Part shown: positions 1 through 64,000 of the stretch, piece by piece
How the letters are laid out: the number at the start of each line of letters is the position of its first letter
Position numbering within the stretch: position 1 is the first letter of the stretch
NCBI RefSeq assembly: GCF_032191465.1
Contig: NZ_JAQOUE010000001.1
Coordinates: 2,697,501 to 2,761,500, forward strand
Direction: 5' to 3'
DNA from: Candidatus Nitronereus thalassa
GTDB taxonomy: Bacteria; Nitrospirota; Nitrospiria; Nitrospirales; UBA8639
Length of the DNA: 64,000 nucleotides
The notes under the pieces: generated by a model
Database searches by the model: none
What the model saw: only the letters and a program-made list of their open reading frames with translations
What the model was told of the DNA's origin: nothing
Position numbers and translations under genes: made by a program

Positions 1-519
1 CGGGTTGCGGCCTTGCATGGGCTCTCTACCAAAGAAACGCCCGTGGGATTTAAATACATCGGGGAGCTCTTAGCTAGAGGCGATGTGATGATGGGTGGAG
101 AGGAAAGCGCCGGAATGTCAATCTCGGGCCATGTTCCAGAAAAGGATGGCATATTGGCTTGTCTGTTGGTGGCGGAAATGGTGGCCAGAACGGGAAAGGG
201 CATCAAAGAGCTTCTCACCAATCTTATTGAACGAGTCGGACCAGTCTATTCCCGGCGGGAAGATGTAATGGTTACCGAATCCATGCAGGAAAATTTATCA
301 AAGGTTCGGGAAGAGCCTCCTGGTGCCTTTGCGGGGCAGCCGATTCAAACGGTCAATCAGCTTGATGGCTGCAAGCTGCAAATGGAAGATGGGAGTTGGT
401 TTTTGCTCAGACCATCGGGGACGGAACCATTGGTTCGATGCTATGGAGAAGCCTCCACGAAGGAACGCCTTGATGAGTTAATGCTGTCCGGTCGAAAACT
501 TCTGGACGGTGCATCTTAA
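1..519 (+). CDS. Phosphoglucomutase/phosphomannomutase family protein, C-terminal part
   Basis: This is the 3' end of an alpha-D-phosphohexomutase; the reading frame is open to the left edge, so the N-terminus and active-site serine lie outside the window. About 172 residues are present. The sugar-binding loop GGEESAGMS is seen near residues 35-45 of the fragment, and the C-terminal phosphate-binding loop RPSGTEP with following VRCYGEAS is seen near the end. These are domain 3 and domain 4 hallmarks of enzymes that move phosphate between C1 and C6 of glucose or mannose. Which sugar is used cannot be decided from the fragment. A 143-bp spacer separates it from the yhaO-like gene. Confidence 0.9.
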   Translation, partial: RVAALHGLSTKETPVGFKYIGELLARGDVMMGGEESAGMSISGHVPEKDGILACLLVAEMVARTGKGIKELLTNLIERVGPVYSRREDVMVTESMQENLSKVREEPPGAFAGQPIQTVNQLDGCKLQMEDGSWFLLRPSGTEPLVRCYGEASTKERLDELMLSGRKLLDGAS

Positions 520-662
520 GTCCAGCCGGTGTGGAAGAGCTGAAACGCTTTTAGGGAAAGGTTACATCATTCCTTCACGGATGAAGGGAGTCCATCATGC
601 CTTGTCGTAATAAAGTTTTTTCCAATCCAACTCAAGCAGCTTGTAGTCACTAGGCTACGACC

Positions 663-1922
663 ATGTCAGCATTTCAATTCGTACATACTGCCGATTTACA
701 TTTAGATAGTCCGTTTCGGGGCTTGTCGGAAGTTGCGCCGGCACTACAGTCTGTCCTGCGGGAGGCAACGTTCCAAGCTTTTGAACGCATCATTGATCTC
801 TGTATTAATCGGGATGTGAATTTTCTTCTCATTGCCGGGGATATTCATGATGCCTCTGATCGAAGTCTACGAGCGCTGACTCGCCTACGACAAGGATTCG
901 AACGCCTCGCGGACCATCATATTCCTGTGTTTATGTGCCATGGAAACCATGATCCCTTAACCGGGTGGAGCGAACACTTTTCTTGGCCCGACAATGTCTG
1001 GGTCTTTGATACGAAGGAGGTCGCCGCTCGCCCGGTCCTGGTTCAGGGGGCGGAAATTGCCAGAATCTACGGGGTGAGTTTCGGCATGGAAAAAGTGACC
1101 GACAACCTCGCGCAGCAATTCCAGGGAGACCCCGAGGCACCGTGGTCCATCGGCCTTTTACACACCAATGTTGGTCAAGACCCCAATCATGGAAATTACG
1201 CACCATGTCAATTGGACGATCTTGTCCGAGCAGGAATGAATTATTGGGCCTTGGGACACGTACATACCCATCGCATTCTTCGAGATCAAGATCCTCTTAT
1301 CATTTATCCAGGGAATCCCCAAGGGCGACATGTGCGCGAAACAGGGCCACGCGGTTGTTACCTCGTGAGCGTGGATTCCCAAGGCCATGCGTCTCCGGAA
1401 TTTGTTCCGGTCGATGTGGTGCGTTGGTATGATGAACGGTTGACGATTATGGGGCTTGGAGATTTTGACGATTTGTTGAACCGAATGGATGAGCGAGTTC
1501 ATGTAATCCGTCAGCAAAGCGAAGGCCGAGGAGTGGTCGTCCGGTGGCAATTCGAGGGGCGAGGCCCCTTACACCGAGAGCTGATTCGCCCAGGACGTCT
1601 GGAAGATCTTCTCATGACCATTCGAGAAAAATGGGGAACGGGCTCTCAATTTGTCTGGTCCGAAGCGGTTCATGATCGAACCGGACGAGAAGTCGATCTT
1701 GATGGGATTCGGCATGAAGAAAATCTCCTTGGCGACTTTATTCGTTTAACGGAAATCGAAGATGCCTCCAACCTTCAGCACATTCGCCAGGCCATAGAGC
1801 CCCTTTTTGATGATCCGAGAGTCTATCGCTATCTGGGGGCGCCGTCGGACGCGCAAATTCGCGAATGGGTACAGACTGCGCAGCATTTGGGACTGGATCG
1901 CTTACTGACGGGAGACGAGTAA
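663..1922 (+). CDS. DNA repair exonuclease, SbcD/YhaO-like metallophosphoesterase
   Basis: A 419-aa calcineurin-like phosphoesterase. The metal-binding motifs appear in order: D-x-H (ADLHLD, residues 10-15), GDIHD (about 59-63), GNHDP (about 94-98) and GHVHTH (about 198-203), followed by YPGNPQGRH, typical of the YhaO/SbcD exonuclease group. The C-terminal about 150 residues are the partner-binding cap region. The gene ends 6 bp before the next one, an SbcC/YhaN-like ATPase, so the two almost certainly form a Mre11-Rad50-like nuclease complex acting on DNA ends. The length fits YhaO (about 410 aa). The ATG at 663 has no strong Shine-Dalgarno sequence; no better start is visible downstream. 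Confidence 0.88.
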   Translation: MSAFQFVHTADLHLDSPFRGLSEVAPALQSVLREATFQAFERIIDLCINRDVNFLLIAGDIHDASDRSLRALTRLRQGFERLADHHIPVFMCHGNHDPLTGWSEHFSWPDNVWVFDTKEVAARPVLVQGAEIARIYGVSFGMEKVTDNLAQQFQGDPEAPWSIGLLHTNVGQDPNHGNYAPCQLDDLVRAGMNYWALGHVHTHRILRDQDPLIIYPGNPQGRHVRETGPRGCYLVSVDSQGHASPEFVPVDVVRWYDERLTIMGLGDFDDLLNRMDERVHVIRQQSEGRGVVVRWQFEGRGPLHRELIRPGRLEDLLMTIREKWGTGSQFVWSEAVHDRTGREVDLDGIRHEENLLGDFIRLTEIEDASNLQHIRQAIEPLFDDPRVYRYLGAPSDAQIREWVQTAQHLGLDRLLTGDE

Positions 1923-1928
1923 AACCGT

Positions 1929-4900
1929 ATGCGCATCGCGGAAATGATCATTGATGGGTTTGGGGTCTTTCGGGAAGTCACCGTAAGCGACCTCGATCCA
2001 AAAGTCACGGTGTTTGAAGGACATAATGAAGCCGGCAAAACCACGCTCATGGCCTATATCCGAGCGGTCCTTTTTGGGTTTGAAGGAAGGCGAAATGGTG
2101 CAAATCGATACGAACCTGCTCGAGGAGGACGCCATGGCGGCGCGTTAGTCGTCGATACCGAGGATGGGCGACGATTTCGTATTGAACGTGTAGATTCTGG
2201 CGCGCGTGGTCGAGTCAAAGTATCTGCCACTTTTCCTTTCCAACATACGGTTTCCGAAGTCGAAACCAATCGTTCGGATGAAGAAAGCCTTCGCCAACTG
2301 CTCTACGGCACGTCAAAACTGCTGTACCAAAACGTGTTTGCTTTCGGGATTGGGGAGCTTGAGCGCTTAGATACTCTCCAAGCTGACGAAGTCAGCCATC
2401 ATATTTATACCGTAGGGATGGGAACAGGATTGACGCCACTCACCATCGTCCAAAGTGGATTGGATGCAGAACAGTCGCAGCTCTTCAAACCAGGAGGGCG
2501 AAAGCCCTTGATCAATCAACTTCTTCAAGCACTGGAGGAATCGCAGACCGCTATTCGTGATTTGCAAACACTCCCTGACGAATATGACACGTTGCAAAAC
2601 CGACTGGTGATCCTCGATCAGGAAATTCAAGAAGACCAAACCGAATTAGAAGAAACCAAGACTCGCTGTGATTGGTTGGAGTCTCTTGTAAAAGCTAGGA
2701 CTGATTGGGAGCAGCTTCAAGTCGTTCGCCAGGAATTGGAAGAGATTCCGACCATTGAAAGTTTTCCTGCTGGTGGCATCGAACGCTTGGAACAAGTGGA
2801 ACGGGCCTTGGGGAGCGTGGAAACTCGCTTAGATGAAATTCGATCGACAATACGAAAGGCGGTGGAACGCCGAGTCAATCTGCGTCCCGACCCGAGAATT
2901 CTCAAGAATCAAAACGAAATTGAAGCCTTAGAAGACCTTCGCGGACAGTTCAAGACAGCGCTGGATGGGTTAAGCGATCTTCGATCGCGAGCAGAAGTCC
3001 GGCGCAAAGTCCTTGATGAAATGTTGGGGCGTCTTGGTCCAGCGTGGGATGATGCCCGGTTGGATCGATTTGAAGCGTCCATTCCCATTCGAGAGCGCGT
3101 TCGTGGGTTGCGTGATCGGCTAGAGGCCTGTCGGCAGGAAGTGATCGAAGCCAATCGTGCGCAGCAAGACGTTGAGCGCATGAAAAAGGAAAAGGATGGA
3201 GAGCTTGAACGGCTTCAAGAAAAGTTGGAGCAACTGGCGGCTCCTGACTGTCCTACCAGAGTGTCGTTGGATGAACGCGAGCGGGCGATCAGGCAATGGG
3301 TCCAATTGCACCATCAGCGTGCATTAACCCAGCAACACCGGCAAGACTTACAAGTCCAAACCACCGCACTCGAAGATCAGGTTCAGGCTATTACCAATGA
3401 ACTCACAGCTGTCGAGACGCGGCGGGACCGTTCATGGTGGGCCCTGCTTGGGGTGAGTGCCATGTTTATTGGACTGGGGACCTACGCCGGAGTACAACAA
3501 GAAATATCTTTGACCATCGTGTTGGCATCGGCAGGGATCGTGGCGATTGGGTTGTTGGCCTGGTGGCGGCACGAACTGCAGGAACAACGGCGTGTGCGAA
3601 TGGGGGAACTGCAAGACCAGATTCAGTCGGTTACTCTGCAGTGGGAAGAACTTCAGGGTGAAACCCAACAAGCAGATATGGAAGAAAAGGCGCTTGCCGA
3701 GGAAATGACCCAATTGAGCCAACAAGTGCTGGGTATAGAAATGACTTCATTGGATGTTGCCGAATCAGCCCGTCGGGCATTAGAAGCCGAGCGACGGTTA
3801 GCCGAGCGTCGCGAAGATATCAATGTGCGAATTCAGGATGATGAGGAAACCTTAGTCGGTTTACTCGAAAAAGGCCAAGTGGCCCTAAAGGTTCGCCAAG
3901 AAATCGAAGCCAACCAAGAAAGCGCCCAACAGGCATGGCAGGAATTTTTACTTGGCTTGGAACTTCCAGAAGACCTGACGCCGGATGGCGCACTTGAAGT
4001 GATTGCAGGGGCGGAGCGAGCCCAAGGGCAATTACGCGAATGGCGTGATGTGACCAGGGAGTTGCAGCATGTCGAACGTTTTGTGGTCGATACGGCGCGA
4101 CAATTGAATAAAGTTTTGGAACAGTGCGGCTGGGATCCTGTGGAAGTGGAACATTCTCCGGGTGCATTGACCGCGCTTCGGAAATCGCTGGAACAAAGTC
4201 TTGCCAGTCATCAAGAATTGGCTCGCCTGACAGAACTCATTGCCGAACGTCAAACGGAAGTGGAGGCCGCGGAGTCGGAAAAAGTTCGATACCTGGATCA
4301 ATTGCAAGCCTTACTGCGCGCAGGCGGTGCATCAGATAGTGAATCGTTTCGTCAGCGCGCGGGATTGTATACGCGGCAGGTTGAATTGGAACGACAGCAA
4401 CGACAATTAGAATTTGCCCTCAAGGTTCATGCGGGGTCGGCGGAACGGTATCAGGATATGGAAGCCAGCCTGTCAAACAAATCACGCGCGGAGTTAGAGC
4501 GGGAGTGGAGCGAAGCCAAGCGGGAGGGGCAGCAACGGTTAGTTGATGTGTTGACAAAAAAACTACAAGAAAAAGGTCGGGTGGAGCAGCGATTACAAGA
4601 TCTTGAACGGAATGAACAGCTCTCTTTTTTGATGTTAGAACGCCAAGAGTTATTGGCGCAATTACAACAACATGCGAATCGATGGGCTGTTCGCTCCATT
4701 TGCCAGCACCTGTTGGATAAAGCGCGGCAAGTCTATGAGCGGGAACGGCAGCCAGCGGTGTTGCGGGAAGCCTCAAAATTTTTCGCCTCCATGACAGGGG
4801 GGCGATACGTCCGGGTGAAAGTGCCGTTGGGCGAAATGCGACTGGAAGTCGAGGCGGAAGATGGAAAATCTTCGCCAACGGATATTCTTAGTCGGGGAAC

Positions 4901-5156
4901 TGCGGAGCAACTTTATTTGGCCATGCGGTTGGCGTTTATCTGTGAGTACGCAAAACATGCCGGGCCATTGCCACTGGTGATCGATGATATTTTGGTTAAT
5001 TTCGATCCCGAGCGTGCCAAGGCGACGATTGCGGTGCTTGGGCAAATTGCGCTCACCCATCAGGTTCTTGTGTTCACCTGCCATCCTCACGTGAGCCGGT
5101 GGTTTGAAGAAACATTGGATGGGGTCTCTATCCGGCCCATTCCCAAATCCGCTTAG
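1929..5156 (+). CDS. SbcC/Rad50-like ATPase of the YhaN type with central membrane helices
   Basis: A 1075-aa P-loop ATPase. Walker A GHNEAGKTT lies at residues 31-39. Long Glu/Gln/Arg-rich coiled coils fill about 200-480 and 560-940. The ABC-type signature around LSRGTAEQ is near 987 and Walker B LVIDDILVNFD near 1016-1026. In the centre, where Rad50 has its zinc hook, the sequence instead has two hydrophobic stretches (about 502-521 and 526-546), as in Bacillus YhaN. No CxxC hook is seen. It is coupled to the upstream nuclease gene (6-bp gap), so the inferred role is a membrane-associated DNA-end processing complex. The stop codon overlaps the first base of a downstream inverted-repeat element. 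Confidence 0.88.
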   Translation: MRIAEMIIDGFGVFREVTVSDLDPKVTVFEGHNEAGKTTLMAYIRAVLFGFEGRRNGANRYEPARGGRHGGALVVDTEDGRRFRIERVDSGARGRVKVSATFPFQHTVSEVETNRSDEESLRQLLYGTSKLLYQNVFAFGIGELERLDTLQADEVSHHIYTVGMGTGLTPLTIVQSGLDAEQSQLFKPGGRKPLINQLLQALEESQTAIRDLQTLPDEYDTLQNRLVILDQEIQEDQTELEETKTRCDWLESLVKARTDWEQLQVVRQELEEIPTIESFPAGGIERLEQVERALGSVETRLDEIRSTIRKAVERRVNLRPDPRILKNQNEIEALEDLRGQFKTALDGLSDLRSRAEVRRKVLDEMLGRLGPAWDDARLDRFEASIPIRERVRGLRDRLEACRQEVIEANRAQQDVERMKKEKDGELERLQEKLEQLAAPDCPTRVSLDERERAIRQWVQLHHQRALTQQHRQDLQVQTTALEDQVQAITNELTAVETRRDRSWWALLGVSAMFIGLGTYAGVQQEISLTIVLASAGIVAIGLLAWWRHELQEQRRVRMGELQDQIQSVTLQWEELQGETQQADMEEKALAEEMTQLSQQVLGIEMTSLDVAESARRALEAERRLAERREDINVRIQDDEETLVGLLEKGQVALKVRQEIEANQESAQQAWQEFLLGLELPEDLTPDGALEVIAGAERAQGQLREWRDVTRELQHVERFVVDTARQLNKVLEQCGWDPVEVEHSPGALTALRKSLEQSLASHQELARLTELIAERQTEVEAAESEKVRYLDQLQALLRAGGASDSESFRQRAGLYTRQVELERQQRQLEFALKVHAGSAERYQDMEASLSNKSRAELEREWSEAKREGQQRLVDVLTKKLQEKGRVEQRLQDLERNEQLSFLMLERQELLAQLQQHANRWAVRSICQHLLDKARQVYERERQPAVLREASKFFASMTGGRYVRVKVPLGEMRLEVEAEDGKSSPTDILSRGTAEQLYLAMRLAFICEYAKHAGPLPLVIDDILVNFDPERAKATIAVLGQIALTHQVLVFTCHPHVSRWFEETLDGVSIRPIPKSA

Positions 5157-5276
5157 GGGGTTGCTGAAAAAGGCCGCCAGCGGCGTTCTCGGGGCTTTGC
5201 CGTCCTCACGTACTGATGTACGCTGCGGGCGCCAAATCCCCTGCGGCCTTGCTGGACAACCTTTTTCAACAACCCC
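5157..5276. repeat. 120-bp inverted-repeat element
   Basis: The ends are 17-bp inverted repeats with one mismatch: 5157-5173 reads ggggttgctgaaaaagg and 5260-5276 is its near-complement. Inside, the arms keep pairing imperfectly (the GCCGCCAGCGGC side against GCGGCCTTGCTGG), and the centre holds the palindrome CGTAC-tgat-GTACG. The element starts immediately after the yhaN-like stop codon. It resembles a repeat I remember from several environmental bacterial genomes, including Nitrospira, but the family name and copy number were not checked. It has no coding capacity; a long RNA hairpin could also act at the 3' end of the yhaO-yhaN transcript. Confidence 0.7.
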
Positions 5277-5406
5277 TTTCCATTCGTGAGCATTAATTGA
5301 GTAAATTCAATTTAATTTTGCTCTTTTCAATTATGGGGTTTGTTTAATTTTCCTCCCTTTTAAACCGAAAACTGAGAGCACCTTTAACGATTATGGAAGG
5401 TTAAGA

Positions 5407-6249
5407 ATGACAGACTTTGCGCGAGAACTAAATGTGGCAACGGAATTAGCCAGAAAAGCAGGAGCCGTCATCATGGAGGTGTATGCCACAGATTTCACTG
5501 TGGCCTATAAAGGAAAAAATGATCCGGTGACGGATGCGGATAAACGTGGGAACGAAATGATTGTCAAAGGGCTCAGGCAAGCCTTTCCCAACGATATTAT
5601 TGTTGCCGAAGAAAGTGCAAGACCCGATGCGACCCAAGCGGGTACCCGGATTTGGTATGTCGATCCTGTGGATGGGACGAAGGAGTTTATTGCCAAAAAT
5701 GGTGAGTTCTCTGTGATGATCGGGTTGTCGATCAATGGGCAAGCCAAGGTAGGTGTGGTGTTCCGGCCAGATGGGGATCTACTGTACGTCGGAGTGGTAG
5801 GACAGGGAGCGTGGATGGAGAGGAATGGCAAGCGGATGCCGTTAGTCGTTAAAAACCCTGGCCTTTCGTCTTCAATTACACAGGCTGTTTCACGGTCTCA
5901 TCGTCATCCCATGTTAGAAAAAATCGGAAAAGACATCGGCGTGGGTAAGGAAGTGCCCTCAGGGAGTGTCGGCTTAAAAATTGGATTGATTGCTCGAGGC
6001 CTTGCGGACATCTATATAGAACCGGGTCCTTATACCAAACTCTGGGATAGTTGCGGGCCGGAAGCCATTCTTCGGGCAGCGGGTGGACAATTTACGAACA
6101 TACTTGGGGAACAAATTCGGTATGGCCTCACGCAGTTGAAGAATACCCATGGATTGGTGGCGACCAATGGGGCGTATCATGAGAAGGTGATACAAGGATT
6201 AGAGCCGGTTGCGAAGGAATTGGGGTTGACGGCGCAGCCTGCGCAATAA
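5407..6249 (+). CDS. cysQ: 3'(2'),5'-bisphosphate nucleotidase (inositol monophosphatase family)
   Basis: A 280-aa Mg-dependent phosphatase. The metal site is visible as the EES motif near residue 67 and DPVDGTKEF near 86-94, with the third aspartate in LWDSCGPEA near 212-220. The TKEF variant is typical of CysQ, which hydrolyses 3'-phosphoadenosine 5'-phosphate made during sulfate assimilation; a related inositol-phosphatase activity cannot be excluded. The ATG at 5407 is preceded by GGAAGG at good spacing. It appears to be a single-gene unit, isolated by the upstream repeat and followed by a perfect terminator hairpin. Confidence 0.88.
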   Translation: MTDFARELNVATELARKAGAVIMEVYATDFTVAYKGKNDPVTDADKRGNEMIVKGLRQAFPNDIIVAEESARPDATQAGTRIWYVDPVDGTKEFIAKNGEFSVMIGLSINGQAKVGVVFRPDGDLLYVGVVGQGAWMERNGKRMPLVVKNPGLSSSITQAVSRSHRHPMLEKIGKDIGVGKEVPSGSVGLKIGLIARGLADIYIEPGPYTKLWDSCGPEAILRAAGGQFTNILGEQIRYGLTQLKNTHGLVATNGAYHEKVIQGLEPVAKELGLTAQPAQ

Positions 6250-6265
6250 TTCTTCTTGAAAATGG

Positions 6266-6313
6266 AAAGGCCTGAGTGAAAAACGTCCAATTCACTCAGG
6301 CCTTTTTCTTTTT
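6266..6313 (+). terminator. Rho-independent terminator of cysQ
   Basis: A perfect 15-bp stem (6266-6280 AAAGGCCTGAGTGAA pairs with 6291-6305) with a 10-nt loop, followed by a T-rich run. It begins 17 bp after the cysQ stop codon. Confidence 0.9.
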
Positions 6314-6335
6314 CCTAACAAATAATATTTATAGC

Positions 6336-6540
6336 GGGGTTTCGCCCCCGCGCGACGAGGCACTTTTGTTTCGGCAAAAGTGCCCAAAACCATTTCCGCC
6401 CGGGCGCGTCCCTGCGGGTACCTGCTCCACCATCCCGAATCAAGATGGCTCGGGAACTCGCTCTGCTCAAACAGCCCTCGCCAGAACAGTCGGATTCGGG
6501 GTGGCGGACCAGCCGCGCCCGAAGGCGGGAAATCCAACCA
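6336..6540. repeat. Cruciform-like intergenic repeat element
   Basis: GC-rich non-coding sequence made of nested inverted repeats. A hairpin with a 9-bp stem GCACTTTTG lies at 6360-6383. The outer arms are ATTTCCGCCCGGGCGCG near 6390 and its near-complement ending near 6531. Inner arms are CCATCCCGAATC near 6431 and GATTCGGGGTGG near 6492. The central GAACTCGCTCTGCTCAAACA stretch resembles a repeat widespread in proteobacterial intergenic DNA. I recall that resemblance; it was not searched. Short open frames across it are probably not genes. Confidence 0.6.
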
Positions 6541-6636
6541 CTATTAGGAAAAGGATTAGAATAGTAAAGTAAAAAATGTGTCCTCCTGGTCTGAATTTAA
6601 AAAACAGTTTAAAATATGCCAGAAAGGTGGCTCAAT

Positions 6637-7497
6637 ATGACCTTAGTGATTTCCGCCGTAAGCAACAAAGGACTCTATCAAGTCAGTGACCGACGCCTGA
6701 TGAATTGGAGTGGGACCACAACACTTACTGATGATGCCACCAAGACCGTGAGGTTAGACCTTCAAGATGGTAAGGCCTTGGTCAGCTATGCTGGTATTGG
6801 GCGAGTCCGAGACCTACAAATTAGCGAATGGCTGAAGCGAATTCTCCGAGGCCAGAAACTTAAATATCTTGAGTTCCGAAATTTGCTCGCAGAGAAGGCA
6901 ACCCAGAAAATCACCCCTCTGGAAGCAACCCTTCATGAGTTTGTTATCGTTGCGAATGTAGAAGGAAAGCCTAGGTTTGAAGTCATTTCGTCAGACCGAA
7001 CAGGAAATTACTATAACAGCGGTTCAGCACGTAACGGCGTTTTTGGCACATTCGCTCCTCCTCGGATCCGTAGCTCCGTATATTTCTCTGGATCGGGGCG
7101 AGATGCTCTCTCACGCCAAGACAAGAGAGTTGCAGTCCAAGCTATCAAGCGTCGGAACCTGACATCCCAACAATTTGAAGCAGTACTTGTGCATTTACAT
7201 CTCACTGCTTGGAAGCAACAAAGAAACGGGTCTGTCAGTCGCGATTGTATTTGTACTCACGTAGACAGTCAGGGGGGCGGGTGGAGCCACCTTCACACCT
7301 CCAACGGTACCTCGGTGTATAATCTGCCATCAATAATGGGAGGGTTGCCCGCTGATGACATTTCCAAAGCGATAATGAAAATAGTGGGACCCGAGCTTTC
7401 TGCTGCGGTTCGGGAAGGGCGAACCCCCCGCTCAACGATTGCAGAAGTTCAAGACGCTCTTAAGGGAATTGAACTCACTCCAGAGGATTCTCTTTAA
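6637..7497 (+). CDS. Proteasome/HslV-like Ntn-hydrolase of unknown function
   Basis: 286 aa from the ATG at 6637, preferred over an in-frame ATG at 6616 because AAAGGTGG ends 6 nt before it. I do not recognise a named family, but the N-terminus reads like a proteasome beta subunit. After Met removal the first residue is Thr1 (TLVISAV), then SDRR puts Asp at position 17 and DDATK puts Lys at position 35, matching the Thr1/Asp17/Lys33 set of HslV and proteasomes. VSYAGIGR and FSGSGRDA (about 149-156) correspond to the strand and GSG loop of that fold. It is longer than HslV (about 175 aa) and Anbu (about 240 aa). It sits alone between two repeat-rich spacers and looks accessory. The substrate is unknown. 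Confidence 0.6.
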   Translation: MTLVISAVSNKGLYQVSDRRLMNWSGTTTLTDDATKTVRLDLQDGKALVSYAGIGRVRDLQISEWLKRILRGQKLKYLEFRNLLAEKATQKITPLEATLHEFVIVANVEGKPRFEVISSDRTGNYYNSGSARNGVFGTFAPPRIRSSVYFSGSGRDALSRQDKRVAVQAIKRRNLTSQQFEAVLVHLHLTAWKQQRNGSVSRDCICTHVDSQGGGWSHLHTSNGTSVYNLPSIMGGLPADDISKAIMKIVGPELSAAVREGRTPRSTIAEVQDALKGIELTPEDSL

Positions 7498-7530
7498 TAG
7501 TGGTGCCCACTTCCGTAAAAAAAGTGTCTC

Positions 7531-7548
7531 GTTCCGCAAGAGCGGAAC
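7531..7548. other. Small hairpin after the Ntn-hydrolase gene
   Basis: A perfect 7-bp stem GTTCCGC-aaga-GCGGAAC, preceded by a weaker CACTT...AAGTG hairpin at 7509-7526. There is no T-run, so it is not a standard terminator. It could stabilise the transcript's 3' end. Confidence 0.4.
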
Positions 7549-7633
7549 CCCGCATTCAATAGAATCCAATATTCTTTATTCTCAACTCTTAGATTACAAA
7601 AGCCTTTGTAAAATTTCCCCCTTTCCCCTTTCC

Positions 7634-7663
7634 TTGACACTATTTTCCCCCACTCCCTAGAAT
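7634..7663 (+). promoter_or_regulatory. Sigma-70-type promoter of the trmFO-xerC-hslVU operon
   Basis: TTGACA at 7634-7639 (perfect -35), an 18-bp spacer, and TAGAAT at 7658-7663 (five of six -10 bases). The predicted start near 7670 leaves a leader of about 110 nt before trmFO. Confidence 0.65.
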
Positions 7664-7705
7664 GCCTTTCCTGCCTTTTTCTCTAGGGAAAAGTGGTAAC
7701 TTGTT

Positions 7706-7745
7706 GAAGATCACGTCAGAAGAGTGTGATCTTCCTTGGTTTTTT
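7706..7745 (+). promoter_or_regulatory. Leader hairpin upstream of trmFO
   Basis: A perfect 9-bp stem (GAAGATCAC 7706-7714 with GTGATCTTC 7726-7734), an 11-nt loop, then a run of six T at 7740-7745. It lies between the promoter at 7634 and trmFO. The 5-nt gap before the T-run makes it an imperfect intrinsic terminator; it may attenuate the operon. Confidence 0.4.
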
Positions 7746-7778
7746 CACGAGATACGAAATACGAGATACGAGCGACGA
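7746..7778. repeat. ACGAGATACGA-type dispersed repeat, copy 1
   Basis: Three overlapping copies of a degenerate ACGAGATACGA/ACGAAATACGA word directly upstream of trmFO. Related copies lie at 11990, 12958, 16604, 55455, 63116 and 63211. Confidence 0.6.
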
Positions 7779-7781
7779 TTT

Positions 7782-9098
7782 ATGCGGGATGATGTAGTCA
7801 TTATAGGTGGTGGACTCGCTGGGTCTGAGGCCGCGTGGCAGGCGGCGGAGCGGGGGGCCAAAGTCACGCTCTATGAGATGCGGCCCAAGAAGGAGACGGC
7901 GGCGCATAAGACCAGCAATTTAGCTGAGATCGTGTGTTCAAACTCTCTAGGTTCCGCCGATCCGATGAGTGCGCCTGGTATCTTGAAAGAAGAGATGCGC
8001 CTGTTGAATTCATTGGTAATTCGAGCTGCTGAGTTGGCTCGGGTACCAGCGGGTTCGGCACTTGCGGTGGATCGTGATATCTTCGCCCAAGAAATTACCC
8101 GAACGTTGGAATCGCATCCGAATATCAAAATTATTCGTGAAGAGATTCAAGAGATTCCCCGTGATGCCCTCTGCATTGTGGCCACGGGGCCGCTAACTTC
8201 AGAGAATTTGTCCAAGGCGTTGGCGTCGTTGACGAGTAAAAAGAACTTGGCGTTTTTTGATGCCATTTCGCCGATCATCGATGCCGAGTCAATTGATATG
8301 GATACGGTGTTCCAGGCTTCTCGGTATGATAAGGGTGGAGCAGATTATCTCAATTGTCCGATGGATGAGGAAGCCTATACGGCGTTTTATGATGCGTTGA
8401 TGGCCGCCGAAAAAGTCGAAGCCAAGGATTTTGAAAAAGTGCCGTATTTTGAAGGATGCATACCCATCGAGGTCATGGCCGAGCGTGGGAAACAAACCTT
8501 AACGTTTGGCCCCATGAAGCCCGTGGGGTTGACCGATCCTCGGACGGGAAAGCGTCCGCATGCGGTTCTGCAATTACGAGCAGAAAATCAGCATGGTTCG
8601 TGTTATAACATGGTAGGGTTTCAAACGAAGTTAAAATATCCAGAGCAGCAGCGGGTGTTTCGTATGATTCCCGGATTGGAAAAGGCGGAGTTTTTGCGGC
8701 TGGGGAGTATTCATAGAAACACGTTTGTGAACTCGCCGGAGATCTTGCGAAACACCTTGCAGGTGAAGATGCGCGGGACGACATTCTTGGCAGGTTGTAT
8801 TATTGGAGTGGAAGGGTATGTGGAGTCGGCAGCGAGCGGTGGATTAGCTGGGATTAATGCGGCGCGCGCGTTAGCGGATTTGCCACTCATCACTCCACCG
8901 TTAGGCACGGCCCATGGGGCGTTGATCAATTATATTACGACGAGTGATGCCAAGCATTTTCAGCCCATGAATACCAACTTCGGATTATTTCCGCCCTTGC
9001 CTACGAAGGTTCGTAACAAGGAGCAGAAGCGGCGGATGATCCACCAACGAGCGATAGATGAGTTCAAAGCATGGAAGACGCAATTCGCGCTTTCCTAA
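7782..9098 (+). CDS. trmFO: Folate-dependent tRNA (uracil-54-C5)-methyltransferase
   Basis: 438 aa from the ATG at 7782; upstream codons in frame run through the dispersed repeat and are not family-like. The N-terminal FAD-binding motif is VVIIGGGLAGSEAAWQ (residues 5-20), followed by the TrmFO hallmarks LYEMRP, SNSLGS and PAGSALAVDRD. The C-terminal GCIIGVEGYVESAASG completes the flavin site. TrmFO uses methylenetetrahydrofolate and FADH2 to make ribothymidine at position 54 of tRNA. It overlaps xerC by 28 bp and heads a trmFO-xerC-hslV-hslU operon, the same order as in Bacillus subtilis (there followed by codY, absent here). Confidence 0.95.
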   Translation: MRDDVVIIGGGLAGSEAAWQAAERGAKVTLYEMRPKKETAAHKTSNLAEIVCSNSLGSADPMSAPGILKEEMRLLNSLVIRAAELARVPAGSALAVDRDIFAQEITRTLESHPNIKIIREEIQEIPRDALCIVATGPLTSENLSKALASLTSKKNLAFFDAISPIIDAESIDMDTVFQASRYDKGGADYLNCPMDEEAYTAFYDALMAAEKVEAKDFEKVPYFEGCIPIEVMAERGKQTLTFGPMKPVGLTDPRTGKRPHAVLQLRAENQHGSCYNMVGFQTKLKYPEQQRVFRMIPGLEKAEFLRLGSIHRNTFVNSPEILRNTLQVKMRGTTFLAGCIIGVEGYVESAASGGLAGINAARALADLPLITPPLGTAHGALINYITTSDAKHFQPMNTNFGLFPPLPTKVRNKEQKRRMIHQRAIDEFKAWKTQFALS

Positions 9099-10054
9099 CC
9101 CATCTGGACCTTGAGCGGGGTGCCTCCCGCGAAACCCTACGGAGTTACCAATCGGATCTTCGGCAATTTGTCGAATTTCTGCGAAGTGGCGATAGAGAAG
9201 CCGTGGTGGACCCTGGCGAGGTTGATCCCACGACGATTCGTCAATTTTTAATTTGGTTGGCCGAGAAACAAGAGAAAAAAACATCCCAAGCGCGAAAACT
9301 GGCCTGCCTCAAGAGTTTTTATAAATTTTTGAATTTGCGAGCAATGATTACCACGAATCCAACGACGCATATTCGAGCTCCGCGCCTGGGCCAGCATCTC
9401 CCGCGTGTCTTGTCGAAAGATGACGCCGATCGGTTGATGGAATCACCCAACGAAGATGCAGGAGCCAAAACCGCAAGGGATCGGGCGATTTTGGAAACCT
9501 TGTATTCCACCGGTGCGCGAGTCAGTGAATTGGTTGGGTTGAACTGGGGCGATGTGAATCTTGAGGATGGTATGGTTCGGCTTCGGGGAAAAGGCAAGAA
9601 GGAGCGACTGGTGCCAATAGGCCAAGTCGCGATCGACGCAATTCATGATTATGTGGCCATGGGGTCGGTTAAATTATCTACCGACAAGGTTGCAGTTGAA
9701 GCGATGGGTGTGAAATCGTTGGCGTTCTCTGAAGACCGACCAGTGTTTCAGAATAACCGCAAAAGCCGCCTATCAGTCCGTACGGTGGAGCGAATCGTCC
9801 GGCAATATGCAGGGCATTTGCAGGTAGGCTCTGTGACGCCCCATACGTTGCGACATTCCTTTGCCACTCATTTACTCGATGAAGGAGCGGATCTTCGGGT
9901 AATTCAAGAACTCTTAGGCCATGCCTCCTTGGGCACGACCCAAAAATATACACACCTCGCGACGGATCGGTTAATGGAAGTCTATGACAAAGCGCATCCA
10001 CGAGCAGGACATGCGTCTCAGGTTTCAAAGGCTCAAAAAGGAAAGTCAGCATGA
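9071..10054 (+). CDS. xerC: Tyrosine recombinase XerC
   Basis: 327 aa, a full-length chromosome-dimer-resolution recombinase. The N-terminal core-binding domain is at about 1-95 and the catalytic domain at about 110-305. All catalytic residues are visible: Arg150 (TGARVSEL), Lys174 (RGKGKKER), His258 and Arg261 ([12 protein letters not shown]), His284 ([10 protein letters not shown]) and the nucleophile Tyr293 (QKYTHL). It normally works with XerD at dif sites. The start lies inside trmFO and the stop overlaps hslV by 4 bp, so it is translationally coupled in a housekeeping operon. There are no att-like repeats nearby, arguing against a mobile integrase. The C-terminal tail (about 308-327) is a basic extension. 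Confidence 0.93.
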
Positions 10055-10587
10055 TAATACGATCAACCACGATACTCTCTGTCAGGCGAAACGGCGCTGT
10101 GGCCATGGGTTCCGATGGCCAAGTTACCGTGGGCACCACGGTGATGAAAGCCAATGCTCGTAAAGTTCGACGATTGTATCATGACAAAATCCTCGCGGGT
10201 TTTGCCGGATCTACTGCGGATGCGTTTACCTTATTTGAAAAGTTCGATGTGAAGCTGGAAGAATACCGAGGCAATTTGACACGCGCCGCCGTGGAGTTGG
10301 CCAAAGATTGGCGAACGGATCGGGTTTTGCGTCGCTTGGAAGCCTTGCTCGCCGTCTCGGATGATACCCAGTCGTTCATTCTGTCGGGAACCGGCGATGT
10401 CATTGAACCTGAAGATGGTATCTTGGCCATTGGATCTGGGGGCCCCTATGCGTTGGCTGCGGCTCGGGCGCTGATTGCCAAAACGGAATTAGATCCCAAG
10501 ACCATTGTGCAGGAAGCCATGTCCATTGCTGGCGGCATTGATATTTACACAAACAAGGAAATCATCATCGAAGAGTTACGCAAATGA
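10051..10587 (+). CDS. hslV: ATP-dependent protease HslUV, peptidase subunit
   Basis: 178 aa. HslV is a dodecameric Thr protease that degrades proteins unfolded by HslU. The catalytic Thr is Thr6, after a 5-residue leader MIIRS that must be removed. Counted from it, Asp17 (GSDGQ) and Lys33 (ARKVRR) are in the canonical places and GSGGPYAL forms the oxyanion loop. Other signatures, [15 protein letters not shown] and LAKDWRTDR, are near identical to E. coli. It overlaps xerC and hslU by 4 bp each. The short propeptide differs from E. coli, where only Met precedes Thr1. Confidence 0.95.
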
Positions 10588-11987
10588 TTATGAAATCGGA
10601 TACACCCTCTCAGTCAGTGAAACTTGATTCGATGACTCCACGACAAATTGTCGAAGAGTTGGATCGCTATGTGATTGGCCAAAGTGACGCGAAACGCATG
10701 GTCGCGATAGCCCTGCGGAGTCGATGGCGCCGGCAGCAATTGGATCCTGAGCTTCGGGAAGAAATTTTCCCAAAGAATATCATTATGATCGGACCGACCG
10801 GTGTAGGAAAAACCGAAATCTCTCGACGTATTGCCAAACTTGCCGATGCACCGTTTATTAAAGTGGAAGCCTCCAAGTTCACCGAAGTTGGCTATGTGGG
10901 GCGCGATGTCGAGGCGATTATTCGGGATCTGACGGAACAATCCGTCAATATGGTCAAGAATGCTTCGCTCGAACGCGTGGAGCGTAAAGCCGAAGATCGG
11001 GCAGAAGACCGGGTCTTGGATTTGTTGCTTCCCCCAAGCTCTTCTCGGGCGATGTCCAGTCGGGACGATGATGAAGAGTCGAATGGTAAAGCTTCTGTGG
11101 GAGAGTCGGATTCCACCAGACAAAAACTACGCAAACAGTTACGCGAGGGAGCTTTGGATAAGCGCACGGTGGAAATCGAAGTCAAAGAACGTACGCTGCC
11201 GGTTGGAATTATTTCCAATGTGGGCGGCATGGAAGACATCGAAAACAATCTTCGGGAAATGTTGGGTGGGATGATGCCGGGGAAGAAGAAAAACCGGGTC
11301 ATGAAAATCCCAGAAGCGTTGAAGTACTTTACTCAAGAAGAAGCCCAAAAACTGCTCGATATGGATGAAATTACCCGCGAGGCGGTTCATCGTGTCGAAG
11401 AATCGGGGATCGTCTTCTTGGACGAGATCGATAAGATTGCCGGCAAGGAAAAAAATATGGGCCCGGATGTGTCGCGGGAGGGAGTCCAGCGTGATTTGCT
11501 GCCGATTGTAGAAGGCTCTACCGTCAATACCAAATATGGTCCTGTTCGGACGGACCATATTCTTTTCGTGGCAGCGGGGGCGTTTCATGTGGCCAAGCCA
11601 TCGGATTTGATTCCGGAGTTGCAGGGGAGATTCCCCATCCGTGTGGAATTAGAAGCGTTAACCAAGGAAGACCTCGTTCGAATTTTAACGGAACCTCGAA
11701 GTGCTCTGGTGAAGCAATACCAAGCATTGTTGGGGACGGAAGGAATTACGCTGGATTTCACGAAGGATGGTATTGAAGAAATTGCCGCGACTGCGGTTGA
11801 GGTCAACGATCGGACCGAAAACATTGGCGCCCGACGACTCTTTACTATTGTAGAGCGTTTACTGGAAGATGTGTCCTTTGCCGCGCAAGAGCTGGACGAG
11901 AAAAAAGTGGTCATTGATGCTGCCTATGTTCAAGAGCATTTGAAAGATATTGTGAAGGATCAAGATCTAAGTCGATACATCCTTTAA
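10584..11987 (+). CDS. hslU: ATP-dependent protease HslUV, ATPase subunit
   Basis: 467 aa AAA+ unfoldase. Walker A is GPTGVGKTE (residues 70-78), and the pore loop GYVGRDVE follows near residues 109-116. A charged I-domain lies at about 120-240, Walker B is IVFLDEIDK near 275-283, and the C-terminal tail LSRYIL is the part known to insert into HslV and switch on its peptidase. Length and domain order are normal. ATG at 10584 overlaps the hslV stop; a second in-frame ATG at 10590 could also serve. It ends the operon; the spacer to argB carries a dispersed repeat rather than a clear terminator. Confidence 0.95.
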
Positions 11988-11989
11988 AA

Positions 11990-12023
11990 TCGTCGCTCCT
12001 ATCTCGTCGCTCGCATTTCGTGG
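11990..12023. repeat. ACGAGATACGA-type dispersed repeat, copy 2 (inverted)
   Basis: CTATCTCGTCGCTCGCATTTCGTG, the reverse orientation of the word upstream of trmFO, fills most of the hslU-argB spacer. Confidence 0.55.
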
Positions 12024-12053
12024 AAACACAAAAAACCTAGTTTGAGAAAAAAC

Positions 12054-12947
12054 ATGGAAAAACTCATTAAAAAAGCAGATGTGCTCATTGAGGCGCTGCC
12101 GTACATTCGGACGTTTGCGGATAAGACCATCGTTATTAAGTACGGTGGCGCGGCCATGACGAAGGATGACTTGAAAGACGGTTTTGCGGAAGATGTGGTG
12201 TTGATGAAGTATGTTGGACTCAACCCGGTGATTGTACATGGCGGCGGGCCACAAATTAATGACATGTTGTCGCGCCTGGGGATTCAATCCACTTTTAAGC
12301 GCGGAGTGCGGGTGACGGACCAAGCTACCATGGATGTGGTAGAAATGGTGTTGGGTGGGAAGATCAACAAAGAAATTGTGACGCTGCTCAATCAACATGG
12401 AGGAAAGGCCATCGGTATCACGGGAACCGATGCGGGATTTATGGTGTGTAAGCCGTTTTCCGCCAAGTCTTGGTCGCAAGGAATGAGTCAAGATTCCCAA
12501 AGCCAGGCGGATGAAGATTACGGCTTCGTGGGGGAGGTAGAAAAAATCGATCCCCAGATGATTACGCGATTGCAACAGGAGAATTTTATTCCAGTGATTG
12601 CTCCTATCGGCGTGGATCGAAAGGGTATGCGGTATAACATCAATGCCGATCTCGTAGCAGGTGCGGTAGCTGGGGCTCTGAAAGCGGAAAAGCTGTTGGT
12701 GCTGACGGATGTTAAAGGTATTCGTGATGCGGCCAATCGGCATGTTTCCACCCTCTCGAAAAAAGACGTAGAGCGGATGGTGAAGAAAGGTACGATTTCC
12801 GAGGGCATGTTGCCCAAAGTGCGATCTTGTTTAATTGGCATTGAAGCTGGCGTGCAGAAGGCCCATGTCATCGATGGGCGAGTCCCGCATGCAATTTTGC
12901 TAGAGATTTTTACGGACAAAGGCATTGGCACGGAGATCGTGGCATAG
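12054..12947 (+). CDS. argB: Acetylglutamate kinase
   Basis: 297 aa from the ATG at 12054; an in-frame TTG at 12042 is less likely. It phosphorylates N-acetylglutamate in arginine synthesis. Visible motifs are IKYGGAAM (ATP phosphate binding), VIVHGGGPQIN (substrate binding) and LLVLTDVKGI. The N-terminal helix MEKLIKKADVLIEALPYI resembles the kinked helix of arginine-inhibited hexameric enzymes, so feedback inhibition by arginine is inferred. It is flanked on both sides by inverted-orientation copies of the dispersed repeat, and no other arg gene is nearby. Confidence 0.93.
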   Translation: MEKLIKKADVLIEALPYIRTFADKTIVIKYGGAAMTKDDLKDGFAEDVVLMKYVGLNPVIVHGGGPQINDMLSRLGIQSTFKRGVRVTDQATMDVVEMVLGGKINKEIVTLLNQHGGKAIGITGTDAGFMVCKPFSAKSWSQGMSQDSQSQADEDYGFVGEVEKIDPQMITRLQQENFIPVIAPIGVDRKGMRYNINADLVAGAVAGALKAEKLLVLTDVKGIRDAANRHVSTLSKKDVERMVKKGTISEGMLPKVRSCLIGIEAGVQKAHVIDGRVPHAILLEIFTDKGIGTEIVA

Positions 12948-12957
12948 TAAAAACCGT

Positions 12958-12985
12958 TGCTCGTATCTCGTCGTTCGTATCTCGG
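12958..12985. repeat. ACGAGATACGA-type dispersed repeat, copy 3 (inverted)
   Basis: GCTCGTATCTCGTCGTTCGTATCTCGG between argB and the nicotinamidase-like gene; two tandem words in reverse orientation. Confidence 0.55.
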
Positions 12986-13056
12986 AAGTAATTTAAAATT
13001 TTAGAAATGGTCGATGGAAGTGCCCAATGGGGTATGTTCCCTGAAGAATCAATACG

Positions 13057-13689
13057 ATGAAATTCGCCAAATCTCCAGCCGGTACCGAAAGTAAAAACCG
13101 TTCCGCTATTCCTCAGCCTGACAAGAAATCGGCATTGCTGTTAGTCCATCTTCAGAATGACTTTTGTCCAGGTGGTGCTCTAGCTGTGGCCGGGGGCGAT
13201 CAAGTCATTCCCGTGGCGAATGCATGCATTCAGTTCTTTTCACGGGAAGCGTTTCCGATTATTGCCACACGTGACTGGCATCCAGAAAACCATTGTTCCT
13301 TTCAAGCCCAAGGCGGGCCCTGGCCTCCTCATTGCGTGCAAGGATCCCGAGGATCGCAATTTCATCCTGATTTAAAAATGCCCCCGGGCACGTTGATTGT
13401 GTCGGGGGCGACCAACCCCAAAAAAGAAGCCTATTCGGGATTCGATGGCACGTCCCTGGAGGATCGGTTGGAAGATGTCGAGGCTAAGACGCTCTTTGTC
13501 CTTGGGCTCGCCACGGATTATTGCGTGAAGCAGACCGTGTTAGATGCCTGTCAACGGGGATTTCGAGTGGTGGTATTGGAAGATGGTGTTCGGGGTATCG
13601 AGGCGCAACCCGGGGATTCCCAAAAAGCCATTCAAGATATGCAAACCGCAGGTGCGTTAATCGCTCATTCCGCAGATTTGGGGATTTAG
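13057..13689 (+). CDS. Nicotinamidase-like isochorismatase family protein with altered catalytic residues
   Basis: 210 aa, similar throughout to PncA, which deamidates nicotinamide. The metal site is intact (Asp73, His75 and His79 in RDWHPENH; His92 in PPHC). The nucleophile Cys156 is in the usual ATDYCVK and YSGFDGTSLED is typical. However, the catalytic Asp of V-D-x-Q-N-D-F is His31 (LLVHLQNDF), and the catalytic Lys of S-K-G-T-N-P is replaced (SGATNP, Gly117). If the remembered alignment is right, two of the three triad residues are gone, so nicotinamidase activity is doubtful. The N-terminal 24 residues are a non-conserved extension. It stands alone after argB. Confidence 0.75.
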   Translation: MKFAKSPAGTESKNRSAIPQPDKKSALLLVHLQNDFCPGGALAVAGGDQVIPVANACIQFFSREAFPIIATRDWHPENHCSFQAQGGPWPPHCVQGSRGSQFHPDLKMPPGTLIVSGATNPKKEAYSGFDGTSLEDRLEDVEAKTLFVLGLATDYCVKQTVLDACQRGFRVVVLEDGVRGIEAQPGDSQKAIQDMQTAGALIAHSADLGI

Positions 13690-13741
13690 TCCTGACCCTC
13701 CTTCCTTTGATTTTTTGCCCTGTCTAAAAAATCTTCAATCT

Positions 13742-14362
13742 CTATTTTTTCTTTTTCAAATGGACATTGACGATCGAGGTAGCAATCGATTGGCTTAATT
13801 CGTCAAGAGTTCGATTTAGGGCAGCAACAATTGATGCGTAGTCTGGCCCTTGAAGCGGTGCCGTGAGATGAGAGTTATGGGTGTCTAGAATGGTTCGCGT
13901 GTCTTCCCCATACAAGTACCAACGGGCGGTGAGATGGGCTTCCCCATCAGCCGTTGCGTCAAATCGCGTGATATCGATGGCCACTTGATACTCAATGGAT
14001 GTGGTTCGTTTCCATGGGTAACTAACGACATGATCGGTTTTCAAGAGAACAGACAAATTGTCAATGAGGACTTGAGGGATATTATCCTTAAGAGGTTCGG
14101 CCCATTTATGAAACTCTGCCAAACTTAATTCATTCGTGCTGACTCTTGTGACGATTTGGGGCCGATCCACATATTCGGGAATAGTCAGTGGCCCAACGCC
14201 AACGGCCAAACCTTCCGGTGCCTTTGCGATGGCCTGTTTGGTTGAGGAATAGGAATTCAGTAAATAAAACTTGGAGGGTTGTGAGGTGGCGGTGCATCCA
14301 CCAAGAGACAAACAAACTAAAATCACGCCTATCGATTTCCAATACTCAAAATTTTTGTTCAT
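13742..14362 (-). CDS. ABC-type transport auxiliary lipoprotein (PqiC/DUF330-like)
   Basis: 206 aa. It has a lipoprotein signal peptide with lipobox LGGC (Cys23) followed by the family-typical KFYLL. The middle, VGVGPLTIPEYVDRPQIVTR, matches the conserved core of ABC_trans_aux lipoproteins that sit in the outer-membrane side of MCE transport systems. It is the last gene of the minus-strand mlaE-mlaF-mlaD set, though a 213-bp repeat-containing spacer separates it from mlaD. The inferred role is partner of the MlaD-like protein in moving phospholipids across the periplasm. The C-terminus ends in a Lys run. Confidence 0.85.
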   Translation of the reverse strand: MNKNFEYWKSIGVILVCLSLGGCTATSQPSKFYLLNSYSSTKQAIAKAPEGLAVGVGPLTIPEYVDRPQIVTRVSTNELSLAEFHKWAEPLKDNIPQVLIDNLSVLLKTDHVVSYPWKRTTSIEYQVAIDITRFDATADGEAHLTARWYLYGEDTRTILDTHNSHLTAPLQGPDYASIVAALNRTLDELSQSIATSIVNVHLKKKK

Positions 14363-14408
14363 GTTAGAACTCGCGCAAAATTAAGTTAAACGGATTATGA
14401 TGAAAACT

Positions 14409-14571
14409 CGAAATCCGAATATCGAAATCCGAATATCGAAATCCGAAACAAATCTTAAATTCGAAAATCGAATGTTTCAAACAAAGCATTTCGACTTCAG
14501 CGGACAGGGGTTGTTTTGAAATTTTTTCATTGGAATGTTTCGGATTTCGATATTTGATTTTCGGATTTTTT
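14409..14571. repeat. 14-bp tandem repeat with inverted partner
   Basis: Three tandem copies of CGAAATCCGAATAT (14409-14450, the last degenerate) are followed about 90 bp later by reverse-complement words (TTTCGGATTTCGATATT, 14538-14554, and TTTTCGGATTTTT). The pair fills the spacer between mlaD and the lipoprotein gene and could fold into a long hairpin inside the operon. The word is similar in style to the ACGAGATACGA family but distinct. Confidence 0.6.
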
Positions 14572-14575
14572 CCCT

Positions 14576-15733
14576 TTAGTTCTCCCTAGATTCTCCTTTG
14601 CCGTGAATCAGTGCTTCTGGATGTCGTTCCAAATACTCTGCCATATTTCGAATGGATCGAGCAGCCGCAGATAATTCCTCAAGCGTATTTCCCAGTTCAT
14701 AGCGTAATCCAGAATTTTCATCGACGATGCCCTTGGCGGTGGAGAGCGTATCTTTAGCTTGGATAAAGGTTTTGTCCATGGTTTTGGCGGTGGCTCGTAA
14801 GTCTTTAATCAATTGGGCGGCAGGACCTTCCTGTAAAGTAAAGGTTACTTGGGCTTGATCCATTGCGGCGCGAGTGGCTTCCAAAGTTTCGTGAAGGTTG
14901 GCTGCTAATTCTCCCGATGCCCCTTCTTTCATGGCAAGGGTGGTCTCGGCTTGCTGTAACGCGTTGCGAGCGGTCACTAAGGTGGCCTCAATACTATCCG
15001 CTAAAGTCACCACACGAGTATCCAGGGTTTTGCTCAATCCTTGCACATGGTCCATTGTGCCTTGGAGCGAACGAATTGCATCGAGTAATTCAGGGGCGTT
15101 GACCAATCGTTCAATGCCTGTGACGGCCCGAAGAATTCCATTGACGAGATCCTCAAGCGGAATATCTTCCAGCTTCGCCGTGAGTTCTTCAAAGCTTGTA
15201 GGAATAGTGGGGAATTCAGGATAGGGGTCTTGATATTTATGCAAGGTGATCGGCGTGTCAGGATGAAAATCAAGACCGATGGAGAGTTGGCCTGTGACAA
15301 AGCTTTGCATTTCCAATCGGGCCCGCAAACCCCGCTGGATCAGTTCAATCGCCTGGCTCCGGTCGGCTTGTGTGGTGAGTTCCATTTCAAAAATGGCATC
15401 AAGAACCTTGGCCATAAGGTCTTCCTTCACTGGTTCTTTGCCGATAGGCGTGATCCGATCCGGTTCGATTTCTATGTACACAGGGGTGCGAATAGAGTTG
15501 TCTTTTGGATCGAATGTGACCTTGATATCGTTTACGGATCCGATTTTGACACCGCGAAAATTGACTGGCGCACCCACTCGTAATCCTTTAATGGATTCAT
15601 CAAAATACAACACCCATGGGACTTTTCGGGAAAGTAACTTCCCACTGCCAAATATCATGATGCCCATGATGAGCAGGAGGATGGCTCCAATGACGAATAC
15701 TCCGACGGCTGTGGGATTGGTTTTTCGACTCAT
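14576..15733 (-). CDS. mlaD: MlaD-like MCE-domain phospholipid transport protein
   Basis: 385 aa. One N-terminal membrane anchor (VGVFVIGAILLLIMGIMIF, about residues 10-28) precedes a single MCE domain (about 35-150, with LRVGAPVNFRGVKIG). The rest is a long predicted helical region with a repeated threonine/alanine pattern (about 180-370). MlaD-type proteins form periplasmic hexameric rings that carry lipids between membranes. It lies 9 bp after the ATPase gene and belongs to the mlaE-mlaF-mlaD operon. It is longer than E. coli MlaD (183 aa); the helical tail suggests a PqiB/LetB-like tube extension. Confidence 0.88.
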   Translation of the reverse strand: MSRKTNPTAVGVFVIGAILLLIMGIMIFGSGKLLSRKVPWVLYFDESIKGLRVGAPVNFRGVKIGSVNDIKVTFDPKDNSIRTPVYIEIEPDRITPIGKEPVKEDLMAKVLDAIFEMELTTQADRSQAIELIQRGLRARLEMQSFVTGQLSIGLDFHPDTPITLHKYQDPYPEFPTIPTSFEELTAKLEDIPLEDLVNGILRAVTGIERLVNAPELLDAIRSLQGTMDHVQGLSKTLDTRVVTLADSIEATLVTARNALQQAETTLAMKEGASGELAANLHETLEATRAAMDQAQVTFTLQEGPAAQLIKDLRATAKTMDKTFIQAKDTLSTAKGIVDENSGLRYELGNTLEELSAAARSIRNMAEYLERHPEALIHGKGESREN

Positions 15734-15742
15734 TTCAGTTTC

Positions 15743-16507
15743 TTAGTGGGATGTGGAAAGGACTTCGCCCCGGTGCAAGAAATTTTGTACGGTTGGAATG
15801 GGACTCTCAGCCAAAAGCGTTTTGGGGTGTCCTGTGGCCAACATGGTTTTGGTCTCGGCATCCAAGAAGACCGAATTGTTGCCTATCGCAAAAATACTGG
15901 CTAATTCGTGAGTCACCATCACCACGGTCGTATTCAAACTTTCCCGTAATTCTAAAATCAAATCATCCAAATGTCGTGAACTAATAGGATCGAGGCCCGC
16001 TGAGGGTTCATCGAAAAACAACATATCCGGATCAAGGGCCATGGCTCTGGCCAAGCCAGCTCGTTTTTGCATCCCACCACTTAATTCGCTTGGATAATAG
16101 TCACCAAATCCAGCCAATCCCACTAACGCGAGTTTAAAGGAAACGATTTCTTGAATTTGTGATTCGTGAAGATCCGTATATTCGTGCAGGGGGAGTGCGA
16201 CATTTTCTGATAAGGTCATGGAACTCCAGAGGGCCCCGCTTTGGAAGAGGACGCCAAAGCGGCGCATCAAACGGTTTTGAGATTCTTCATCAGCTTGCCA
16301 AAAACTTTCTCCCGTGAACAGGACGTCTCCCCGTGCCGGTCGTTTCAGCCCGATCATATGGCGAAGGAGCGTACTTTTTCCGCATCCACTTCCGCCCATG
16401 ATAATAAATATATCGCCTTGGTTTACCGTAAAATTTAAATCGCGTTGGATGACGACATCTCCATAGGCCATTGTTAAATTGTGGACGGTTATAGGGGCAT
16501 GGGGCAT
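15743..16507 (-). CDS. mlaF: MlaF-like ABC transporter ATP-binding protein
   Basis: 254 aa ABC ATPase. Walker A is GGSGCGKST (about residues 38-46), the Q-loop is FQSGALWSS, the signature is LSGGMQKRAGLARA, Walker B is MLFFDEPSAGLD and the switch is VMVTHEL. The FQSGALW..LTLSENVALPL style is typical of MlaF/Ttg2A. It powers the MlaE permease to transport phospholipids at the inner membrane. It is 9 bp upstream of mlaD, and a 133-bp spacer with a dispersed repeat separates it from mlaE. Confidence 0.92.
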   Translation of the reverse strand: MPHAPITVHNLTMAYGDVVIQRDLNFTVNQGDIFIIMGGSGCGKSTLLRHMIGLKRPARGDVLFTGESFWQADEESQNRLMRRFGVLFQSGALWSSMTLSENVALPLHEYTDLHESQIQEIVSFKLALVGLAGFGDYYPSELSGGMQKRAGLARAMALDPDMLFFDEPSAGLDPISSRHLDDLILELRESLNTTVVMVTHELASIFAIGNNSVFLDAETKTMLATGHPKTLLAESPIPTVQNFLHRGEVLSTSH

Positions 16508-16603
16508 AAAGAATTCCTTGGGTCGTGACTCATGATGGATGGGCTGAAAATGTATCTCCTGTCAAGAATGGGAAACATCCAGTCGAGGATTCTCCGAAGA
16601 CTC

Positions 16604-16625
16604 TTTCACGAGATACGAGCGAAGC
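16604..16625. repeat. ACGAGATACGA-type dispersed repeat, copy 4
   Basis: TTTCACGAGATACGAGCGAAG in the mlaE-mlaF spacer; the same TTTCACGAGATACGA run occurs upstream of trmFO. Confidence 0.5.
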
Positions 16626-16640
16626 TTCACGTTGTTTTCT

Positions 16641-17828
16641 TCACACTCCCAGAATGTCGTACAACACCGTCAGGACCGCATCAGAGACCACGATAAAGAC
16701 TATTCCGGTGACGACGGCCGAAGTTGTCGCCAGCCCCACGGCGGCGGAGCTGGAGCCACACTGCATACCACGCAAGCATCCGGCAATGGCCACTAACACG
16801 CCAAATACGATGCTTTTAATGAGCCCAGCCGCAAAGTCCGTTAGAGTCACCGCTCCTTGAGTTTGATAAAAATATTGGGCCGAGCCTAAGTCCAACATCG
16901 TGATTCCGACAATCGCTCCCCCGAGAATACCGAGCAAATCCGAATAGATGCACAGCAGGGGCATCATGAGCATCAGCGCGAGCATTCGAGGTAAGACCAG
17001 AAATTCCATGGGGGAAATTCCCATGGTGATAAAGGCATCAATTTCCTGGTTGACCTTCATGGTGCCCAGCTGTGCGGCAAAGGCCGCTCCGGTACGCCCC
17101 GCCATAATTATGGCCGTCATCATGGCCCCCATTTCTCTTGCCATGCCGAGGCCCACCAAGTTCGCCACATAAATTTGTGCGCCGAATTGCTGCAATTGGA
17201 CGGCTCCCACAAATGCCAATATAAGCCCAACCAGTACACTGATTAGCGTAACAATGGGTAGAGCTTTGGCTCCGCATTCTTGAATGGTAATCCCAAGGTC
17301 CGAGCGGCGATATTGCGCCCGTCCCCGGAGAAATCGGAAAAACGTCACAAAGGCTTCTCCAATAAAGGCCACCATGTCCTGGGCGCCATCCGTTGTACTG
17401 AGAGCTTTGTTTCCCAGCCGCGACACATGCCCAATTTTCCCAGATGATTTTCTTGTCTCAAGGCGTTCGGGTACGGCTGCCGCGAGTTTCATCAGGCGAT
17501 GAATGCCCTGAGGCAACTCAGAAAAATCGACTGTAATATGTTTCGATTCACAGAAGCGTTGGATATTCAAAAGGAAAGTGATTAATCCCGTATCCCAACT
17601 TTCCAGGGCTTGGGAGGAAAATTGGAGTTGGCGGACTGGTGGGTCTGCATGGCATTCTCGAAGGAGGTCCTGAAGGGAAGGGCGAGGTTCTTGAATCCGC
17701 CAGGCTCCAAGCAATTCCACGAGAATGGTATTTTCAGGTGATCGAGTAAACCGTATTGCGGCCATATGAAGAAATGTTCGGAAGGTCTTGGTTGGTTTAA
17801 AGGTTTGCCGGTATGTGTGTTCCTCCAC
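16641..17828 (-). CDS. mlaE: MlaE-like ABC transporter permease with N-terminal STAS-like domain
   Basis: 395 aa. The C-terminal about 250 residues are the MlaE permease: several membrane helices (for example LPIVTLISVLVGLILAFVGA), the coupling region GRTGAAFAAQLGTMKVNQEIDA and ISPMEFLVLPRMLAL. The N-terminal about 120 residues resemble a STAS-like domain (ILVELLGAWRI through VDFSELPQGIHRLMKLA), as in fused MlaB-MlaE proteins. The inferred function is the membrane subunit of phospholipid transport. The start is uncertain: GTG at 17828 gives the stated length; ATG at 17765 would remove 21 residues. Neither has a clear ribosome site. Confidence 0.88.
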   Translation of the reverse strand: MEEHTYRQTFKPTKTFRTFLHMAAIRFTRSPENTILVELLGAWRIQEPRPSLQDLLRECHADPPVRQLQFSSQALESWDTGLITFLLNIQRFCESKHITVDFSELPQGIHRLMKLAAAVPERLETRKSSGKIGHVSRLGNKALSTTDGAQDMVAFIGEAFVTFFRFLRGRAQYRRSDLGITIQECGAKALPIVTLISVLVGLILAFVGAVQLQQFGAQIYVANLVGLGMAREMGAMMTAIIMAGRTGAAFAAQLGTMKVNQEIDAFITMGISPMEFLVLPRMLALMLMMPLLCIYSDLLGILGGAIVGITMLDLGSAQYFYQTQGAVTLTDFAAGLIKSIVFGVLVAIAGCLRGMQCGSSSAAVGLATTSAVVTGIVFIVVSDAVLTVLYDILGV

Positions 17829-17962
17829 ATAAATTCGTCAGGGATGCCCGGCATTCATTGCACGATAATAGAAGTGTAACCTGTTCAAGGATTATTGCAA
17901 GAAACGTGTAGCTTGGCATGAGAAATTGGGGAAGAGTGATGGCTGCTTTTCCTTAGGACAGG

Positions 17963-19603
17963 CTACGCCTGTGCCCGAAAACGGCGGTAACGTTGGATCA
18001 GCCTATTAGTAGAACCATCATGATTCAAAGGTGGCTCGATCGGGTTCACCAATTCCGGTGTAATTCGCGTCGCCAGCACTTTTCCCAATTCCACCCCCCA
18101 TTGATCAAATGAGTTAATGTTCCAAATGGTGCCTTGGACGAAGACTTTGTGTTCATATAAAGCGATGAGTTTGCCTAACAACTCTGGTGTCAGTTTTTCC
18201 GCCAAAATAGTATTGGTCGGATGATTACCTTCAAAAGTACGATGCGGAACTAAGGCTGGGGAGACTCCTTCGGCCTTTACCTCTTCCGTGGTTTTCCCAA
18301 AAGCCAATGCCTCGGTTTGGGCCAGAAAATTTGCCATGAGCAAATCGTGGTGAGTTCCCGAAGGATTCAACGACTGGCAAAAGCCAAGGAAATCACAAGG
18401 AATGAGTCGAGTGCCTTGATGAATCAATTGATAATACGCATGTTGGCCATTGGTTCCGGGCTGTCCCCAGATCACCGGTCCGGTGTGGTAGTCGACAACC
18501 TGTCCATTCAGATCGACATGTTTCCCATTGCTTTCCATGTCCAGTTGTTGGCAATAGGCACTGAGACGCCATAGGTATTGGTCATAGGGCAAAATGGCGT
18601 GGGTTTCAGCGCCAAAAAAGTTGATGTACCACAGGCCTAGTAATCCCAGCAGGACTGGCAGATTCTTCTCAAAAGGAGCTGTCCGAAAATGATCATCCAT
18701 AGCATGGAACCCGGAGAGCATGTCCCGAAAATTTTCTGGGCCAATGCCAACCATGAGGGATAAGCCAATGGCTGAATCGTAAGAATACCGGCCTCCGACC
18801 CAATCCCAAAACTCAAACATGTTGGCGGTATCAATGCCGAACTTTGCCACTTCCTTCTCATTGGTGGACACAGCCACGAAATGTTTGGCCACGGCTTGTT
18901 GATCGCCCAAACTTTTGAGACACCAATCACGCGCAGTTTGGGCATTTGTCAGGGTTTCGATGGTGGTGAACGTTTTGGAACATACCGTGAAAAGGGTTTC
19001 TGCCGGGTCCAAGTCCCGTAAGGCTTCGGCGATATCAGTCCCGTCAATATTAGAGACGAATCGAATGGTGAGGTTTCTATCGGAATAATGTTTGAGGGCC
19101 TCATAGGCCATCATGGGACCAAGGTCAGACCCTCCAATCCCGATGTTCACGATATTCCGAATGCGTTTCCCGGTGTGTCCCGTCCACTCACCATTGCGAA
19201 CACGATTGGCAAAGGCTGCCATCTTGTCGAGTACCTGGTGGACCTTGGGCACCACGTTTTCTCCATCAACCAGAATGGAAATTTTCTTGGGTGCACGAAG
19301 GGCAACATGAAGCACGGCCCGCTGTTCCGTTGCATTGATTTTCTCACCGGAAAACATAGCATCGATTCGACTTCGGATATCAGCAGCTTCGGCTAAGTCC
19401 AACAAAAGTCGCATCGTGTTATCCGTCACTCGGTTTTTGGAATAGTCCAAATAGATGCCGAGTGCCTCAAGTGAAAACCGTTCGGCTCGATCAGGGTCAT
19501 CTTGAAAGAGTTTCCGAAGATGAAGCGGTTTGATCTCTTGGTAATGTTTTTCTAAGGCTTTCCAACTTGGCCGCTGCGTTAATGAGATATTTTTTGTCGT
19601 CAT
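17963..19603 (-). CDS. pgi: Glucose-6-phosphate isomerase
   Basis: 546 aa, normal length for the long bacterial form. It interconverts glucose-6-phosphate and fructose-6-phosphate. Motifs include [19 protein letters not shown] (sugar-phosphate binding), a catalytic region YSVGGRYS-like ([15 protein letters not shown]), and the C-terminal signature [13 protein letters not shown] containing the catalytic Lys. The ATG at 19603 has AGGAGG 7 nt upstream. It is transcribed away from the efflux operon, with a 419-bp divergent spacer, and ends 134 bp before mlaE, pointing the same way. Confidence 0.95.
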
Positions 19604-20022
19604 GTTTCAGCCTCCTGAAGACACCTTCTAATCTTCCTCTGCATTTTTATCAATGGGAAACTCTCCTGCCTGAGAAAGATGGTGATCGGGATCTACCGTT
19701 CTCTTGATGTATTCACCAAGGTCCACAAAGGGGTGGGGTTAAAATATTTCAGGGTAAAAAAACGGGAAGACCCTTTCAACAGTGGACGCAAGGGGGGATA
19801 AATCCTGCCTTGGACCTGAAATATTGTATGTCCGTAGAGGAGGGGTATTGCCTAAGGGGTTTCCTGAATACCTCAACACATGGTAGTGTGCGCCGTACGG
19901 GACCCTAAATATAGGCCCTTGTCGTATATTCCAACTATTTTTGCTCACCTGTGGGAAAAGAAAATTTTAGAAGACCCTTCTGAAGAAAGAACCAGATTTC
20001 TGGTATCCCGGCCGCAGCTGAC
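19604..20022. other. Divergent spacer between pgi and the efflux operon
   Basis: 419 bp without a credible gene. It must hold promoters for both directions, but I see no convincing -35/-10 pair. A weak dyad GGTATT...AATACC lies at 19844-19872, inside a GAGGGGTATT...AATACCTC context, and could be a regulator site for the efflux genes. Confidence 0.4.
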
Positions 20023-22449
20023 ATGCCTCGTTTCCTTCACTTCAATTTTTGGCTTTTTCTTCTACTATGCTCCATCCCATTTTCTGCGGAGGGTGCCTCG
20101 CGATTACCCGAAGTTCGAATTGGAGTCGTGGCGGATGGGCCATATCAGGATTATGGATGGGGCAAGGTAGTGAACAGCAAATTATTTCTCAAAGAAATTC
20201 TAGAGCTGACCCGTGGTGAATATAAAGTCATTTTTCCTCAACATGCGTTCGTGCATGGGAATTGGTCGGTCAAAAAGATCAAAAAGGCGGTGGATTTTTT
20301 ATTGGCTGATCCCAAGGTGGATTTGGTCTTAGCGCTGGGCGTTCTCGCCTCCCATGATATCGCTCGTCGGCCTTTTTTACCCAAACCGGCGGTGGCACCT
20401 TTTGTGATTGATATCGAACTTCAGGAGCTGCCCTTTCATCGTGGCACATCGGGAGTTCGCAATCTCAGTTATTTATCGTTGCCGCATTCCTTTGAGCGGG
20501 CAGTCAAAGCCTACCGAGAAATCCTTCCCTTTACCAAAATGACCCTCTTTGTGGATCAAGCCGTTATCGAGGCCTTGCCGCAGCTGGAAGTGAAAATTCA
20601 GCGCGCGGCAAAGGCGAGTAATTTACAGATCACACCGGTGCCGGTTGGCACCTATATTCAACCGGCTCTGGCCGCGATCCCCGATGATGCAGAAGCGGTA
20701 TTGGTGACCCCACTCCTCCGTCTTCCGCTGTCTGAGTTTCAGGCTTTGACTCAAGGGTTAGTGGAAAGAAAACTTCCGAGCTTTTCCCTGTTTGGTCGAG
20801 AGGAAGTAGAGTATGGGTTGTTGGCCTCGATTGCTCCGGAAACCAATACGCTTCGTCTCGCTCGTCGAGTTGCGCTGAATGTTCATCGAATTTTGCTTGG
20901 AGAAGATGCGGGAAGTTTTTTGGTGTCGTTGCCTGAGGCCGAACGCTTGACCATCAATATGGCCACAGCCCGGGCTGTGGAAGCCTGGCCGACATTTCGA
21001 GTGCTGACCGAAGCGGACCTCATTAACGAAGATGTGGAATCTGTGACGCGACGACTCTCGTTGTATTCTGTGGTTCGAGAAGCCGTATCGGTGAATCTTG
21101 ATCTGGCGGCCGCGGATCGTAGAGTCTCCGGCGGACAAGCCGATGTTCGAAATGCGCGCTCCGCGCTGTTGCCTCAAATCGGCATGGGGAGTCGAGCCAC
21201 GATTATTGACCAGGATCGAGCCAGGTCGGCCTTTGGGGCGAACCCGGAGCGGAGCATGCGGGCCACCGGCAGTCTTTCGCAATTGCTCTATTCCGACAAG
21301 GCGTGGAGTGATTTCACAGTGCAGGAAAAGGCGCAGTTGTCTCGAGTCGCGGAGCGCAACGAATTACGATTGGACATTCTTCAAGAAGCCGCAGTCGCCT
21401 ACTTAAATGTTTTACGGGCCAAGACATCCCTTCGGGTGCAGAAGGACAATCTGAAGTTAACTCGATCAAACTTGGAACTTGCTCGGGTGCGCGAGTCCGT
21501 AGGCTCGGCAGCCCGGGACGAAGTCTTTCGGTGGGAAAGCGAAATTGCTAATGGCCGGATTGCCGTGCTTGAGGCCCAAGCCCAATTGAAGCAAGTTAAT
21601 GTTTCGTTAAACCGGACGTTGCATCGTCCGTTGGAAGAACCGTTTATTACGGAGGAAGCAAGTCTCCATGATCCGTTGCTGTTTGGTGATCTCAACCGTC
21701 TCTTTACATTCATTGATAACCCCAAGCACTTTGGTTTGTTCAGAAATTTTCAGGTGCAGGAAGGACTCAATGTCTCGCCGGAAATTCAACGACTGAATGC
21801 CGTCATTGCCGGGCAGGAGCGCACCGTCCTGAATGCACAGCGGGCTTATTGGGCTCCGGATCTGGCACTACAAGCCGATGTGGACCAACGCTTTGCATCT
21901 GACGGAGCTGGGCAAGCCGGACCCCCTGCGGGTCTTCTGCCAGGCCAAGATAATACGCAATGGTCGGTGGGTCTGGGGTTAACCTTTCCTTTGTTTAGTG
22001 GGGGGAGTAAGGAAGCCACCGAAAGTAAGGCCCTAGAAGAATTAAGGCGTCTTCGCCTGGAACGGGAAGCTACAATCGGGCGAGTAGAAGAACGCATACG
22101 GTCAGCCATGTTTCGAGCTTCTGCGTCGTTCCCTGGTATTCGTCTTTCTCGTGAGGCTGCGGAGGCATCCAAGAAAAACCTAGAATTGGTGGTGGATCAA
22201 TATTCACGAGGAGCCGTGGATATTATTAAATTACTCAATAGTCAAAATGCCGCGTTGACGGCTAATGAAGCTGCGGCCAACGCCGTGTACGATTTTTTAA
22301 TTGACTTAATGAGTATCGAACGGGCGGTCGGACGTTTTGATTATTTTTTGTATGAAGAGGATCGTGCGGCGTGGTTTGAGCGGCTGACTGAATTTTTTGA
22401 ACAAGCGGGAGTCACCCCATCGAAACTTATGACGAGTAGCCCTTTTTAG
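20023..22449 (+). CDS. TolC-family outer-membrane efflux protein fused to a periplasmic-binding-protein-like domain
   Basis: 808 aa. A signal peptide (residues 1-26, hydrophobic WLFLLLCSIPFSAEG) is followed by about 300 residues resembling an ABC-type substrate-binding fold (IGVVADGPYQDYGWG, VDLVLALGVLASHDIA, a late VEYGLLASIAPETNTLRLARR). From about 340 to 780 it is a TolC/OEP channel: two similar helical halves with LRLDILQEAAVAYLNVL and VGLGLTFPLFSGG. Ordinary TolC proteins are 420-500 aa, so this is a fusion. It is followed by an RND adaptor and RND pump gene, making it the outer-membrane channel of that tripartite exporter. What the extra domain binds is unknown. Confidence 0.85.
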   Translation: MPRFLHFNFWLFLLLCSIPFSAEGASRLPEVRIGVVADGPYQDYGWGKVVNSKLFLKEILELTRGEYKVIFPQHAFVHGNWSVKKIKKAVDFLLADPKVDLVLALGVLASHDIARRPFLPKPAVAPFVIDIELQELPFHRGTSGVRNLSYLSLPHSFERAVKAYREILPFTKMTLFVDQAVIEALPQLEVKIQRAAKASNLQITPVPVGTYIQPALAAIPDDAEAVLVTPLLRLPLSEFQALTQGLVERKLPSFSLFGREEVEYGLLASIAPETNTLRLARRVALNVHRILLGEDAGSFLVSLPEAERLTINMATARAVEAWPTFRVLTEADLINEDVESVTRRLSLYSVVREAVSVNLDLAAADRRVSGGQADVRNARSALLPQIGMGSRATIIDQDRARSAFGANPERSMRATGSLSQLLYSDKAWSDFTVQEKAQLSRVAERNELRLDILQEAAVAYLNVLRAKTSLRVQKDNLKLTRSNLELARVRESVGSAARDEVFRWESEIANGRIAVLEAQAQLKQVNVSLNRTLHRPLEEPFITEEASLHDPLLFGDLNRLFTFIDNPKHFGLFRNFQVQEGLNVSPEIQRLNAVIAGQERTVLNAQRAYWAPDLALQADVDQRFASDGAGQAGPPAGLLPGQDNTQWSVGLGLTFPLFSGGSKEATESKALEELRRLRLEREATIGRVEERIRSAMFRASASFPGIRLSREAAEASKKNLELVVDQYSRGAVDIIKLLNSQNAALTANEAAANAVYDFLIDLMSIERAVGRFDYFLYEEDRAAWFERLTEFFEQAGVTPSKLMTSSPF

Positions 22450-22522
22450 CAGTGATGTGGGCATGGAGATTCCATATGCCTTCTCCAGTGCAATTCGCAT
22501 TGATCATCCAAGGACGATTCCT

Positions 22523-23653
22523 TTGATAATTAAAAAAAAACATTCGGTTCCCTTTCTCGTGTGCATCAGTCTGTGTGGACTGATCACCATTCTGGGAGCT
22601 TGCAGTGAACAACATCCACCCGAGGCCGAAGAACTCATTCGGCCCGTTCGATCTCAGCAGGTGTTTTTGACAGGAAGCGATCAAGTTCGGACTTTCTCGG
22701 GAACCGCACAAGCTGGTCTGGAGGCCAAATTAAGTTTTAAGGTGGCGGGAACTCTTCAGAAATTGTTCGTGAAAGTTGGAGATAAAGTTAAACAGGGCCA
22801 AGTGCTGGCCTCGCTAGACTCACAAGACTACCAGTTGCAAGTTCAACGGGCGGAGGCCGCGTTGGCACGTGCTAAGGCCTCGGCTAGAAGTGCTGCCGCA
22901 GATTATTCGCGAGTTCGGGCGTTATATGAAAATCGGAATGCCTCACGAAACGATTTGGATCAAGCACGGGCTGCGGCGGAATCCTCTCAGGCGGAAGTGT
23001 CGTCGAGTGCCAAGGACTTAGAATTAGCCCGCCTTCAACTCGACTATACCCGTTTGTCTGCTCCTGCGGCATGTTATGTCGCTTCGGTTCCGGTGGAGGT
23101 GAATGAAAATGTGCAGGCGGGAAAAATCATTATGGAAGTCGTGTGCGGATCTCGCTTGGAAGTCGAAGTAGGGATCCCGGAAGTGTTCATCGCGCGGGTC
23201 AAAAGGGGCAGTGCCGTGACGGTGACGTTTGACGCCATTCCGGGCCTTCAATTTCCAGCCTTGGTGACCAAGGTGGGGGTGGCGTCTGGCCAAACTGGGA
23301 CGACCTTCCCGGTGACGGTACAATTACAACAAGCAGTGCCAGGATTTCGATCGGGTCTGGCCGCTGAAGTCACCTTCCGATTTGAGGGTCGGAAAGGGGA
23401 AGCCCGAATTCTTGTCCCGCCGGTTGCGGTTGGAGAAGATCCTGAAGGTCGCTATGTCTATGTTCTCGATGAACTCAATGATGGAATCGGCAGAGTCAAA
23501 AGAACGCCGGTGGTGATCGGGGAATTAAGCCCGGAAGGGCTGGAGATTATTGACGGTCTGCAAGATGGTGCCCGCATCGTCACGGCGGGTGTCCGGCGCA
23601 TCCACGATGGGCAACGTGTTCGCTTGATGGGTGACGCAGCGGACGAACGATAA
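22523..23653 (+). CDS. RND efflux periplasmic adaptor lipoprotein
   Basis: 376 aa from a TTG at 22523 with AAGGA 8 nt upstream; this start gives a clean lipoprotein signal peptide ending in LGAC. In-frame GTG 22457 or ATG 22463 would add 20-22 residues. The membrane-fusion-protein layout is clear: lipoyl half motif VKVGDKVKQGQVLASLD, an alanine-rich helical hairpin (LARAKASARSAAADYSRV), the second lipoyl half (YTRLSAPAACYVASVPV), a beta-barrel (VEVGIPEVFIARVKRG) and a membrane-proximal domain. It links the inner-membrane pump to the TolC-like channel. It is the middle gene of the operon, 26 bp before the pump gene. Confidence 0.88.
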   Translation: MIIKKKHSVPFLVCISLCGLITILGACSEQHPPEAEELIRPVRSQQVFLTGSDQVRTFSGTAQAGLEAKLSFKVAGTLQKLFVKVGDKVKQGQVLASLDSQDYQLQVQRAEAALARAKASARSAAADYSRVRALYENRNASRNDLDQARAAAESSQAEVSSSAKDLELARLQLDYTRLSAPAACYVASVPVEVNENVQAGKIIMEVVCGSRLEVEVGIPEVFIARVKRGSAVTVTFDAIPGLQFPALVTKVGVASGQTGTTFPVTVQLQQAVPGFRSGLAAEVTFRFEGRKGEARILVPPVAVGEDPEGRYVYVLDELNDGIGRVKRTPVVIGELSPEGLEIIDGLQDGARIVTAGVRRIHDGQRVRLMGDAADER

Positions 23654-23679
23654 ATGTGCCTTTAAAGTTCTAACCTCCC

Positions 23680-26600
23680 ATGCTCACCAAATTCGCCATT
23701 GATAACAATCGAATCACGGCAATGGCGCTGCTGATTATTTTTCTGGCAGGCATTGCTTCCTATCAAAAACTTCCTCGAAACGAGGATCCGGGTTTTATTA
23801 TTCGCGTGGCCTTGGTGATGACTTATTTCCCAGGGGCTAGCCCCGAACGTGTCGAACAGTTGGTTACAGATAAATTGGAAAAAGCGATTCAAGAGATCCC
23901 GGAGTTGGATTTTGTGCGAAGTGAGTCCAAGACTGGGGTCTCGATGATTTATGTGAACATTCTTGAAACCCAACGGAATATGCGCCCGATTTGGGATAAC
24001 TTGCGTCGGAAGGTCGATAAAGCGGCCCAGGAATTGCCAGAGGGGGTGCGTGGTCCCTTTGTCAATGATGAATTTGGCGATGTGTTTGGGATTGTCCTGA
24101 CCGTGATGGGTGATGGTTTTAATTATCGTGACATTAAAGAGGTCGCCGATGATGTGCGCGATGAACTTCTGCGTCAGAGCGAAGTCGCGAAGGTCGATAT
24201 TTATGGCGATCAGGAGGAGCGGATATTCCTTGACTATAATAATGCGCGATTGTCGGAACTAGGAGTCTCCCCAGGCCAACTCCGGCAATTGTTGGAGGCA
24301 CAAAATATTGTCCTGCCTGGAGGCGATATCCAAACCGCCGATGAGAAAATAGTGTTGGAACCGTCCGGCAATTTTGAATCCGTGGAAGAAATTCGCCGTA
24401 CAGTCGTGAGTTTACCGGGCAGTCGTGAGGTGTTGTTTTTAGAAGATCTTGTTGAGGTGTATCGAGGGTACATTGACCCGCCGGATACGTTGATGCGTTC
24501 CACTGGAGAACCAGCGTTGGGGTTGGGCATCTCTATGCAAAAAGGGGGAAACATTATTTTGTTGGGCCAGCAAGTTCGCGAGGTTATTGCCCAAGCTCGG
24601 CAGGAGTTTCCTATTGGTATTGAATTTGATGAAGTCCAGTTTCAACCGGCGGTCGTAGATAAAAAAATCAAAAATTTTACCAGTAGTTTGCTGCAAGCCG
24701 TGGTGATTGTCACGGTGGTCATGCTGGTGTTTTTGGGGTTGCGAACGGGTTTCATTGTCGCCAGCCTCATTCCCATGGCCATTGTGATGAGTATTTTTTT
24801 TATGTCGGTGTTCGGGATAGGACTTGATCAGATGTCCCTGGCAGCGTTGATTATCGCGCTGGGGCTTCTTGTGGATAACGCCATTGTCATGGCCGAAGCC
24901 ACGATGGTGCAAATGAGCGCGGGTAAACGGGCAATAGATGCCGCGATTGAATCGGCTAATGAATTAAAAATTCCGCTTCTGACATCTTCGTTAACCACCG
25001 CTGCTGCCTTTCTGCCTATATATTTGGCCGAGTCGAATGTCGGAGAATATACCGCGCCGATTTTCACCGTGGTGACGCTTACACTCCTGTGTTCTTGGGT
25101 CCTAACTATTACCATGATTCCCTTGCTTTGCGTGTTCTTTTTTCGTGTAACACCCATGGAAAATGAAGTCCCTTTCAGTAGCCCCTTTTATCAGCGTTAT
25201 CGATCTCTCCTGTTATTGGGTGTTCGGCATCCCTGGTTGAGTTTGTTGGCCACCATCACCATTTTCCTCATAGCCATGGTGGGATTTGGAAAACTACCCG
25301 TGTATTTCTTTCCTGCTAATGATAAACCGACGTTTACCGCAAAACTTGAGTTTCCGAACGGTACGCCCATTGAAAAAACTGATGCGATGGTGGCCAATGT
25401 CGAAACCTTTATCCAGCAGCATCTGATGGTGAATGAAGAACGAGAAGACGGTATTGTGAATTGGGGTGCGTTTATCGGAGAAAGTGCCCCACGGTTTGAT
25501 CTGCCGTTTAATCCCATTCAAGCGAGTCCTAACTTTGCCTACTTGTTGGTAAACACCACCTCTCGCGAAAACTTTTCCTCGATTATTGATCGTCTTGAGC
25601 AGTTTTGTCAGGAAGCCTTTCCGGATCTTAAAGCTATTATTCGGCCATTGGAAACTGGCCCTCCGACCTATCCGCCGATTGTCGTGAGAGTGAGTGGTCG
25701 TGAGAGCCGTAAACTATTTGAAATCATGGATCGGGTGAAGGAGAAACTCCGATCCATTCCTGGCACTAAGTTAATTGATGATAATTGGGGAAGCCGATCC
25801 AAAAAACTAGTGGTGCAAGTCAATCAACCACGAGCTCTTCGAGCGGGAGTGTCCAGTCAGGATGTCGCCACTTCGCTTCAAGCCTATCTTACCGGTTTAG
25901 ATATTACGCAGTATCGTGAGGATGATAAATTAATTCCGGTGACTCTTCGGTCTGTGGGAGCGGTTCGCGATGATATCGCGAAGTTGGAAAGTATTAATGT
26001 ATACGCCCAAGCGACGGGAAAATCCGTTCCGCTTAAACAAGTTGCGGATATCAACATCCAATGGCAGCCCTCTACGATTCATCGACGGGACCGCTTGTTA
26101 CAGGTGTCTGTTGAGGCAGCGTTACAGGAGGGCACGACGGCTACAGAAGTGAATGCGCAATTAGAGCCCTGGCTTAATCAGGAGAAAGAGACCTGGGGCT
26201 TGGGATACTTTTGGGAATTCGGGGGAGAAGCCGAAGAGTCTGGCAAGGGAAACGACTCGATTGGGGAAAAATTACCGGTGGCAGGCTTAATCATCCTGTT
26301 CCTACTCGTGGCACAATTTAATTCCATAAGAAAACCTGTGATCATCCTTCTGACTATTCCTCTAGGACTTATTGGCGTGGTCATCGGGCTTCATGCGACA
26401 CAATTGTACTTTGGATTCATGACCATGCTGGGGATTCTGTCTTTGTCGGGTATTATCATTAATAACGCTATTGTGCTGATTGACCGGATAAACATTGAAA
26501 TACAAGACAATGGACTCGAGCCCGCCAAGGCTATCATTGTAGCTGCGCAACATCGGCTGAGGCCAATTCTCTTAACGACGATTACGACGGTGGGAGGTCT

Positions 26601-26754
26601 TCTGCCCTTGTATGCGGGAGGGGGGCCCATGTGGGAGCCGATGGCCATGGCGATTATGTCAGGGCTGTTGTTTGCCACGATCCTAACCTTGGGAGTCGTG
26701 CCAGTGTTGTATTCTTTATTTTTTCGTGTAAGCTTTAAAAACTTTATACCTTAA
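23680..26754 (+). CDS. RND family efflux permease (AcrB/HAE1-like)
   Basis: 1024 aa proton-driven exporter with the usual two repeats: TM1 near residue 12, a large periplasmic loop (about 35-330), TM2-6 (about 330-480), TM7 near 530, a second loop (about 550-860) and TM8-12 (about 865-1020). The proton-relay motif is GLLVDNAIVMAE (Asp near 399), with Asn where AcrB has a second Asp. The early motif PRNEDPGF replaces the AcrB-type YPxIAPP, which fits a less-studied HAE1-like clade. The substrate cannot be predicted. It is the last gene of a three-gene exporter operon. Confidence 0.92.
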   Translation: MLTKFAIDNNRITAMALLIIFLAGIASYQKLPRNEDPGFIIRVALVMTYFPGASPERVEQLVTDKLEKAIQEIPELDFVRSESKTGVSMIYVNILETQRNMRPIWDNLRRKVDKAAQELPEGVRGPFVNDEFGDVFGIVLTVMGDGFNYRDIKEVADDVRDELLRQSEVAKVDIYGDQEERIFLDYNNARLSELGVSPGQLRQLLEAQNIVLPGGDIQTADEKIVLEPSGNFESVEEIRRTVVSLPGSREVLFLEDLVEVYRGYIDPPDTLMRSTGEPALGLGISMQKGGNIILLGQQVREVIAQARQEFPIGIEFDEVQFQPAVVDKKIKNFTSSLLQAVVIVTVVMLVFLGLRTGFIVASLIPMAIVMSIFFMSVFGIGLDQMSLAALIIALGLLVDNAIVMAEATMVQMSAGKRAIDAAIESANELKIPLLTSSLTTAAAFLPIYLAESNVGEYTAPIFTVVTLTLLCSWVLTITMIPLLCVFFFRVTPMENEVPFSSPFYQRYRSLLLLGVRHPWLSLLATITIFLIAMVGFGKLPVYFFPANDKPTFTAKLEFPNGTPIEKTDAMVANVETFIQQHLMVNEEREDGIVNWGAFIGESAPRFDLPFNPIQASPNFAYLLVNTTSRENFSSIIDRLEQFCQEAFPDLKAIIRPLETGPPTYPPIVVRVSGRESRKLFEIMDRVKEKLRSIPGTKLIDDNWGSRSKKLVVQVNQPRALRAGVSSQDVATSLQAYLTGLDITQYREDDKLIPVTLRSVGAVRDDIAKLESINVYAQATGKSVPLKQVADINIQWQPSTIHRRDRLLQVSVEAALQEGTTATEVNAQLEPWLNQEKETWGLGYFWEFGGEAEESGKGNDSIGEKLPVAGLIILFLLVAQFNSIRKPVIILLTIPLGLIGVVIGLHATQLYFGFMTMLGILSLSGIIINNAIVLIDRINIEIQDNGLEPAKAIIVAAQHRLRPILLTTITTVGGLLPLYAGGGPMWEPMAMAIMSGLLFATILTLGVVPVLYSLFFRVSFKNFIP

Positions 26755-26804
26755 GAAATTGTTAATGCTTGAAATTGTTTTGTGTGTGGAAAAAAGAGGT
26801 ACTG

Positions 26805-27329
26805 TTGGTTTCCACTCGTAATTGCGGAAGAAAGAGATGCCTTCTAGTCCTGATGGTGGTTATTTGGGCTCTGGCAGGTTGTACCTCGGTTGGGGATCGA
26901 CACATACCTGAAACAAGCCAGATGGACTTCGGGTTAACCTATCCATCGCATCTTGACTCCGTGCACATTGGCAAAACTACCAAGGACGAAGTCAAAAAAA
27001 TGTTTGGCAATCCCAGGGATCTCCAGGTGGCATCAGATTCTCAAGGTGCCCGAGAGTCGTGGGCGTATGCCAAGGCTGACCCACCTCTTCATCCTTTGCA
27101 ATATGTGCCGATCTTTGGTGTTTTGGCTCTTCCTCCTGACCAATTCGGACATTCTTTTTCCATGAGTTTTTCTGCTGAGGGCCTTGTTGATAGCGTTGGT
27201 ATTCAGGAATTCCAACCCTACGAAGATGGAGGCGCTCCAGGTCAAACGATAGCGGGTGCCTCGCCCGTTCATCCATACGGGAGCCATAATCCGCTGACCC
27301 ATCATTGGCATCAAGATACTCTTCGATAG
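26805..27329 (+). CDS. BamE/SmpA-like lipoprotein
   Basis: 174 aa from a TTG at 26805 with AGAGG just upstream; an in-frame TTG at 26769 is the alternative. A lipobox LAGC ends the signal peptide (VVIWALAGC). The segment IGKTTKDEVKKMFGNPRD matches the characteristic turn of SmpA/OmlA (BamE) domains, and WAYA with a later phenylalanine-rich strand (FSMSFSAEGLVDSV) completes the small alpha/beta fold. The Pro/Gly/His-rich tail (from about 145) is not conserved. Members of this fold include outer-membrane assembly factors and stress lipoproteins, so the function stays open. It lies between the RND pump and the Rieske gene. Confidence 0.65.
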   Translation: MVSTRNCGRKRCLLVLMVVIWALAGCTSVGDRHIPETSQMDFGLTYPSHLDSVHIGKTTKDEVKKMFGNPRDLQVASDSQGARESWAYAKADPPLHPLQYVPIFGVLALPPDQFGHSFSMSFSAEGLVDSVGIQEFQPYEDGGAPGQTIAGASPVHPYGSHNPLTHHWHQDTLR

Positions 27330-27379
27330 TTCGAATTCCCGAACGTCTTCATGGTTAGACACAGGAGGTGTGTTTCCGG

Positions 27380-27934
27380 ATGAATCATTTCACCCCACAC
27401 GAGCCACATGAGACTCCCGAGGGCTTTTCTACCCCCGTGGGTTCTCGACGGACATTTTTTCAATGGGTGACGGGCGCCATTGCTGGTGTGATTGGTTTAA
27501 GCCTGGCGATCCCTTTAGCCGGGTATTTTATTTCCCCGGCATTGACTCGACGCAAACAATCGTGGGTGTCAATTGGAAAGGTTGAAGACCTTCCGGTCGG
27601 GATTCCCAAAACACTTGATTATGGCATGACGATAAAAGATGGTTGGATGGAAACCAAGACGATCAAAGCGGTGTGGGTGGTTCGTCAGCCCGACGATCAG
27701 GTCAAAGTATTTTCGCCGATTTGTCCTCATTTGGGGTGTGGCTTTCGTTGGAATCAGCAGGATAGCCAATTTACGTGTCCCTGCCATGGGAGTGTCTACG
27801 ATCCAATGGGAAAAGTATTAGGGGGGCCGGCGCCGCGTTCCTTAGATGAGTTGCCTTCGAAGATAGAGGATGGGGAGCTTAAGGTGATCTACAAAGAATA
27901 TAAATCGGGATTGTCTAAGCAAGTGGAGTTGTAA
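27380..27934 (+). CDS. Rieske iron-sulfur protein of a cytochrome bc complex
   Basis: 184 aa from ATG 27380, with AGGAGG 11 nt upstream (in-frame GTG at 27368 is possible). One N-terminal membrane helix (GAIAGVIGLSLAIPLAGYF, about 32-50), preceded by SRRTFF, anchors the protein. The 2Fe-2S cluster ligands are Cys115/His117 (CPHLGCGF) and Cys133/His136 (CPCHGSVYD); Cys120 and Cys135 can form the stabilising disulfide. GGPAPRSL follows as usual. It carries electrons from quinol toward the cytochrome c domain of the next gene, 3 bp downstream, with which it forms the complex. Confidence 0.93.
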   Translation: MNHFTPHEPHETPEGFSTPVGSRRTFFQWVTGAIAGVIGLSLAIPLAGYFISPALTRRKQSWVSIGKVEDLPVGIPKTLDYGMTIKDGWMETKTIKAVWVVRQPDDQVKVFSPICPHLGCGFRWNQQDSQFTCPCHGSVYDPMGKVLGGPAPRSLDELPSKIEDGELKVIYKEYKSGLSKQVEL

Positions 27935-27937
27935 CGC

Positions 27938-29263
27938 GTGGCTGGTCGAATCTATTCATGGTTGGACAGCCGTTTAAGGTTGAAGCCAATCGAAAAAACT
28001 CTTCTTGATGAGCCGATCCCTGGGGGGGCGAGTTGGAATTATGTGTTTGGCTCAGCCACATTATTTTTGTTTGTCCTCCAAGCCATCACGGGAATGTTCC
28101 TGGCCGTCTATTATGTACCCTCTCCGGATCACGCCTATGATACGGTTCAGTTCATTCAACAAGAGGTATTGTTTGGTTGGTTTGTGCGCGGCCTCCATCA
28201 TTGGGGCGCTTCGGCCATCATGTTAGCGATTGGGTTGCATATGCTTCAGGTGTTTTTTGATGGAGCGTATAAACCGCCTCGAGAATTGATGTGGATGGTA
28301 GGAGTAGTGTTGTTCCTCATCATGATGGCATTCGGGTTCACGGGGTATCTTTTGCCATGGGATCAAAATGCGTATTGGGCGACACAAGTTGGGATCAATA
28401 TGGCCGGGACGGTGCCCATCATCGGAGATTTTATTGTTCATGTTCTCCGCGGTGGCGAGATGTTGGGTGCGCTAACCTTGTCTCGATTTTTTGCGATCCA
28501 TGTATTGATTTTGCCTTCAATCATTATCTTTGGAATCATGCTGCACCTCTTTATTCTGCGACGTGTAGGTCCTGCTGGGCCATGGGATGAAGCCAGGGCG
28601 AAGCAAGGCAGTGAAACGTTTTATCCTCGACAGGTCTATATGGATGCCGTGGTCATGTTGGGGATCTTTATTGTCGTTGGGGTACTCGCCGCGACGATTG
28701 AATTTCCTTTGGCAGATAAAGCTGACCCAACAGACAATTCTTTTATGCCGGTTCCCGAATGGTATTTTTTATTCTATTTCCAATTGCTCAAATATTTTCA
28801 TGGCCCCTTTGCCCCACTGGCCACCTGGATTCTCCCATCAATCTTTTTTATCGGTCTGTTCCTCTTGCCATTTTTTGACCGCCATCCGGAACGACGAATC
28901 TCGAGGAGGCCCGTCACCTTAGGGGCGGGTATGGCATTTCTCACAGGCATGTTTGTCCTGCTTGGGATTTCCCTAAATGATTTGTATGCGGTCCCTAAGA
29001 CGGATCCATCTGTCATTCGTGGCCAAGAGTTGGTGGAAAAGCATTCTTGTAAAACCTGCCATCGAATTCATGGCGAAGGTGGGGCGATTGCTCCGGACCT
29101 CTCCTTCGTGGCTGATCGCCGACCTGATCGGGAATGGCACTTAAAACATTTCCTCGATCCTCCCTCCATGTCTCCTGGGTCCTTCATGCCTAAATTCCCC
29201 CTCACTGAAAAGGAACGAAATGATCTTACGAGCTATATGCTGACGCTAAAAAGCGGTGCGTGA
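27938..29263 (+). CDS. Cytochrome b fused to a C-terminal cytochrome c domain
   Basis: 441 aa from GTG 27938. The N-terminal 8-helix cytochrome b has haem ligands in RGLHHWGA and GLHMLQ (His87/88 and His101) and, two helices later, in FAIHVL and MLHLF. The quinol-site motif PEWYFL is present (about residue 274). The last 80 residues form a cytochrome c with CKTCH (Cys371, Cys374, His375) and a candidate Met ligand in SFMPKF (Met417). So one polypeptide replaces separate cytochrome b and c1. With the Rieske gene just upstream it makes a two-gene quinol:cytochrome c oxidoreductase. Confidence 0.93.
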   Translation: MAGRIYSWLDSRLRLKPIEKTLLDEPIPGGASWNYVFGSATLFLFVLQAITGMFLAVYYVPSPDHAYDTVQFIQQEVLFGWFVRGLHHWGASAIMLAIGLHMLQVFFDGAYKPPRELMWMVGVVLFLIMMAFGFTGYLLPWDQNAYWATQVGINMAGTVPIIGDFIVHVLRGGEMLGALTLSRFFAIHVLILPSIIIFGIMLHLFILRRVGPAGPWDEARAKQGSETFYPRQVYMDAVVMLGIFIVVGVLAATIEFPLADKADPTDNSFMPVPEWYFLFYFQLLKYFHGPFAPLATWILPSIFFIGLFLLPFFDRHPERRISRRPVTLGAGMAFLTGMFVLLGISLNDLYAVPKTDPSVIRGQELVEKHSCKTCHRIHGEGGAIAPDLSFVADRRPDREWHLKHFLDPPSMSPGSFMPKFPLTEKERNDLTSYMLTLKSGA

Positions 29264-29321
29264 GTCGATGGTTTTGTGTGGACTTTTACGGCGCAGATTA
29301 TGAGGTCGGTATAGGTGTGGT

Positions 29322-29687
29322 GTGACCATAAAAAATAGTCGATGGTTGAGGGTAGCTGTTTTACTGCTGGCGATAATCCTTGGGCTGTTTTTTGCCTTAG
29401 CGGGATTATCAAAGATAATGAATCCAGAGAGACATGTTGAAATATTCATACAATGGGGCTACCCCTCGTGGTTCGTCTATTTCACTGGAGTGGTGGAAAT
29501 CGGCGGAGCCGTGCTGTTGTTGGTTCGATCTCTACGATTATTTGGCGTGGCGGTATTGGGAATCACCATGTTGGTCGCGACCCTGACGCATTTTCAGGCT
29601 GGTGAAATAGCGGCGGTGCCAGTTCCGTTGACACTATTGTTTTTGACTGGGGCGTTAGGTGTGTTAGAGCGGAAGAGATCGGGCTGA
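29322..29687 (+). CDS. DoxX-like membrane protein
   Basis: 121 aa from GTG 29322. Four hydrophobic helices are evident. The first carries the DoxX-style ALAGLSKIMNPE, then GVVEIGGAVLLLV and a final PLTLLFLTGALGVLE. DoxX/DoxD-like proteins are small inner-membrane proteins linked to quinone or thiol redox chemistry in some species, but most have no proven role. It follows the cytochrome genes by 58 bp and may be co-transcribed. Its 3' end carries half of an inverted repeat shared with the convergent small-protein operon. Confidence 0.75.
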   Translation: MTIKNSRWLRVAVLLLAIILGLFFALAGLSKIMNPERHVEIFIQWGYPSWFVYFTGVVEIGGAVLLLVRSLRLFGVAVLGITMLVATLTHFQAGEIAAVPVPLTLLFLTGALGVLERKRSG

Positions 29688-29719
29688 AAATCTGGAGGAG
29701 TGCGAATAGCCCGATCTCT
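29674..29719. other. Inverted repeat at the convergent doxX / small-operon end
   Basis: 12-bp perfect arms AGAGATCGGGCT (29674-29685) and AGCCCGATCTCT (29708-29719) with a 22-nt loop, overlapping the last codons of the DoxX gene. There is no T-run on either side, so it is at best a weak bidirectional terminator. Confidence 0.45.
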
Positions 29720-29747
29720 ATCCTGGGGTTTGTGGGTAGTTCGTTGT

Positions 29748-30206
29748 TTATTCTATTTGTGATGACCAATCAGTTTCGTGGCTTCGAAAGGCCAAGGATC
29801 CTTGGCCAAGGTCCTCATGTTCTCGCTTAGGAAAATTTTCCTTAAAAATTTCCGCTATGAGAGCATCCATTTTATGGGATGGATGCTGAATGTAAGGAGC
29901 TGTCATCGTAAAGAGCCTTCCATGAGGTGTTCTCTGTAGTCCAGAATCTACCATGAGTGTCTCCATCATGATGTCAGATATTGGGACCTTGGGGTGCTCT
30001 GAGGCGCGGAACAAATTTATTCGCAAATCAAGCTCACGAAGTTTTTCAACCTGATACAACTCCAGACCTGAATCAGTTGATAAACTAAATAACTCTTGTC
30101 CTACGGAAATGACCGGCCATGCCATGAACAGGATGAGGCTGATCACTAACGTCGAGAAAATCGAAGTTCTAGATCGGTAAAGTGTCGTAGTCGTTGTGGT
30201 GTTCAT
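29748..30206 (-). CDS. Small exported protein of unknown function (third gene of the sigma-54 operon)
   Basis: 152 aa, no family recognised. An N-terminal signal sequence (positive TLYRSR, then hydrophobic IFSTLVISLILFMAWPVISV, cleavage plausible after about residue 36) predicts export to the periplasm. The mature part is short, with a Leu/Arg-rich helix (YQVEKLRELDLRINLF), several His and Met residues (HPSHKMDALIAEIF) and no cysteine. The ATG overlaps the stop of the 58-aa gene (ATGA), so the two are translationally coupled. Conserved spacing in the operon supports a real gene. The function may relate to whatever the neighbouring kinase senses. Confidence 0.65.
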   Translation of the reverse strand: MNTTTTTTLYRSRTSIFSTLVISLILFMAWPVISVGQELFSLSTDSGLELYQVEKLRELDLRINLFRASEHPKVPISDIMMETLMVDSGLQRTPHGRLFTMTAPYIQHPSHKMDALIAEIFKENFPKREHEDLGQGSLAFRSHETDWSSQIE

Positions 30207-30379
30207 GATGATTGATCTCCATCTCTGTCCGTAATTGAATCGGGCTGTTCCTCAGATTTGTTCAAGAGTTTATTGGCTTTGTCTAATGTTTCCCTAGCTT
30301 TTTTACAAAGTTCGTGGGCATATGAATGACAGGAGTGAGTGGATCTTTCCATTTCCTGTTCATTATTATCTTTGTTCAT
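30203..30379 (-). CDS. 58-aa protein with a Cys/His cluster (second gene of the sigma-54 operon)
   Basis: A short gene: ATG at 30379 with GGAAGGATAG upstream, TGA at 30203-30205 overlapping the next ATG. It encodes 58 residues, hydrophilic, without a signal peptide, so probably cytoplasmic. Residues 15-25 read HSCHSYAHELC, giving Cys17, His18, His22 and Cys25, a possible metal- or redox-responsive site, followed by a charged helix (KKARETLDKANKLLNK, about 26-41). No family is recognised. Coupling to the exported-protein gene and placement in the operon are the main support. Confidence 0.55.
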   Translation of the reverse strand: MNKDNNEQEMERSTHSCHSYAHELCKKARETLDKANKLLNKSEEQPDSITDRDGDQSS

Positions 30380-30437
30380 CAACTATCCTTCCATCGTATT
30401 ACCGGATTTCATCAGACCTGCTATCCCCTGTCTCACC

Positions 30438-30776
30438 TCAGAAGGAAAACAAGGTAAATCCATCCTTGCCAAGGGGGTTGGGTAACGGTGCCCAAGAACC
30501 TGCCTGTGTGTATTCCGAACCCAAGAGGAGTCCCTCGATCGGTCTTGGGCTAGGACTGATATTTTGGATCGGCGCGTTTTTTAACAATGGTGTTTGGGTC
30601 GCCAGCCAATCATTTCCTTTTATGGAATTTTTTTTCATGGTTTGGGCCATCTGATTTTCTTGAGACAGACCTTGGCCGAGAAATACCCTCCACTCTTGAG
30701 CCAGCACGGATGAGACATTGAGAAAGATTGTCGCCGTGATGATTAGGGCTGTGAAGTATGAGGTTGTATGTTTCAT
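30438..30776 (-). CDS. Small exported protein of unknown function (first gene of the sigma-54 operon)
   Basis: 112 aa from ATG 30776, which has GAGGAGC 6 nt upstream; an in-frame ATG at 30815 falls about at the predicted transcription start and is unlikely. Signal peptide: MKHTTSY, then hydrophobic FTALIITATIFLNVSSVLA, with cleavage likely at LA-Q. The mature part (about 86 aa) is Gln/Asn/Pro-rich, has no cysteine, and ends in aromatic GFTLFSF. No family is recognised. It is the first gene behind a -24/-12 promoter, followed 58 bp later by the 58-aa gene. Confidence 0.65.
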   Translation of the reverse strand: MKHTTSYFTALIITATIFLNVSSVLAQEWRVFLGQGLSQENQMAQTMKKNSIKGNDWLATQTPLLKNAPIQNISPSPRPIEGLLLGSEYTQAGSWAPLPNPLGKDGFTLFSF

Positions 30777-30826
30777 GGTGTTGCTCCTCGGTTTGATGTT
30801 CGAGCCACGTTTCATACCCTAGTTAG

Positions 30827-30842
30827 AGCAATCACAATGCCA
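30827..30842 (-). promoter_or_regulatory. Sigma-54 (-24/-12) promoter of the small-protein operon
   Basis: On the minus strand the sequence TGGCATTGTGATTGCT has GG and GC separated by exactly 10 nt, matching TGGCAC-N5-TTGCW at all but two bases. The predicted start is near 30816, about 40 nt before the first gene. The sigma-54 activator gene lies 370 bp upstream on the same strand. Dyads GTTGC-N9-GCAAC (30891-30909) and AATTTC-N11-GAAATT (30976-30998) are possible activator sites. Confidence 0.75.
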
Positions 30843-31209
30843 AAAAGATCAAAAACCAAAAAACGGAATAAATGTCTTTACAAATAACAAGTTGCAAGAA
30901 TGGGGCAACAAGAGATCGCAGGAGAAACCTTTGTGGCCTCTGTGATACTTCGTGGCCCGTGAAATGCCGTAGCAAAATTTCGTTGAATTATAGAAATTGT
31001 CGCCGCAGCACCTCACTCGCCAACGCGAACCCGTTCCCTACCTTTGTAGCCTTCGGTGGAATGGGCTCGGCTGGGCCAGCTACTGTCTTTTTCGGGCTGG
31101 GCAAGTAAGGGGAATGAAGAGACAGGATTCTTGGATATTGATTTAGGACGGTTAAGATCGTGCAGCTACGGGTAGGGGAAGGAATTAAAGGAAGGACGGA
31201 AAACTGTAT
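30843..31209. other. Spacer between the response regulator gene and the sigma-54 promoter
   Basis: About 370 bp with no credible gene. It contains the two candidate activator dyads noted with the promoter and a stretch near 30995-31110 that reads through as a 78-codon open frame with no start context or protein-like composition. No terminator is seen after the response regulator gene. Confidence 0.5.
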
Positions 31210-32703
31210 CTACAGTGGGAGTGTTGGTTTCTTAATATTCAATTTCTTCATCCGCGAACGAAGAGTGCTGGGGTTCAATCCCAGGATTGACCCCGCACCG
31301 CGTTGGCCCTCGATCAGCCAATTGGTGTGTTTAAGAACAACGAGAATATGATCACGCTCGATTTCTTCAAGGGTGGCAAGCCTCCTGGAGACGCCATCAC
31401 GGTGGCGCGATTTTTCAGATGCGAAGTTCCGGAGTTCAGGAAGGTCATTCATGGTGAGGGCTTCTTCTTGAGCCAAGATCACGGCACGTTCGATCGTATT
31501 TTCAAGTTCCCGAACGTTTCCAGGCCAGTGGTAGGCCTCAAACGCATTCATCGCTTCTTGCGAGACAGTATCTATGTGTTTCCCGATTTTGGTTGAAAAC
31601 TTTTTGAGGAAATGCGCGACCAAAACGCCAATATCTTCTTTTCGATCTCGAAGGGGCGGACTCGTAATGGGGAATACATTGAGTCGGTAATATAAATCTT
31701 CACGAAAATTTCCTGTGTTGACCATGTTTGCTAATTCTCGATTGGTGGCTGCAATGACACGAACATTCACTTTAGTAGTGTGGGGATTGCCGAGTCGTTC
31801 GAATTCCCCTTCTTGGAGAACCCGTAGGAGCTTAGCTTGCAGGTCAAGAGGCAGTTCGCCAATCTCATCCAAGAAAATAGTGCCCTTGTCGGCCAGTTCA
31901 AATCGGCCGATTTTTTTTGCCAATGCCCCCGTGAAAGCGCCTTTCTCGTGACCAAACAATTCGCTTTCAATTAAATTACTTGGTAGGGAAGCGCAATTCA
32001 CTTTGACCAAAGGGCGGTCGCTTCGCTTGCTGCGGTTGTGCACGGCTCGTGCCAGTAGCTCTTTCCCGGTTCCCGATTCACCGAGAATCAGAACCGAGGC
32101 ATCCGTAGGCGCGACTTGCTCAATTTGAGCGAGTACCCTCTTCAAGGTTTTTCCCCGGCTTACGATGTCGGCAAAGTTGTGTTCGAGCTGTATTTCTTCT
32201 CGGAGATAAGTGTTCTCGGCTTGCAACTGCGCTTTTAATTGCTCGACTTCACTGAGCGCAGTTTGGAGTTCTGCCGTTCGCTCAGCGACCCGTTGTTCGA
32301 GGTGCCGTTGAAGAGAGCGGAGTTTGAGATGTGTGGTGACGCGGGCCAGCACTTCTTCGTGTTGTATGGGCTTGGTGACATAATCAACCGCGCCGACTTG
32401 AAATCCCTTCACCTTGTCGAGTGTTTCAGCCAAGGCCGTCATAAAGATAACCGGTATATCGTTGGTGGCGGGATCAGCTTTTAGCCGTTGGCATGTCTCA
32501 AAGCCATCTAGACCCGGCATCATGACATCCAGTAGGATCAAATCAGGCTGTGTGGAAAACACTTGCTCAATGGCACTTAACCCATCTGTGGCGACAAATA
32601 CTTCATAGCCCTGCTTGTCAAACACCTGAACTAAGATTTCGAGATTCGTGGGGGTGTCGTCCACCAACAGGATCGATGGTTTGTGAGAGGAAATGAGTGT
32701 CAT
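31210..32703 (-). CDS. NtrC-class sigma-54-dependent response regulator
   Basis: 497 aa. A receiver domain (1-125; acidic pair Asp15/Asp16, phospho-acceptor Asp59 in LILLDVMMPG, Lys in TKP) is joined by a coiled coil (about 130-175) to an AAA+ sigma-54 activation domain. This has Walker A GESGTGKE near 207, the sigma-54 contact loop GAFTGA near 253 and Walker B GTIFLDEIGELP. A Fis-type helix-turn-helix (LGLNPSTLRSRMKKL) forms the C-terminus. It needs ATP to open sigma-54 promoters. The start overlaps the hybrid kinase stop by 4 bp, so that kinase is its likely partner. The good -24/-12 site just downstream is a likely target. Confidence 0.93.
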   Translation of the reverse strand: MTLISSHKPSILLVDDTPTNLEILVQVFDKQGYEVFVATDGLSAIEQVFSTQPDLILLDVMMPGLDGFETCQRLKADPATNDIPVIFMTALAETLDKVKGFQVGAVDYVTKPIQHEEVLARVTTHLKLRSLQRHLEQRVAERTAELQTALSEVEQLKAQLQAENTYLREEIQLEHNFADIVSRGKTLKRVLAQIEQVAPTDASVLILGESGTGKELLARAVHNRSKRSDRPLVKVNCASLPSNLIESELFGHEKGAFTGALAKKIGRFELADKGTIFLDEIGELPLDLQAKLLRVLQEGEFERLGNPHTTKVNVRVIAATNRELANMVNTGNFREDLYYRLNVFPITSPPLRDRKEDIGVLVAHFLKKFSTKIGKHIDTVSQEAMNAFEAYHWPGNVRELENTIERAVILAQEEALTMNDLPELRNFASEKSRHRDGVSRRLATLEEIERDHILVVLKHTNWLIEGQRGAGSILGLNPSTLRSRMKKLNIKKPTLPL

Positions 32704-35700
32704 TTTGGTTTGCCTAAGAATGGTTTTAAGAATTCGCCGAGTTGTTTCATTTGGAACGTATGGGCATAGACCTTTAGTTCTTTTGTAAAGTTGGCATATT
32801 GAGGGTCCATTTGGTCAATGGCCTCTATCTGTTTTCGAACTTCCAGAATCTGCCCTTTTTTTACCATCTCATACAATGTTTGAAGAACATTGGGTGGAGG
32901 GGTCGGTACGGCTCGGTTTTCCTGGGAACTCCTATTGGCCACCGAGCCTTCTGTCGCATATTCCCATGTAACATTCGCATGTTGTTCAAGCGCTTCGAGT
33001 AGGTCCTGTTCTCGGATGGGTTTCGATAAGAACGCATTACATCCGACATTAAGGCTTTCCTGGCGGCTGTGGTCGAAGGCGCTGGCGGATAAGGCGATAA
33101 TGACCGTACTGGAAAATTCAGACATGGCTCGCAAGGCTGAGGTCGCCGCAAGTCCGTCCATGACAGGCATGATGAGGTCCATGAAAATGATGTCAGGATG
33201 GTGCCTCTTGGCCATCAGGATTCCTTCTTCACCATTGGCAGCTTCTTGTACGGTAAATCCTTTGGGTTTGATTAGATTCGCGAGGACCGATCGATTCTCC
33301 AACTTATCGTCGATGACTAAGACGCTGGTTGGGCCTTTGCGAATTCCAATAATCCGTCGTCGGTCGGGGGTTTTGCCGATGGAAGGTTGGAGTACGAGCG
33401 GCAGTGGAATCGAAAACCAAAAACGACTTCCTTCTCCCAGCGTGCTGTCCACTTCCAGTTTTCCACCCATCAGTGCTACTAGCTTGTTCGTGATGGTCAG
33501 TCCTAGGCCTGTTCCTTCGACTTGTCGTTGGGGATCAGTGACCTGTTGAAACGGGAGAAAAATATCTTTGAGGTGTTCTGGCGCAATTCCGATCCCTGTG
33601 TCTTCAACAAGAAATCGTAAGACTTGAGAGTCTTGAGTATTTGATTCTTGAGATATCGTGAATGCCACCTCACCGTGGTCCGTAAACTTGACGGCATTGC
33701 CTAATAAATTTAAGAGCACCTGGCGTAATCGTTTTTCATCTCCTTGAACTTCTTTGGGGAGAGATTCCGGAAAATGGCAATGAAAGGTTAGTCCGGCTTG
33801 ATCTGCCCGAACCTTAATGATCTCGGTGATGGTTTTTAAAAATTCTGGGAAATGAAAAGTGGTGGGGAGCAGTTCGAGCTTTTGCGCTTCGATTTTTGAA
33901 AGATCAAGGATGTCGTTAATTAACATGAGTAAATGTTCGCCGCTTCGGTGAATGACATCAAGCCCCGACCGCTGATCTTCAGATATCGTGGGATCTCCCT
34001 TCAAGATTTGTGCATACCCGAGAATGCCGTTGAGGGGAGTCCGCAGTTCATGGCTCATGTTCGCTAAAAACTCGCTTTTGGCGCGATTCGCGGATTCTGC
34101 GGCTTCCTTGGCGCGTTGTAATGCCTGTTCACCACGTTCACGTTCCGCAATTTCTTCCTGTAGCCGAGCATTGGTCGAGGTCAGTTCAGCCGTCCGGTCC
34201 CTGACTCGTTGCTCCAATTGGGTTTGAGCCTGGTGCAATTCCTCCTCACTGGCCTTTCGTTCGAAGGCATTCGCAAAAATTTCTCCAACAATCCTGAGGA
34301 GATCGACGATATCCTTATCCCATCGCTTTTCTTCTTTAATGGAATCGAGTCCTAAAAATCCCATGAGTTTGCCTTGGCACACCAATGGGATGAGAATGGC
34401 GGATTGAACCGGGTCAATCTTCAAAAACAGTTCGCGTTCTACCTCGGCTTCAGGGGGTAAGTCGCTTATCCGGGGAACCAGGACGGGTTCGAGTTTGCGA
34501 AGCTCACCAATTCCCCAAGGGACGGCCGTTACCGGAATATTTTGAAATTCAGGCCCGAGTTCTTGAAACCCCTCGGTTTCCCATTCATGGGTCGCGCTGA
34601 TGGTGTTGCCATCTTTCGAGAGTAAGAAGACAAAGCCTCGTTCTATACCCACAAACTGGCCGATGGTTTTCAGCGCTCCGCAAATGTGATGATCGATCTC
34701 AGAAACAGGCAAATTAATGAGTTTCGTTGAGATCGTGGCGATTAAATCTTCAAAGCGAAGACGTTCTTCAAGAGCAGTCTGCACGCGTTTTCGCTCAAAA
34801 AACGTTCGCAACATTTCGGATAATGAGTTGATGAGTTTCCGTTCTTCACTTGAGAACGGACCTTCCTGAAGGATCGGACGTTTTTCGAGATAACAAATTT
34901 CCAACAGACCGCAAGTACCATCCTCCGTTGAGAACTCTGCCTGCTGCATCCAGTCCGTGGGCTGAAAATTCTTAGTAGCAACTTTGAGACCCCCATAAGA
35001 TATCCGAGCTCCGGTAATCGTGGGGTATTGCCATGCCTCGCACAAGAGGGGAAGAAGTTCCCGCATGATTTCTTGAGGTGAGGCTGAGGGATGTTGAATG
35101 AGCCGGGCCGTATGATGAAGCGCTGTCAGTTCCCGGACGCGGCTGCCTAAATCTTCCATCAGCCCATAGGCTTCTTCTTGAATGCGCTGTCGTTCGAGTG
35201 ACTCAAACGTATGCGACACAAAGTCAGCGATAGAACTGCTAAATTGTTGTTCATCCAAACTCCAAACACGGGGTGGGCCAACATGTTCGTGACAGAGCAC
35301 GCCAATGGTATGCCCTTGCTCGAAGATGGGAGAATCCATCATGGAGGTAATACCCTGAATATCAAGATATCCCTGAGCAAACTCGTTGGTTCGTGGGTCT
35401 GAGGGAGCATCATTGGCGGCAATCGTCAAGTTCTCGCCAAGTGCCGAAAAATAGCGAGGGTATTGTTCGATAAAGAGTTTCGCGCCCTGATCGTGAATGC
35501 CTTTGCTGCGTTCATAGATATCCAGACATGTGAGATGGGTTTTTTCAGGATTCAACATCCAGATGCTGACTCGCTCGACTTCTAAAGTGTCAGCGACCAA
35601 CTGCGTGACACGTTGACAAACCGTGTTGCGAGAGGAGAATGATCCGCGAACCAAACTCAATAAGGCCGCTTGGTGTTGAATGGTTCGATCCCGACTGCGT

Positions 35701-36413
35701 TTTTGTTCGGCCTCAATTGTTTTCCGTTCCGTGACATCCAGGGCATAAATGTTGAGATACCCGGCTCCTGACACCGGCGCCAAGTTGAGGGAATAGATAC
35801 GATCTCCTACTGACGCCTCTGTGTGCTGTACTTTGCCCGTTTCAAAGGCTCGCTGAACTATGGGACACCACGGACCTGAAAACAATTGTCCCGTTTGACA
35901 ATTCCACAGGTTCAATAAGGGCGTGCTGGCTTTATTGTGATATAAAATTTTCCCGTCGTCAGATAGGCGTAAGATAGGATTAGGGTTTTCATCAGGGAAT
36001 TTAGAAAGGCTGGCAATTTCCTCTTGGGTCCGTTTTCGTTGGGTGATATCTCTAATGAAACTGCAGCTGTAGGACTCCCCCTCAAATTCGACGTGATTTA
36101 AAGACACTTCGACAGGAAAACGTTCTCCATTTTTTCGCACGTGTTCGGATTCAAAGGTCATGGACTCTTGAGTCCGAATCTCATTCCAGATTTCTGGCCA
36201 GGTCTCCGGTGTGACCGTTGGGTTGATGTCAAACACCTTCATTTCCAGGAGTTCATTTCGGGAAAATCCATAGAGTCGGCAGGCTGCCTCGTTGACTCCA
36301 TAAAACTGGCCATGTGAGTCCACCCAAAATATTGGGTCCGTAGCTCGTTCAATCGTGAAATGCGCGAGCCGAGCATCGCGATTATTGAAATTTGTGCTCA
36401 AGGAATCATTCAT
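32700..36413 (-). CDS. Multi-sensor hybrid histidine kinase (PAS-PAS-GAF-GAF-HisKA-HATPase-REC)
   Basis: 1237 aa, no membrane segment, so a cytoplasmic sensor. Domain order: PAS (about 15-130), a second PAS-like unit (about 135-235), a GAF domain (about 255-410), a divergent region (about 425-545), another GAF (about 560-720), a coiled coil, HisKA with FLANMSHELRTPLNG (His near 787), HATPase with VEDTGIGI and GTGLGLTI, a receiver domain (acceptor Asp near 1077 in FMDLIMP) and a C-terminal about 50-residue helical end. The presence of a receiver suggests a phosphorelay or autoregulation. It overlaps the sigma-54 regulator gene by 4 bp. The signal is unknown; soluble PAS/GAF sensors often bind haem, flavin or small ligands. 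Confidence 0.9.
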   Translation of the reverse strand: MNDSLSTNFNNRDARLAHFTIERATDPIFWVDSHGQFYGVNEAACRLYGFSRNELLEMKVFDINPTVTPETWPEIWNEIRTQESMTFESEHVRKNGERFPVEVSLNHVEFEGESYSCSFIRDITQRKRTQEEIASLSKFPDENPNPILRLSDDGKILYHNKASTPLLNLWNCQTGQLFSGPWCPIVQRAFETGKVQHTEASVGDRIYSLNLAPVSGAGYLNIYALDVTERKTIEAEQKRSRDRTIQHQAALLSLVRGSFSSRNTVCQRVTQLVADTLEVERVSIWMLNPEKTHLTCLDIYERSKGIHDQGAKLFIEQYPRYFSALGENLTIAANDAPSDPRTNEFAQGYLDIQGITSMMDSPIFEQGHTIGVLCHEHVGPPRVWSLDEQQFSSSIADFVSHTFESLERQRIQEEAYGLMEDLGSRVRELTALHHTARLIQHPSASPQEIMRELLPLLCEAWQYPTITGARISYGGLKVATKNFQPTDWMQQAEFSTEDGTCGLLEICYLEKRPILQEGPFSSEERKLINSLSEMLRTFFERKRVQTALEERLRFEDLIATISTKLINLPVSEIDHHICGALKTIGQFVGIERGFVFLLSKDGNTISATHEWETEGFQELGPEFQNIPVTAVPWGIGELRKLEPVLVPRISDLPPEAEVERELFLKIDPVQSAILIPLVCQGKLMGFLGLDSIKEEKRWDKDIVDLLRIVGEIFANAFERKASEEELHQAQTQLEQRVRDRTAELTSTNARLQEEIAERERGEQALQRAKEAAESANRAKSEFLANMSHELRTPLNGILGYAQILKGDPTISEDQRSGLDVIHRSGEHLLMLINDILDLSKIEAQKLELLPTTFHFPEFLKTITEIIKVRADQAGLTFHCHFPESLPKEVQGDEKRLRQVLLNLLGNAVKFTDHGEVAFTISQESNTQDSQVLRFLVEDTGIGIAPEHLKDIFLPFQQVTDPQRQVEGTGLGLTITNKLVALMGGKLEVDSTLGEGSRFWFSIPLPLVLQPSIGKTPDRRRIIGIRKGPTSVLVIDDKLENRSVLANLIKPKGFTVQEAANGEEGILMAKRHHPDIIFMDLIMPVMDGLAATSALRAMSEFSSTVIIALSASAFDHSRQESLNVGCNAFLSKPIREQDLLEALEQHANVTWEYATEGSVANRSSQENRAVPTPPPNVLQTLYEMVKKGQILEVRKQIEAIDQMDPQYANFTKELKVYAHTFQMKQLGEFLKPFLGKPK

Positions 36414-37013
36414 ACTTTTTATTTGGTAGGAATTTTTGTTCCTTTGGAGGAGACAACGGTTAGTTCATCACTGTACCAACTCGTTTCACTCACATTCTAG
36501 CTGCCCCCCATTGAATTTCCCACATCAGCCAGGTTTTCAATGTGATTCATTCAAGATTTAGCACAAACAGACCGAAAAGGAGAAATTCCCCAAAATACCT
36601 GAAATCTACAATTCCTCAACATAATAGAAAGAGCTGGCCCATGGGTTGGAATTAGATCCGGGATGATCCTGACAAATGTTGTGCGACATTATTCAAACTG
36701 AATGGTCTGAGGTGAAGATGGCAAACATCGGGAGTGAAATCCTCAAGACGATCCCTGGTTTGTCTAGTCCTTTGCATGTAATCACGTAGTTTAGGATGCA
36801 CCTGCACCTAACAATTAATCAACTCGATTTCTTCGAGCCCTGGCCTTGGATTCTGATGCACAGGGTGTGCGGCCATCCGTTCAACCGGTTCAACGTTTCC
36901 ATTGTGAGGATGGAGAAGTTTGCGAATTTTATCAGCGAGTATAACCAATTTGATTCAAAGGCACCCTATTTCCTTTGTTGGGTGAGTCATACCTCAAGGC
37001 AGAGGGAAATTGT
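36414..37013. other. Divergent spacer between two kinase loci
   Basis: 600 bp between the leftward hybrid kinase and the rightward kinase operon. Short open frames here lack start context and protein-like composition. CTCACATTCTAGCTG near 36489 resembles a word upstream of the kinase gene at 49649-51205 (51436). No clear promoter is identified. Confidence 0.4.
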
Positions 37014-38753
37014 ATGATTGTAGCATCTCTCCCAGAAAATGAATCTGAACGCCTGGCGGTATTGAATTCGTATCAAATCCTGGATACCCCTCCTGAGCCT
37101 CAATTTGATGACTTGACAATCCTAGCGGCGCAGATATGCCAAACTCCTATCGCCTTGGTCAGTTTGGTGGACCCCGATCGGCAATGGTTCAAATCCAAAG
37201 TTGGCGTAACGGCCTGTGAAACGCCTCGGGACTGGGCGTTTTGTGCCCATGCACTTCATGAAAAAGACCTTCTTCTTGTTTCTGATGCATTGGCGGACCC
37301 ACGTTTTGCTAAGAACCCCTTAGTGACTTCCGAGCCCCATATACGATTCTATGCAGGTGCCCCATTACGGACGAGGGAGGGCCATGCCCTCGGTACCCTT
37401 TGCGTGATCGACCAAGTGCCTCGTGAGTTAACTGTCGAACAACGATCAGGCCTCATGGTGTTAGCGAGACAGGTCGTGGCCCAGTTCGAACTACGGAAGC
37501 ACCTAAAGGAGCAAGAGCACCTTATTCTCATGCAACAGGAACATATGGCTGCCAACGCGGTTTTAAGAGATAATTTGAGGGAACTCGCTTCGCGAAATTC
37601 CCTAATATTATCCTCCGCTGGTGAAGGTATTTACGGGCTCGATACCGAAGGGCGAACCACCTTTGTAAATCCAGCCGCCGCGAATATGCTGGGATACACT
37701 CCTGATGAACTGATAGGTATGCCCATGCACCCCATCATGCACCATACAAAGCCGGATGGATCATCCTATCCGAAAGAAGAATGCCCGATGTATGCAGCTT
37801 TTAAAGAGGGCACCGTCCAGCGAATCGAATACGAATTGTTGTGGCGGAAAGATGGCACGAGTTTCCCCGTGACCTATACCAGTACACCTGTGAAGGACGA
37901 CCGAGATCAAATCGTGGGCGCGGTTGTGACATTTAATGACATCACGCAACGAAAACAGGACGAACAGGCTCGGCATGATTGGACCATCGCGTTAGAGCGG
38001 AGTAACAAAGAGTTGGATGACTTTGCGTATATTGCCTCCCACGATTTAAAGGAGCCGTTACGAGGTATCCATAACTATTCCTCTCTCCTCTTGGAAGATT
38101 ATGGCGGAGCCTTGGAGGAAGAAGGTCGAGCAAAGTGCGAAACGTTGATTCGCCTTTGCCAGCGTATGGAAGATTTAATCAATTCTCTCTTTCATTATTC
38201 CCGTGCGGGGCGTACGGAGTTGGCATATGGATCTGTCCCTCTCCAGGGCATTATCGAAGAAATTTTTGATTCCTTAGCCATAAGTCTGAAGGAACGGAGC
38301 ATCGCTATTAAAATTGCCAACCCCCTCCCTACTATCAAATGCGACCGCGTGCGCGTCCGTGAGATTTTTCTGAATTTAATCACGAATGCCATGAAATACT
38401 CGGACAAAAACGAAAAATGGATTGAAATCGGGTGGATCGATCATGGAGACGAAGACGAGAAGAAGTCGCAAATGTCTGGCCGGTGTCCCGTATTCTTCGT
38501 ACGGGATAATGGCATTGGCATTCGCGAAAAACATCTTAAGAATATTTTCCGTATTTTTAAGCGTCTTCACGGTCGAGACAAGTTCGGAGGCGGAACGGGA
38601 ATGGGATTGACGATTACCAAAAAACTCATTGAACGTCATGGAGGCGAGTTGTGGGCGGAGTCTGTGTATGGGGAAGGCAGTACTTTTTATTTCACCCTAC
38701 AAAGGAATGTGCAACATGTCTCTGTTGGTGAGTCAACCTATTCTGCTCGTTGA
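37014..38753 (+). CDS. GAF-PAS sensor histidine kinase
   Basis: 579 aa from ATG 37014, preceded by AGAGGG at 8 nt; an upstream in-frame start at 36975 lacks this. A GAF domain of the type starting LPENESERLAVLNSYQILDT (about 5-165, with FCAHAL and GTLCVID) is followed by a PAS domain (about 195-310, EGRTTFVNPAAANMLGY). HisKA follows with IASHDLKEPLRGI (His near 343) and HATPase with VRDNGIGI and GTGMGLTITKKL. No membrane helix. The start of the next gene lies inside its 3' end, so it is coupled to a response regulator and a REC-kinase, as in cyanobacterial phytochrome-type loci. Confidence 0.9.
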   Translation: MIVASLPENESERLAVLNSYQILDTPPEPQFDDLTILAAQICQTPIALVSLVDPDRQWFKSKVGVTACETPRDWAFCAHALHEKDLLLVSDALADPRFAKNPLVTSEPHIRFYAGAPLRTREGHALGTLCVIDQVPRELTVEQRSGLMVLARQVVAQFELRKHLKEQEHLILMQQEHMAANAVLRDNLRELASRNSLILSSAGEGIYGLDTEGRTTFVNPAAANMLGYTPDELIGMPMHPIMHHTKPDGSSYPKEECPMYAAFKEGTVQRIEYELLWRKDGTSFPVTYTSTPVKDDRDQIVGAVVTFNDITQRKQDEQARHDWTIALERSNKELDDFAYIASHDLKEPLRGIHNYSSLLLEDYGGALEEEGRAKCETLIRLCQRMEDLINSLFHYSRAGRTELAYGSVPLQGIIEEIFDSLAISLKERSIAIKIANPLPTIKCDRVRVREIFLNLITNAMKYSDKNEKWIEIGWIDHGDEDEKKSQMSGRCPVFFVRDNGIGIREKHLKNIFRIFKRLHGRDKFGGGTGMGLTITKKLIERHGGELWAESVYGEGSTFYFTLQRNVQHVSVGESTYSAR

Positions 38754-39174
38754 AGATAGTCCTGAGGATTATGAAATTACCCAGCGGAGCCTGAAATCCG
38801 CAGGATTCTCGAATCGTATTCAGCACTGTACGGACGGTGATGAAGCTTTGGAATATCTCGTGCAGTGTAAAACCTTCGAAGGGAATGAGGCCGCTCTCTA
38901 TCCAGGTATTATTTTATTGGATTTAAATTTGCCAGGTACGGATGGGCGCGAGGTGTTGGCAGAAATCAAGGCGGATGAAGTGTTCACACTTATTCCCGTT
39001 GTGGTGTTATCAACTTCGAAGGACGATCGGGATATCGAAGCGTGTTATGCACTTGGTGCTAACGGTTATATTTCTAAATCACTAAGCGCGAAAGAATTTC
39101 TACAGGCCATGATACGGTTAAAAGAGGAATGGCTTGACCTAGGTTTCAGTCAAAAAGTGGGAGAACTACCATGA
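38716..39174 (+). CDS. Single-domain response regulator (RcpA-like)
   Basis: 152 aa from ATG 38716, with AAAGGA 9 nt upstream; the frame extends further upstream inside the kinase gene but there it is only a shadow. It is a stand-alone receiver: acidic residues in LLVEDSPEDYE, acceptor Asp in GIILLDLNLPGTDG (near 66), Thr/Ser in VVLSTSKDDRDI and Lys in YISKS. This long-loop form (RcpA/Cph1 type) has no output domain. It overlaps the kinase gene by 38 bp and the next REC-kinase by 4 bp, so it probably shuttles phosphate between the two. Confidence 0.9.
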   Translation: MSLLVSQPILLVEDSPEDYEITQRSLKSAGFSNRIQHCTDGDEALEYLVQCKTFEGNEAALYPGIILLDLNLPGTDGREVLAEIKADEVFTLIPVVVLSTSKDDRDIEACYALGANGYISKSLSAKEFLQAMIRLKEEWLDLGFSQKVGELP

Positions 39175-40337
39175 AGTCTGGTTGCCTAACCGTCCTCATT
39201 GTGGATGACTGCGATGAGGACCGGGAGATATTCCGACGGCATTTGGAGCAGGAGGCTCTTGGGGATTATGAGGTGCTGGAAGCTGAAACGGGTGTTGAAG
39301 GGTGGGAATTAATCACCACCCAAAACCCCGATTGCGTACTTCTCGATTATCAAATTCCCGATTTTGATGGTCTTGAGTTTATCGAGGCGCTAAACAAAGA
39401 AATAGGTGTGAATCGAGTACCTGTGTTGATGTTGACCGGACAAGGGGATGAGGAAATTGCCGTTAGGGCGATATCTAACGGTGTTCAAGATTACCTCATC
39501 AAAGGAAAATTGACGGCAGTGGGTTTGCACCGAGCAATCGGACATGCCGTGGAGCGGGCGGCGCTTCTTCGGACCACCGAAGAACAGCGGTTGGCCATTG
39601 AGCGGTCCCAGAAGGAACTCGAACAATTTGCATATGTGTTGTGCCATGATCTACAGGCCCCGGTTCGTCGAATCATGTCGTTTTTGGAAATGATTCAGAA
39701 GGATTTGAAGGAGCAGTTAAGTCCGCAAACTCAGTCGTATTTTGATCGGACGATTCAGAATGCGATGCAGATGCGTCAATTGATCCAGGATAGCTTGGAC
39801 TATTCTCTAGTTGGTGGAGACCGAAAACCGGCTGAAACTGTCCATCTGCGGGAAATCCTGAATGGAATTGCTTGTGATCTAGAGGATGCCATGATGGAAA
39901 GGCGGGTTACCCTTGTGTTTGGAGACATGCCTACGGTCATGGGGCATCCGACGATGCTCCGACAGCTCTTTCACAATTTAGTCGGGAATGCCATAAAGTT
40001 TCAAGGGGAACAGCCGGGGACTGTGACCATTTCCGCTTCAATGGAGGGAGCGATGTGGCATTTCCGGGTGGAAGATACTGGAATTGGCATGGACCACGAA
40101 TGCCTTGAGAAAATTTTTAACCCCTTCTCTCGCCTGCATCCCAAAAGTGAGTATCCAGGGTGTGGTATTGGTTTGGCGCTTTGCAAAAAAATCGTGAAAC
40201 ATCATGGTGGTCGGATTTGGGCGGAATCGGCCAAGGGTATCGGCAGTGTCTTTCATTTCACGATTCCCTCTCAGGATGCTGATACCCCAGTGGTTGAAGG
40301 GTTGGGAGAGAGACAATTGTCGAGTTCGGTTCGCTAA
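39171..40337 (+). CDS. Receiver-histidine kinase (REC-HisKA-HATPase)
   Basis: 388 aa. A receiver domain at the N-terminus (LIVDDCDED; acceptor Asp59 in VLLDYQIPDFDG) is followed by a coiled-coil linker, HisKA with LCHDLQAPVRRI (His near 159) and HATPase with FHNLVGNAIKF, VEDTGIGM and GCGIGLALCKKI. Such receiver-first kinases are controlled by phosphorylation from an upstream kinase. It overlaps the response regulator gene by 4 bp. It also meets the convergent xthA gene with a 4-bp overlap of stop regions (40334-40337), leaving no room for a separate terminator. Confidence 0.9.
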   Translation: MKSGCLTVLIVDDCDEDREIFRRHLEQEALGDYEVLEAETGVEGWELITTQNPDCVLLDYQIPDFDGLEFIEALNKEIGVNRVPVLMLTGQGDEEIAVRAISNGVQDYLIKGKLTAVGLHRAIGHAVERAALLRTTEEQRLAIERSQKELEQFAYVLCHDLQAPVRRIMSFLEMIQKDLKEQLSPQTQSYFDRTIQNAMQMRQLIQDSLDYSLVGGDRKPAETVHLREILNGIACDLEDAMMERRVTLVFGDMPTVMGHPTMLRQLFHNLVGNAIKFQGEQPGTVTISASMEGAMWHFRVEDTGIGMDHECLEKIFNPFSRLHPKSEYPGCGIGLALCKKIVKHHGGRIWAESAKGIGSVFHFTIPSQDADTPVVEGLGERQLSSSVR

Positions 40338-41104
40338 TCTTTTAACGTACACCATACTGGGGTATGATCCGAAGGCTTCTCTTTCCCGCGCTGGCCTTTA
40401 TCGACTCCTGATGCCTCTAGTCGGTCGGCGGCTTGGGGTGACAACAGCAAATGATCAATGCGTAACCCCTGATCCTTATTCCAACATCCCGCTTGATAAT
40501 CCCAAAACGTATAGAGCCCTAATTGTGGATGCTGCGCCCGCAGGGCGTCCGTTAGTCCGAGATAACAGAGCTTGCGAAATCTTGCGCGTGTCTCAGGGTG
40601 ACAGAGTGCATCACAGGCAAAGCCGTCGGGATCATATACATCGTCGTCCGTGGGGCACACATTGTAATCACCACCCAAGACCAGCGTTTCTTCGTAGGTG
40701 AGGAGCGTTTGCACATGCGCGAACAAGCGGTCCATCCAGGCTAGTTTGTACGTAAACTTTTCCGTATCAATTGGGTTCCCATTGGGCAAATAAATGGAGG
40801 CCACACGAATGTTTCCTATAATGGCTTCGAGGTAGCGAGCCTGCTCATCGGTCGAATCACCGGGGAGTGTTCGTTGTTCCACTTCAATAGGATATTTTGA
40901 AAGGATAGCCACTCCGTTGTAGGTTTTCTGCCCCACGATGGCCAAGTTATATCCAAGGTCTTCAATGTCATTCTGAGGAAAGTTTTCCTCCAGACATTTT
41001 ATTTCCTGCAGCAACAACACATCTGGACTCACCTCTTTCAGATAAGCCGTCACATGCGGTAGTCGTGACTTTATGGAGTTGACGTTCCAGGTGGCGATCT
41101 TCAT
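40334..41104 (-). CDS. xthA: Exodeoxyribonuclease III
   Basis: 256 aa from ATG 41104, the family-typical start MKIATWNVNSIKSRL; an in-frame upstream start would add 28 unrelated residues. It is an AP endonuclease and 3' exonuclease of base-excision repair. Visible active-site elements are WNVNS (Asn7), LLLQEIKC (metal Glu near 34), YLPNG, GGDYNVCP (Asp/Asn pair) and the C-terminal RIDHLLLS plus SDHTPVW (catalytic Asp-His). The length equals E. coli XthA-like enzymes. It is convergent with the REC-kinase and divergent from the OLD-type gene. Confidence 0.93.
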   Translation of the reverse strand: MKIATWNVNSIKSRLPHVTAYLKEVSPDVLLLQEIKCLEENFPQNDIEDLGYNLAIVGQKTYNGVAILSKYPIEVEQRTLPGDSTDEQARYLEAIIGNIRVASIYLPNGNPIDTEKFTYKLAWMDRLFAHVQTLLTYEETLVLGGDYNVCPTDDDVYDPDGFACDALCHPETRARFRKLCYLGLTDALRAQHPQLGLYTFWDYQAGCWNKDQGLRIDHLLLSPQAADRLEASGVDKGQRGKEKPSDHTPVWCTLKD

Positions 41105-41237
41105 AACGGTGATTCTAAAGGGTTCGATTGGCAACTGACAAACTCTAAGGAGATTTTGAAAAGTCTTGAATGAAGGCGTAGGATTCAAAAGTGGAATACC
41201 TGGGCCAATATATGCATGAAAGATAAGGAATGAGGCT

Positions 41238-42962
41238 GTGGGATACCAGAAACTAAAAAGTTTTAAAATTAGGGGCTACAAATGTTTTTTGCCAAATAAC
41301 GACTACCAGGGTTTTGAAGTCCTTAAACCCATAAATATCATTATCGGAAAAAACAATAGTGGCAAGTCAAAGATTCTGGAATTTATGCGTGATTTTATTA
41401 AAGCTCGTGGCAGTGAACCAACCTTGAAAAATGTGGGCAATGTACTAATTCGGAAATCACTTGAAGAGAAAGAATTAAAATCTGTTTTTAGTCCTAGCAC
41501 TGCATCAGGTGAGTTTGGTTATATCATTAATAATCACAGTGTGGATTGGTGGAATGGCATTGGAGTAAAATTGCTTCACAAAAAAATAGAGTATTCCCCT
41601 GAGAAAACAGAAATACTAGATCATGATTTTGACCTCACACATGAAAGAGCAATGAATGCTTTTCGGCGGGGGCTGGATCAATTAAAAGGTCATTTGCAAA
41701 ATCCTTTTCAAGGATATGAATACCTCTCAATCCAGGCCGAGCGAGAAATAAAAAGCGAAGTAGTGAATTTTGGTTCCCAGTTTGACTACAGAGTGTTCCC
41801 AGATGGCACCAACCTTACTCAGTTATTAGTAAGGTGCCTGAACGAAGAAAAGGGACATTTTGACGGGTGGCAGAATCTTGTGGAAGTTGAATTGTTGGGT
41901 CGAATTAACGCTGTGGTTTCTCCTGACCTGATATTTACAAGGCTATATACAAAAATTGATGGAAATGGAAATTGTTGGGAGATTTATTTAGAAGAAGCCA
42001 ACAAGGGTGGGGTAAGGATTTCGGATTGCGGAAGTGGAATAAAGACCATTATTTTTGTGATGGTAATACTTTATGTTGTTCCCCATTTCCTGCAGGGAAA
42101 GAAATTTATTTTCTCATTTGAGGAGCTTGAGAACAATCTTCACCCTTCATTGGAGCGAAAACTCTTGGCACATATTCGAGATTATATAGAAAATGATCTT
42201 GAAAATTTATTATTTCTCACAACACATTCCAATGTCGCTATCGATATGTTTAGCAACAACAGCAATTCACAAATTCTTCGAGCTTTTAATGACGGGAAAG
42301 CCTCCTTTATAGAAAAGGTTGATAATTGGAACGATCAACATAATCTTCTCAACGATCTTGGAGTGCGAGCAAGTGATGTTCTTCAAGCCAACTGTATTGT
42401 GTGGCTGGAGGGACCATCGGACAGAATTTATTTCAATAAATGGGTTGAATTATTTAATGATGGGGAAAAGCTAGAGCATGGATTGCATTACCAATGCGTC
42501 TTTTATGGAGGCGCTATACTTTCTCATTACTCGGCAGAAATAAAACCTGAGGATGATGAATTCATTCAAATGCTGAGGATAAATCGAAATGCCATTGTCC
42601 TGATGGACAGTGACAAATCCAAAGAGAGTGATCCTTTAAAGGGAAGAGTGGAGCGTGTTTTACAGGAAATAGAGAAATCTCCGAGTGCAATTTCATGGGT
42701 AACTTGTGGCCGTGAAATTGAAAATTATCTTCCCTGCAATTTGCTTAAAGAGTATTTTGGGATTTCAGTGCAATTGGAGAAGTTTCAAAGCTTTGGCAGT
42801 GTATTTAAAAACCTGAAGAAAGTTAACTCGTTTGATAAAGTTAAGTTTGCTTCGGAAATAACTAATTTTGCTGGCTATGACCGACCTACCCTTGAGAAGC
42901 ATATGGACCTGAAAGAAAAAATGGATGTTGTGATTGGACATATAAGGAAGTGCAATTCCTGA
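41238..42962 (+). CDS. OLD-family ATPase-TOPRIM nuclease (class 1-like)
   Basis: 574 aa from GTG 41238. An SMC-like ATPase domain has Walker A GKNNSGKS (37-44), a signature-like SDCGSGIKTI (about 263-272), Walker B with FSFEELENNLHP (about 293-304) and TTHSNVAIDMF. A TOPRIM nuclease half follows: EGPSD (about 391-395), VLMDSDKS (about 456-463) and GREIENYL (about 490). OLD proteins are DNA nucleases; several act against phage. No GajB-like helicase or reverse transcriptase is adjacent, so it resembles stand-alone class 1 OLD. The gene is clearly more AT-rich than xthA and polA on either side, which suggests recent acquisition. Confidence 0.82.
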   Translation: MGYQKLKSFKIRGYKCFLPNNDYQGFEVLKPINIIIGKNNSGKSKILEFMRDFIKARGSEPTLKNVGNVLIRKSLEEKELKSVFSPSTASGEFGYIINNHSVDWWNGIGVKLLHKKIEYSPEKTEILDHDFDLTHERAMNAFRRGLDQLKGHLQNPFQGYEYLSIQAEREIKSEVVNFGSQFDYRVFPDGTNLTQLLVRCLNEEKGHFDGWQNLVEVELLGRINAVVSPDLIFTRLYTKIDGNGNCWEIYLEEANKGGVRISDCGSGIKTIIFVMVILYVVPHFLQGKKFIFSFEELENNLHPSLERKLLAHIRDYIENDLENLLFLTTHSNVAIDMFSNNSNSQILRAFNDGKASFIEKVDNWNDQHNLLNDLGVRASDVLQANCIVWLEGPSDRIYFNKWVELFNDGEKLEHGLHYQCVFYGGAILSHYSAEIKPEDDEFIQMLRINRNAIVLMDSDKSKESDPLKGRVERVLQEIEKSPSAISWVTCGREIENYLPCNLLKEYFGISVQLEKFQSFGSVFKNLKKVNSFDKVKFASEITNFAGYDRPTLEKHMDLKEKMDVVIGHIRKCNS

Positions 42963-43054
42963 AGCCAATTATAGGGAAGAATTTTGAGTGTTCCACGGCT
43001 CTTAATTCAGGAAATCCACCAGTTACTCTAGGTCTTTCATTTTAAAACCGCTCA

Positions 43055-45898
43055 TTAATGCGCCTCACCCCAGGAAGCGCCGTGTCCTACATCGACCGTA
43101 AGTGGGACTGAAATGTGCACTGCCGGCAACGAGGCGGATTCCATGATTTTTTTTACCACGTCGCTTGTTTGATTCATGGCATGTTCTTCGACTTCAAAGA
43201 GCAATTCGTCGTGGACGGTGAGGAGCATTTTAGCCTTGGTGGCGAGGTTGTGCTTTGCTAGCCCGGGTGGCACGCGAATCATGGCCCGTTTGAGAATGTC
43301 GGCAGCGGTCCCTTGAATAGGAGCATTAATCGCGGCACGCTCGGAGAAATTTCTGCGCGCGGCGTTTCGCTCATGAATGCCTGGCACGTGCACGCGGCGA
43401 CCAAAGAGGGTTTCGACATAGCCATGTTCTCGGCAGAATTGTTTGGTGCGATCCATGTATTCCTGAATGCCGGGGTATCGTTCGAAGTAGGCTTTCATGT
43501 AGGCGGCCGACTCTTCGTTGGTGATGCCTAATTGACGGCTGAGTCCAAAGGCACTAATTCCGTAAATGATGCCAAAGTTTATGGCTTTGGCTTTGCGCCG
43601 CATGGCCGGATCCAAAGCTTTGGCGTCGACTCCAAAGATTTGGCTGGCGGTGAGAGCATGAATGTCTTGACCTTCATGGAAGGCCTGTTTTAACACGTCG
43701 ATGTTGGCAATGTGTGCGAGCAGGCGAAGTTCAATTTGCGAATAATCCAGGGAGAGTAGGGTGCATCCAGGTTTTGCCACAAAGGCATGCCGAATTTTTC
43801 GACCATCTTCCGTCCGAATGGGAATGTTTTGCAGGTTGGGGTCGGTCGAAGACAAACGCCCTGTGGAAGCGGCGGCCATGGCGTAAGAGGTGTGGACACG
43901 GCCGGTGCGTGGATTGATTTGTTCAACCAACGCATCGGAGTAGGTGCTTTTGAGTTTATCAAGTTGTCGCCAGGCGAGTACTTTGGCTGGGAGTTCGTGC
44001 CCTTCTGCAGCCAGACCTTCCAGTACATCGGCTCCCGTGGAGTAGGCTCCTGATTTTCCCTTTTGCCCACCTTCCAATTTCATTTCTTCGTACAGGACTT
44101 CCCCCAACTGTTTCGGCGAACCTACGTTAAATTCATGGCCAGTTAATTGAAAAATGTCTTGTTCCAACGTCGCTTGGCGGTTGGCAAAGTCCTGACTGAG
44201 TAGTTCTAGGTTTTCACGATCAACTTTAATTCCTTCGCATTCCATGTCCACGAGTACAGGAATCAGCGGGCGTTCTAAGGTTTCATATGGCGTGACCAGT
44301 TGCTCAGCCAATAACCGAGGTTTCAGCATTTGATGAAGCTGGAGCGTGATGTCCGCATCTTCGGCGGCATAAGCCAAGGCGGTGTCTAAGGGGACGAGGT
44401 CGAAAGTTATTTGTGATTTGCCAGCTCCCGCCACTTCCTTGAATTTGATGGTGGTGTGGCCCAAATGCAGTTGGGCCAATTCATCCATGCCGTGACCATG
44501 GCTGCCCCCATCCAGGATGTATGACATCAGCATAGTGTCGTCGATGGGCTTAATAGTGATTCCATACCGTCGAAGCACCACGATATCGTATTTTAAGTTA
44601 TGTCCAATTTTGAGCACCGAAGGCTCGGCGAGAAGTGGCTTTAAAATATCCAAAGCTTCATCGATGGGGATTTGGATGAGCGGTTCAGCTTGGGGTGAGG
44701 ATGTCTTTTTTGCAGATGCTTCGGAGAAATCCAATTCGGCTGTAGGTTCAGGGTGACGGTGAGCAAGAGGAATATAGCAGGCATGCCCAGGTTTGACACA
44801 GAGCGAAATGCCGACTAATTCCGCGCGGCTTTCATCGAGCGATGTGGTTTCGGTATCGACGGCGATGGCGCCGGCAAAACGTGCTTGCGTGACCCAGTCT
44901 TGAAGGACGGCCGTGGATTGGACCAGTTCATACTGAGTGGTGGAAGGAGGCGTAGTGGCAGGATCCGTAACCGGACGGCCTCCGATATCCGGAATATTTT
45001 CCCCCGAAGCCAATAGGCGGCTATGGACTTTGGCCATGAGGGATTTAAAGCCCTGTTCGTTGAGGAACGTGAGCAGTTGTTGCGGATCGGGGTTTTGGCG
45101 TTGTAATTGGCTGACGGCCAGGTCTGTCGGCACATCATTTCTGAGGCGAACCAGGTCTCGTGACATTCTGGCTTGATCGGCATAGTCGATGAGGCTCTGG
45201 CGTCGTTTGGGTTGTTTGATTTCTGAGGCGCGTGCAAGTAGTGAGTCCAAGTCTCCATATTCCTGAATGAGTTGTGCGGCAGTTTTGATACCAATGCCAG
45301 GGACGCCGGGAACATTGTCGGTGGAATCTCCTGCCAGGGATTGCACGTCCACGACTTTCTCCGGACCAACGCCGAATTTTTCCAGCACCTCCTTCGGTCC
45401 AATCTTTTTATTTTTGATGGCATCGAACATGCTCACACGACCCGTGACTAATTGCATGAGGTCTTTGTCCGAGGACACAATAATGACTTCAATACCCTCG
45501 GCCTCGGCCTGTTTGGCATACGTGGCGATCAAGTCATCGGCCTCAAACCCTGGACTCTCAATACATTCCACATTGAATGCGCGTGTGGCATCCCGAACCA
45601 GGGGAAATTGGGGAATGAGTTCGTCCGGGGGTTCCGGCCGGTTGGCCTTGTAATCCGCGGAAATGTCATTGCGAAAGGTCTTTCTTGCCGAATCGAAAAT
45701 CACCGCTAGGTGTGTGGCATGGAGGTCATCCAACAGCTTTAACAACATATTTGAAAAGCCCAGGACTGCATTAACTGGAGTCCCATCTGGACGGGTGAGG
45801 ATCGGCAATGCGTGGAAGGCTCGAAACAAAAAGCTTGATCCATCGACTAAACACAAATGTTTATCGGTAGAAGTCTGGTTTTTGGGGGTCATCATCAT
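43055..45898 (-). CDS. polA: DNA polymerase I
   Basis: About 947 aa from ATG 45898 (ATGs at 45895 and 45892 are equally possible; the frame extends upstream to 45937). The 5' nuclease domain (about 10-300) has LCLVDGSSFLFRAFHAL and VIIVSSDKDLMQLV. The 3'-5' exonuclease domain keeps the catalytic VDTETTSLD, so proofreading is likely. The polymerase domain shows motif A LLSLDYSQIELRLLAH, the O-helix region RRKAKAINFGIIYG and motif C TVHDELLFEVEE. It fills Okazaki gaps and repair patches. It is convergent with the OLD-type gene and has a hairpin-rich divergent spacer before mlaA. Confidence 0.95.
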   Translation of the reverse strand: MMMTPKNQTSTDKHLCLVDGSSFLFRAFHALPILTRPDGTPVNAVLGFSNMLLKLLDDLHATHLAVIFDSARKTFRNDISADYKANRPEPPDELIPQFPLVRDATRAFNVECIESPGFEADDLIATYAKQAEAEGIEVIIVSSDKDLMQLVTGRVSMFDAIKNKKIGPKEVLEKFGVGPEKVVDVQSLAGDSTDNVPGVPGIGIKTAAQLIQEYGDLDSLLARASEIKQPKRRQSLIDYADQARMSRDLVRLRNDVPTDLAVSQLQRQNPDPQQLLTFLNEQGFKSLMAKVHSRLLASGENIPDIGGRPVTDPATTPPSTTQYELVQSTAVLQDWVTQARFAGAIAVDTETTSLDESRAELVGISLCVKPGHACYIPLAHRHPEPTAELDFSEASAKKTSSPQAEPLIQIPIDEALDILKPLLAEPSVLKIGHNLKYDIVVLRRYGITIKPIDDTMLMSYILDGGSHGHGMDELAQLHLGHTTIKFKEVAGAGKSQITFDLVPLDTALAYAAEDADITLQLHQMLKPRLLAEQLVTPYETLERPLIPVLVDMECEGIKVDRENLELLSQDFANRQATLEQDIFQLTGHEFNVGSPKQLGEVLYEEMKLEGGQKGKSGAYSTGADVLEGLAAEGHELPAKVLAWRQLDKLKSTYSDALVEQINPRTGRVHTSYAMAAASTGRLSSTDPNLQNIPIRTEDGRKIRHAFVAKPGCTLLSLDYSQIELRLLAHIANIDVLKQAFHEGQDIHALTASQIFGVDAKALDPAMRRKAKAINFGIIYGISAFGLSRQLGITNEESAAYMKAYFERYPGIQEYMDRTKQFCREHGYVETLFGRRVHVPGIHERNAARRNFSERAAINAPIQGTAADILKRAMIRVPPGLAKHNLATKAKMLLTVHDELLFEVEEHAMNQTSDVVKKIMESASLPAVHISVPLTVDVGHGASWGEAH

Positions 45899-46264
45899 GT
45901 GAAGGTTTATCTCACACCCGAAATTGGGTGAATGCATCTATTCAATACACCCTTAGCCAAGGGTGTAGCACAATCCAAGTCGACGGGGAAAGATGGGAAT
46001 GTGAGGAGACTCGCCATCTGCAAACCCCTGTCAAAAATGAAAAGAAATTGTCCACGATATTTCGGTTGACCATGAAATAACGCTGTTTCTTTCCCTGGAG
46101 ATACCAGGGAGAGAAAAAGGTAGAAATTGAAAAACTCATTGAAAAACAAAGGAAAATTTCTCAACCACCTGTCTCCATCTTTTTGGCACCAAGCCTGCAG
46201 TATGAGAACAAAAGAGCACGTAATGGACACGGTAGTTTTAAATAAAGTGGGAAGGAAGAGTCTC
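45899..46264. other. Divergent polA/mlaA spacer with two dyads
   Basis: 366 bp. A near-perfect palindrome ACACCCTT-agcc-AAGGGTGT lies at 45947-45966, and a smaller CACCC-gaaatt-GGGTG at 45915-45930. They lie 17-68 bp upstream of the polA start and could be operators or leader hairpins. A Shine-Dalgarno GAAGGAAG precedes mlaA at 46251. Longer open frames through here are the unconserved upstream extension of mlaA. Confidence 0.45.
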
Positions 46265-47221
46265 ATGTCATTATTACTCAGTATCCGCGCACTGGCTTCT
46301 TTGTTAGCGTTCATTATCGGGTTGATCTTGAGTGGGTCGCCAGTTATTGCGGATTCTTATGGTCAAGATTCTATTCGCGTGGCTCTCCTCGAACAGAAAG
46401 TGCAACTCGATCAACAAATTGGTCAAATCGAACAACGAATCCAAAAGGTACGATCACTATCTTCACGTGTGGAGCCATCCGGGACATTGGTGGTCTTAGA
46501 GATTGAAGGGAAGCTCAAGACAACGGAACAAAAGTTGGATGATGGTGTCCCTTTGCTTGAAGAATATATGGTGGAAGATACGTATCTCGATCCATTTGAT
46601 GAAAAGTCGTCCGAGGTTGTGAGTGATCCCTGGGAAGGGTTTAACTCCTCGGTATTTGATTTTAACCTCGGCCTAGATCGAAGAATCATTCGACCTGTGG
46701 CAAGAGGATATCATACGGTCATGCCGGATGTGGCAGAACAAGCCCTGGGGAATGCATTTTCCAATATTCGTTTCGTGCCGAGCCTCGCCAATAATGTGTT
46801 TCAGGGGAAGGTCTCTGAAGCTGGAGTGATAGTTGGTCGGTTTTTGATTAATAGCACCATAGGCCTTGCCGGGCTTTTCGATGTTGCCGAAGCCCATTTT
46901 GGCCTTGCTGCCCCTGCTGAGGAAGATGCTGGTCAAACTTTGGCAAAACTTGGGGTTGGAGCTGGCCCCTACCTGGTATTGCCGTTTTTGCCTCCCACCA
47001 CTCTCCGGGACGGGCTGGGCACTCTTGCGGATTTAGCGATGGATCCCTTGAACTATGTGTTGCCGTTTGTGCCACAGGCTTCTAAACGAGTTGGCGAAAC
47101 GGTCAATGATCGTGCAAAAAATCTCGAACAATTTCAAGGCATCGAGGATGGCACACTTGATTTATATGCTGCCGTTCGGGATGCGTATTGGCAAACCCGC
47201 GCTCACGCAATCAATCAATAA
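46265..47221 (+). CDS. mlaA: MlaA (VacJ)-family lipid-asymmetry protein
   Basis: 318 aa from ATG 46265, chosen because GAAGGAAG lies just upstream and a signal peptide follows at once (LLLSIRALASLLAFIIGLIL, cleavage near ADS). Residues about 35-75 form a coiled coil (LLEQKVQLDQQIGQIEQRI), and then the MlaA domain starts at DPWEGFNSSVFDFN. It has the usual SNIRFVPSLANNVFQGK, GRFLINSTIGLAGLFD and LGVGAGPYLVLPFLPP. There is no lipobox, unlike E. coli MlaA. The inferred role is removing phospholipids from the outer leaflet and feeding the MlaEFD system, whose genes lie about 29 kb away. Confidence 0.87.
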   Translation: MSLLLSIRALASLLAFIIGLILSGSPVIADSYGQDSIRVALLEQKVQLDQQIGQIEQRIQKVRSLSSRVEPSGTLVVLEIEGKLKTTEQKLDDGVPLLEEYMVEDTYLDPFDEKSSEVVSDPWEGFNSSVFDFNLGLDRRIIRPVARGYHTVMPDVAEQALGNAFSNIRFVPSLANNVFQGKVSEAGVIVGRFLINSTIGLAGLFDVAEAHFGLAAPAEEDAGQTLAKLGVGAGPYLVLPFLPPTTLRDGLGTLADLAMDPLNYVLPFVPQASKRVGETVNDRAKNLEQFQGIEDGTLDLYAAVRDAYWQTRAHAINQ

Positions 47222-47462
47222 GGCTCTGCAGGCCTCTCCATTCCCCTTCAGTTGTTCACCCGCCGTTCTCAATAATTTTCTGTCCCCTTGGTTCCTTCGT
47301 TGTAATTTCTTGTCACTTTTATTTATCTTTAGAGAATCCTAAGGAAATGCTGGTAAACAGCCATTTTTTCAACATGGCTCAATCGCTTCCAACCGGCCTT
47401 GAAGTGAGGACTTAGGAATAGGAATGTAGTTTTTCCGATCAATCATTTTCACAGGGGCGGTC

Positions 47463-48332
47463 ATGAAGAATGCATTTTTTAAGGGTCATGGATTGGGGAA
47501 TGATTATATTGCTCTCAACCCCAAAGATTTAGACTTTAAACTGACACCTAAAACCATACGGGCCATATGTGACCGTCATTGGGGAGTGGGGAGCGACGGG
47601 ATTTTAGCGTTAACAGCATCCCGAAAGGCTGACTTTGGACTGCGGATTTATAATCCCGATGGAAGTGAAGCGGAAAAATCAGGGAATGGGTTACGAATAT
47701 TTGGATGTTATTTGTTTGCCACCAAAATTACCAAGCGACGTTCGTTTAGTGTTGAAACCAAGGGTGGGCTTGTGCATATAGATTTGGAGGTGGATCGTCG
47801 TGGGCAGGTCGTTGGGGCGACCGTAGATATGGGGCGGGCTACCTTCCAGCCTCGGGCTCTTCCCTGTACAATTCGGGCCCCGGAACTCATACTTCAGCCG
47901 ATTAAAGCCGTAGGCCAATCCCTGCGGTTCACAGGGGTGAGTGTTGGCAATCCCCATTGTGTCGTGTTTAAGGACAAGGGGGGGAAATGGACGCGGGAAG
48001 ATTTACTCCGCATGGGACCGGAACTCGAAAATCATTCGATTTTCCCCAAGCGGACAAATGTTCAACTTGCGGTACCCACGGGTCCCAAGTCATTGTACAT
48101 TCTTATTTGGGAACGCGGAGCAGGGGAAACGCAGGCCTCCGGTTCCTCTTCCTGCGCCGCTGCAAGTGCCGGGGTGCGGCTAGGGTTAATCAAAAGCCCG
48201 GTGACCGTCAAAGCTCCGGGAGGAACTCTCCTTATTACCGTGGATGCTCAATACAATCTGACGATGAAAGGCCCTGTGGCCGAGGTCTATCAAGGGCAAC
48301 TCCATCCCGCATTTCTCACACCTGCCAAATAA
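47463..48332 (+). CDS. Diaminopimelate epimerase-like protein lacking both catalytic cysteines
   Basis: 289 aa, collinear with DapF along its whole length (FFKGHGLGNDYI, GSDGIL, VSVGNPHCV, FPKRTNVQ, WERGAGETQ). DapF converts LL- to meso-diaminopimelate using two cysteines, normally in DGSEAxxCGNG and ETxACGSGAC. Here the first is Ser73 (EAEKSGNGLR) and the second Ser226 (TQASGSSSC); Cys231 is retained. A two-Ser site should not do the usual thiol-based proton transfer, so this is either a divergent epimerase or a paralogue with another job. It is an isolated gene between mlaA and a convergent peroxidase gene. Confidence 0.75.
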   Translation: MKNAFFKGHGLGNDYIALNPKDLDFKLTPKTIRAICDRHWGVGSDGILALTASRKADFGLRIYNPDGSEAEKSGNGLRIFGCYLFATKITKRRSFSVETKGGLVHIDLEVDRRGQVVGATVDMGRATFQPRALPCTIRAPELILQPIKAVGQSLRFTGVSVGNPHCVVFKDKGGKWTREDLLRMGPELENHSIFPKRTNVQLAVPTGPKSLYILIWERGAGETQASGSSSCAAASAGVRLGLIKSPVTVKAPGGTLLITVDAQYNLTMKGPVAEVYQGQLHPAFLTPAK

Positions 48333-48370
48333 CAAAGAAGGCTTTCCCGAAGGTGCTCTTCCAAAAAGGA

Positions 48371-49411
48371 TTACTTTGGGAAGGTGCTGGGTGGGGTGAC
48401 TTCCCAACCCTCGCCGTTTAAGCCGTGTAAAAACTCGACCAGATCTTCTTTCTCCTGATCCGTTAACCCCAAGGGCTTAATGACGGGATCAAGGTGCGGA
48501 TTCGATATTCCCCCCTGGTCATAGAAATCGATGACTTGTCCCAAGGTGGCAAAACGACCATCGTGCATATAGGGCGCCGTTTTCGCGATTTCACGGAGCG
48601 TTGGAGTTTTAAACGCGCCCAGGTCTTTTGGGTTTTTCGTGACCCCATACCGACCCACATCGATATGATCCTTGTCCCAATCCACGCCTAAATTGTGAAA
48701 GCGTTCGTCAGTAAAATTGAATCCGAAATGACATCGCAGGCATTGACCCTTTCCAACGAACACCCGAAAGCCGTTTTGGGCATTGGCGGATAAGGCTGAT
48801 TCCTTCCCTCCAATCCCAAACTGATCATAGGCACTATTTCCCGAGAGCAATGTTCGTTGGAAGCTAGCAATGGCTTTGCCGATTAATTCCACTGTCGCCT
48901 CACCAGACCCAAACGCCTGTTCAAAAAGGGGTTTGTATCCGGCAATGCCCTTTACCTTCGCCACGAGTTCGTCATGATTAGCAAATCCATGTTCAATGGG
49001 GTTAGTGAAGGGGCCTACCGATTGATCTTCCAACGTCGCTGCACGTCCATCCCAAAACTGGGCCGAGCTGAATGCACGGTTAATGGCTGTGGGGGCGCTT
49101 CGACCTCCTTGTTGTCGGTGAATGCCGGTGGAAACGGGTTGTCCATCGGTAAAGGCCAGGGTTGGCATATGGCAGCTGGCACAGGCGATCGTGTGATTGG
49201 CGGATAGCCGCTTGTCAAAAAAGAGTAGTTTGCCCAGGGCAACTTTCTCCTTGGTCAGGGGATTGTTCTCGGGAATTATGAGGGATTCTCGTTCCAATCC
49301 TAAGGGTAAAGTTAGCTGAATCTCTGTTTGGGCATGGGAAATTGTCATGCCTCCAACAACGATTCCCATGGTCAGTCCAAGAACAAAATTCAAATTTTTA
49401 TTCCATTTCAT
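48371..49411 (-). CDS. Dihaem cytochrome c peroxidase (CcpA/MauG family)
   Basis: 346 aa from ATG 49411, with GGAGG 7 nt upstream; the frame extends further but adds a non-signal segment. The signal peptide (FVLGLTMGIVVGGMTISHA) directs it to the periplasm. There are two c-type haem sites: CASCH (Cys77-His81) and CLRCH (near 221). The intervening QFWDGRAATLEDQ and the late KTPTLREIAKTAPYMHDGRFATL are family hallmarks. It reduces hydrogen peroxide with electrons from cytochrome c. It is convergent with the dapF-like gene (38-bp gap). Confidence 0.92.
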   Translation of the reverse strand: MKWNKNLNFVLGLTMGIVVGGMTISHAQTEIQLTLPLGLERESLIIPENNPLTKEKVALGKLLFFDKRLSANHTIACASCHMPTLAFTDGQPVSTGIHRQQGGRSAPTAINRAFSSAQFWDGRAATLEDQSVGPFTNPIEHGFANHDELVAKVKGIAGYKPLFEQAFGSGEATVELIGKAIASFQRTLLSGNSAYDQFGIGGKESALSANAQNGFRVFVGKGQCLRCHFGFNFTDERFHNLGVDWDKDHIDVGRYGVTKNPKDLGAFKTPTLREIAKTAPYMHDGRFATLGQVIDFYDQGGISNPHLDPVIKPLGLTDQEKEDLVEFLHGLNGEGWEVTPPSTFPK

Positions 49412-49648
49412 ACAAATCCTCCAAAGTATAAATCGTTCGGTTTCAGATCGTAGATAAGTTCTGGGGATCATAAAATTACCCCCTCAAGGAAGTTTGGGAA
49501 CGGAGTAAATGTATTCCACGCCCCTTTTACATCCTATTATAGGATTGAATCTAAGTCTAGAATTCTTCAAGCAGAAAGGTGAATTTTGGACATAGCTGAA
49601 ATATCGGGGAGAAATCCAGGTGCAACTCGAACTAGTGGAAATGGTAAT

Positions 49649-51205
49649 TTAGGAAGGTTTTTTGGCCTCGGATTTGTCGAGCACGTATTTAATTTTTTCG
49701 ATCAGGGAATCAATCTGATAGGGTTTTTGAATAAACGCATTGAAGGATTTGCCTGTAAATTGTCGAACGGCTTCTTCTTCTGAATATCCGCTGGAAAGAA
49801 CTACTGGGATATCCTGTCGAATCTGTTGTATTTCCGAAAACAATTCCTCGCCATTCATACGGGGCATGGTCAAATCCAAAAGCACGGCGCGAATGGTCTG
49901 ATGATGCTGACGAAAGAGGTCCAGTCCTGCCAGGCCGTCCGAGGCACAGATGACTTGGTAACCCGTATCCTCCAGAATTAATTGTGCGGCAAGTCGAACA
50001 TCTTCCTCATCATCGACCACGAGGATTGTGCCTTTTCCTGAAGGGGTTTCCTGTTTTGCGGCGTGCCTCTCAAGAGTATTTTCGGTGCCAGGGGTGCTTG
50101 GCAAGATAATGCGAAAAGCAGTTCCCTTGCCTAATTCACTAGAGACTTTAATGGCTCCATCATGCGATCTCACAATGCCCAATAAGGCAGCAAGCCCTAA
50201 ACCTCTTCCGGCGAATTTCGTCGTAAAAAATGGATCGAAAATTTTTTCCAGCGTCTCAGTGTCAATCCCGTGGCCCGTATCGACGACTTCGAGAAACACA
50301 CAGGTTTTGTCCTTAAAGTCGCCTCGAACGTGACATTCACGGAGATAGTCTTCGGTGATGAGCATTTTTCCGGTTCTGAGAGTGATGGTCCCCATCCGTT
50401 CGCCAATGGCTTCTGATGCATTGATGATGAGGTTCATCACCACTTGCCGCATTTGTGCCGGGTCTACGTGGATCATCGGAAGGGACTTCGCTAAATCATA
50501 GAGTAGTGAAATTCGTTTGGAAATGGAGACGGCAAGCAGATGACCCATTTCTTCCACGAGGGTCGACACGTGAATGGCCTGAATAAGGGGTTTTCCTCGT
50601 CCGGCATATGTGAGCATTTGATTGGCCAACTCTCCTCCCCGAAGTGCGGCTTGTTCGATCTTGATCAAATGTTCGCGGCCTGGGGAGTCAAGGGGCATTT
50701 TTTTTGCAGCTAGCCCAGCATGAGCGACGATTGTCATCAACAGGTTGTTGAAGTCATGGGCAATCCCTCCAGCTAATACTCCAAGACTTTCCAGTTTTTG
50801 CACTTGTTGCATTTGGACTTCTGCCCGCTTGCGTTCTTCCTCGGCAATTTTTCGAAAGGTAATGTCTCGGAGCGAGGCGAGATAGGCAGACTCTTCCTCC
50901 CAATCGATTTCGACGATTCGCATTTCGGCTTGAAGGGATTGACCTGCCGGAGTAACGAAATTTATTTCCGATGTTTCTCCGACCACTAGAGGAAAATCAA
51001 ACTCAGCGCCAACCAGATCCACCCATGTTTTTCCAAAGATGGCTTCGGCCGCAGGATTGACAAAACGAATGGTTCTGTCTGATCCAACAATAACCATTCC
51101 ATCGATATTTTGTTCGATGAGTAGTTGAAAGCGCGGGTGACTGGGTTCAAGTTGTCCGAATGGTTGAAAGGATGGTTTAGGATATAAGGGCTTGAATCGA
51201 GACAT
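49649..51205 (-). CDS. PAS-type hybrid histidine kinase with C-terminal receiver
   Basis: 518 aa, soluble. A PAS domain (about 25-120; IDGMVIVGSDRTIRFVNPAA) is followed by HisKA of the LAGGIAHDFNNLL type (His near 150) and HATPase with VVDTGHGID, a phenylalanine-rich DPFFTTKF and GRGLGLAA. A receiver ends the protein (LVVDDEEDVR; acceptor Asp near 444 in VLLDLTMPRMNG). The HDFNNLL H-box marks the family common in large environmental two-component inventories. No response regulator gene is adjacent. A 730-bp spacer with hairpins lies upstream. Confidence 0.9.
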   Translation of the reverse strand: MSRFKPLYPKPSFQPFGQLEPSHPRFQLLIEQNIDGMVIVGSDRTIRFVNPAAEAIFGKTWVDLVGAEFDFPLVVGETSEINFVTPAGQSLQAEMRIVEIDWEEESAYLASLRDITFRKIAEEERKRAEVQMQQVQKLESLGVLAGGIAHDFNNLLMTIVAHAGLAAKKMPLDSPGREHLIKIEQAALRGGELANQMLTYAGRGKPLIQAIHVSTLVEEMGHLLAVSISKRISLLYDLAKSLPMIHVDPAQMRQVVMNLIINASEAIGERMGTITLRTGKMLITEDYLRECHVRGDFKDKTCVFLEVVDTGHGIDTETLEKIFDPFFTTKFAGRGLGLAALLGIVRSHDGAIKVSSELGKGTAFRIILPSTPGTENTLERHAAKQETPSGKGTILVVDDEEDVRLAAQLILEDTGYQVICASDGLAGLDLFRQHHQTIRAVLLDLTMPRMNGEELFSEIQQIRQDIPVVLSSGYSEEEAVRQFTGKSFNAFIQKPYQIDSLIEKIKYVLDKSEAKKPS

Positions 51206-51936
51206 CGACCCTCCTTGGTTAAGGTTCGATCCCTTGTGTCACTTCCGGGTTGTAGGCCCCTCGGGTACAAATAGGGAAAATGTGTTCCCTCTACCGGTGG
51301 GATCGAGATGGAATCCCTTGTGGGAATTCCTCGAAAGAGTTTGAGTGTCTTCTCATTGGGACCGTTTTTGGACAGGGGTTCGTTGTCCCTTCACTTACCA
51401 AATTTTCCGAAGCGGCCCATGTTCAACATACAAACTCACACCCTAGATGGGCATCATGCCCAGGGTTGTACAACTAAGTGAAATTTCTCCCCGTTTTTTT
51501 GAGTATTGGAATGAAATGTAGAGAATGAAGACCAGGATAAATGAGGGGGTGGCCAAGAGATGCCTTTTTCATGAAAGGCATCTGAACGTATCAATATCAA
51601 TAAATCAAACATGATCTGTTTCCATAAGGGCTTAAAAAAGTTGAAGAAATTTTTAAAATAGAAGTGTTAACCCTTAGTTGATGATATATATGAACCTTTT
51701 ATTAGGTCATGTCAAGAGATATTGATAGTATTAAGTAAGTATTATTTTTTCCTTGAGTTTGGGCTTTAGGGGTACCCTGATTCGTCAGAGAAAATGGTTT
51801 GAGTGGGAATCACGAAATATTTCTCGCGAAGAATAACTCACTCAGAGATGGTGTAGAGACCTTTGGAAGGAAAAAAATTGCGCTGGAAGGGTATCCCAAA
51901 AACAGTTCGGAACGAAGGAAATTTTATTTTCGCCAA
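51206..51936. other. Long spacer with hairpins upstream of the PAS kinase
   Basis: 731 bp with no credible protein gene. Visible structure: a 15-bp palindrome TGGGCAT-c-ATGCCCA at 51448-51462 and a perfect 10-bp stem hairpin AGATGCCTTT-ttcatg-AAAGGCATCT at 51558-51583. An AT-rich tract runs from about 51590 to 51770. Without T-runs these are not standard terminators. A small RNA or a complex regulatory region is possible but not shown. Confidence 0.45.
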
Positions 51937-53181
51937 TCACGCAGGGAGATCAATGGTAAAGGTGGTTCCACAATCAAGTTGAGAGTCCAAAGTTATTCGA
52001 CCTTTATGGCGTTCCACAATTCGTCGGACAATGGTGAGTCCTAACCCTTCTCCACCCACGGAAGTCGGGTTGAGTTGATGAAACATTTGGAAAATTCTTT
52101 CCTGGTGGTCTTGGCGAATTCCAATACCGTTATCTTCGACCCTGTATCTGGCATACTCGCCTTCTCGAACTCCCATGATGCGGATCATTCCAGGGCGCGT
52201 GGTGGATGTGTATTTTTGAGCGTTATCAAGGAGATTAAAAAACAATTGGTTCACTAACGTGGCATCACCGGTACAGTTGGGAAGGTCTTCAATTTGCAGG
52301 GAGACCCCTTTTTCTTTTAATTGATACTCCATGCTCATAATGATGCTGGTGATCATGGCATTCATATTGAGATCTTCAAAATGTAGCGTTAAGCGGCCTA
52401 GTCTCGAAAAACGCAATATCCCTTGTACGAGACTTTCCATTTTTTTTGCCCCGGTTTGAATGTAATGCAAGGATTCGGGGATGTCTCCTTCAAGGATGGC
52501 CATGACGTCTTGTTTGATCCCTGGGGCGAGTTTATGGGATTCGAGAAGGGCCTGCAGTTGGTGGCGGGAATTGGCCAGTTCTTTGCTGAATCCTTGGATG
52601 TTGACCAAAGGTGAGCGAAGGTCATGAGATGCCACACTCACAATGGTTTCCAGTTCCTGGTTTTGCTCCACCAACGTTCGATTGAGGTCTGCAAGGTCAT
52701 GTTCGGTTTTCTGGCGATGGCGGAGGCTGGTGTTGAGGGCTGCCTGTGTTTGTTCGAGTTCGGTCGTTTTTTGTTGTAAGGCCACTTGTGATGACCTTGC
52801 CTCCTTTTTCCTTTTGAAGAGAAAGAATGTCGCACTCCATACCAGGGCAATGGCTAGGATTCTATTCAACACCTCAGTATGGTTTTCCCTCAATGCAGGG
52901 GAGATGAGGGCTCCGAGAGCGATGAGTATGGAATATCCCGTGGAGGTGAGAAAAAGCCCACGGTGTTCTGTGATTTGCCAAGCCATCAGTATCACGAATA
53001 CATAAAAAAACGGTAAGGCTAATTGTTGGGGAAGCGCCAAATCCCCAAGAAAAATTAAGAGGCCAATAATGGTGAAACGCAGAATGTTGACGTTTGCTCG
53101 GAAGAATTTGTAGGGGTGCCCACCTGTCGGTTCCTGAAACAGGGTTTCTTGGATGGGCCGTTCTTTTTCAAGTTTATTCAT
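51937..53181 (-). CDS. Membrane-bound sensor histidine kinase
   Basis: 414 aa. About four hydrophobic helices lie at residues 30-125 (LRFTIIGLLIFLGDLAL, LPFFYVFVILMAWQI, YSILIALGALISP, ILAIALVWSATFFLF) with very short loops, so sensing is probably within the membrane. A coiled coil (about 128-175) leads to HisKA with SVASHDLRSPLVNIQ (His near 184) and HATPase with VEDNGIGIR and GEGLGLTIVRRI. No receiver domain and no neighbouring response regulator: an orphan kinase. Confidence 0.9.
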   Translation of the reverse strand: MNKLEKERPIQETLFQEPTGGHPYKFFRANVNILRFTIIGLLIFLGDLALPQQLALPFFYVFVILMAWQITEHRGLFLTSTGYSILIALGALISPALRENHTEVLNRILAIALVWSATFFLFKRKKEARSSQVALQQKTTELEQTQAALNTSLRHRQKTEHDLADLNRTLVEQNQELETIVSVASHDLRSPLVNIQGFSKELANSRHQLQALLESHKLAPGIKQDVMAILEGDIPESLHYIQTGAKKMESLVQGILRFSRLGRLTLHFEDLNMNAMITSIIMSMEYQLKEKGVSLQIEDLPNCTGDATLVNQLFFNLLDNAQKYTSTTRPGMIRIMGVREGEYARYRVEDNGIGIRQDHQERIFQMFHQLNPTSVGGEGLGLTIVRRIVERHKGRITLDSQLDCGTTFTIDLPA

Positions 53182-53453
53182 GCGGGGATTGGAGAGGATA
53201 TGCGGGGTGACTCCAGTTGAAGAAACAACTGGTCGATCACTTTGCCTCGGTGTGAGGGGGTTGTCAAGATTTTAAGGCGTCCTATGAGAGATCGAGCCAG
53301 ATTTCTCATGCGGCCTCTACCTTCTTATCTTCAGAGGAAGAAGATCACGGCCATCCCTCTGGAGTGTGAGAAATAAAGAAATCATTTGGGTTTTTTGGAA
53401 GTGCTTTACCTAAAAAGGCCTGTGGCTTTTCATTTCTGGAACCTGTGGTTTCG
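53182..53453. other. Spacer before tRNA-Val
   Basis: About 270 bp with no gene or clear structure; the tRNA promoter follows at its right end. Confidence 0.4.
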
Positions 53454-53483
53454 TTGTCAGAATCAGGGTGGCTATGATACGAT
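53454..53483 (+). promoter_or_regulatory. Probable promoter of tRNA-Val
   Basis: TTGTCA at 53454-53459, an 18-bp spacer and TACGAT at 53478-53483, ending 10 bp before the mature tRNA. Confidence 0.5.
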
Positions 53484-53493
53484 CGGCCTCCGT

Positions 53494-53568
53494 GGGCGAT
53501 TAGCTCAGTGGGAGAGCGCTTCCCTCACACGGAAGAGGTCACTGGTTCGATACCAGTATCGCCCACCA
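53494..53568 (+). tRNA. tRNA-Val (anticodon CAC)
   Basis: A 75-nt cloverleaf. The acceptor GGGCGAT pairs with ATCGCCC, the D-arm is GCTC/GAGC, the anticodon stem CTTCC/GGAAG encloses loop CTCACAC (anticodon CAC, reading GTG), and the T-arm is ACTGG-TTCGATA-CCAGT. The CCA end is encoded (53566-53568). No terminator hairpin is seen before the TPR gene. Confidence 0.95.
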
Positions 53569-53675
53569 CTTCTTAATTTCTTGCACCTCCACGTGGCGTT
53601 CCTTTGCGTTTGACGATCTCCTCAACGGCGTGCACCTGCTCTTTCGTTCCCCGGCCTCAGGGAAAACTTCCATGG

Positions 53676-54803
53676 ATGTTTAGGGGCGGGGGGTGGCTCT
53701 TTTTTATTCTCGCTTTCAGTGTTTCATGTAGAAGCGTGCCTCCGCCAGAACCCGGTCTGCCGCCTTCCGCCAGTGATTTGGAATTGCTGGGAACCACCAA
53801 ATTGTGTGATGACAAGGCCCTGATCCTGAATCAATGGAAAGGGAGCACTTTTACCAGAACGCCGTGGGGATCTGGGGAACGACTGGAGCGATTAGCGCAG
53901 AGCCAACAACCGAATTTTGATCGCTTTTATTTCTTTAATGAAGAAGATGTACTCGTTGGGGCTATTTTTCGGTTCGGGTCCGGGTTGAACCTGGAACCGT
54001 ATCCGATTTTGCGCGGAACGCTGTCTCAATTACCGCCTTCCTCAGCGTTCTTCCTGGATCCTGCGCAGCTCCTTCAAAGCACGAAGGCGAAATCTGCCGT
54101 ATTATTCCGGACGGGAAGTAAAACGAGCACCACCCAATATTTGGTTCTAGATGACAAAGATCGCCCGCTGCTGCTTGTCGCCTCTATGTCTATAGATCCT
54201 TATGAACAATTGTTATCCAGTTATCAAAAAGCCTACTTGCCGGGGTTGGTACGATCATCCGATACAGAAAAGGCCAAGGAGTTGGCATTAAGTCAGGGGA
54301 ACACGTTCCTGGCCCTCCAGCAATTTGCTCGAGGAGAGGCAGCTCTGTTTTCCTCTTGCGGCCAACGTCAACCTGAGGTGGCAATTGATGCTTATCGCCG
54401 CGCGGTCAATCTTGGGTTTCCCAAAAAAGAGCAGTTAGCAGAAGCTCACCATCGTATGGGGTTGGCGCTTCGAGATAAAGATCAACTGCAAGAAGCTCAA
54501 ACCCATTTGGAAAAAGCCCTGGAAATACGACCGAATGTTCCAGAGGTGATTAATAATCTTGGGAGCGTATTGGCCCAACAGAATAAACAGACCCAAGCGA
54601 TTGAGCTATTCGAACGGGCGATTATATTACGTCCAAACTATGCGCGAGCCCGGTTTAATCTGGCAGAGGTGTTGGAGAAAATGAATAAGCGCCGGGCGAT
54701 TGAGGAATATGAGACGTACCTGGCCTTGGTGGAGGGGATTCCCGAAGAAGAACCGCGAATGATGTTAGTGGAAGAACGTTTGAAGCGGCTTAAAGGAAAA
54801 TAG
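53676..54803 (+). CDS. TPR-repeat protein, probably exported
   Basis: About 375 aa from ATG 53676; an in-frame start at 53604 adds 24 residues. The N-terminus has a hydrophobic signal (GWLFFILAFSVSC) with a cysteine that could be lipidated, although FSVSC is not a canonical lipobox. Residues about 30-240 match no family I recognise. The C-terminal third holds three TPR units (AEAHHRMGLALRDKDQLQEA, PEVINNLGSVLAQQNKQTQA, ARARFNLAEVLEKMNKRRA), which bind protein partners. It ends 8 bp before rnhA, so the two are probably co-transcribed. Confidence 0.75.
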   Translation: MFRGGGWLFFILAFSVSCRSVPPPEPGLPPSASDLELLGTTKLCDDKALILNQWKGSTFTRTPWGSGERLERLAQSQQPNFDRFYFFNEEDVLVGAIFRFGSGLNLEPYPILRGTLSQLPPSSAFFLDPAQLLQSTKAKSAVLFRTGSKTSTTQYLVLDDKDRPLLLVASMSIDPYEQLLSSYQKAYLPGLVRSSDTEKAKELALSQGNTFLALQQFARGEAALFSSCGQRQPEVAIDAYRRAVNLGFPKKEQLAEAHHRMGLALRDKDQLQEAQTHLEKALEIRPNVPEVINNLGSVLAQQNKQTQAIELFERAIILRPNYARARFNLAEVLEKMNKRRAIEEYETYLALVEGIPEEEPRMMLVEERLKRLKGK

Positions 54804-54811
54804 TCATCCTC

Positions 54812-55435
54812 ATGAAATTCTATGCGGTCCGGAAAGGTCGTGTTCCTGGCATTTATACCACATGGGATTCCTGTGCGGCGCAGGTGAAGGGATATCCTGA
54901 CGCAATTTATAAATCTTTTAAAAATCAGGATGAAGCCCGATTCTTTATGGAAGGACACGTTCCTGACTCTTGTCCGACGGCTGGTCCGGATGAGCCCTCA
55001 CCCTCACCGGTACCAGGTGTGGATATCTGGGTGGATGGGTCATGTATCCACAACAATGGCGATAATTTACAGTTGGGTTGGGCCTATCTTATTTTGAATG
55101 GGGAAGAAGAACTCCATCGCGATAGTGGAAATGATATTCCCGAAGAGGCCAGATCCCAGCGTAATGTCGCCGGGGAAATTCAAGCCGTGCTGAAGGCCTT
55201 GAATTGGTGCCAGGCTCAAGGAATTTCTCGAGCGACCATTTACCATGATTATCAGGGATTAGCGGCGTGGGTGACTGGGGAGTGGAAGGCTAAAACTCCT
55301 TTTACTCAGGCCTATGCTGCGACGGTCAAAGCTTATGGAATAGACGTGCGGTGGAAAAAAGTCTTAGCGCATTCTGGAGAGAAATTTAATGAAATTGTCG
55401 ATCAATTGGCTCGGGACGCCGCGAGAGCGGGATAG
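54812..55435 (+). CDS. rnhA: Ribonuclease HI with N-terminal hybrid-binding domain
   Basis: 207 aa. Residues 1-46 form the caulimovirus-viroplasmin-like RNA/DNA hybrid-binding domain (KFYAVRKGRVPGIYTTW, FKNQDEARFFM), a Pro/Ser linker follows, and the RNase H fold starts near 70. The carboxylate site is visible: Asp in IWVDGSC, Glu in VAGEIQAV, Asp in IYHDYQGL and Asp in EIVDQLARDAA, with His in LAHSGEKFNE. It removes RNA from RNA:DNA hybrids. The domain order is that of the eukaryote-like/Gram-positive RNase HI subtype rather than the E. coli enzyme. Confidence 0.9.
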   Translation: MKFYAVRKGRVPGIYTTWDSCAAQVKGYPDAIYKSFKNQDEARFFMEGHVPDSCPTAGPDEPSPSPVPGVDIWVDGSCIHNNGDNLQLGWAYLILNGEEELHRDSGNDIPEEARSQRNVAGEIQAVLKALNWCQAQGISRATIYHDYQGLAAWVTGEWKAKTPFTQAYAATVKAYGIDVRWKKVLAHSGEKFNEIVDQLARDAARAG

Positions 55436-55454
55436 ATAAAGTGGGCGGGATTCG

Positions 55455-55481
55455 TTTACGAGATACGAACTACGAGATACC
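55455..55481. repeat. ACGAGATACGA-type dispersed repeat, copy 5
   Basis: TTTACGAGATACGAACTACG and a following ACGAGATAC word in the convergent spacer between rnhA and the tetra-domain gene. Confidence 0.55.
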
Positions 55482-55492
55482 CGCGGCGTTTG

Positions 55493-56476
55493 TTACAACT
55501 TTCCCTCGCCTTTAAGATATTTCCGGAATCGATCCATTAATTCTTCGCCCAGCACACCGACCTCCGGTTTTTCCTTCGTCATAAACTCTCGAATTTCTGA
55601 CAGGCGTTGTTCGGCTTGATCATTCCCCTTGAGTCGTTTGACTTTGTGCAGCGCATCATCAAAGGCATCGAAGGTGAGTTCCTGATAGCCAAAGGCACGA
55701 ATGCGCTTGACGGCTTTCATCATGGCTTCGTTGCGGAATACGGTGAGGTGATCAGAATCAATCTCTTTGAGGCCCAATTTTCTGGCTCGGCGCTCAGCGG
55801 CCTTGCGAATTCCGCTACGAACAAAATCTGGGGAGGTATTTAGCCGTTTCCAAGCCTCATCCGTCCAAGCGACTTGTTCCTGTGGAGCCTCCCAAATTTT
55901 CGTGAGGGTCTGTTCATCGATGATGCTCAATCCTGATTCACGAGCTAAGTCTTCAGCATCACGTTTGAGCATATCGGTGACGAACTCAAGGGCAATCGGC
56001 GGAGAATCCTTAATTTTTTCTTGCAACATGGCCTGAGCTTGTTCAGTCCACTCAAGAGGAGTCAGTGCATCTTCGGCCCGTTCTCCCATGGACTCTACTT
56101 TTTCAAATAACTCGACGTTGACTTCCATATGTCCACCCTCACGGGCAATTTCTTCAGCGATTTGTTGAGTCATTGCGCGCATGAATTCGGGAACGGTGGT
56201 CAAACGTTTTTTGGCTTCTGCGGTCCAAGGTAAGCGTCCCTTGGCCATTTGGTCGGCGGCTTCAGCCATCCCCGCTTCTCCACCCATTCCACCCATCATT
56301 TGTTTTTTGAACTGATCGAGCAAAGCCCCATTGATGACCTGATGCCCAAGTTCACCAGCTTTTTTCTCGGCCAACCGTTTGACCATCCCTCGTAAAAATA
56401 CGGGGGCTCGTTCGAGGCGTTCAAGAGCATCGGTTGTCCAAGTAGGGGCTGTGGAGGTGGGTTCTGAAGCACTCAT
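55493..56476 (-). CDS. Protein with four tandem PCP-reductase-like domains
   Basis: 327 aa, soluble, charged, Met-rich. Four repeats of about 45 residues begin with W-T-x-x-A and continue with R-L-x-x-x-P-x-F-x-R: residues 13-55 (TWTTDALERLERAPVFLRG), 84-126 (PWTAEAKKRLTTVPEFMRA), 143-195 (EWTEQAQAMLQ, diverged) and 204-250 (AWTDEAWKRLNTSPDFVRS). This is the small domain found at the C-terminus of light-independent protochlorophyllide reductase subunit B. No chlorophyll genes are present. The function is unknown; helical bundles of this type may bind a cofactor or protein. It sits 13 bp after the IHF/HU gene, same strand. Confidence 0.75.
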   Translation of the reverse strand: MSASEPTSTAPTWTTDALERLERAPVFLRGMVKRLAEKKAGELGHQVINGALLDQFKKQMMGGMGGEAGMAEAADQMAKGRLPWTAEAKKRLTTVPEFMRAMTQQIAEEIAREGGHMEVNVELFEKVESMGERAEDALTPLEWTEQAQAMLQEKIKDSPPIALEFVTDMLKRDAEDLARESGLSIIDEQTLTKIWEAPQEQVAWTDEAWKRLNTSPDFVRSGIRKAAERRARKLGLKEIDSDHLTVFRNEAMMKAVKRIRAFGYQELTFDAFDDALHKVKRLKGNDQAEQRLSEIREFMTKEKPEVGVLGEELMDRFRKYLKGEGKL

Positions 56477-56489
56477 GGTAAGTTCCTCA

Positions 56490-56771
56490 CTAGTCGCTAT
56501 TCAGCAACTCTTTAATTTCTTTCCCTGCCTTGAAAAATGGCATGCGCTTTTCTGGTACAGCGACGGTTTCACCTGTCTTTGGGTTGCGACCATCCTTGGT
56601 CCGCCTGATACGCAAGCGAAAACTTCCGAAGCCACGAATTTCCGTTTTTTCGCCTTTCTTTAATGCATCACGAATCGAATCGAAAATGCAATTCACCACC
56701 TTTTCAGCATCCCGCCGACTTAATGTTGTGGCTTTTTCGGTGACTTTTTCAATCAAGTGTGCTTTCGTCAT
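56490..56771 (-). CDS. IHF/HU-family DNA-bending protein
   Basis: 93 aa. The typical fold is visible: helices (MTKAHLIEKV, LSRRDAEKVVNCIFDSI), the beta-saddle IRGFGSFRLRIRR and the DNA-intercalating arm GRNPKTGETVAVPEKRMPFFKAGKEIKELL. The RRTKDGRNPKTGE arm is closer to IHF than to HU; alpha or beta type is not certain, although its place beside rpsA and sppA matches ihfB in other bacteria. It organises the nucleoid and helps sigma-54 promoters loop, which is relevant to the promoter at 30827. Confidence 0.9.
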   Translation of the reverse strand: MTKAHLIEKVTEKATTLSRRDAEKVVNCIFDSIRDALKKGEKTEIRGFGSFRLRIRRTKDGRNPKTGETVAVPEKRMPFFKAGKEIKELLNSD

Positions 56772-56863
56772 TGCGCCTCTCCTTGACGGATCATGTATGA
56801 GACTCTTTCCATACGGGAAGTGGTGTGAAACAGCAATGAAGGAACAGCGTTCCTTTATTTTCC

Positions 56864-57757
56864 TTACAGCGCCATGAAATACATGAGGTTAAGCCCCGTG
56901 GGAATAGGCAGTAAGGAAGTATCCCCCAATAACCGACTGCCGAGGATCTCTCTAAAAGAAAAAGGTTTCTGGTTTTCGATGACATACGGATGGTCTTTCA
57001 TACCACTCATGTCCGCAGCGAGCTTAATGGCTTGTTGCAGGTCCCCAAGCTCATCCACTAATAAAACATCCTTGGCTTGTTGGCCGGTAAAAATTCGCCC
57101 ATCTGCCAACACCTCCACATCCGCAATATCCAGAGACCGCCCCTCAGCGACGGCTTCAATAAATTGACGGTGGGCATCATCCATTACGGCTTGGAGATAT
57201 GACTGCTCATCCTCGCTCATAGGACGAAACGGAGACCCCACGTCTTTATAGCGACCACTTTTAATGACCGTATTTTTAATGCCAATTTTTTCCATGAGTT
57301 CTTGGAAGTTTGCCAATTGCATGATGACTCCAATGCTTCCCGTTAATGATCCGGGATTGGCCAAAATCCGGTCAGAAGCCACGGCAATATAATAGCCGCC
57401 GGAGGCAGCGACTGTGCCCATGGAGGTGACAATCGTCTTATGATTGTCTTTCCGTACCCGCTTCACGGCATTGTAGATTTCTTGCGAGGGCGCCACCCCT
57501 CCACCAGGGCTATCAATGCGGAGGACAATGGCTTTGACCAGAGGGTCTTCCCCAAATTGTTTGAGTTCTCTGACGGTTGCCTGAGAATCAAGAATTGGCC
57601 CTTCAATTCTGATGAGGGCAATGCGTTCCTGCCCAACGGCAGCAAGATCGGGGATCAAAGTCTTACCGAGGATGGTCAACATCAAAGCTCCCGCCAGCAT
57701 CCAAAATATGCGACGCCAGCGAGAGGGCTTTGACCGTTGGGTGGTTTCTTCAGACAT
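56864..57757 (-). CDS. sppA: Signal peptide peptidase SppA
   Basis: 297 aa, the short single-repeat form. One N-terminal membrane anchor (IFWMLAGALMLTILGKTLI, about 18-36) precedes a ClpP-like serine protease domain. RIDSPGGGVAPSQEI forms the oxyanion region, the nucleophile Ser is in TVAASGGYYIA (near 119) and the general-base Lys is in VIKSGRYKDVGSPFR (near 171). It degrades cleaved signal peptides in the inner membrane. It is 22 bp downstream of rpsA on the same strand. Confidence 0.92.
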   Translation of the reverse strand: MSEETTQRSKPSRWRRIFWMLAGALMLTILGKTLIPDLAAVGQERIALIRIEGPILDSQATVRELKQFGEDPLVKAIVLRIDSPGGGVAPSQEIYNAVKRVRKDNHKTIVTSMGTVAASGGYYIAVASDRILANPGSLTGSIGVIMQLANFQELMEKIGIKNTVIKSGRYKDVGSPFRPMSEDEQSYLQAVMDDAHRQFIEAVAEGRSLDIADVEVLADGRIFTGQQAKDVLLVDELGDLQQAIKLAADMSGMKDHPYVIENQKPFSFREILGSRLLGDTSLLPIPTGLNLMYFMAL

Positions 57758-57779
57758 GATGCCTCAATACGAAAGAGGG

Positions 57780-59495
57780 TTACTCATTCTCGGGTTCGGC
57801 AGTTCCTTCTTTGTTCTTTGCGGCTCGTCCAAGACTATGGTCGACACTGCCCTGTGAGCTGTTGAAGGCTTCAAGATCCTGTGTGTCCGTTTCTTGCGAG
57901 TATTCACGCACACTGAGCGCAATTTTTCGTTCTTCAATATCAACTTTCACGACTTTGGCCGTGATGGTATCGCCAATTTTAAACACTTCTTCCAGTTTGC
58001 TTTGGCTATCCTGGCCGGTTTCACTAATATGAATCAGCCCTTCGACATCTCCCTCCAACTCGACGAACACGCCAAAATCCGCTATTTTGGCCACGGTTCC
58101 AGTGGTGGTGGCACCCACTTGGTAGCGCGAAGGAATTTCTGATTCCCAAGGATCAGGTGTGAGTTGTTTGTAGCCAAGGGAGAGACGCTCTTTTTCTTTA
58201 TCAATTCTCAGAATGACAGCTTCTACTCGTTGGGTTTTTTTGAATAACTCGGAGGGATGCTTGATGTGCTTGGTCCAGGACATATCCGAAATGTGAATCA
58301 ACCCATCAATGCCTTCGTCTAAGCCGATAAAAGCTCCAAAGTCTGTCACGCTTTTGACTTTGCCCTCGATGCGGGTTCCCACTGGATATCGGGCTTGAAT
58401 AATATCCCAAGGATTGGGGGCGGTTTGTTTCATACCAAGAGAGATCTTCCGGCCTTGTTGATCGACGTGGAGGACCTGTGCATCGATGGCATCACCAACG
58501 GCCACCACGCGAGAGGGATGCCGGACCTCATGGGTCCAGGACATTTCCGAAACATGGACGAGACCTTCGACGCCAGGCTCGAGTTCCACGAATGCGCCAT
58601 AATCTGTCAAACTCACGACCTTTCCGGCGACACGGTTTCCTTCTGGATATTTAGCGGCAATGTCCATCCACGGATCGGCGGATTTCTGCTTGAGGCCAAG
58701 AGAAATTCTTCCCGTTTCCTTGTCATATTTTAACACTAAGACTTCCAGGCGATCTCCTACGGAGAACATATCTGAAGGATGCCCAACACGGCCCCATGAA
58801 ATATCCGTAATATGTAAGAGTCCATCGATACCGCCAAGATCCAAGAATGCTCCGTAGTCCGTGATGTTTTTCACGGTCCCTTCGATTTTCTGCCCTTCCG
58901 CCAAGGTGGCGAGAGTAGTTTGTCGTTTTTTGTCACGGGTTTCTTCTAGCAACGCGCGCCGTGAGATGACGACATTGCCGCGGCGATGATTAATTTTAAT
59001 GATTTTAAAGGGAAAGGTTTTGCCCACGAGGCCATCGAGATCTCTGACTGGGGTTAAGTCAATTTGTGAACCTGGGAGGAAGGCTTTGACCCCAATATCG
59101 ACCATCATGCCTCCCTTGATTCGGGAGATGACTTTTCCTTGTACTTCTTTTTCTTCCTGATGGGAAACTTCCAACTCTTCCCATATTTTCATTTTGTCCG
59201 CTTTTTCCTTAGACAAAACCAGATTCCCGTCGGAATCTTCACGCTGTTCAATATACACCTGAAGCTTGTCACCAATCGCCAAGGTGGGGATTTCATCGGG
59301 AAGGAATTGATTCATAGGAATCACACCTTCCGACTTATAACCAATATCGACAATCACACGGTCTTTTTGGATGGCCACGACGCGGCCTTCCGTGATAGTC
59401 CCTTCCTCAAAGTTCCGGAAGGTGTCTTCATACATTGCGGCTAGTGTCGCTTCGTCAAATTCTTCTTCAATAATGGGGTTGGACATAGTGCTCAT
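57780..59495 (-). CDS. rpsA: 30S ribosomal protein S1
   Basis: 571 aa with six S1 RNA-binding domains (about 34-100, 118-185, 204-272, 289-359, 376-446, 463-531). Repeats 3-6 share the GAFIGLDEGIDGLIHISDMSW-like core, with variants such as DYGAFVELEPGVEGLVHVSE. The long six-domain form is the Gram-negative type that helps mRNA bind the ribosome. The C-terminal 40 residues are acidic and low complexity. ATG 59495 (or 59486) starts it; the stop is 22 bp before sppA. Confidence 0.95.
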   Translation of the reverse strand: MSTMSNPIIEEEFDEATLAAMYEDTFRNFEEGTITEGRVVAIQKDRVIVDIGYKSEGVIPMNQFLPDEIPTLAIGDKLQVYIEQREDSDGNLVLSKEKADKMKIWEELEVSHQEEKEVQGKVISRIKGGMMVDIGVKAFLPGSQIDLTPVRDLDGLVGKTFPFKIIKINHRRGNVVISRRALLEETRDKKRQTTLATLAEGQKIEGTVKNITDYGAFLDLGGIDGLLHITDISWGRVGHPSDMFSVGDRLEVLVLKYDKETGRISLGLKQKSADPWMDIAAKYPEGNRVAGKVVSLTDYGAFVELEPGVEGLVHVSEMSWTHEVRHPSRVVAVGDAIDAQVLHVDQQGRKISLGMKQTAPNPWDIIQARYPVGTRIEGKVKSVTDFGAFIGLDEGIDGLIHISDMSWTKHIKHPSELFKKTQRVEAVILRIDKEKERLSLGYKQLTPDPWESEIPSRYQVGATTTGTVAKIADFGVFVELEGDVEGLIHISETGQDSQSKLEEVFKIGDTITAKVVKVDIEERKIALSVREYSQETDTQDLEAFNSSQGSVDHSLGRAAKNKEGTAEPENE

Positions 59496-59576
59496 GCTTT
59501 TCCTTAGTCTTCACTCGCAAATTCGCGACAGAGGTGATGGGGATTCCAGCGGACGTGGGAGCTAGATCACCAAGGT

Positions 59577-60218
59577 TTATAATGCCGGCGTTGCTGATTG
59601 GCCCACGCCACGTAAATCAGCAATCCGGTCCATGACAGTTTGACTAATCTGTTTATAGAGGGCTTTCCCCTCAAGTCGTTCCTTGTCCTGACGGAAGTCT
59701 ATGGGCTGCCCGAAGGTCACTGATACCGGATGGGGGCGTAACATAGAGGCCCCGGTTGGCAACACTTCATACGTCCCGTGAAGGTACACCGGAATCACGG
59801 GACATTGGGTCTCCGCCACAATCATTCCAATTCCGGGTTTGCCAGGTTGAAGGGTTCCATCCGGCGTTCTCGTCCCTTCGGGAAAAATGACCACAGCCTT
59901 CCCGGCGTTGAGTAACTCAATGACCTGTTGGAAGGCTTTCCGATCCCAACGCTCCGTCCTTAGGGGAATCCAACCCAAAGAACGAATGATCCAGTTTATT
60001 ATCCGATTCGGGAATAAATTGGCGCGTCCGACATAGAAAAGACGTCGCCATACCCCACACCCGAGTAATGGGATATCCGCATAGCTCGCATGGTTGGCGG
60101 CTAAAAGAACTCCCCCCTTACGGGGAATATATCCAGTACCTTTCGTTCGATAGCGAAGGAACAAGGCACTCAGGCATCGACAGAGGACCCACAAGATCCC
60201 ATAGACAAGGGTGCTCAC
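59577..60218 (-). CDS. plsC: 1-acyl-sn-glycerol-3-phosphate acyltransferase
   Basis: 213 aa. The acyltransferase H-x4-D motif is NHASYAD (His43, Asp48), and FPEGTRTPDG (about 112-121) is the glycerol-phosphate-binding block; PVIPVYLHGTYEVLP is the fourth block. An N-terminal hydrophobic stretch (VYGILWVLCRCLSALFL) anchors it. It makes phosphatidic acid from lysophosphatidic acid. The start overlaps the cmk stop by 4 bp, and plsC-rpsA follows the order seen in many diderm bacteria. Confidence 0.88.
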   Translation of the reverse strand: MSTLVYGILWVLCRCLSALFLRYRTKGTGYIPRKGGVLLAANHASYADIPLLGCGVWRRLFYVGRANLFPNRIINWIIRSLGWIPLRTERWDRKAFQQVIELLNAGKAVVIFPEGTRTPDGTLQPGKPGIGMIVAETQCPVIPVYLHGTYEVLPTGASMLRPHPVSVTFGQPIDFRQDKERLEGKALYKQISQTVMDRIADLRGVGQSATPAL

Positions 60219-60901
60219 AAGCGAGCCGAAATGGACTCCAACATGGTGGCCACGACTTCTTCAACACTCCTAGATGAAGAATCAATCATCACGGCATCGG
60301 TCGCGGGAATCAAGGGTGCGATATTTCGCGACTGATCGCGGGCATCACGAGCCTGAATTTGGTCACGAATTTGTTGTTGATTATCTTCATGGCCTGCTTG
60401 GCGACTTTCCTGGTATCGTCGTGCGGTGCGCGTATTCAGATCGGCTTGTAAAAAAAATTTCACATCGGCATTTGGGAAGACTCGCGTTCCCATATCCCTT
60501 CCTTCAACGACAATCCCTCCGGTTTGGCCAAACCGTTGCTGAATGGGTAATAACCATTCTCTCACTTCCGGCATGGCTGCGACGGTTGAAGCGATCCGTG
60601 TGACCTCAGGAGTGCGAAGATAGGGAGTCACATCTTGAGAGTCTACGAGGGTCCTCGTGGTTGTGTCTTCCAATGTGACATGCAAGTCCATGTGTTGCAA
60701 GAGATTCTTCATGGCTATTGTGTCTGAACAATCAACCCCGGCGGTGTTTGCTTTCCACGCCACCGCGCGATACAACGCGCCGGTATCTAAATAAATGTAA
60801 CCCAATTGAGTGGCCAATGCGCGGGCAGTGGTACTTTTCCCTGCGCCAGCTGGGCCATCAATGGTAATCACTAAACGTCGCGTTTGGGCAGACGCCTTCA
60901 C
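60215..60901 (-). CDS. cmk: Cytidylate kinase
   Basis: 228 aa. The P-loop GPAGAGKST (16-24) is followed by YLDTGALYRAVAW (CMP binding) and the NMP-binding insert characteristic of bacterial Cmk. VVEGRDMGTRVFPNADVKFFL is the core hallmark and the lid is DQIQARDARDQSR. It phosphorylates CMP and dCMP. The gene is 33 bp downstream of aroA and overlaps plsC by 4 bp. Confidence 0.94.
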   Translation of the reverse strand: MKASAQTRRLVITIDGPAGAGKSTTARALATQLGYIYLDTGALYRAVAWKANTAGVDCSDTIAMKNLLQHMDLHVTLEDTTTRTLVDSQDVTPYLRTPEVTRIASTVAAMPEVREWLLPIQQRFGQTGGIVVEGRDMGTRVFPNADVKFFLQADLNTRTARRYQESRQAGHEDNQQQIRDQIQARDARDQSRNIAPLIPATDAVMIDSSSRSVEEVVATMLESISARL

Positions 60902-60934
60902 AAGTTCCGTCGAAAAGATTGATTATTATAGGAT

Positions 60935-62230
60935 TCAATTGGAATTTGTCAATAATTCCAATAGTTTGTCATGAAATCCAGGAAAAGAGGTTTCGATGCA
61001 ATCGGTATCTTCGATTTTGGTGGGTGAGGAGGCTGTTAATGCCGCTATGGCTATGGCCATGGCCACTCGGTGATCCCCATAACTAGTGCAACGTCCGCCT
61101 TGAATTTTCGAGCCACCCTGGACAATAAACCCGTCTGGAGTCTCTTGGATATCCACATGGAGCTTTTGTAGTTCCGTGGCCATGGCTTTGATGCGATCGG
61201 TTTCTTTAACGCGTAGCTCTTCGGCCCCTGTCACTGTTGTTTGGCCCTCGGCCATGGCTGCCGCTACGCAAAAAATAGGAAATTCATCAATGGTTTTGGG
61301 TACTTGGGAAGCTCCTATGGAAATACCACGAAGTTGGGCTGTCCGAACGACCAGGTCGCCAACCGGTTCTCCAGATTCCTCACGCGGCTTTTCAATCCGA
61401 ATGTTGGCTCCCATTTGTTGGAGAATATCGAGAATCCCGGTTCGAGCCGGATTGAGGCCTATGTTGGGAATGCGAACCTCGGAATCCGGAACAATGGAAG
61501 CCCCGACAATAAAGAAGGCTGCGGCGGAAAGATCGCCCGGCACAAAAAGGTCCTTGGTCTGAAATGAGGGCCGACCAGTCACTCGGATCGTATTGCCTTC
61601 CGTACTAAAGGGGATCCCCAGAAATCGGAACATTCGTTCAGTATGGTCACGGGATTGCAGCGGTTCAGTGAATCGAGTTTCCCCCTCTGCAAACAGTCCA
61701 GCCAATAACACCGAGGATTTAATCTGTGCGCTTGAGACGGGTGATAGGTAATCGATTCCCTTCAGAGGACTTCCTGTGACGGCCAATGGCGCTAATTCCC
61801 CCCCTTTTCGTCCTTGAATGTGAGCACCCATCTGTTGAAGGGGTTTCACGATGCGTCCCATCGGGCGGCTGCGCAGTGAAGCGTCCCCCGTCAACACAGA
61901 AAAAAACTGTTGTCCAGCCAAGACGCCGGTGAGAAGCCTTAGTCCGGTGCCGGAATTTCCACAATCTAAAGGTTCCGTTGGTTCGGTAAGGCCCCATAAC
62001 CCTTTCCCGGAAACCTGGACCTGGTCGGTTTCGATCTGAATGAAAATTCCCAACTGTTGCAGTGCCGTAAGCGTATTCAGGCAATCTTGTCCTCGACAAT
62101 ATCCTCTGATCGTGGCGGATCCCTCACCCAGGGCGCTTAAGATTAATGCCCGATGGGTAATGGACTTATCACCGGGAACGTGAATCGTTCCTCTGAGCGA
62201 ACCTCTGGGTGTAATGGTCAAAGAATTCAT
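60935..62230 (-). CDS. aroA: 3-phosphoshikimate 1-carboxyvinyltransferase (EPSP synthase)
   Basis: 431 aa. Motifs: GDKSITHRALI (Lys22, phosphoenolpyruvate and shikimate-3-phosphate binding), LDCGNSGTGLRLLTG (about 88-102), LQSRDHTERMFRF, and the C-terminal VKETDRIKAMATEL and YGDHRVAMA. It has the insertion pattern of class II-type enzymes (SGTGLRLL rather than AGTAMRPL), a class that includes glyphosate-tolerant forms, although tolerance cannot be inferred from this alone. It overlaps tyrA by 4 bp. Confidence 0.95.
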   Translation of the reverse strand: MNSLTITPRGSLRGTIHVPGDKSITHRALILSALGEGSATIRGYCRGQDCLNTLTALQQLGIFIQIETDQVQVSGKGLWGLTEPTEPLDCGNSGTGLRLLTGVLAGQQFFSVLTGDASLRSRPMGRIVKPLQQMGAHIQGRKGGELAPLAVTGSPLKGIDYLSPVSSAQIKSSVLLAGLFAEGETRFTEPLQSRDHTERMFRFLGIPFSTEGNTIRVTGRPSFQTKDLFVPGDLSAAAFFIVGASIVPDSEVRIPNIGLNPARTGILDILQQMGANIRIEKPREESGEPVGDLVVRTAQLRGISIGASQVPKTIDEFPIFCVAAAMAEGQTTVTGAEELRVKETDRIKAMATELQKLHVDIQETPDGFIVQGGSKIQGGRCTSYGDHRVAMAIAIAALTASSPTKIEDTDCIETSFPGFHDKLLELLTNSN

Positions 62231-63099
62231 TTCAAGCGTTGCCGTGCGTCACGGGCCTTGGCGATTTCATGCTCAATCCCGGCTTCGTCATTTTGTTGAA
62301 TGTACGACTTCATGCGTTGTAGATGTTTTTCAAGAGTTTCAATCATGAGGACGAGATTATCCTTATTCCATAAAAAGATATCTCTCCACATCTCAGGGGA
62401 GCTGGCGGCGATTCGTGTGGTATCGCGAAGCCCGCCACCGGAATAATTCAATAACTCGGCATCCCCCTTGGTGTGCTGTTGCAAATCACTCAACGCATTC
62501 ATGAGCGCAAAGGCTGCCACATGGGGTAAGTGGCTCACGGCTCCTAAAATCCAATCATGTAAAAAGGGGTCGATTGAATGTACGTTGGATCCTGCAACTT
62601 CCCACATGTGCCGAATTTTTCCTAAGGCCTCAGCGTTGGTCCTGGCGGTTGGCGTTAAGAGGCATAAGGCGTTTTGATATAAATCACTGGTCGCCGCCCC
62701 TGCCCCGGATTTTTCCTTACCGGCAATAGGATGCGCACCGACAAAGTGTACGCCCGGAGGCATGAGAGATTCAGCTTGTTCGACGAGTGGCCCTTTTACG
62801 CTGCCCACGTCGCTGACAATGGTGCCCTCTGCGAGGTATCGGCCCCATTGTTTTAAGTGGCCGGAATAACTTTCGATGGGGGTGGCTAAAATGACGAGAT
62901 CCGTTCCCGGCATGACGAGTTGAGGATCTTGAACGTGGCGGTCAATGGCCCCGATCTTGATGGCCAATTCCAAATTCTCAATAGTTCGGCCCACGCCCAC
63001 GACTTGATCTGCCAGGCCTTGCTGTTTGAGAATCATGCCTAATGATCCGCCGATCAGGCCGACCCCGACAATCGTGACTTGTTTGAAATGAACAGTCAT
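62227..63099 (-). CDS. tyrA: Prephenate dehydrogenase
   Basis: 290 aa. The NAD-binding motif VGVGLIGGSLG lies at residues 11-21, followed by the family motifs SDVGSVKGPLVEQ and GAHPIAGKEKSGAGAA (catalytic His) and HDWILGAVSHLPHVAAF. It converts prephenate (or arogenate) to the tyrosine precursor. There is no chorismate mutase or ACT domain, so it is the mono-functional cyclohexadienyl type. It is coupled to aroA; the aroF gene lies upstream with a 159-bp spacer carrying two dispersed repeats. Confidence 0.93.
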   Translation of the reverse strand: MTVHFKQVTIVGVGLIGGSLGMILKQQGLADQVVGVGRTIENLELAIKIGAIDRHVQDPQLVMPGTDLVILATPIESYSGHLKQWGRYLAEGTIVSDVGSVKGPLVEQAESLMPPGVHFVGAHPIAGKEKSGAGAATSDLYQNALCLLTPTARTNAEALGKIRHMWEVAGSNVHSIDPFLHDWILGAVSHLPHVAAFALMNALSDLQQHTKGDAELLNYSGGGLRDTTRIAASSPEMWRDIFLWNKDNLVLMIETLEKHLQRMKSYIQQNDEAGIEHEIAKARDARQRLK

Positions 63100-63115
63100 T
63101 GGGTAAACGCCGTAG

Positions 63116-63141
63116 GTATCTCGTCACTCGTATTTCGTGAA
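63116..63141. repeat. ACGAGATACGA-type dispersed repeat, copy 6 (inverted)
   Basis: GTATCTCGTCACTCGTATTTCGTG between aroF and tyrA, near identical to copy 2 after hslU. Confidence 0.55.
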
Positions 63142-63210
63142 AAAACGAAAGGCCGAGTCAACATATTGATTATGGATTATGAATGAGAATGCTAGGTTCG
63201 GAACTCATAA

Positions 63211-63233
63211 AAATACGAAACACGAGATGCGAA
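63211..63233. repeat. ACGAGATACGA-type dispersed repeat, copy 7
   Basis: AAATACGAAACACGAGATGCGAA, in the opposite orientation to copy 6 about 70 bp away, so the pair can form an inverted repeat in the aroF-tyrA spacer. Confidence 0.5.
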
Positions 63234-63258
63234 ATTAGGAACAACGATTTTGAGGTAG

Positions 63259-64000
63259 CTATAAATCCCGTCCTACGGCTTCAGCGATTTTTTTGAGGTC
63301 AATCATCAATTCCTTAAATCGCTTGGGCTTAATGGATTCCTCCCCGTCGCACAGGGCGCATTCTGGGTTGGAATGGACTTCAATCAACAGACCATCGGCG
63401 CCTGCCGCAATGGCGGCCTTGGCGAGGGGTGCAACAAGATTCCATTTCCCGGTGGCATGACTGGGGTCCACGATCACGGGTAAATGAGACATTTCCTTTA
63501 AGGCGGGAACCGCCGAAAGATCCAATGTATTGCGATAGTGGGTTTCAAACGTTCGAATGCCTCGTTCGCATAACATCACGTTCCGATTGCCACGTGACAT
63601 GATGTATTCCGCGGATAACAAAAATTCTTTGACGGTGGCGGACATGCCGCGTTTGAGTAACACCGGTTTATCATAAGCGCCCACTTCTTTTAGGAGCTCG
63701 AAGTTTTGCATGTTGCGAGCGCCGATTTGGATTATGTCGGCCTTTTCCAAAAATATATCAGTATCTCGTGGATCAAGGATTTCGCTGACCACGGGAAGCC
63801 CAGTTTGTTTCTTGGCTTCGGCAAGAAAGTCGAGGCCTTCCCGGCCCAAGCCTTGGAAGGAATACGGGGAGGTTCGTGGCTTATAGGCCCCACCCCGTAA
63901 AATACATCCCCCTGCGGCTTTGACTTCCTTGGCAATACCCACGGTGATTTCCAGTTTTTCCACGGCACAGGGGCCAGCCATAACCACTATTCGGTTTCCA
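63259..64000 (-). CDS. aroF: 3-deoxy-7-phosphoheptulonate (DAHP) synthase, N-terminus outside the window
   Basis: 247 residues of the catalytic TIM barrel are present; the frame continues past the right edge, so the start and any N-terminal ferredoxin-like regulatory domain are missing. Visible: [33 protein letters not shown] (in short pieces [14 protein letters not shown]), [33 protein letters not shown] and [13 protein letters not shown]. These mark the Bacillus/Thermotoga-type (I-beta) enzyme catalysing the first step of aromatic amino-acid synthesis. It heads the aroF-tyrA-aroA gene group. Confidence 0.94.

Follow-up and report, generated by a model that had tools for sequence, protein, structure and literature searches.

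The gene at 6637..7497 (+ strand, stop codon included) of the window, which is the whole 64,000-nucleotide stretch of Candidatus Nitronereus thalassa DNA analyzed here, encodes a predicted proteasome-like N-terminal-nucleophile (Ntn) hydrolase of 286 aa, which is distinct from the HslV and the two 20S loci of the same genome. Judging from the open reading frame, the match to a family profile, and the alignment of the family with 20S beta and HslV, the product is a very divergent relative of the cutting subunit of the proteasome and probably an enzyme with Thr at its very start. It is likely that this Ntn hydrolase belongs to the accessory cargo of mobile elements and that it occupies here a variable site flanked by cysQ and trmFO. 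The new part is the context: the gene is mobile cargo, met with in phages, on a plasmid, and in a handful of unrelated bacteria.

Family membership and relation to 20S beta and HslV

Pfam, NCBIfam, PADLOC, PHROGs, and PDB-sequence searches with the 6637–7497 protein gave nothing of weight, and the weak PHROG, PDB, and Pfam matches look like chance. PADLOC gave no match for the window protein, the G346 copy, or the copy of the phage Ruthy. As a single query, the window protein matched nothing among 84,980 species genomes or among plasmids, phages, and viral contigs, and it is therefore an orphan at single-sequence sensitivity. Relatives were reached by a phylum-wide search, after which each relative was used in turn as the query. 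Weak matches of the phylum-wide search in two genomes proved to be full-length relatives (G346, 281 aa; G343, 276 aa). The G346 protein as query led to the Gordonia phages Ruthy, CarolAnn, and Blino (326 aa), a profile search to a relative in G245 (297 aa), degenerate M-T...[VA]SDR patterns to the IMG/VR viral contigs L063, L110 (partial), and L111, and the L063 query to the Mycobacterium marseillense plasmid protein WP_083020499.1. The nine relatives (~16–25% identical) thus come from three other genomes of the phylum, from Gordonia phages and the Mycobacterium plasmid, and from three viral contigs.

Other candidates were set aside. Weak phylum matches at residues 15–70 belonged to a FlgH-like, flagellar L-ring protein and were discarded, a YTGL...TDxW pattern retrieved one true member besides unrelated proteins, and no relatives turned up when the species genomes were scanned again with a two-sequence pattern. 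Two further, seemingly proteasome-like proteins with T or S at position 2 and with D17 were excluded from the family: a different 239-aa protein (MTFVLNI...SDRRG) of the viral contig IMG/VR 2667527228 (L115:10446-11165), and a 241-aa protein of G104 (L145:1414-2139), which is weakly related to the family and has Ser for Thr at position 2 (MSFIITMYVREGIVMASDSRLT).

The membership of the window protein is not a matter of chance, because a leave-one-out profile, built without this protein, gave it 40.1 bits (E 2e-14 for one sequence) vs 5.2 bits for the best of 200 shuffles; the best 20S/HslV protein reached 5.8 with the same profile. The relation of the family to the proteasome was shown by hhalign, in which eight members scored 34.8 against 31 20S-beta and HslV sequences (shuffle maximum 18.6). 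The profile–profile comparison of ten members with 20S-beta/HslV scored 50.0 over 187 columns (probability 90%, E 1.4e-6 as a single comparison), and in it Thr1, Asp17, Lys, and Gly stand opposite their 20S-beta/HslV equivalents. The controls for this match reached at most 16.5 in 200 column shuffles, three values of which may duplicate the value before, and 11.7 for the reversed profile. The score was 35.3 without the pattern-found members and 29.2 without residues 1–22. The window protein alone is weak against 20S beta (18.1, where column shuffles of the family alignment reach 18.6), so that the proteasome kinship is a conclusion at the level of the family.

A PF00227 search of the genome found five other proteins (hslV and two Prc pairs) and missed the 6637–7497 protein, and none of six relatives came above the curated cut-off (best E 0.14). 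Since the profile match is in register and PF00227 misses the protein, we agree with the first-pass annotation, made from the letters alone, that this is a putative proteasome-like Ntn hydrolase separate from HslV and 20S beta.

AlphaFold modeling was limited to the window and viral sequences, and the fold assignment rests on sequence profiles because the models are too poor (pLDDT 32–34). The window model (pLDDT 31.7) has four strands, two helices, and later two helices, an order compatible with the proteasome fold at a pLDDT too low for evidence. Foldseek found no significant match with these low-confidence models, and unrelated folds were on top of the Foldseek and VIA-align lists. Proteasome chains were among the matches of the L063 model (pLDDT 34.1), with Z up to 2.8 (6avo_O, rmsd 5.4, 63 aligned); no proteasome core subunit was among the matches listed for the window model, which is uninformative at that confidence.

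Start codon, catalytic residues, and predicted mechanism

The product begins with MTL (MTLVISAVSNKGLYQVSDRRL...). A ribosome-site-like AAAGGTGG (6623..6630, + strand, read from the sequence) lies ~6 nt 5′ of the ATG at 6637. An alternative ATG at 6616 gives a reading 7 aa longer; AAAGGTGG precedes only the ATG at 6637. We prefer the latter because of this site and because an M-T start is found at the equivalent aligned place in all relatives (9/9). The start chosen earlier by its ribosome site, with Thr as residue 2, is borne out by both observations, and none of the nine relatives lacks Thr at this position.

M, T, S, D, R, K, and G are kept without exception in the ten-sequence alignment (Thr1-Ser16-Asp17-Arg18-Lys-Gly). 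On the + strand, the codon of residue 2, the predicted nucleophile Thr1 after removal of Met, is at 6640..6642 (Thr in 10/10 sequences). In the mature numbering, the invariant Asp17 of the SDRR motif (6688..6690) aligns with Asp17 of 20S beta, Lys35 (6742..6744) is the equivalent of proteasome Lys33, and Gly52 (6793..6795) that of the oxyanion-hole Gly47; both Lys35 and Gly52 are invariant (10/10). The set in the 20S proteasome is Thr1, Asp17, Lys33, and Gly47 (PMC8665760). L063, L110, and L111 were found by a pattern that requires M-T and SDR, and their agreement at these residues cannot count as independent; the search patterns included neither Lys nor Gly. The match of the plasmid protein began at residue 11, which makes its M-T start independent. 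The proteasome spacing of Thr1 and Asp17 and the near-proteasome spacing of Lys, as first annotated, were found together with Gly52. The SGSG loop (residues 151–154; 7087..7098, + strand) noted in the same annotation is present and lies near HslV GSGG and the 20S Ser129 loop in the profile alignment, but it is not a feature of the family, as its Ser varies among the relatives. The ten members have no clearly conserved counterparts of 20S Ser129, Asp166, and Ser169.

The chemistry of Ntn hydrolases is well known and suggests how such a protein would act. Methionine aminopeptidase would take off Met1, there being no propeptide, and free Thr1, whose hydroxyl would attack an amide bond with its own amino group as the base; Lys35 and Asp17 would tune or assist Thr1, and the backbone NH of Gly52 would form the oxyanion hole. 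These steps are drawn from general Ntn-hydrolase chemistry and from PMC8665760. The copies examined had no dedicated ATPase next to them, and because of this a restricted substrate is likelier than bulk degradation: the enzyme would probably act without an ATPase, in peptide hydrolysis, processing, or transpeptidation, and not as a general degradation machine. The analysis shows the family, the register of the catalytic residues, and the sporadic and mobile occurrence; activity and substrate, like assembly and the fold in detail, are what we infer here, and the predicted enzyme may be a hydrolase, a processing enzyme, or a ligase (as connectase is), all three being compatible with it.

The cysQ–trmFO hot spot and mobile carriage

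The gene lies in a hot spot bordered on the left by an inositol-phosphatase-family gene which we take to be cysQ (5407..6249, + strand) and on the right by what is presumably trmFO (7782..9098 from the conserved start, + strand); their orthologues adjoin each other in relatives. The gap between them is 70–80 bp in G006 and G010, 1532 bp here, and 2926 bp in G001 of the same genus. In G001, the gap holds instead (at L121:3343-5463) an FRG-domain gene, which matches the defence candidate PDC-S15 with E 7.7e-33, and also a PIN/ribbon-helix-helix-like (toxin-antitoxin-like) pair, amid copies of the repeat that lies upstream of the window gene. Repeat-rich spacers had been annotated on both sides of the window gene. 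Upstream, this holds for a dispersed ~205-bp repeat (6325..6570), which has tens of copies in the genome and genus and 50 matching pieces in the genome, but downstream there is only a stretch of ~43 bp (7513..7555), 81% identical to a part (C1:2166893-2166935) of the repeat copy C1:2166717-2166938. The repeat is common to three genomes of the genus, with tens of copies each, beside accessory genes.

The hslV (ClpQ) gene is at 10051-10587, in an hslV–hslU pair spanning 10051-11987. The HslV setting had been considered worthy of note; because the gene is cargo of the cysQ–trmFO hot spot, its closeness to hslVU is a coincidence of location. Two other points made about this setting hold well: the protein exceeds the local HslV by ~110 aa (286 vs 178 aa), and it has no ATPase partner nearby, HslU being the sole neighbouring ATPase and belonging to hslV. 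There is no alpha-subunit partner gene at the locus, and the Prc pairs are located away from it, at C1:193 kb and 403 kb. Besides HslV, the genome has two 20S-proteasome gene pairs, L002 (C1:193049-194337) and L003/L006 (C1:402734-403928). The second of these has a Pup-ligase (PF03136) gene beside it, and a similar frame lies ahead of the first. Many of the relatives searched also have a second, divergent pair.

The family is sporadic, being found in 3 of 235 genomes of the order (in three genera, at unrelated sites) and in 5 of 395 genomes of the phylum sample, including G104 with its more distant Ser-type protein. The solitary copies (window, G245, and G343) occupy unrelated sites, and in two of the three other phylum genomes the gene stands alone among housekeeping genes. 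The third, the G346 copy, is ~0.4 kb from a prohead protease gene, and genes for a terminase small subunit and an integrase are found along that stretch as well. In the Gordonia phage Ruthy, the gene belongs to the leftward integrase/repressor (immunity) block and adjoins RelBE; the gene of CarolAnn, which belongs to a different genus and has another type of integrase, is 96% identical to it. As read from the sequences, the L111 copy adjoins capsid-, prohead-protease-, and portal-like genes, and the L063 copy tail-like genes. On the M. marseillense plasmid, a PIN-family toxin is encoded close to the gene. No partner gene is conserved across the hosts. A small conserved ORF (gp34/gp37; L036:3713-3976 and L037:2749-2991) is directly upstream of the enzyme gene in two Gordonia phage genera and is possibly its partner or regulator. 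Genes of this kind are missed by every standard annotation library, and their spread is underestimated.

Known proteasome relatives and possible roles

Twenty-two proteasome-like groups were described by Fuchs, Alva and Lupas (2021), who saw no specific function indicated by genomic context and noted that some groups are carried by phages (PMC8665760). DAH (Distant Actinobacterial proteasome Homolog) occurs in Actinobacteria, phages, and other bacteria and has an extra C-terminal sequence, and PMI-4, PPH, CPH, and AAH were likewise reported in phages (PMC8665760). Its taxonomic range, its presence in phages, and its additional C-terminal sequence make DAH (e.g., WP_085249540.1) probably the best-fitting group as compared by description; at this level, our family shares with it a proteasome-like catalytic set, with relatives in Gordonia phages and on a Mycobacterium plasmid. 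The C-terminal part of the window protein differs from that of the phage members. The protein had been called uncharacterised, which is true of its function, but proteasome-like groups of this kind were described in 2021 (PMC8665760), and the window protein may belong to one of them, with DAH as the likeliest candidate.

Like 20S beta (PF00227), the family has Thr1, Asp17, Lys33, and Gly47 in register over the 187 aligned columns, whereas PF00227 misses the window protein, which has no propeptide, a longer C-terminus, and neither an alpha subunit nor an ATPase adjoining. HslV is of the same clan and has the same catalytic set, with GSGG near SGSG, but it differs in length, in having its own HslU, and in its low sequence similarity to our protein. 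Anbu is also proteasome-like with no dedicated ATPase known and has a C-terminal coiled-coil helix; the literature places it in PF00227 with 20S, HslV, and BPH, a family model that misses the 6637–7497 protein. Connectase, which is archaeal and has a two-helix insertion between strands 3 and 4, is likewise a lone proteasome-like enzyme without an ATPase; it is small and shows that such proteins can be ligases.

Several other readings have to be weighed against that of an active hydrolase carried as accessory cargo. It is possible, though we think it rather unlikely, that the protein is an effector of anti-phage or inter-element conflict, a lone Ntn hydrolase cleaving a specific phage or host protein either alone or with its small neighbour. 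The Ruthy copy, as cargo of an integrase/immunity region beside toxin-antitoxin genes, the PDC-S15 candidate and PIN/RHH-like pair in the hot spot of the sister genome, and the small gp34/gp37 ORF just ahead of the gene in two genera of Gordonia phages are consistent with this role, whereas PADLOC is without the family, no partner is conserved across the hosts, and the gene is solitary among housekeeping genes in two of the three other phylum genomes. To our knowledge, such a role is not known for any proteasome relative, and a link of a proteasome-like family to defence or toxin-antitoxin hot spots was not found described in the literature searched. The tie of the family to these hot spots is suggestive, and that the family as a whole, travelling on phages, plasmids, and defence/toxin-antitoxin hot spots, would serve as an ATPase-free effector in element–host conflicts seems to us doubtful.

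An inactive or structural member that retains the fold, like the proteasome alpha subunits, would explain why the Ser129/Asp166/Ser169 positions are not clearly kept; we consider it improbable, given that Thr1, Asp17, Lys, and Gly do not vary across ten sequences that are mostly <35% identical to one another and that no N-terminal extension covers Thr1. The weak score of the window protein alone and the poor structure models would also fit an orphan ORF with no proteasome kinship, in which the T1/D17/K35 spacing is coincidental. This is hardly credible against a family profile match that is far above the shuffles even without the motif region, and against residues conserved in unrelated hosts.

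The active, proteasome-like cargo hydrolase that we prefer joins the proteasome relatives beyond 20S, HslV, and Anbu, which are common and almost all without an assigned function. Being optional cargo of phages and a plasmid, and sharing a hot spot with toxin-antitoxin-like and defence-candidate genes, this family offers a concrete place to seek such a function.
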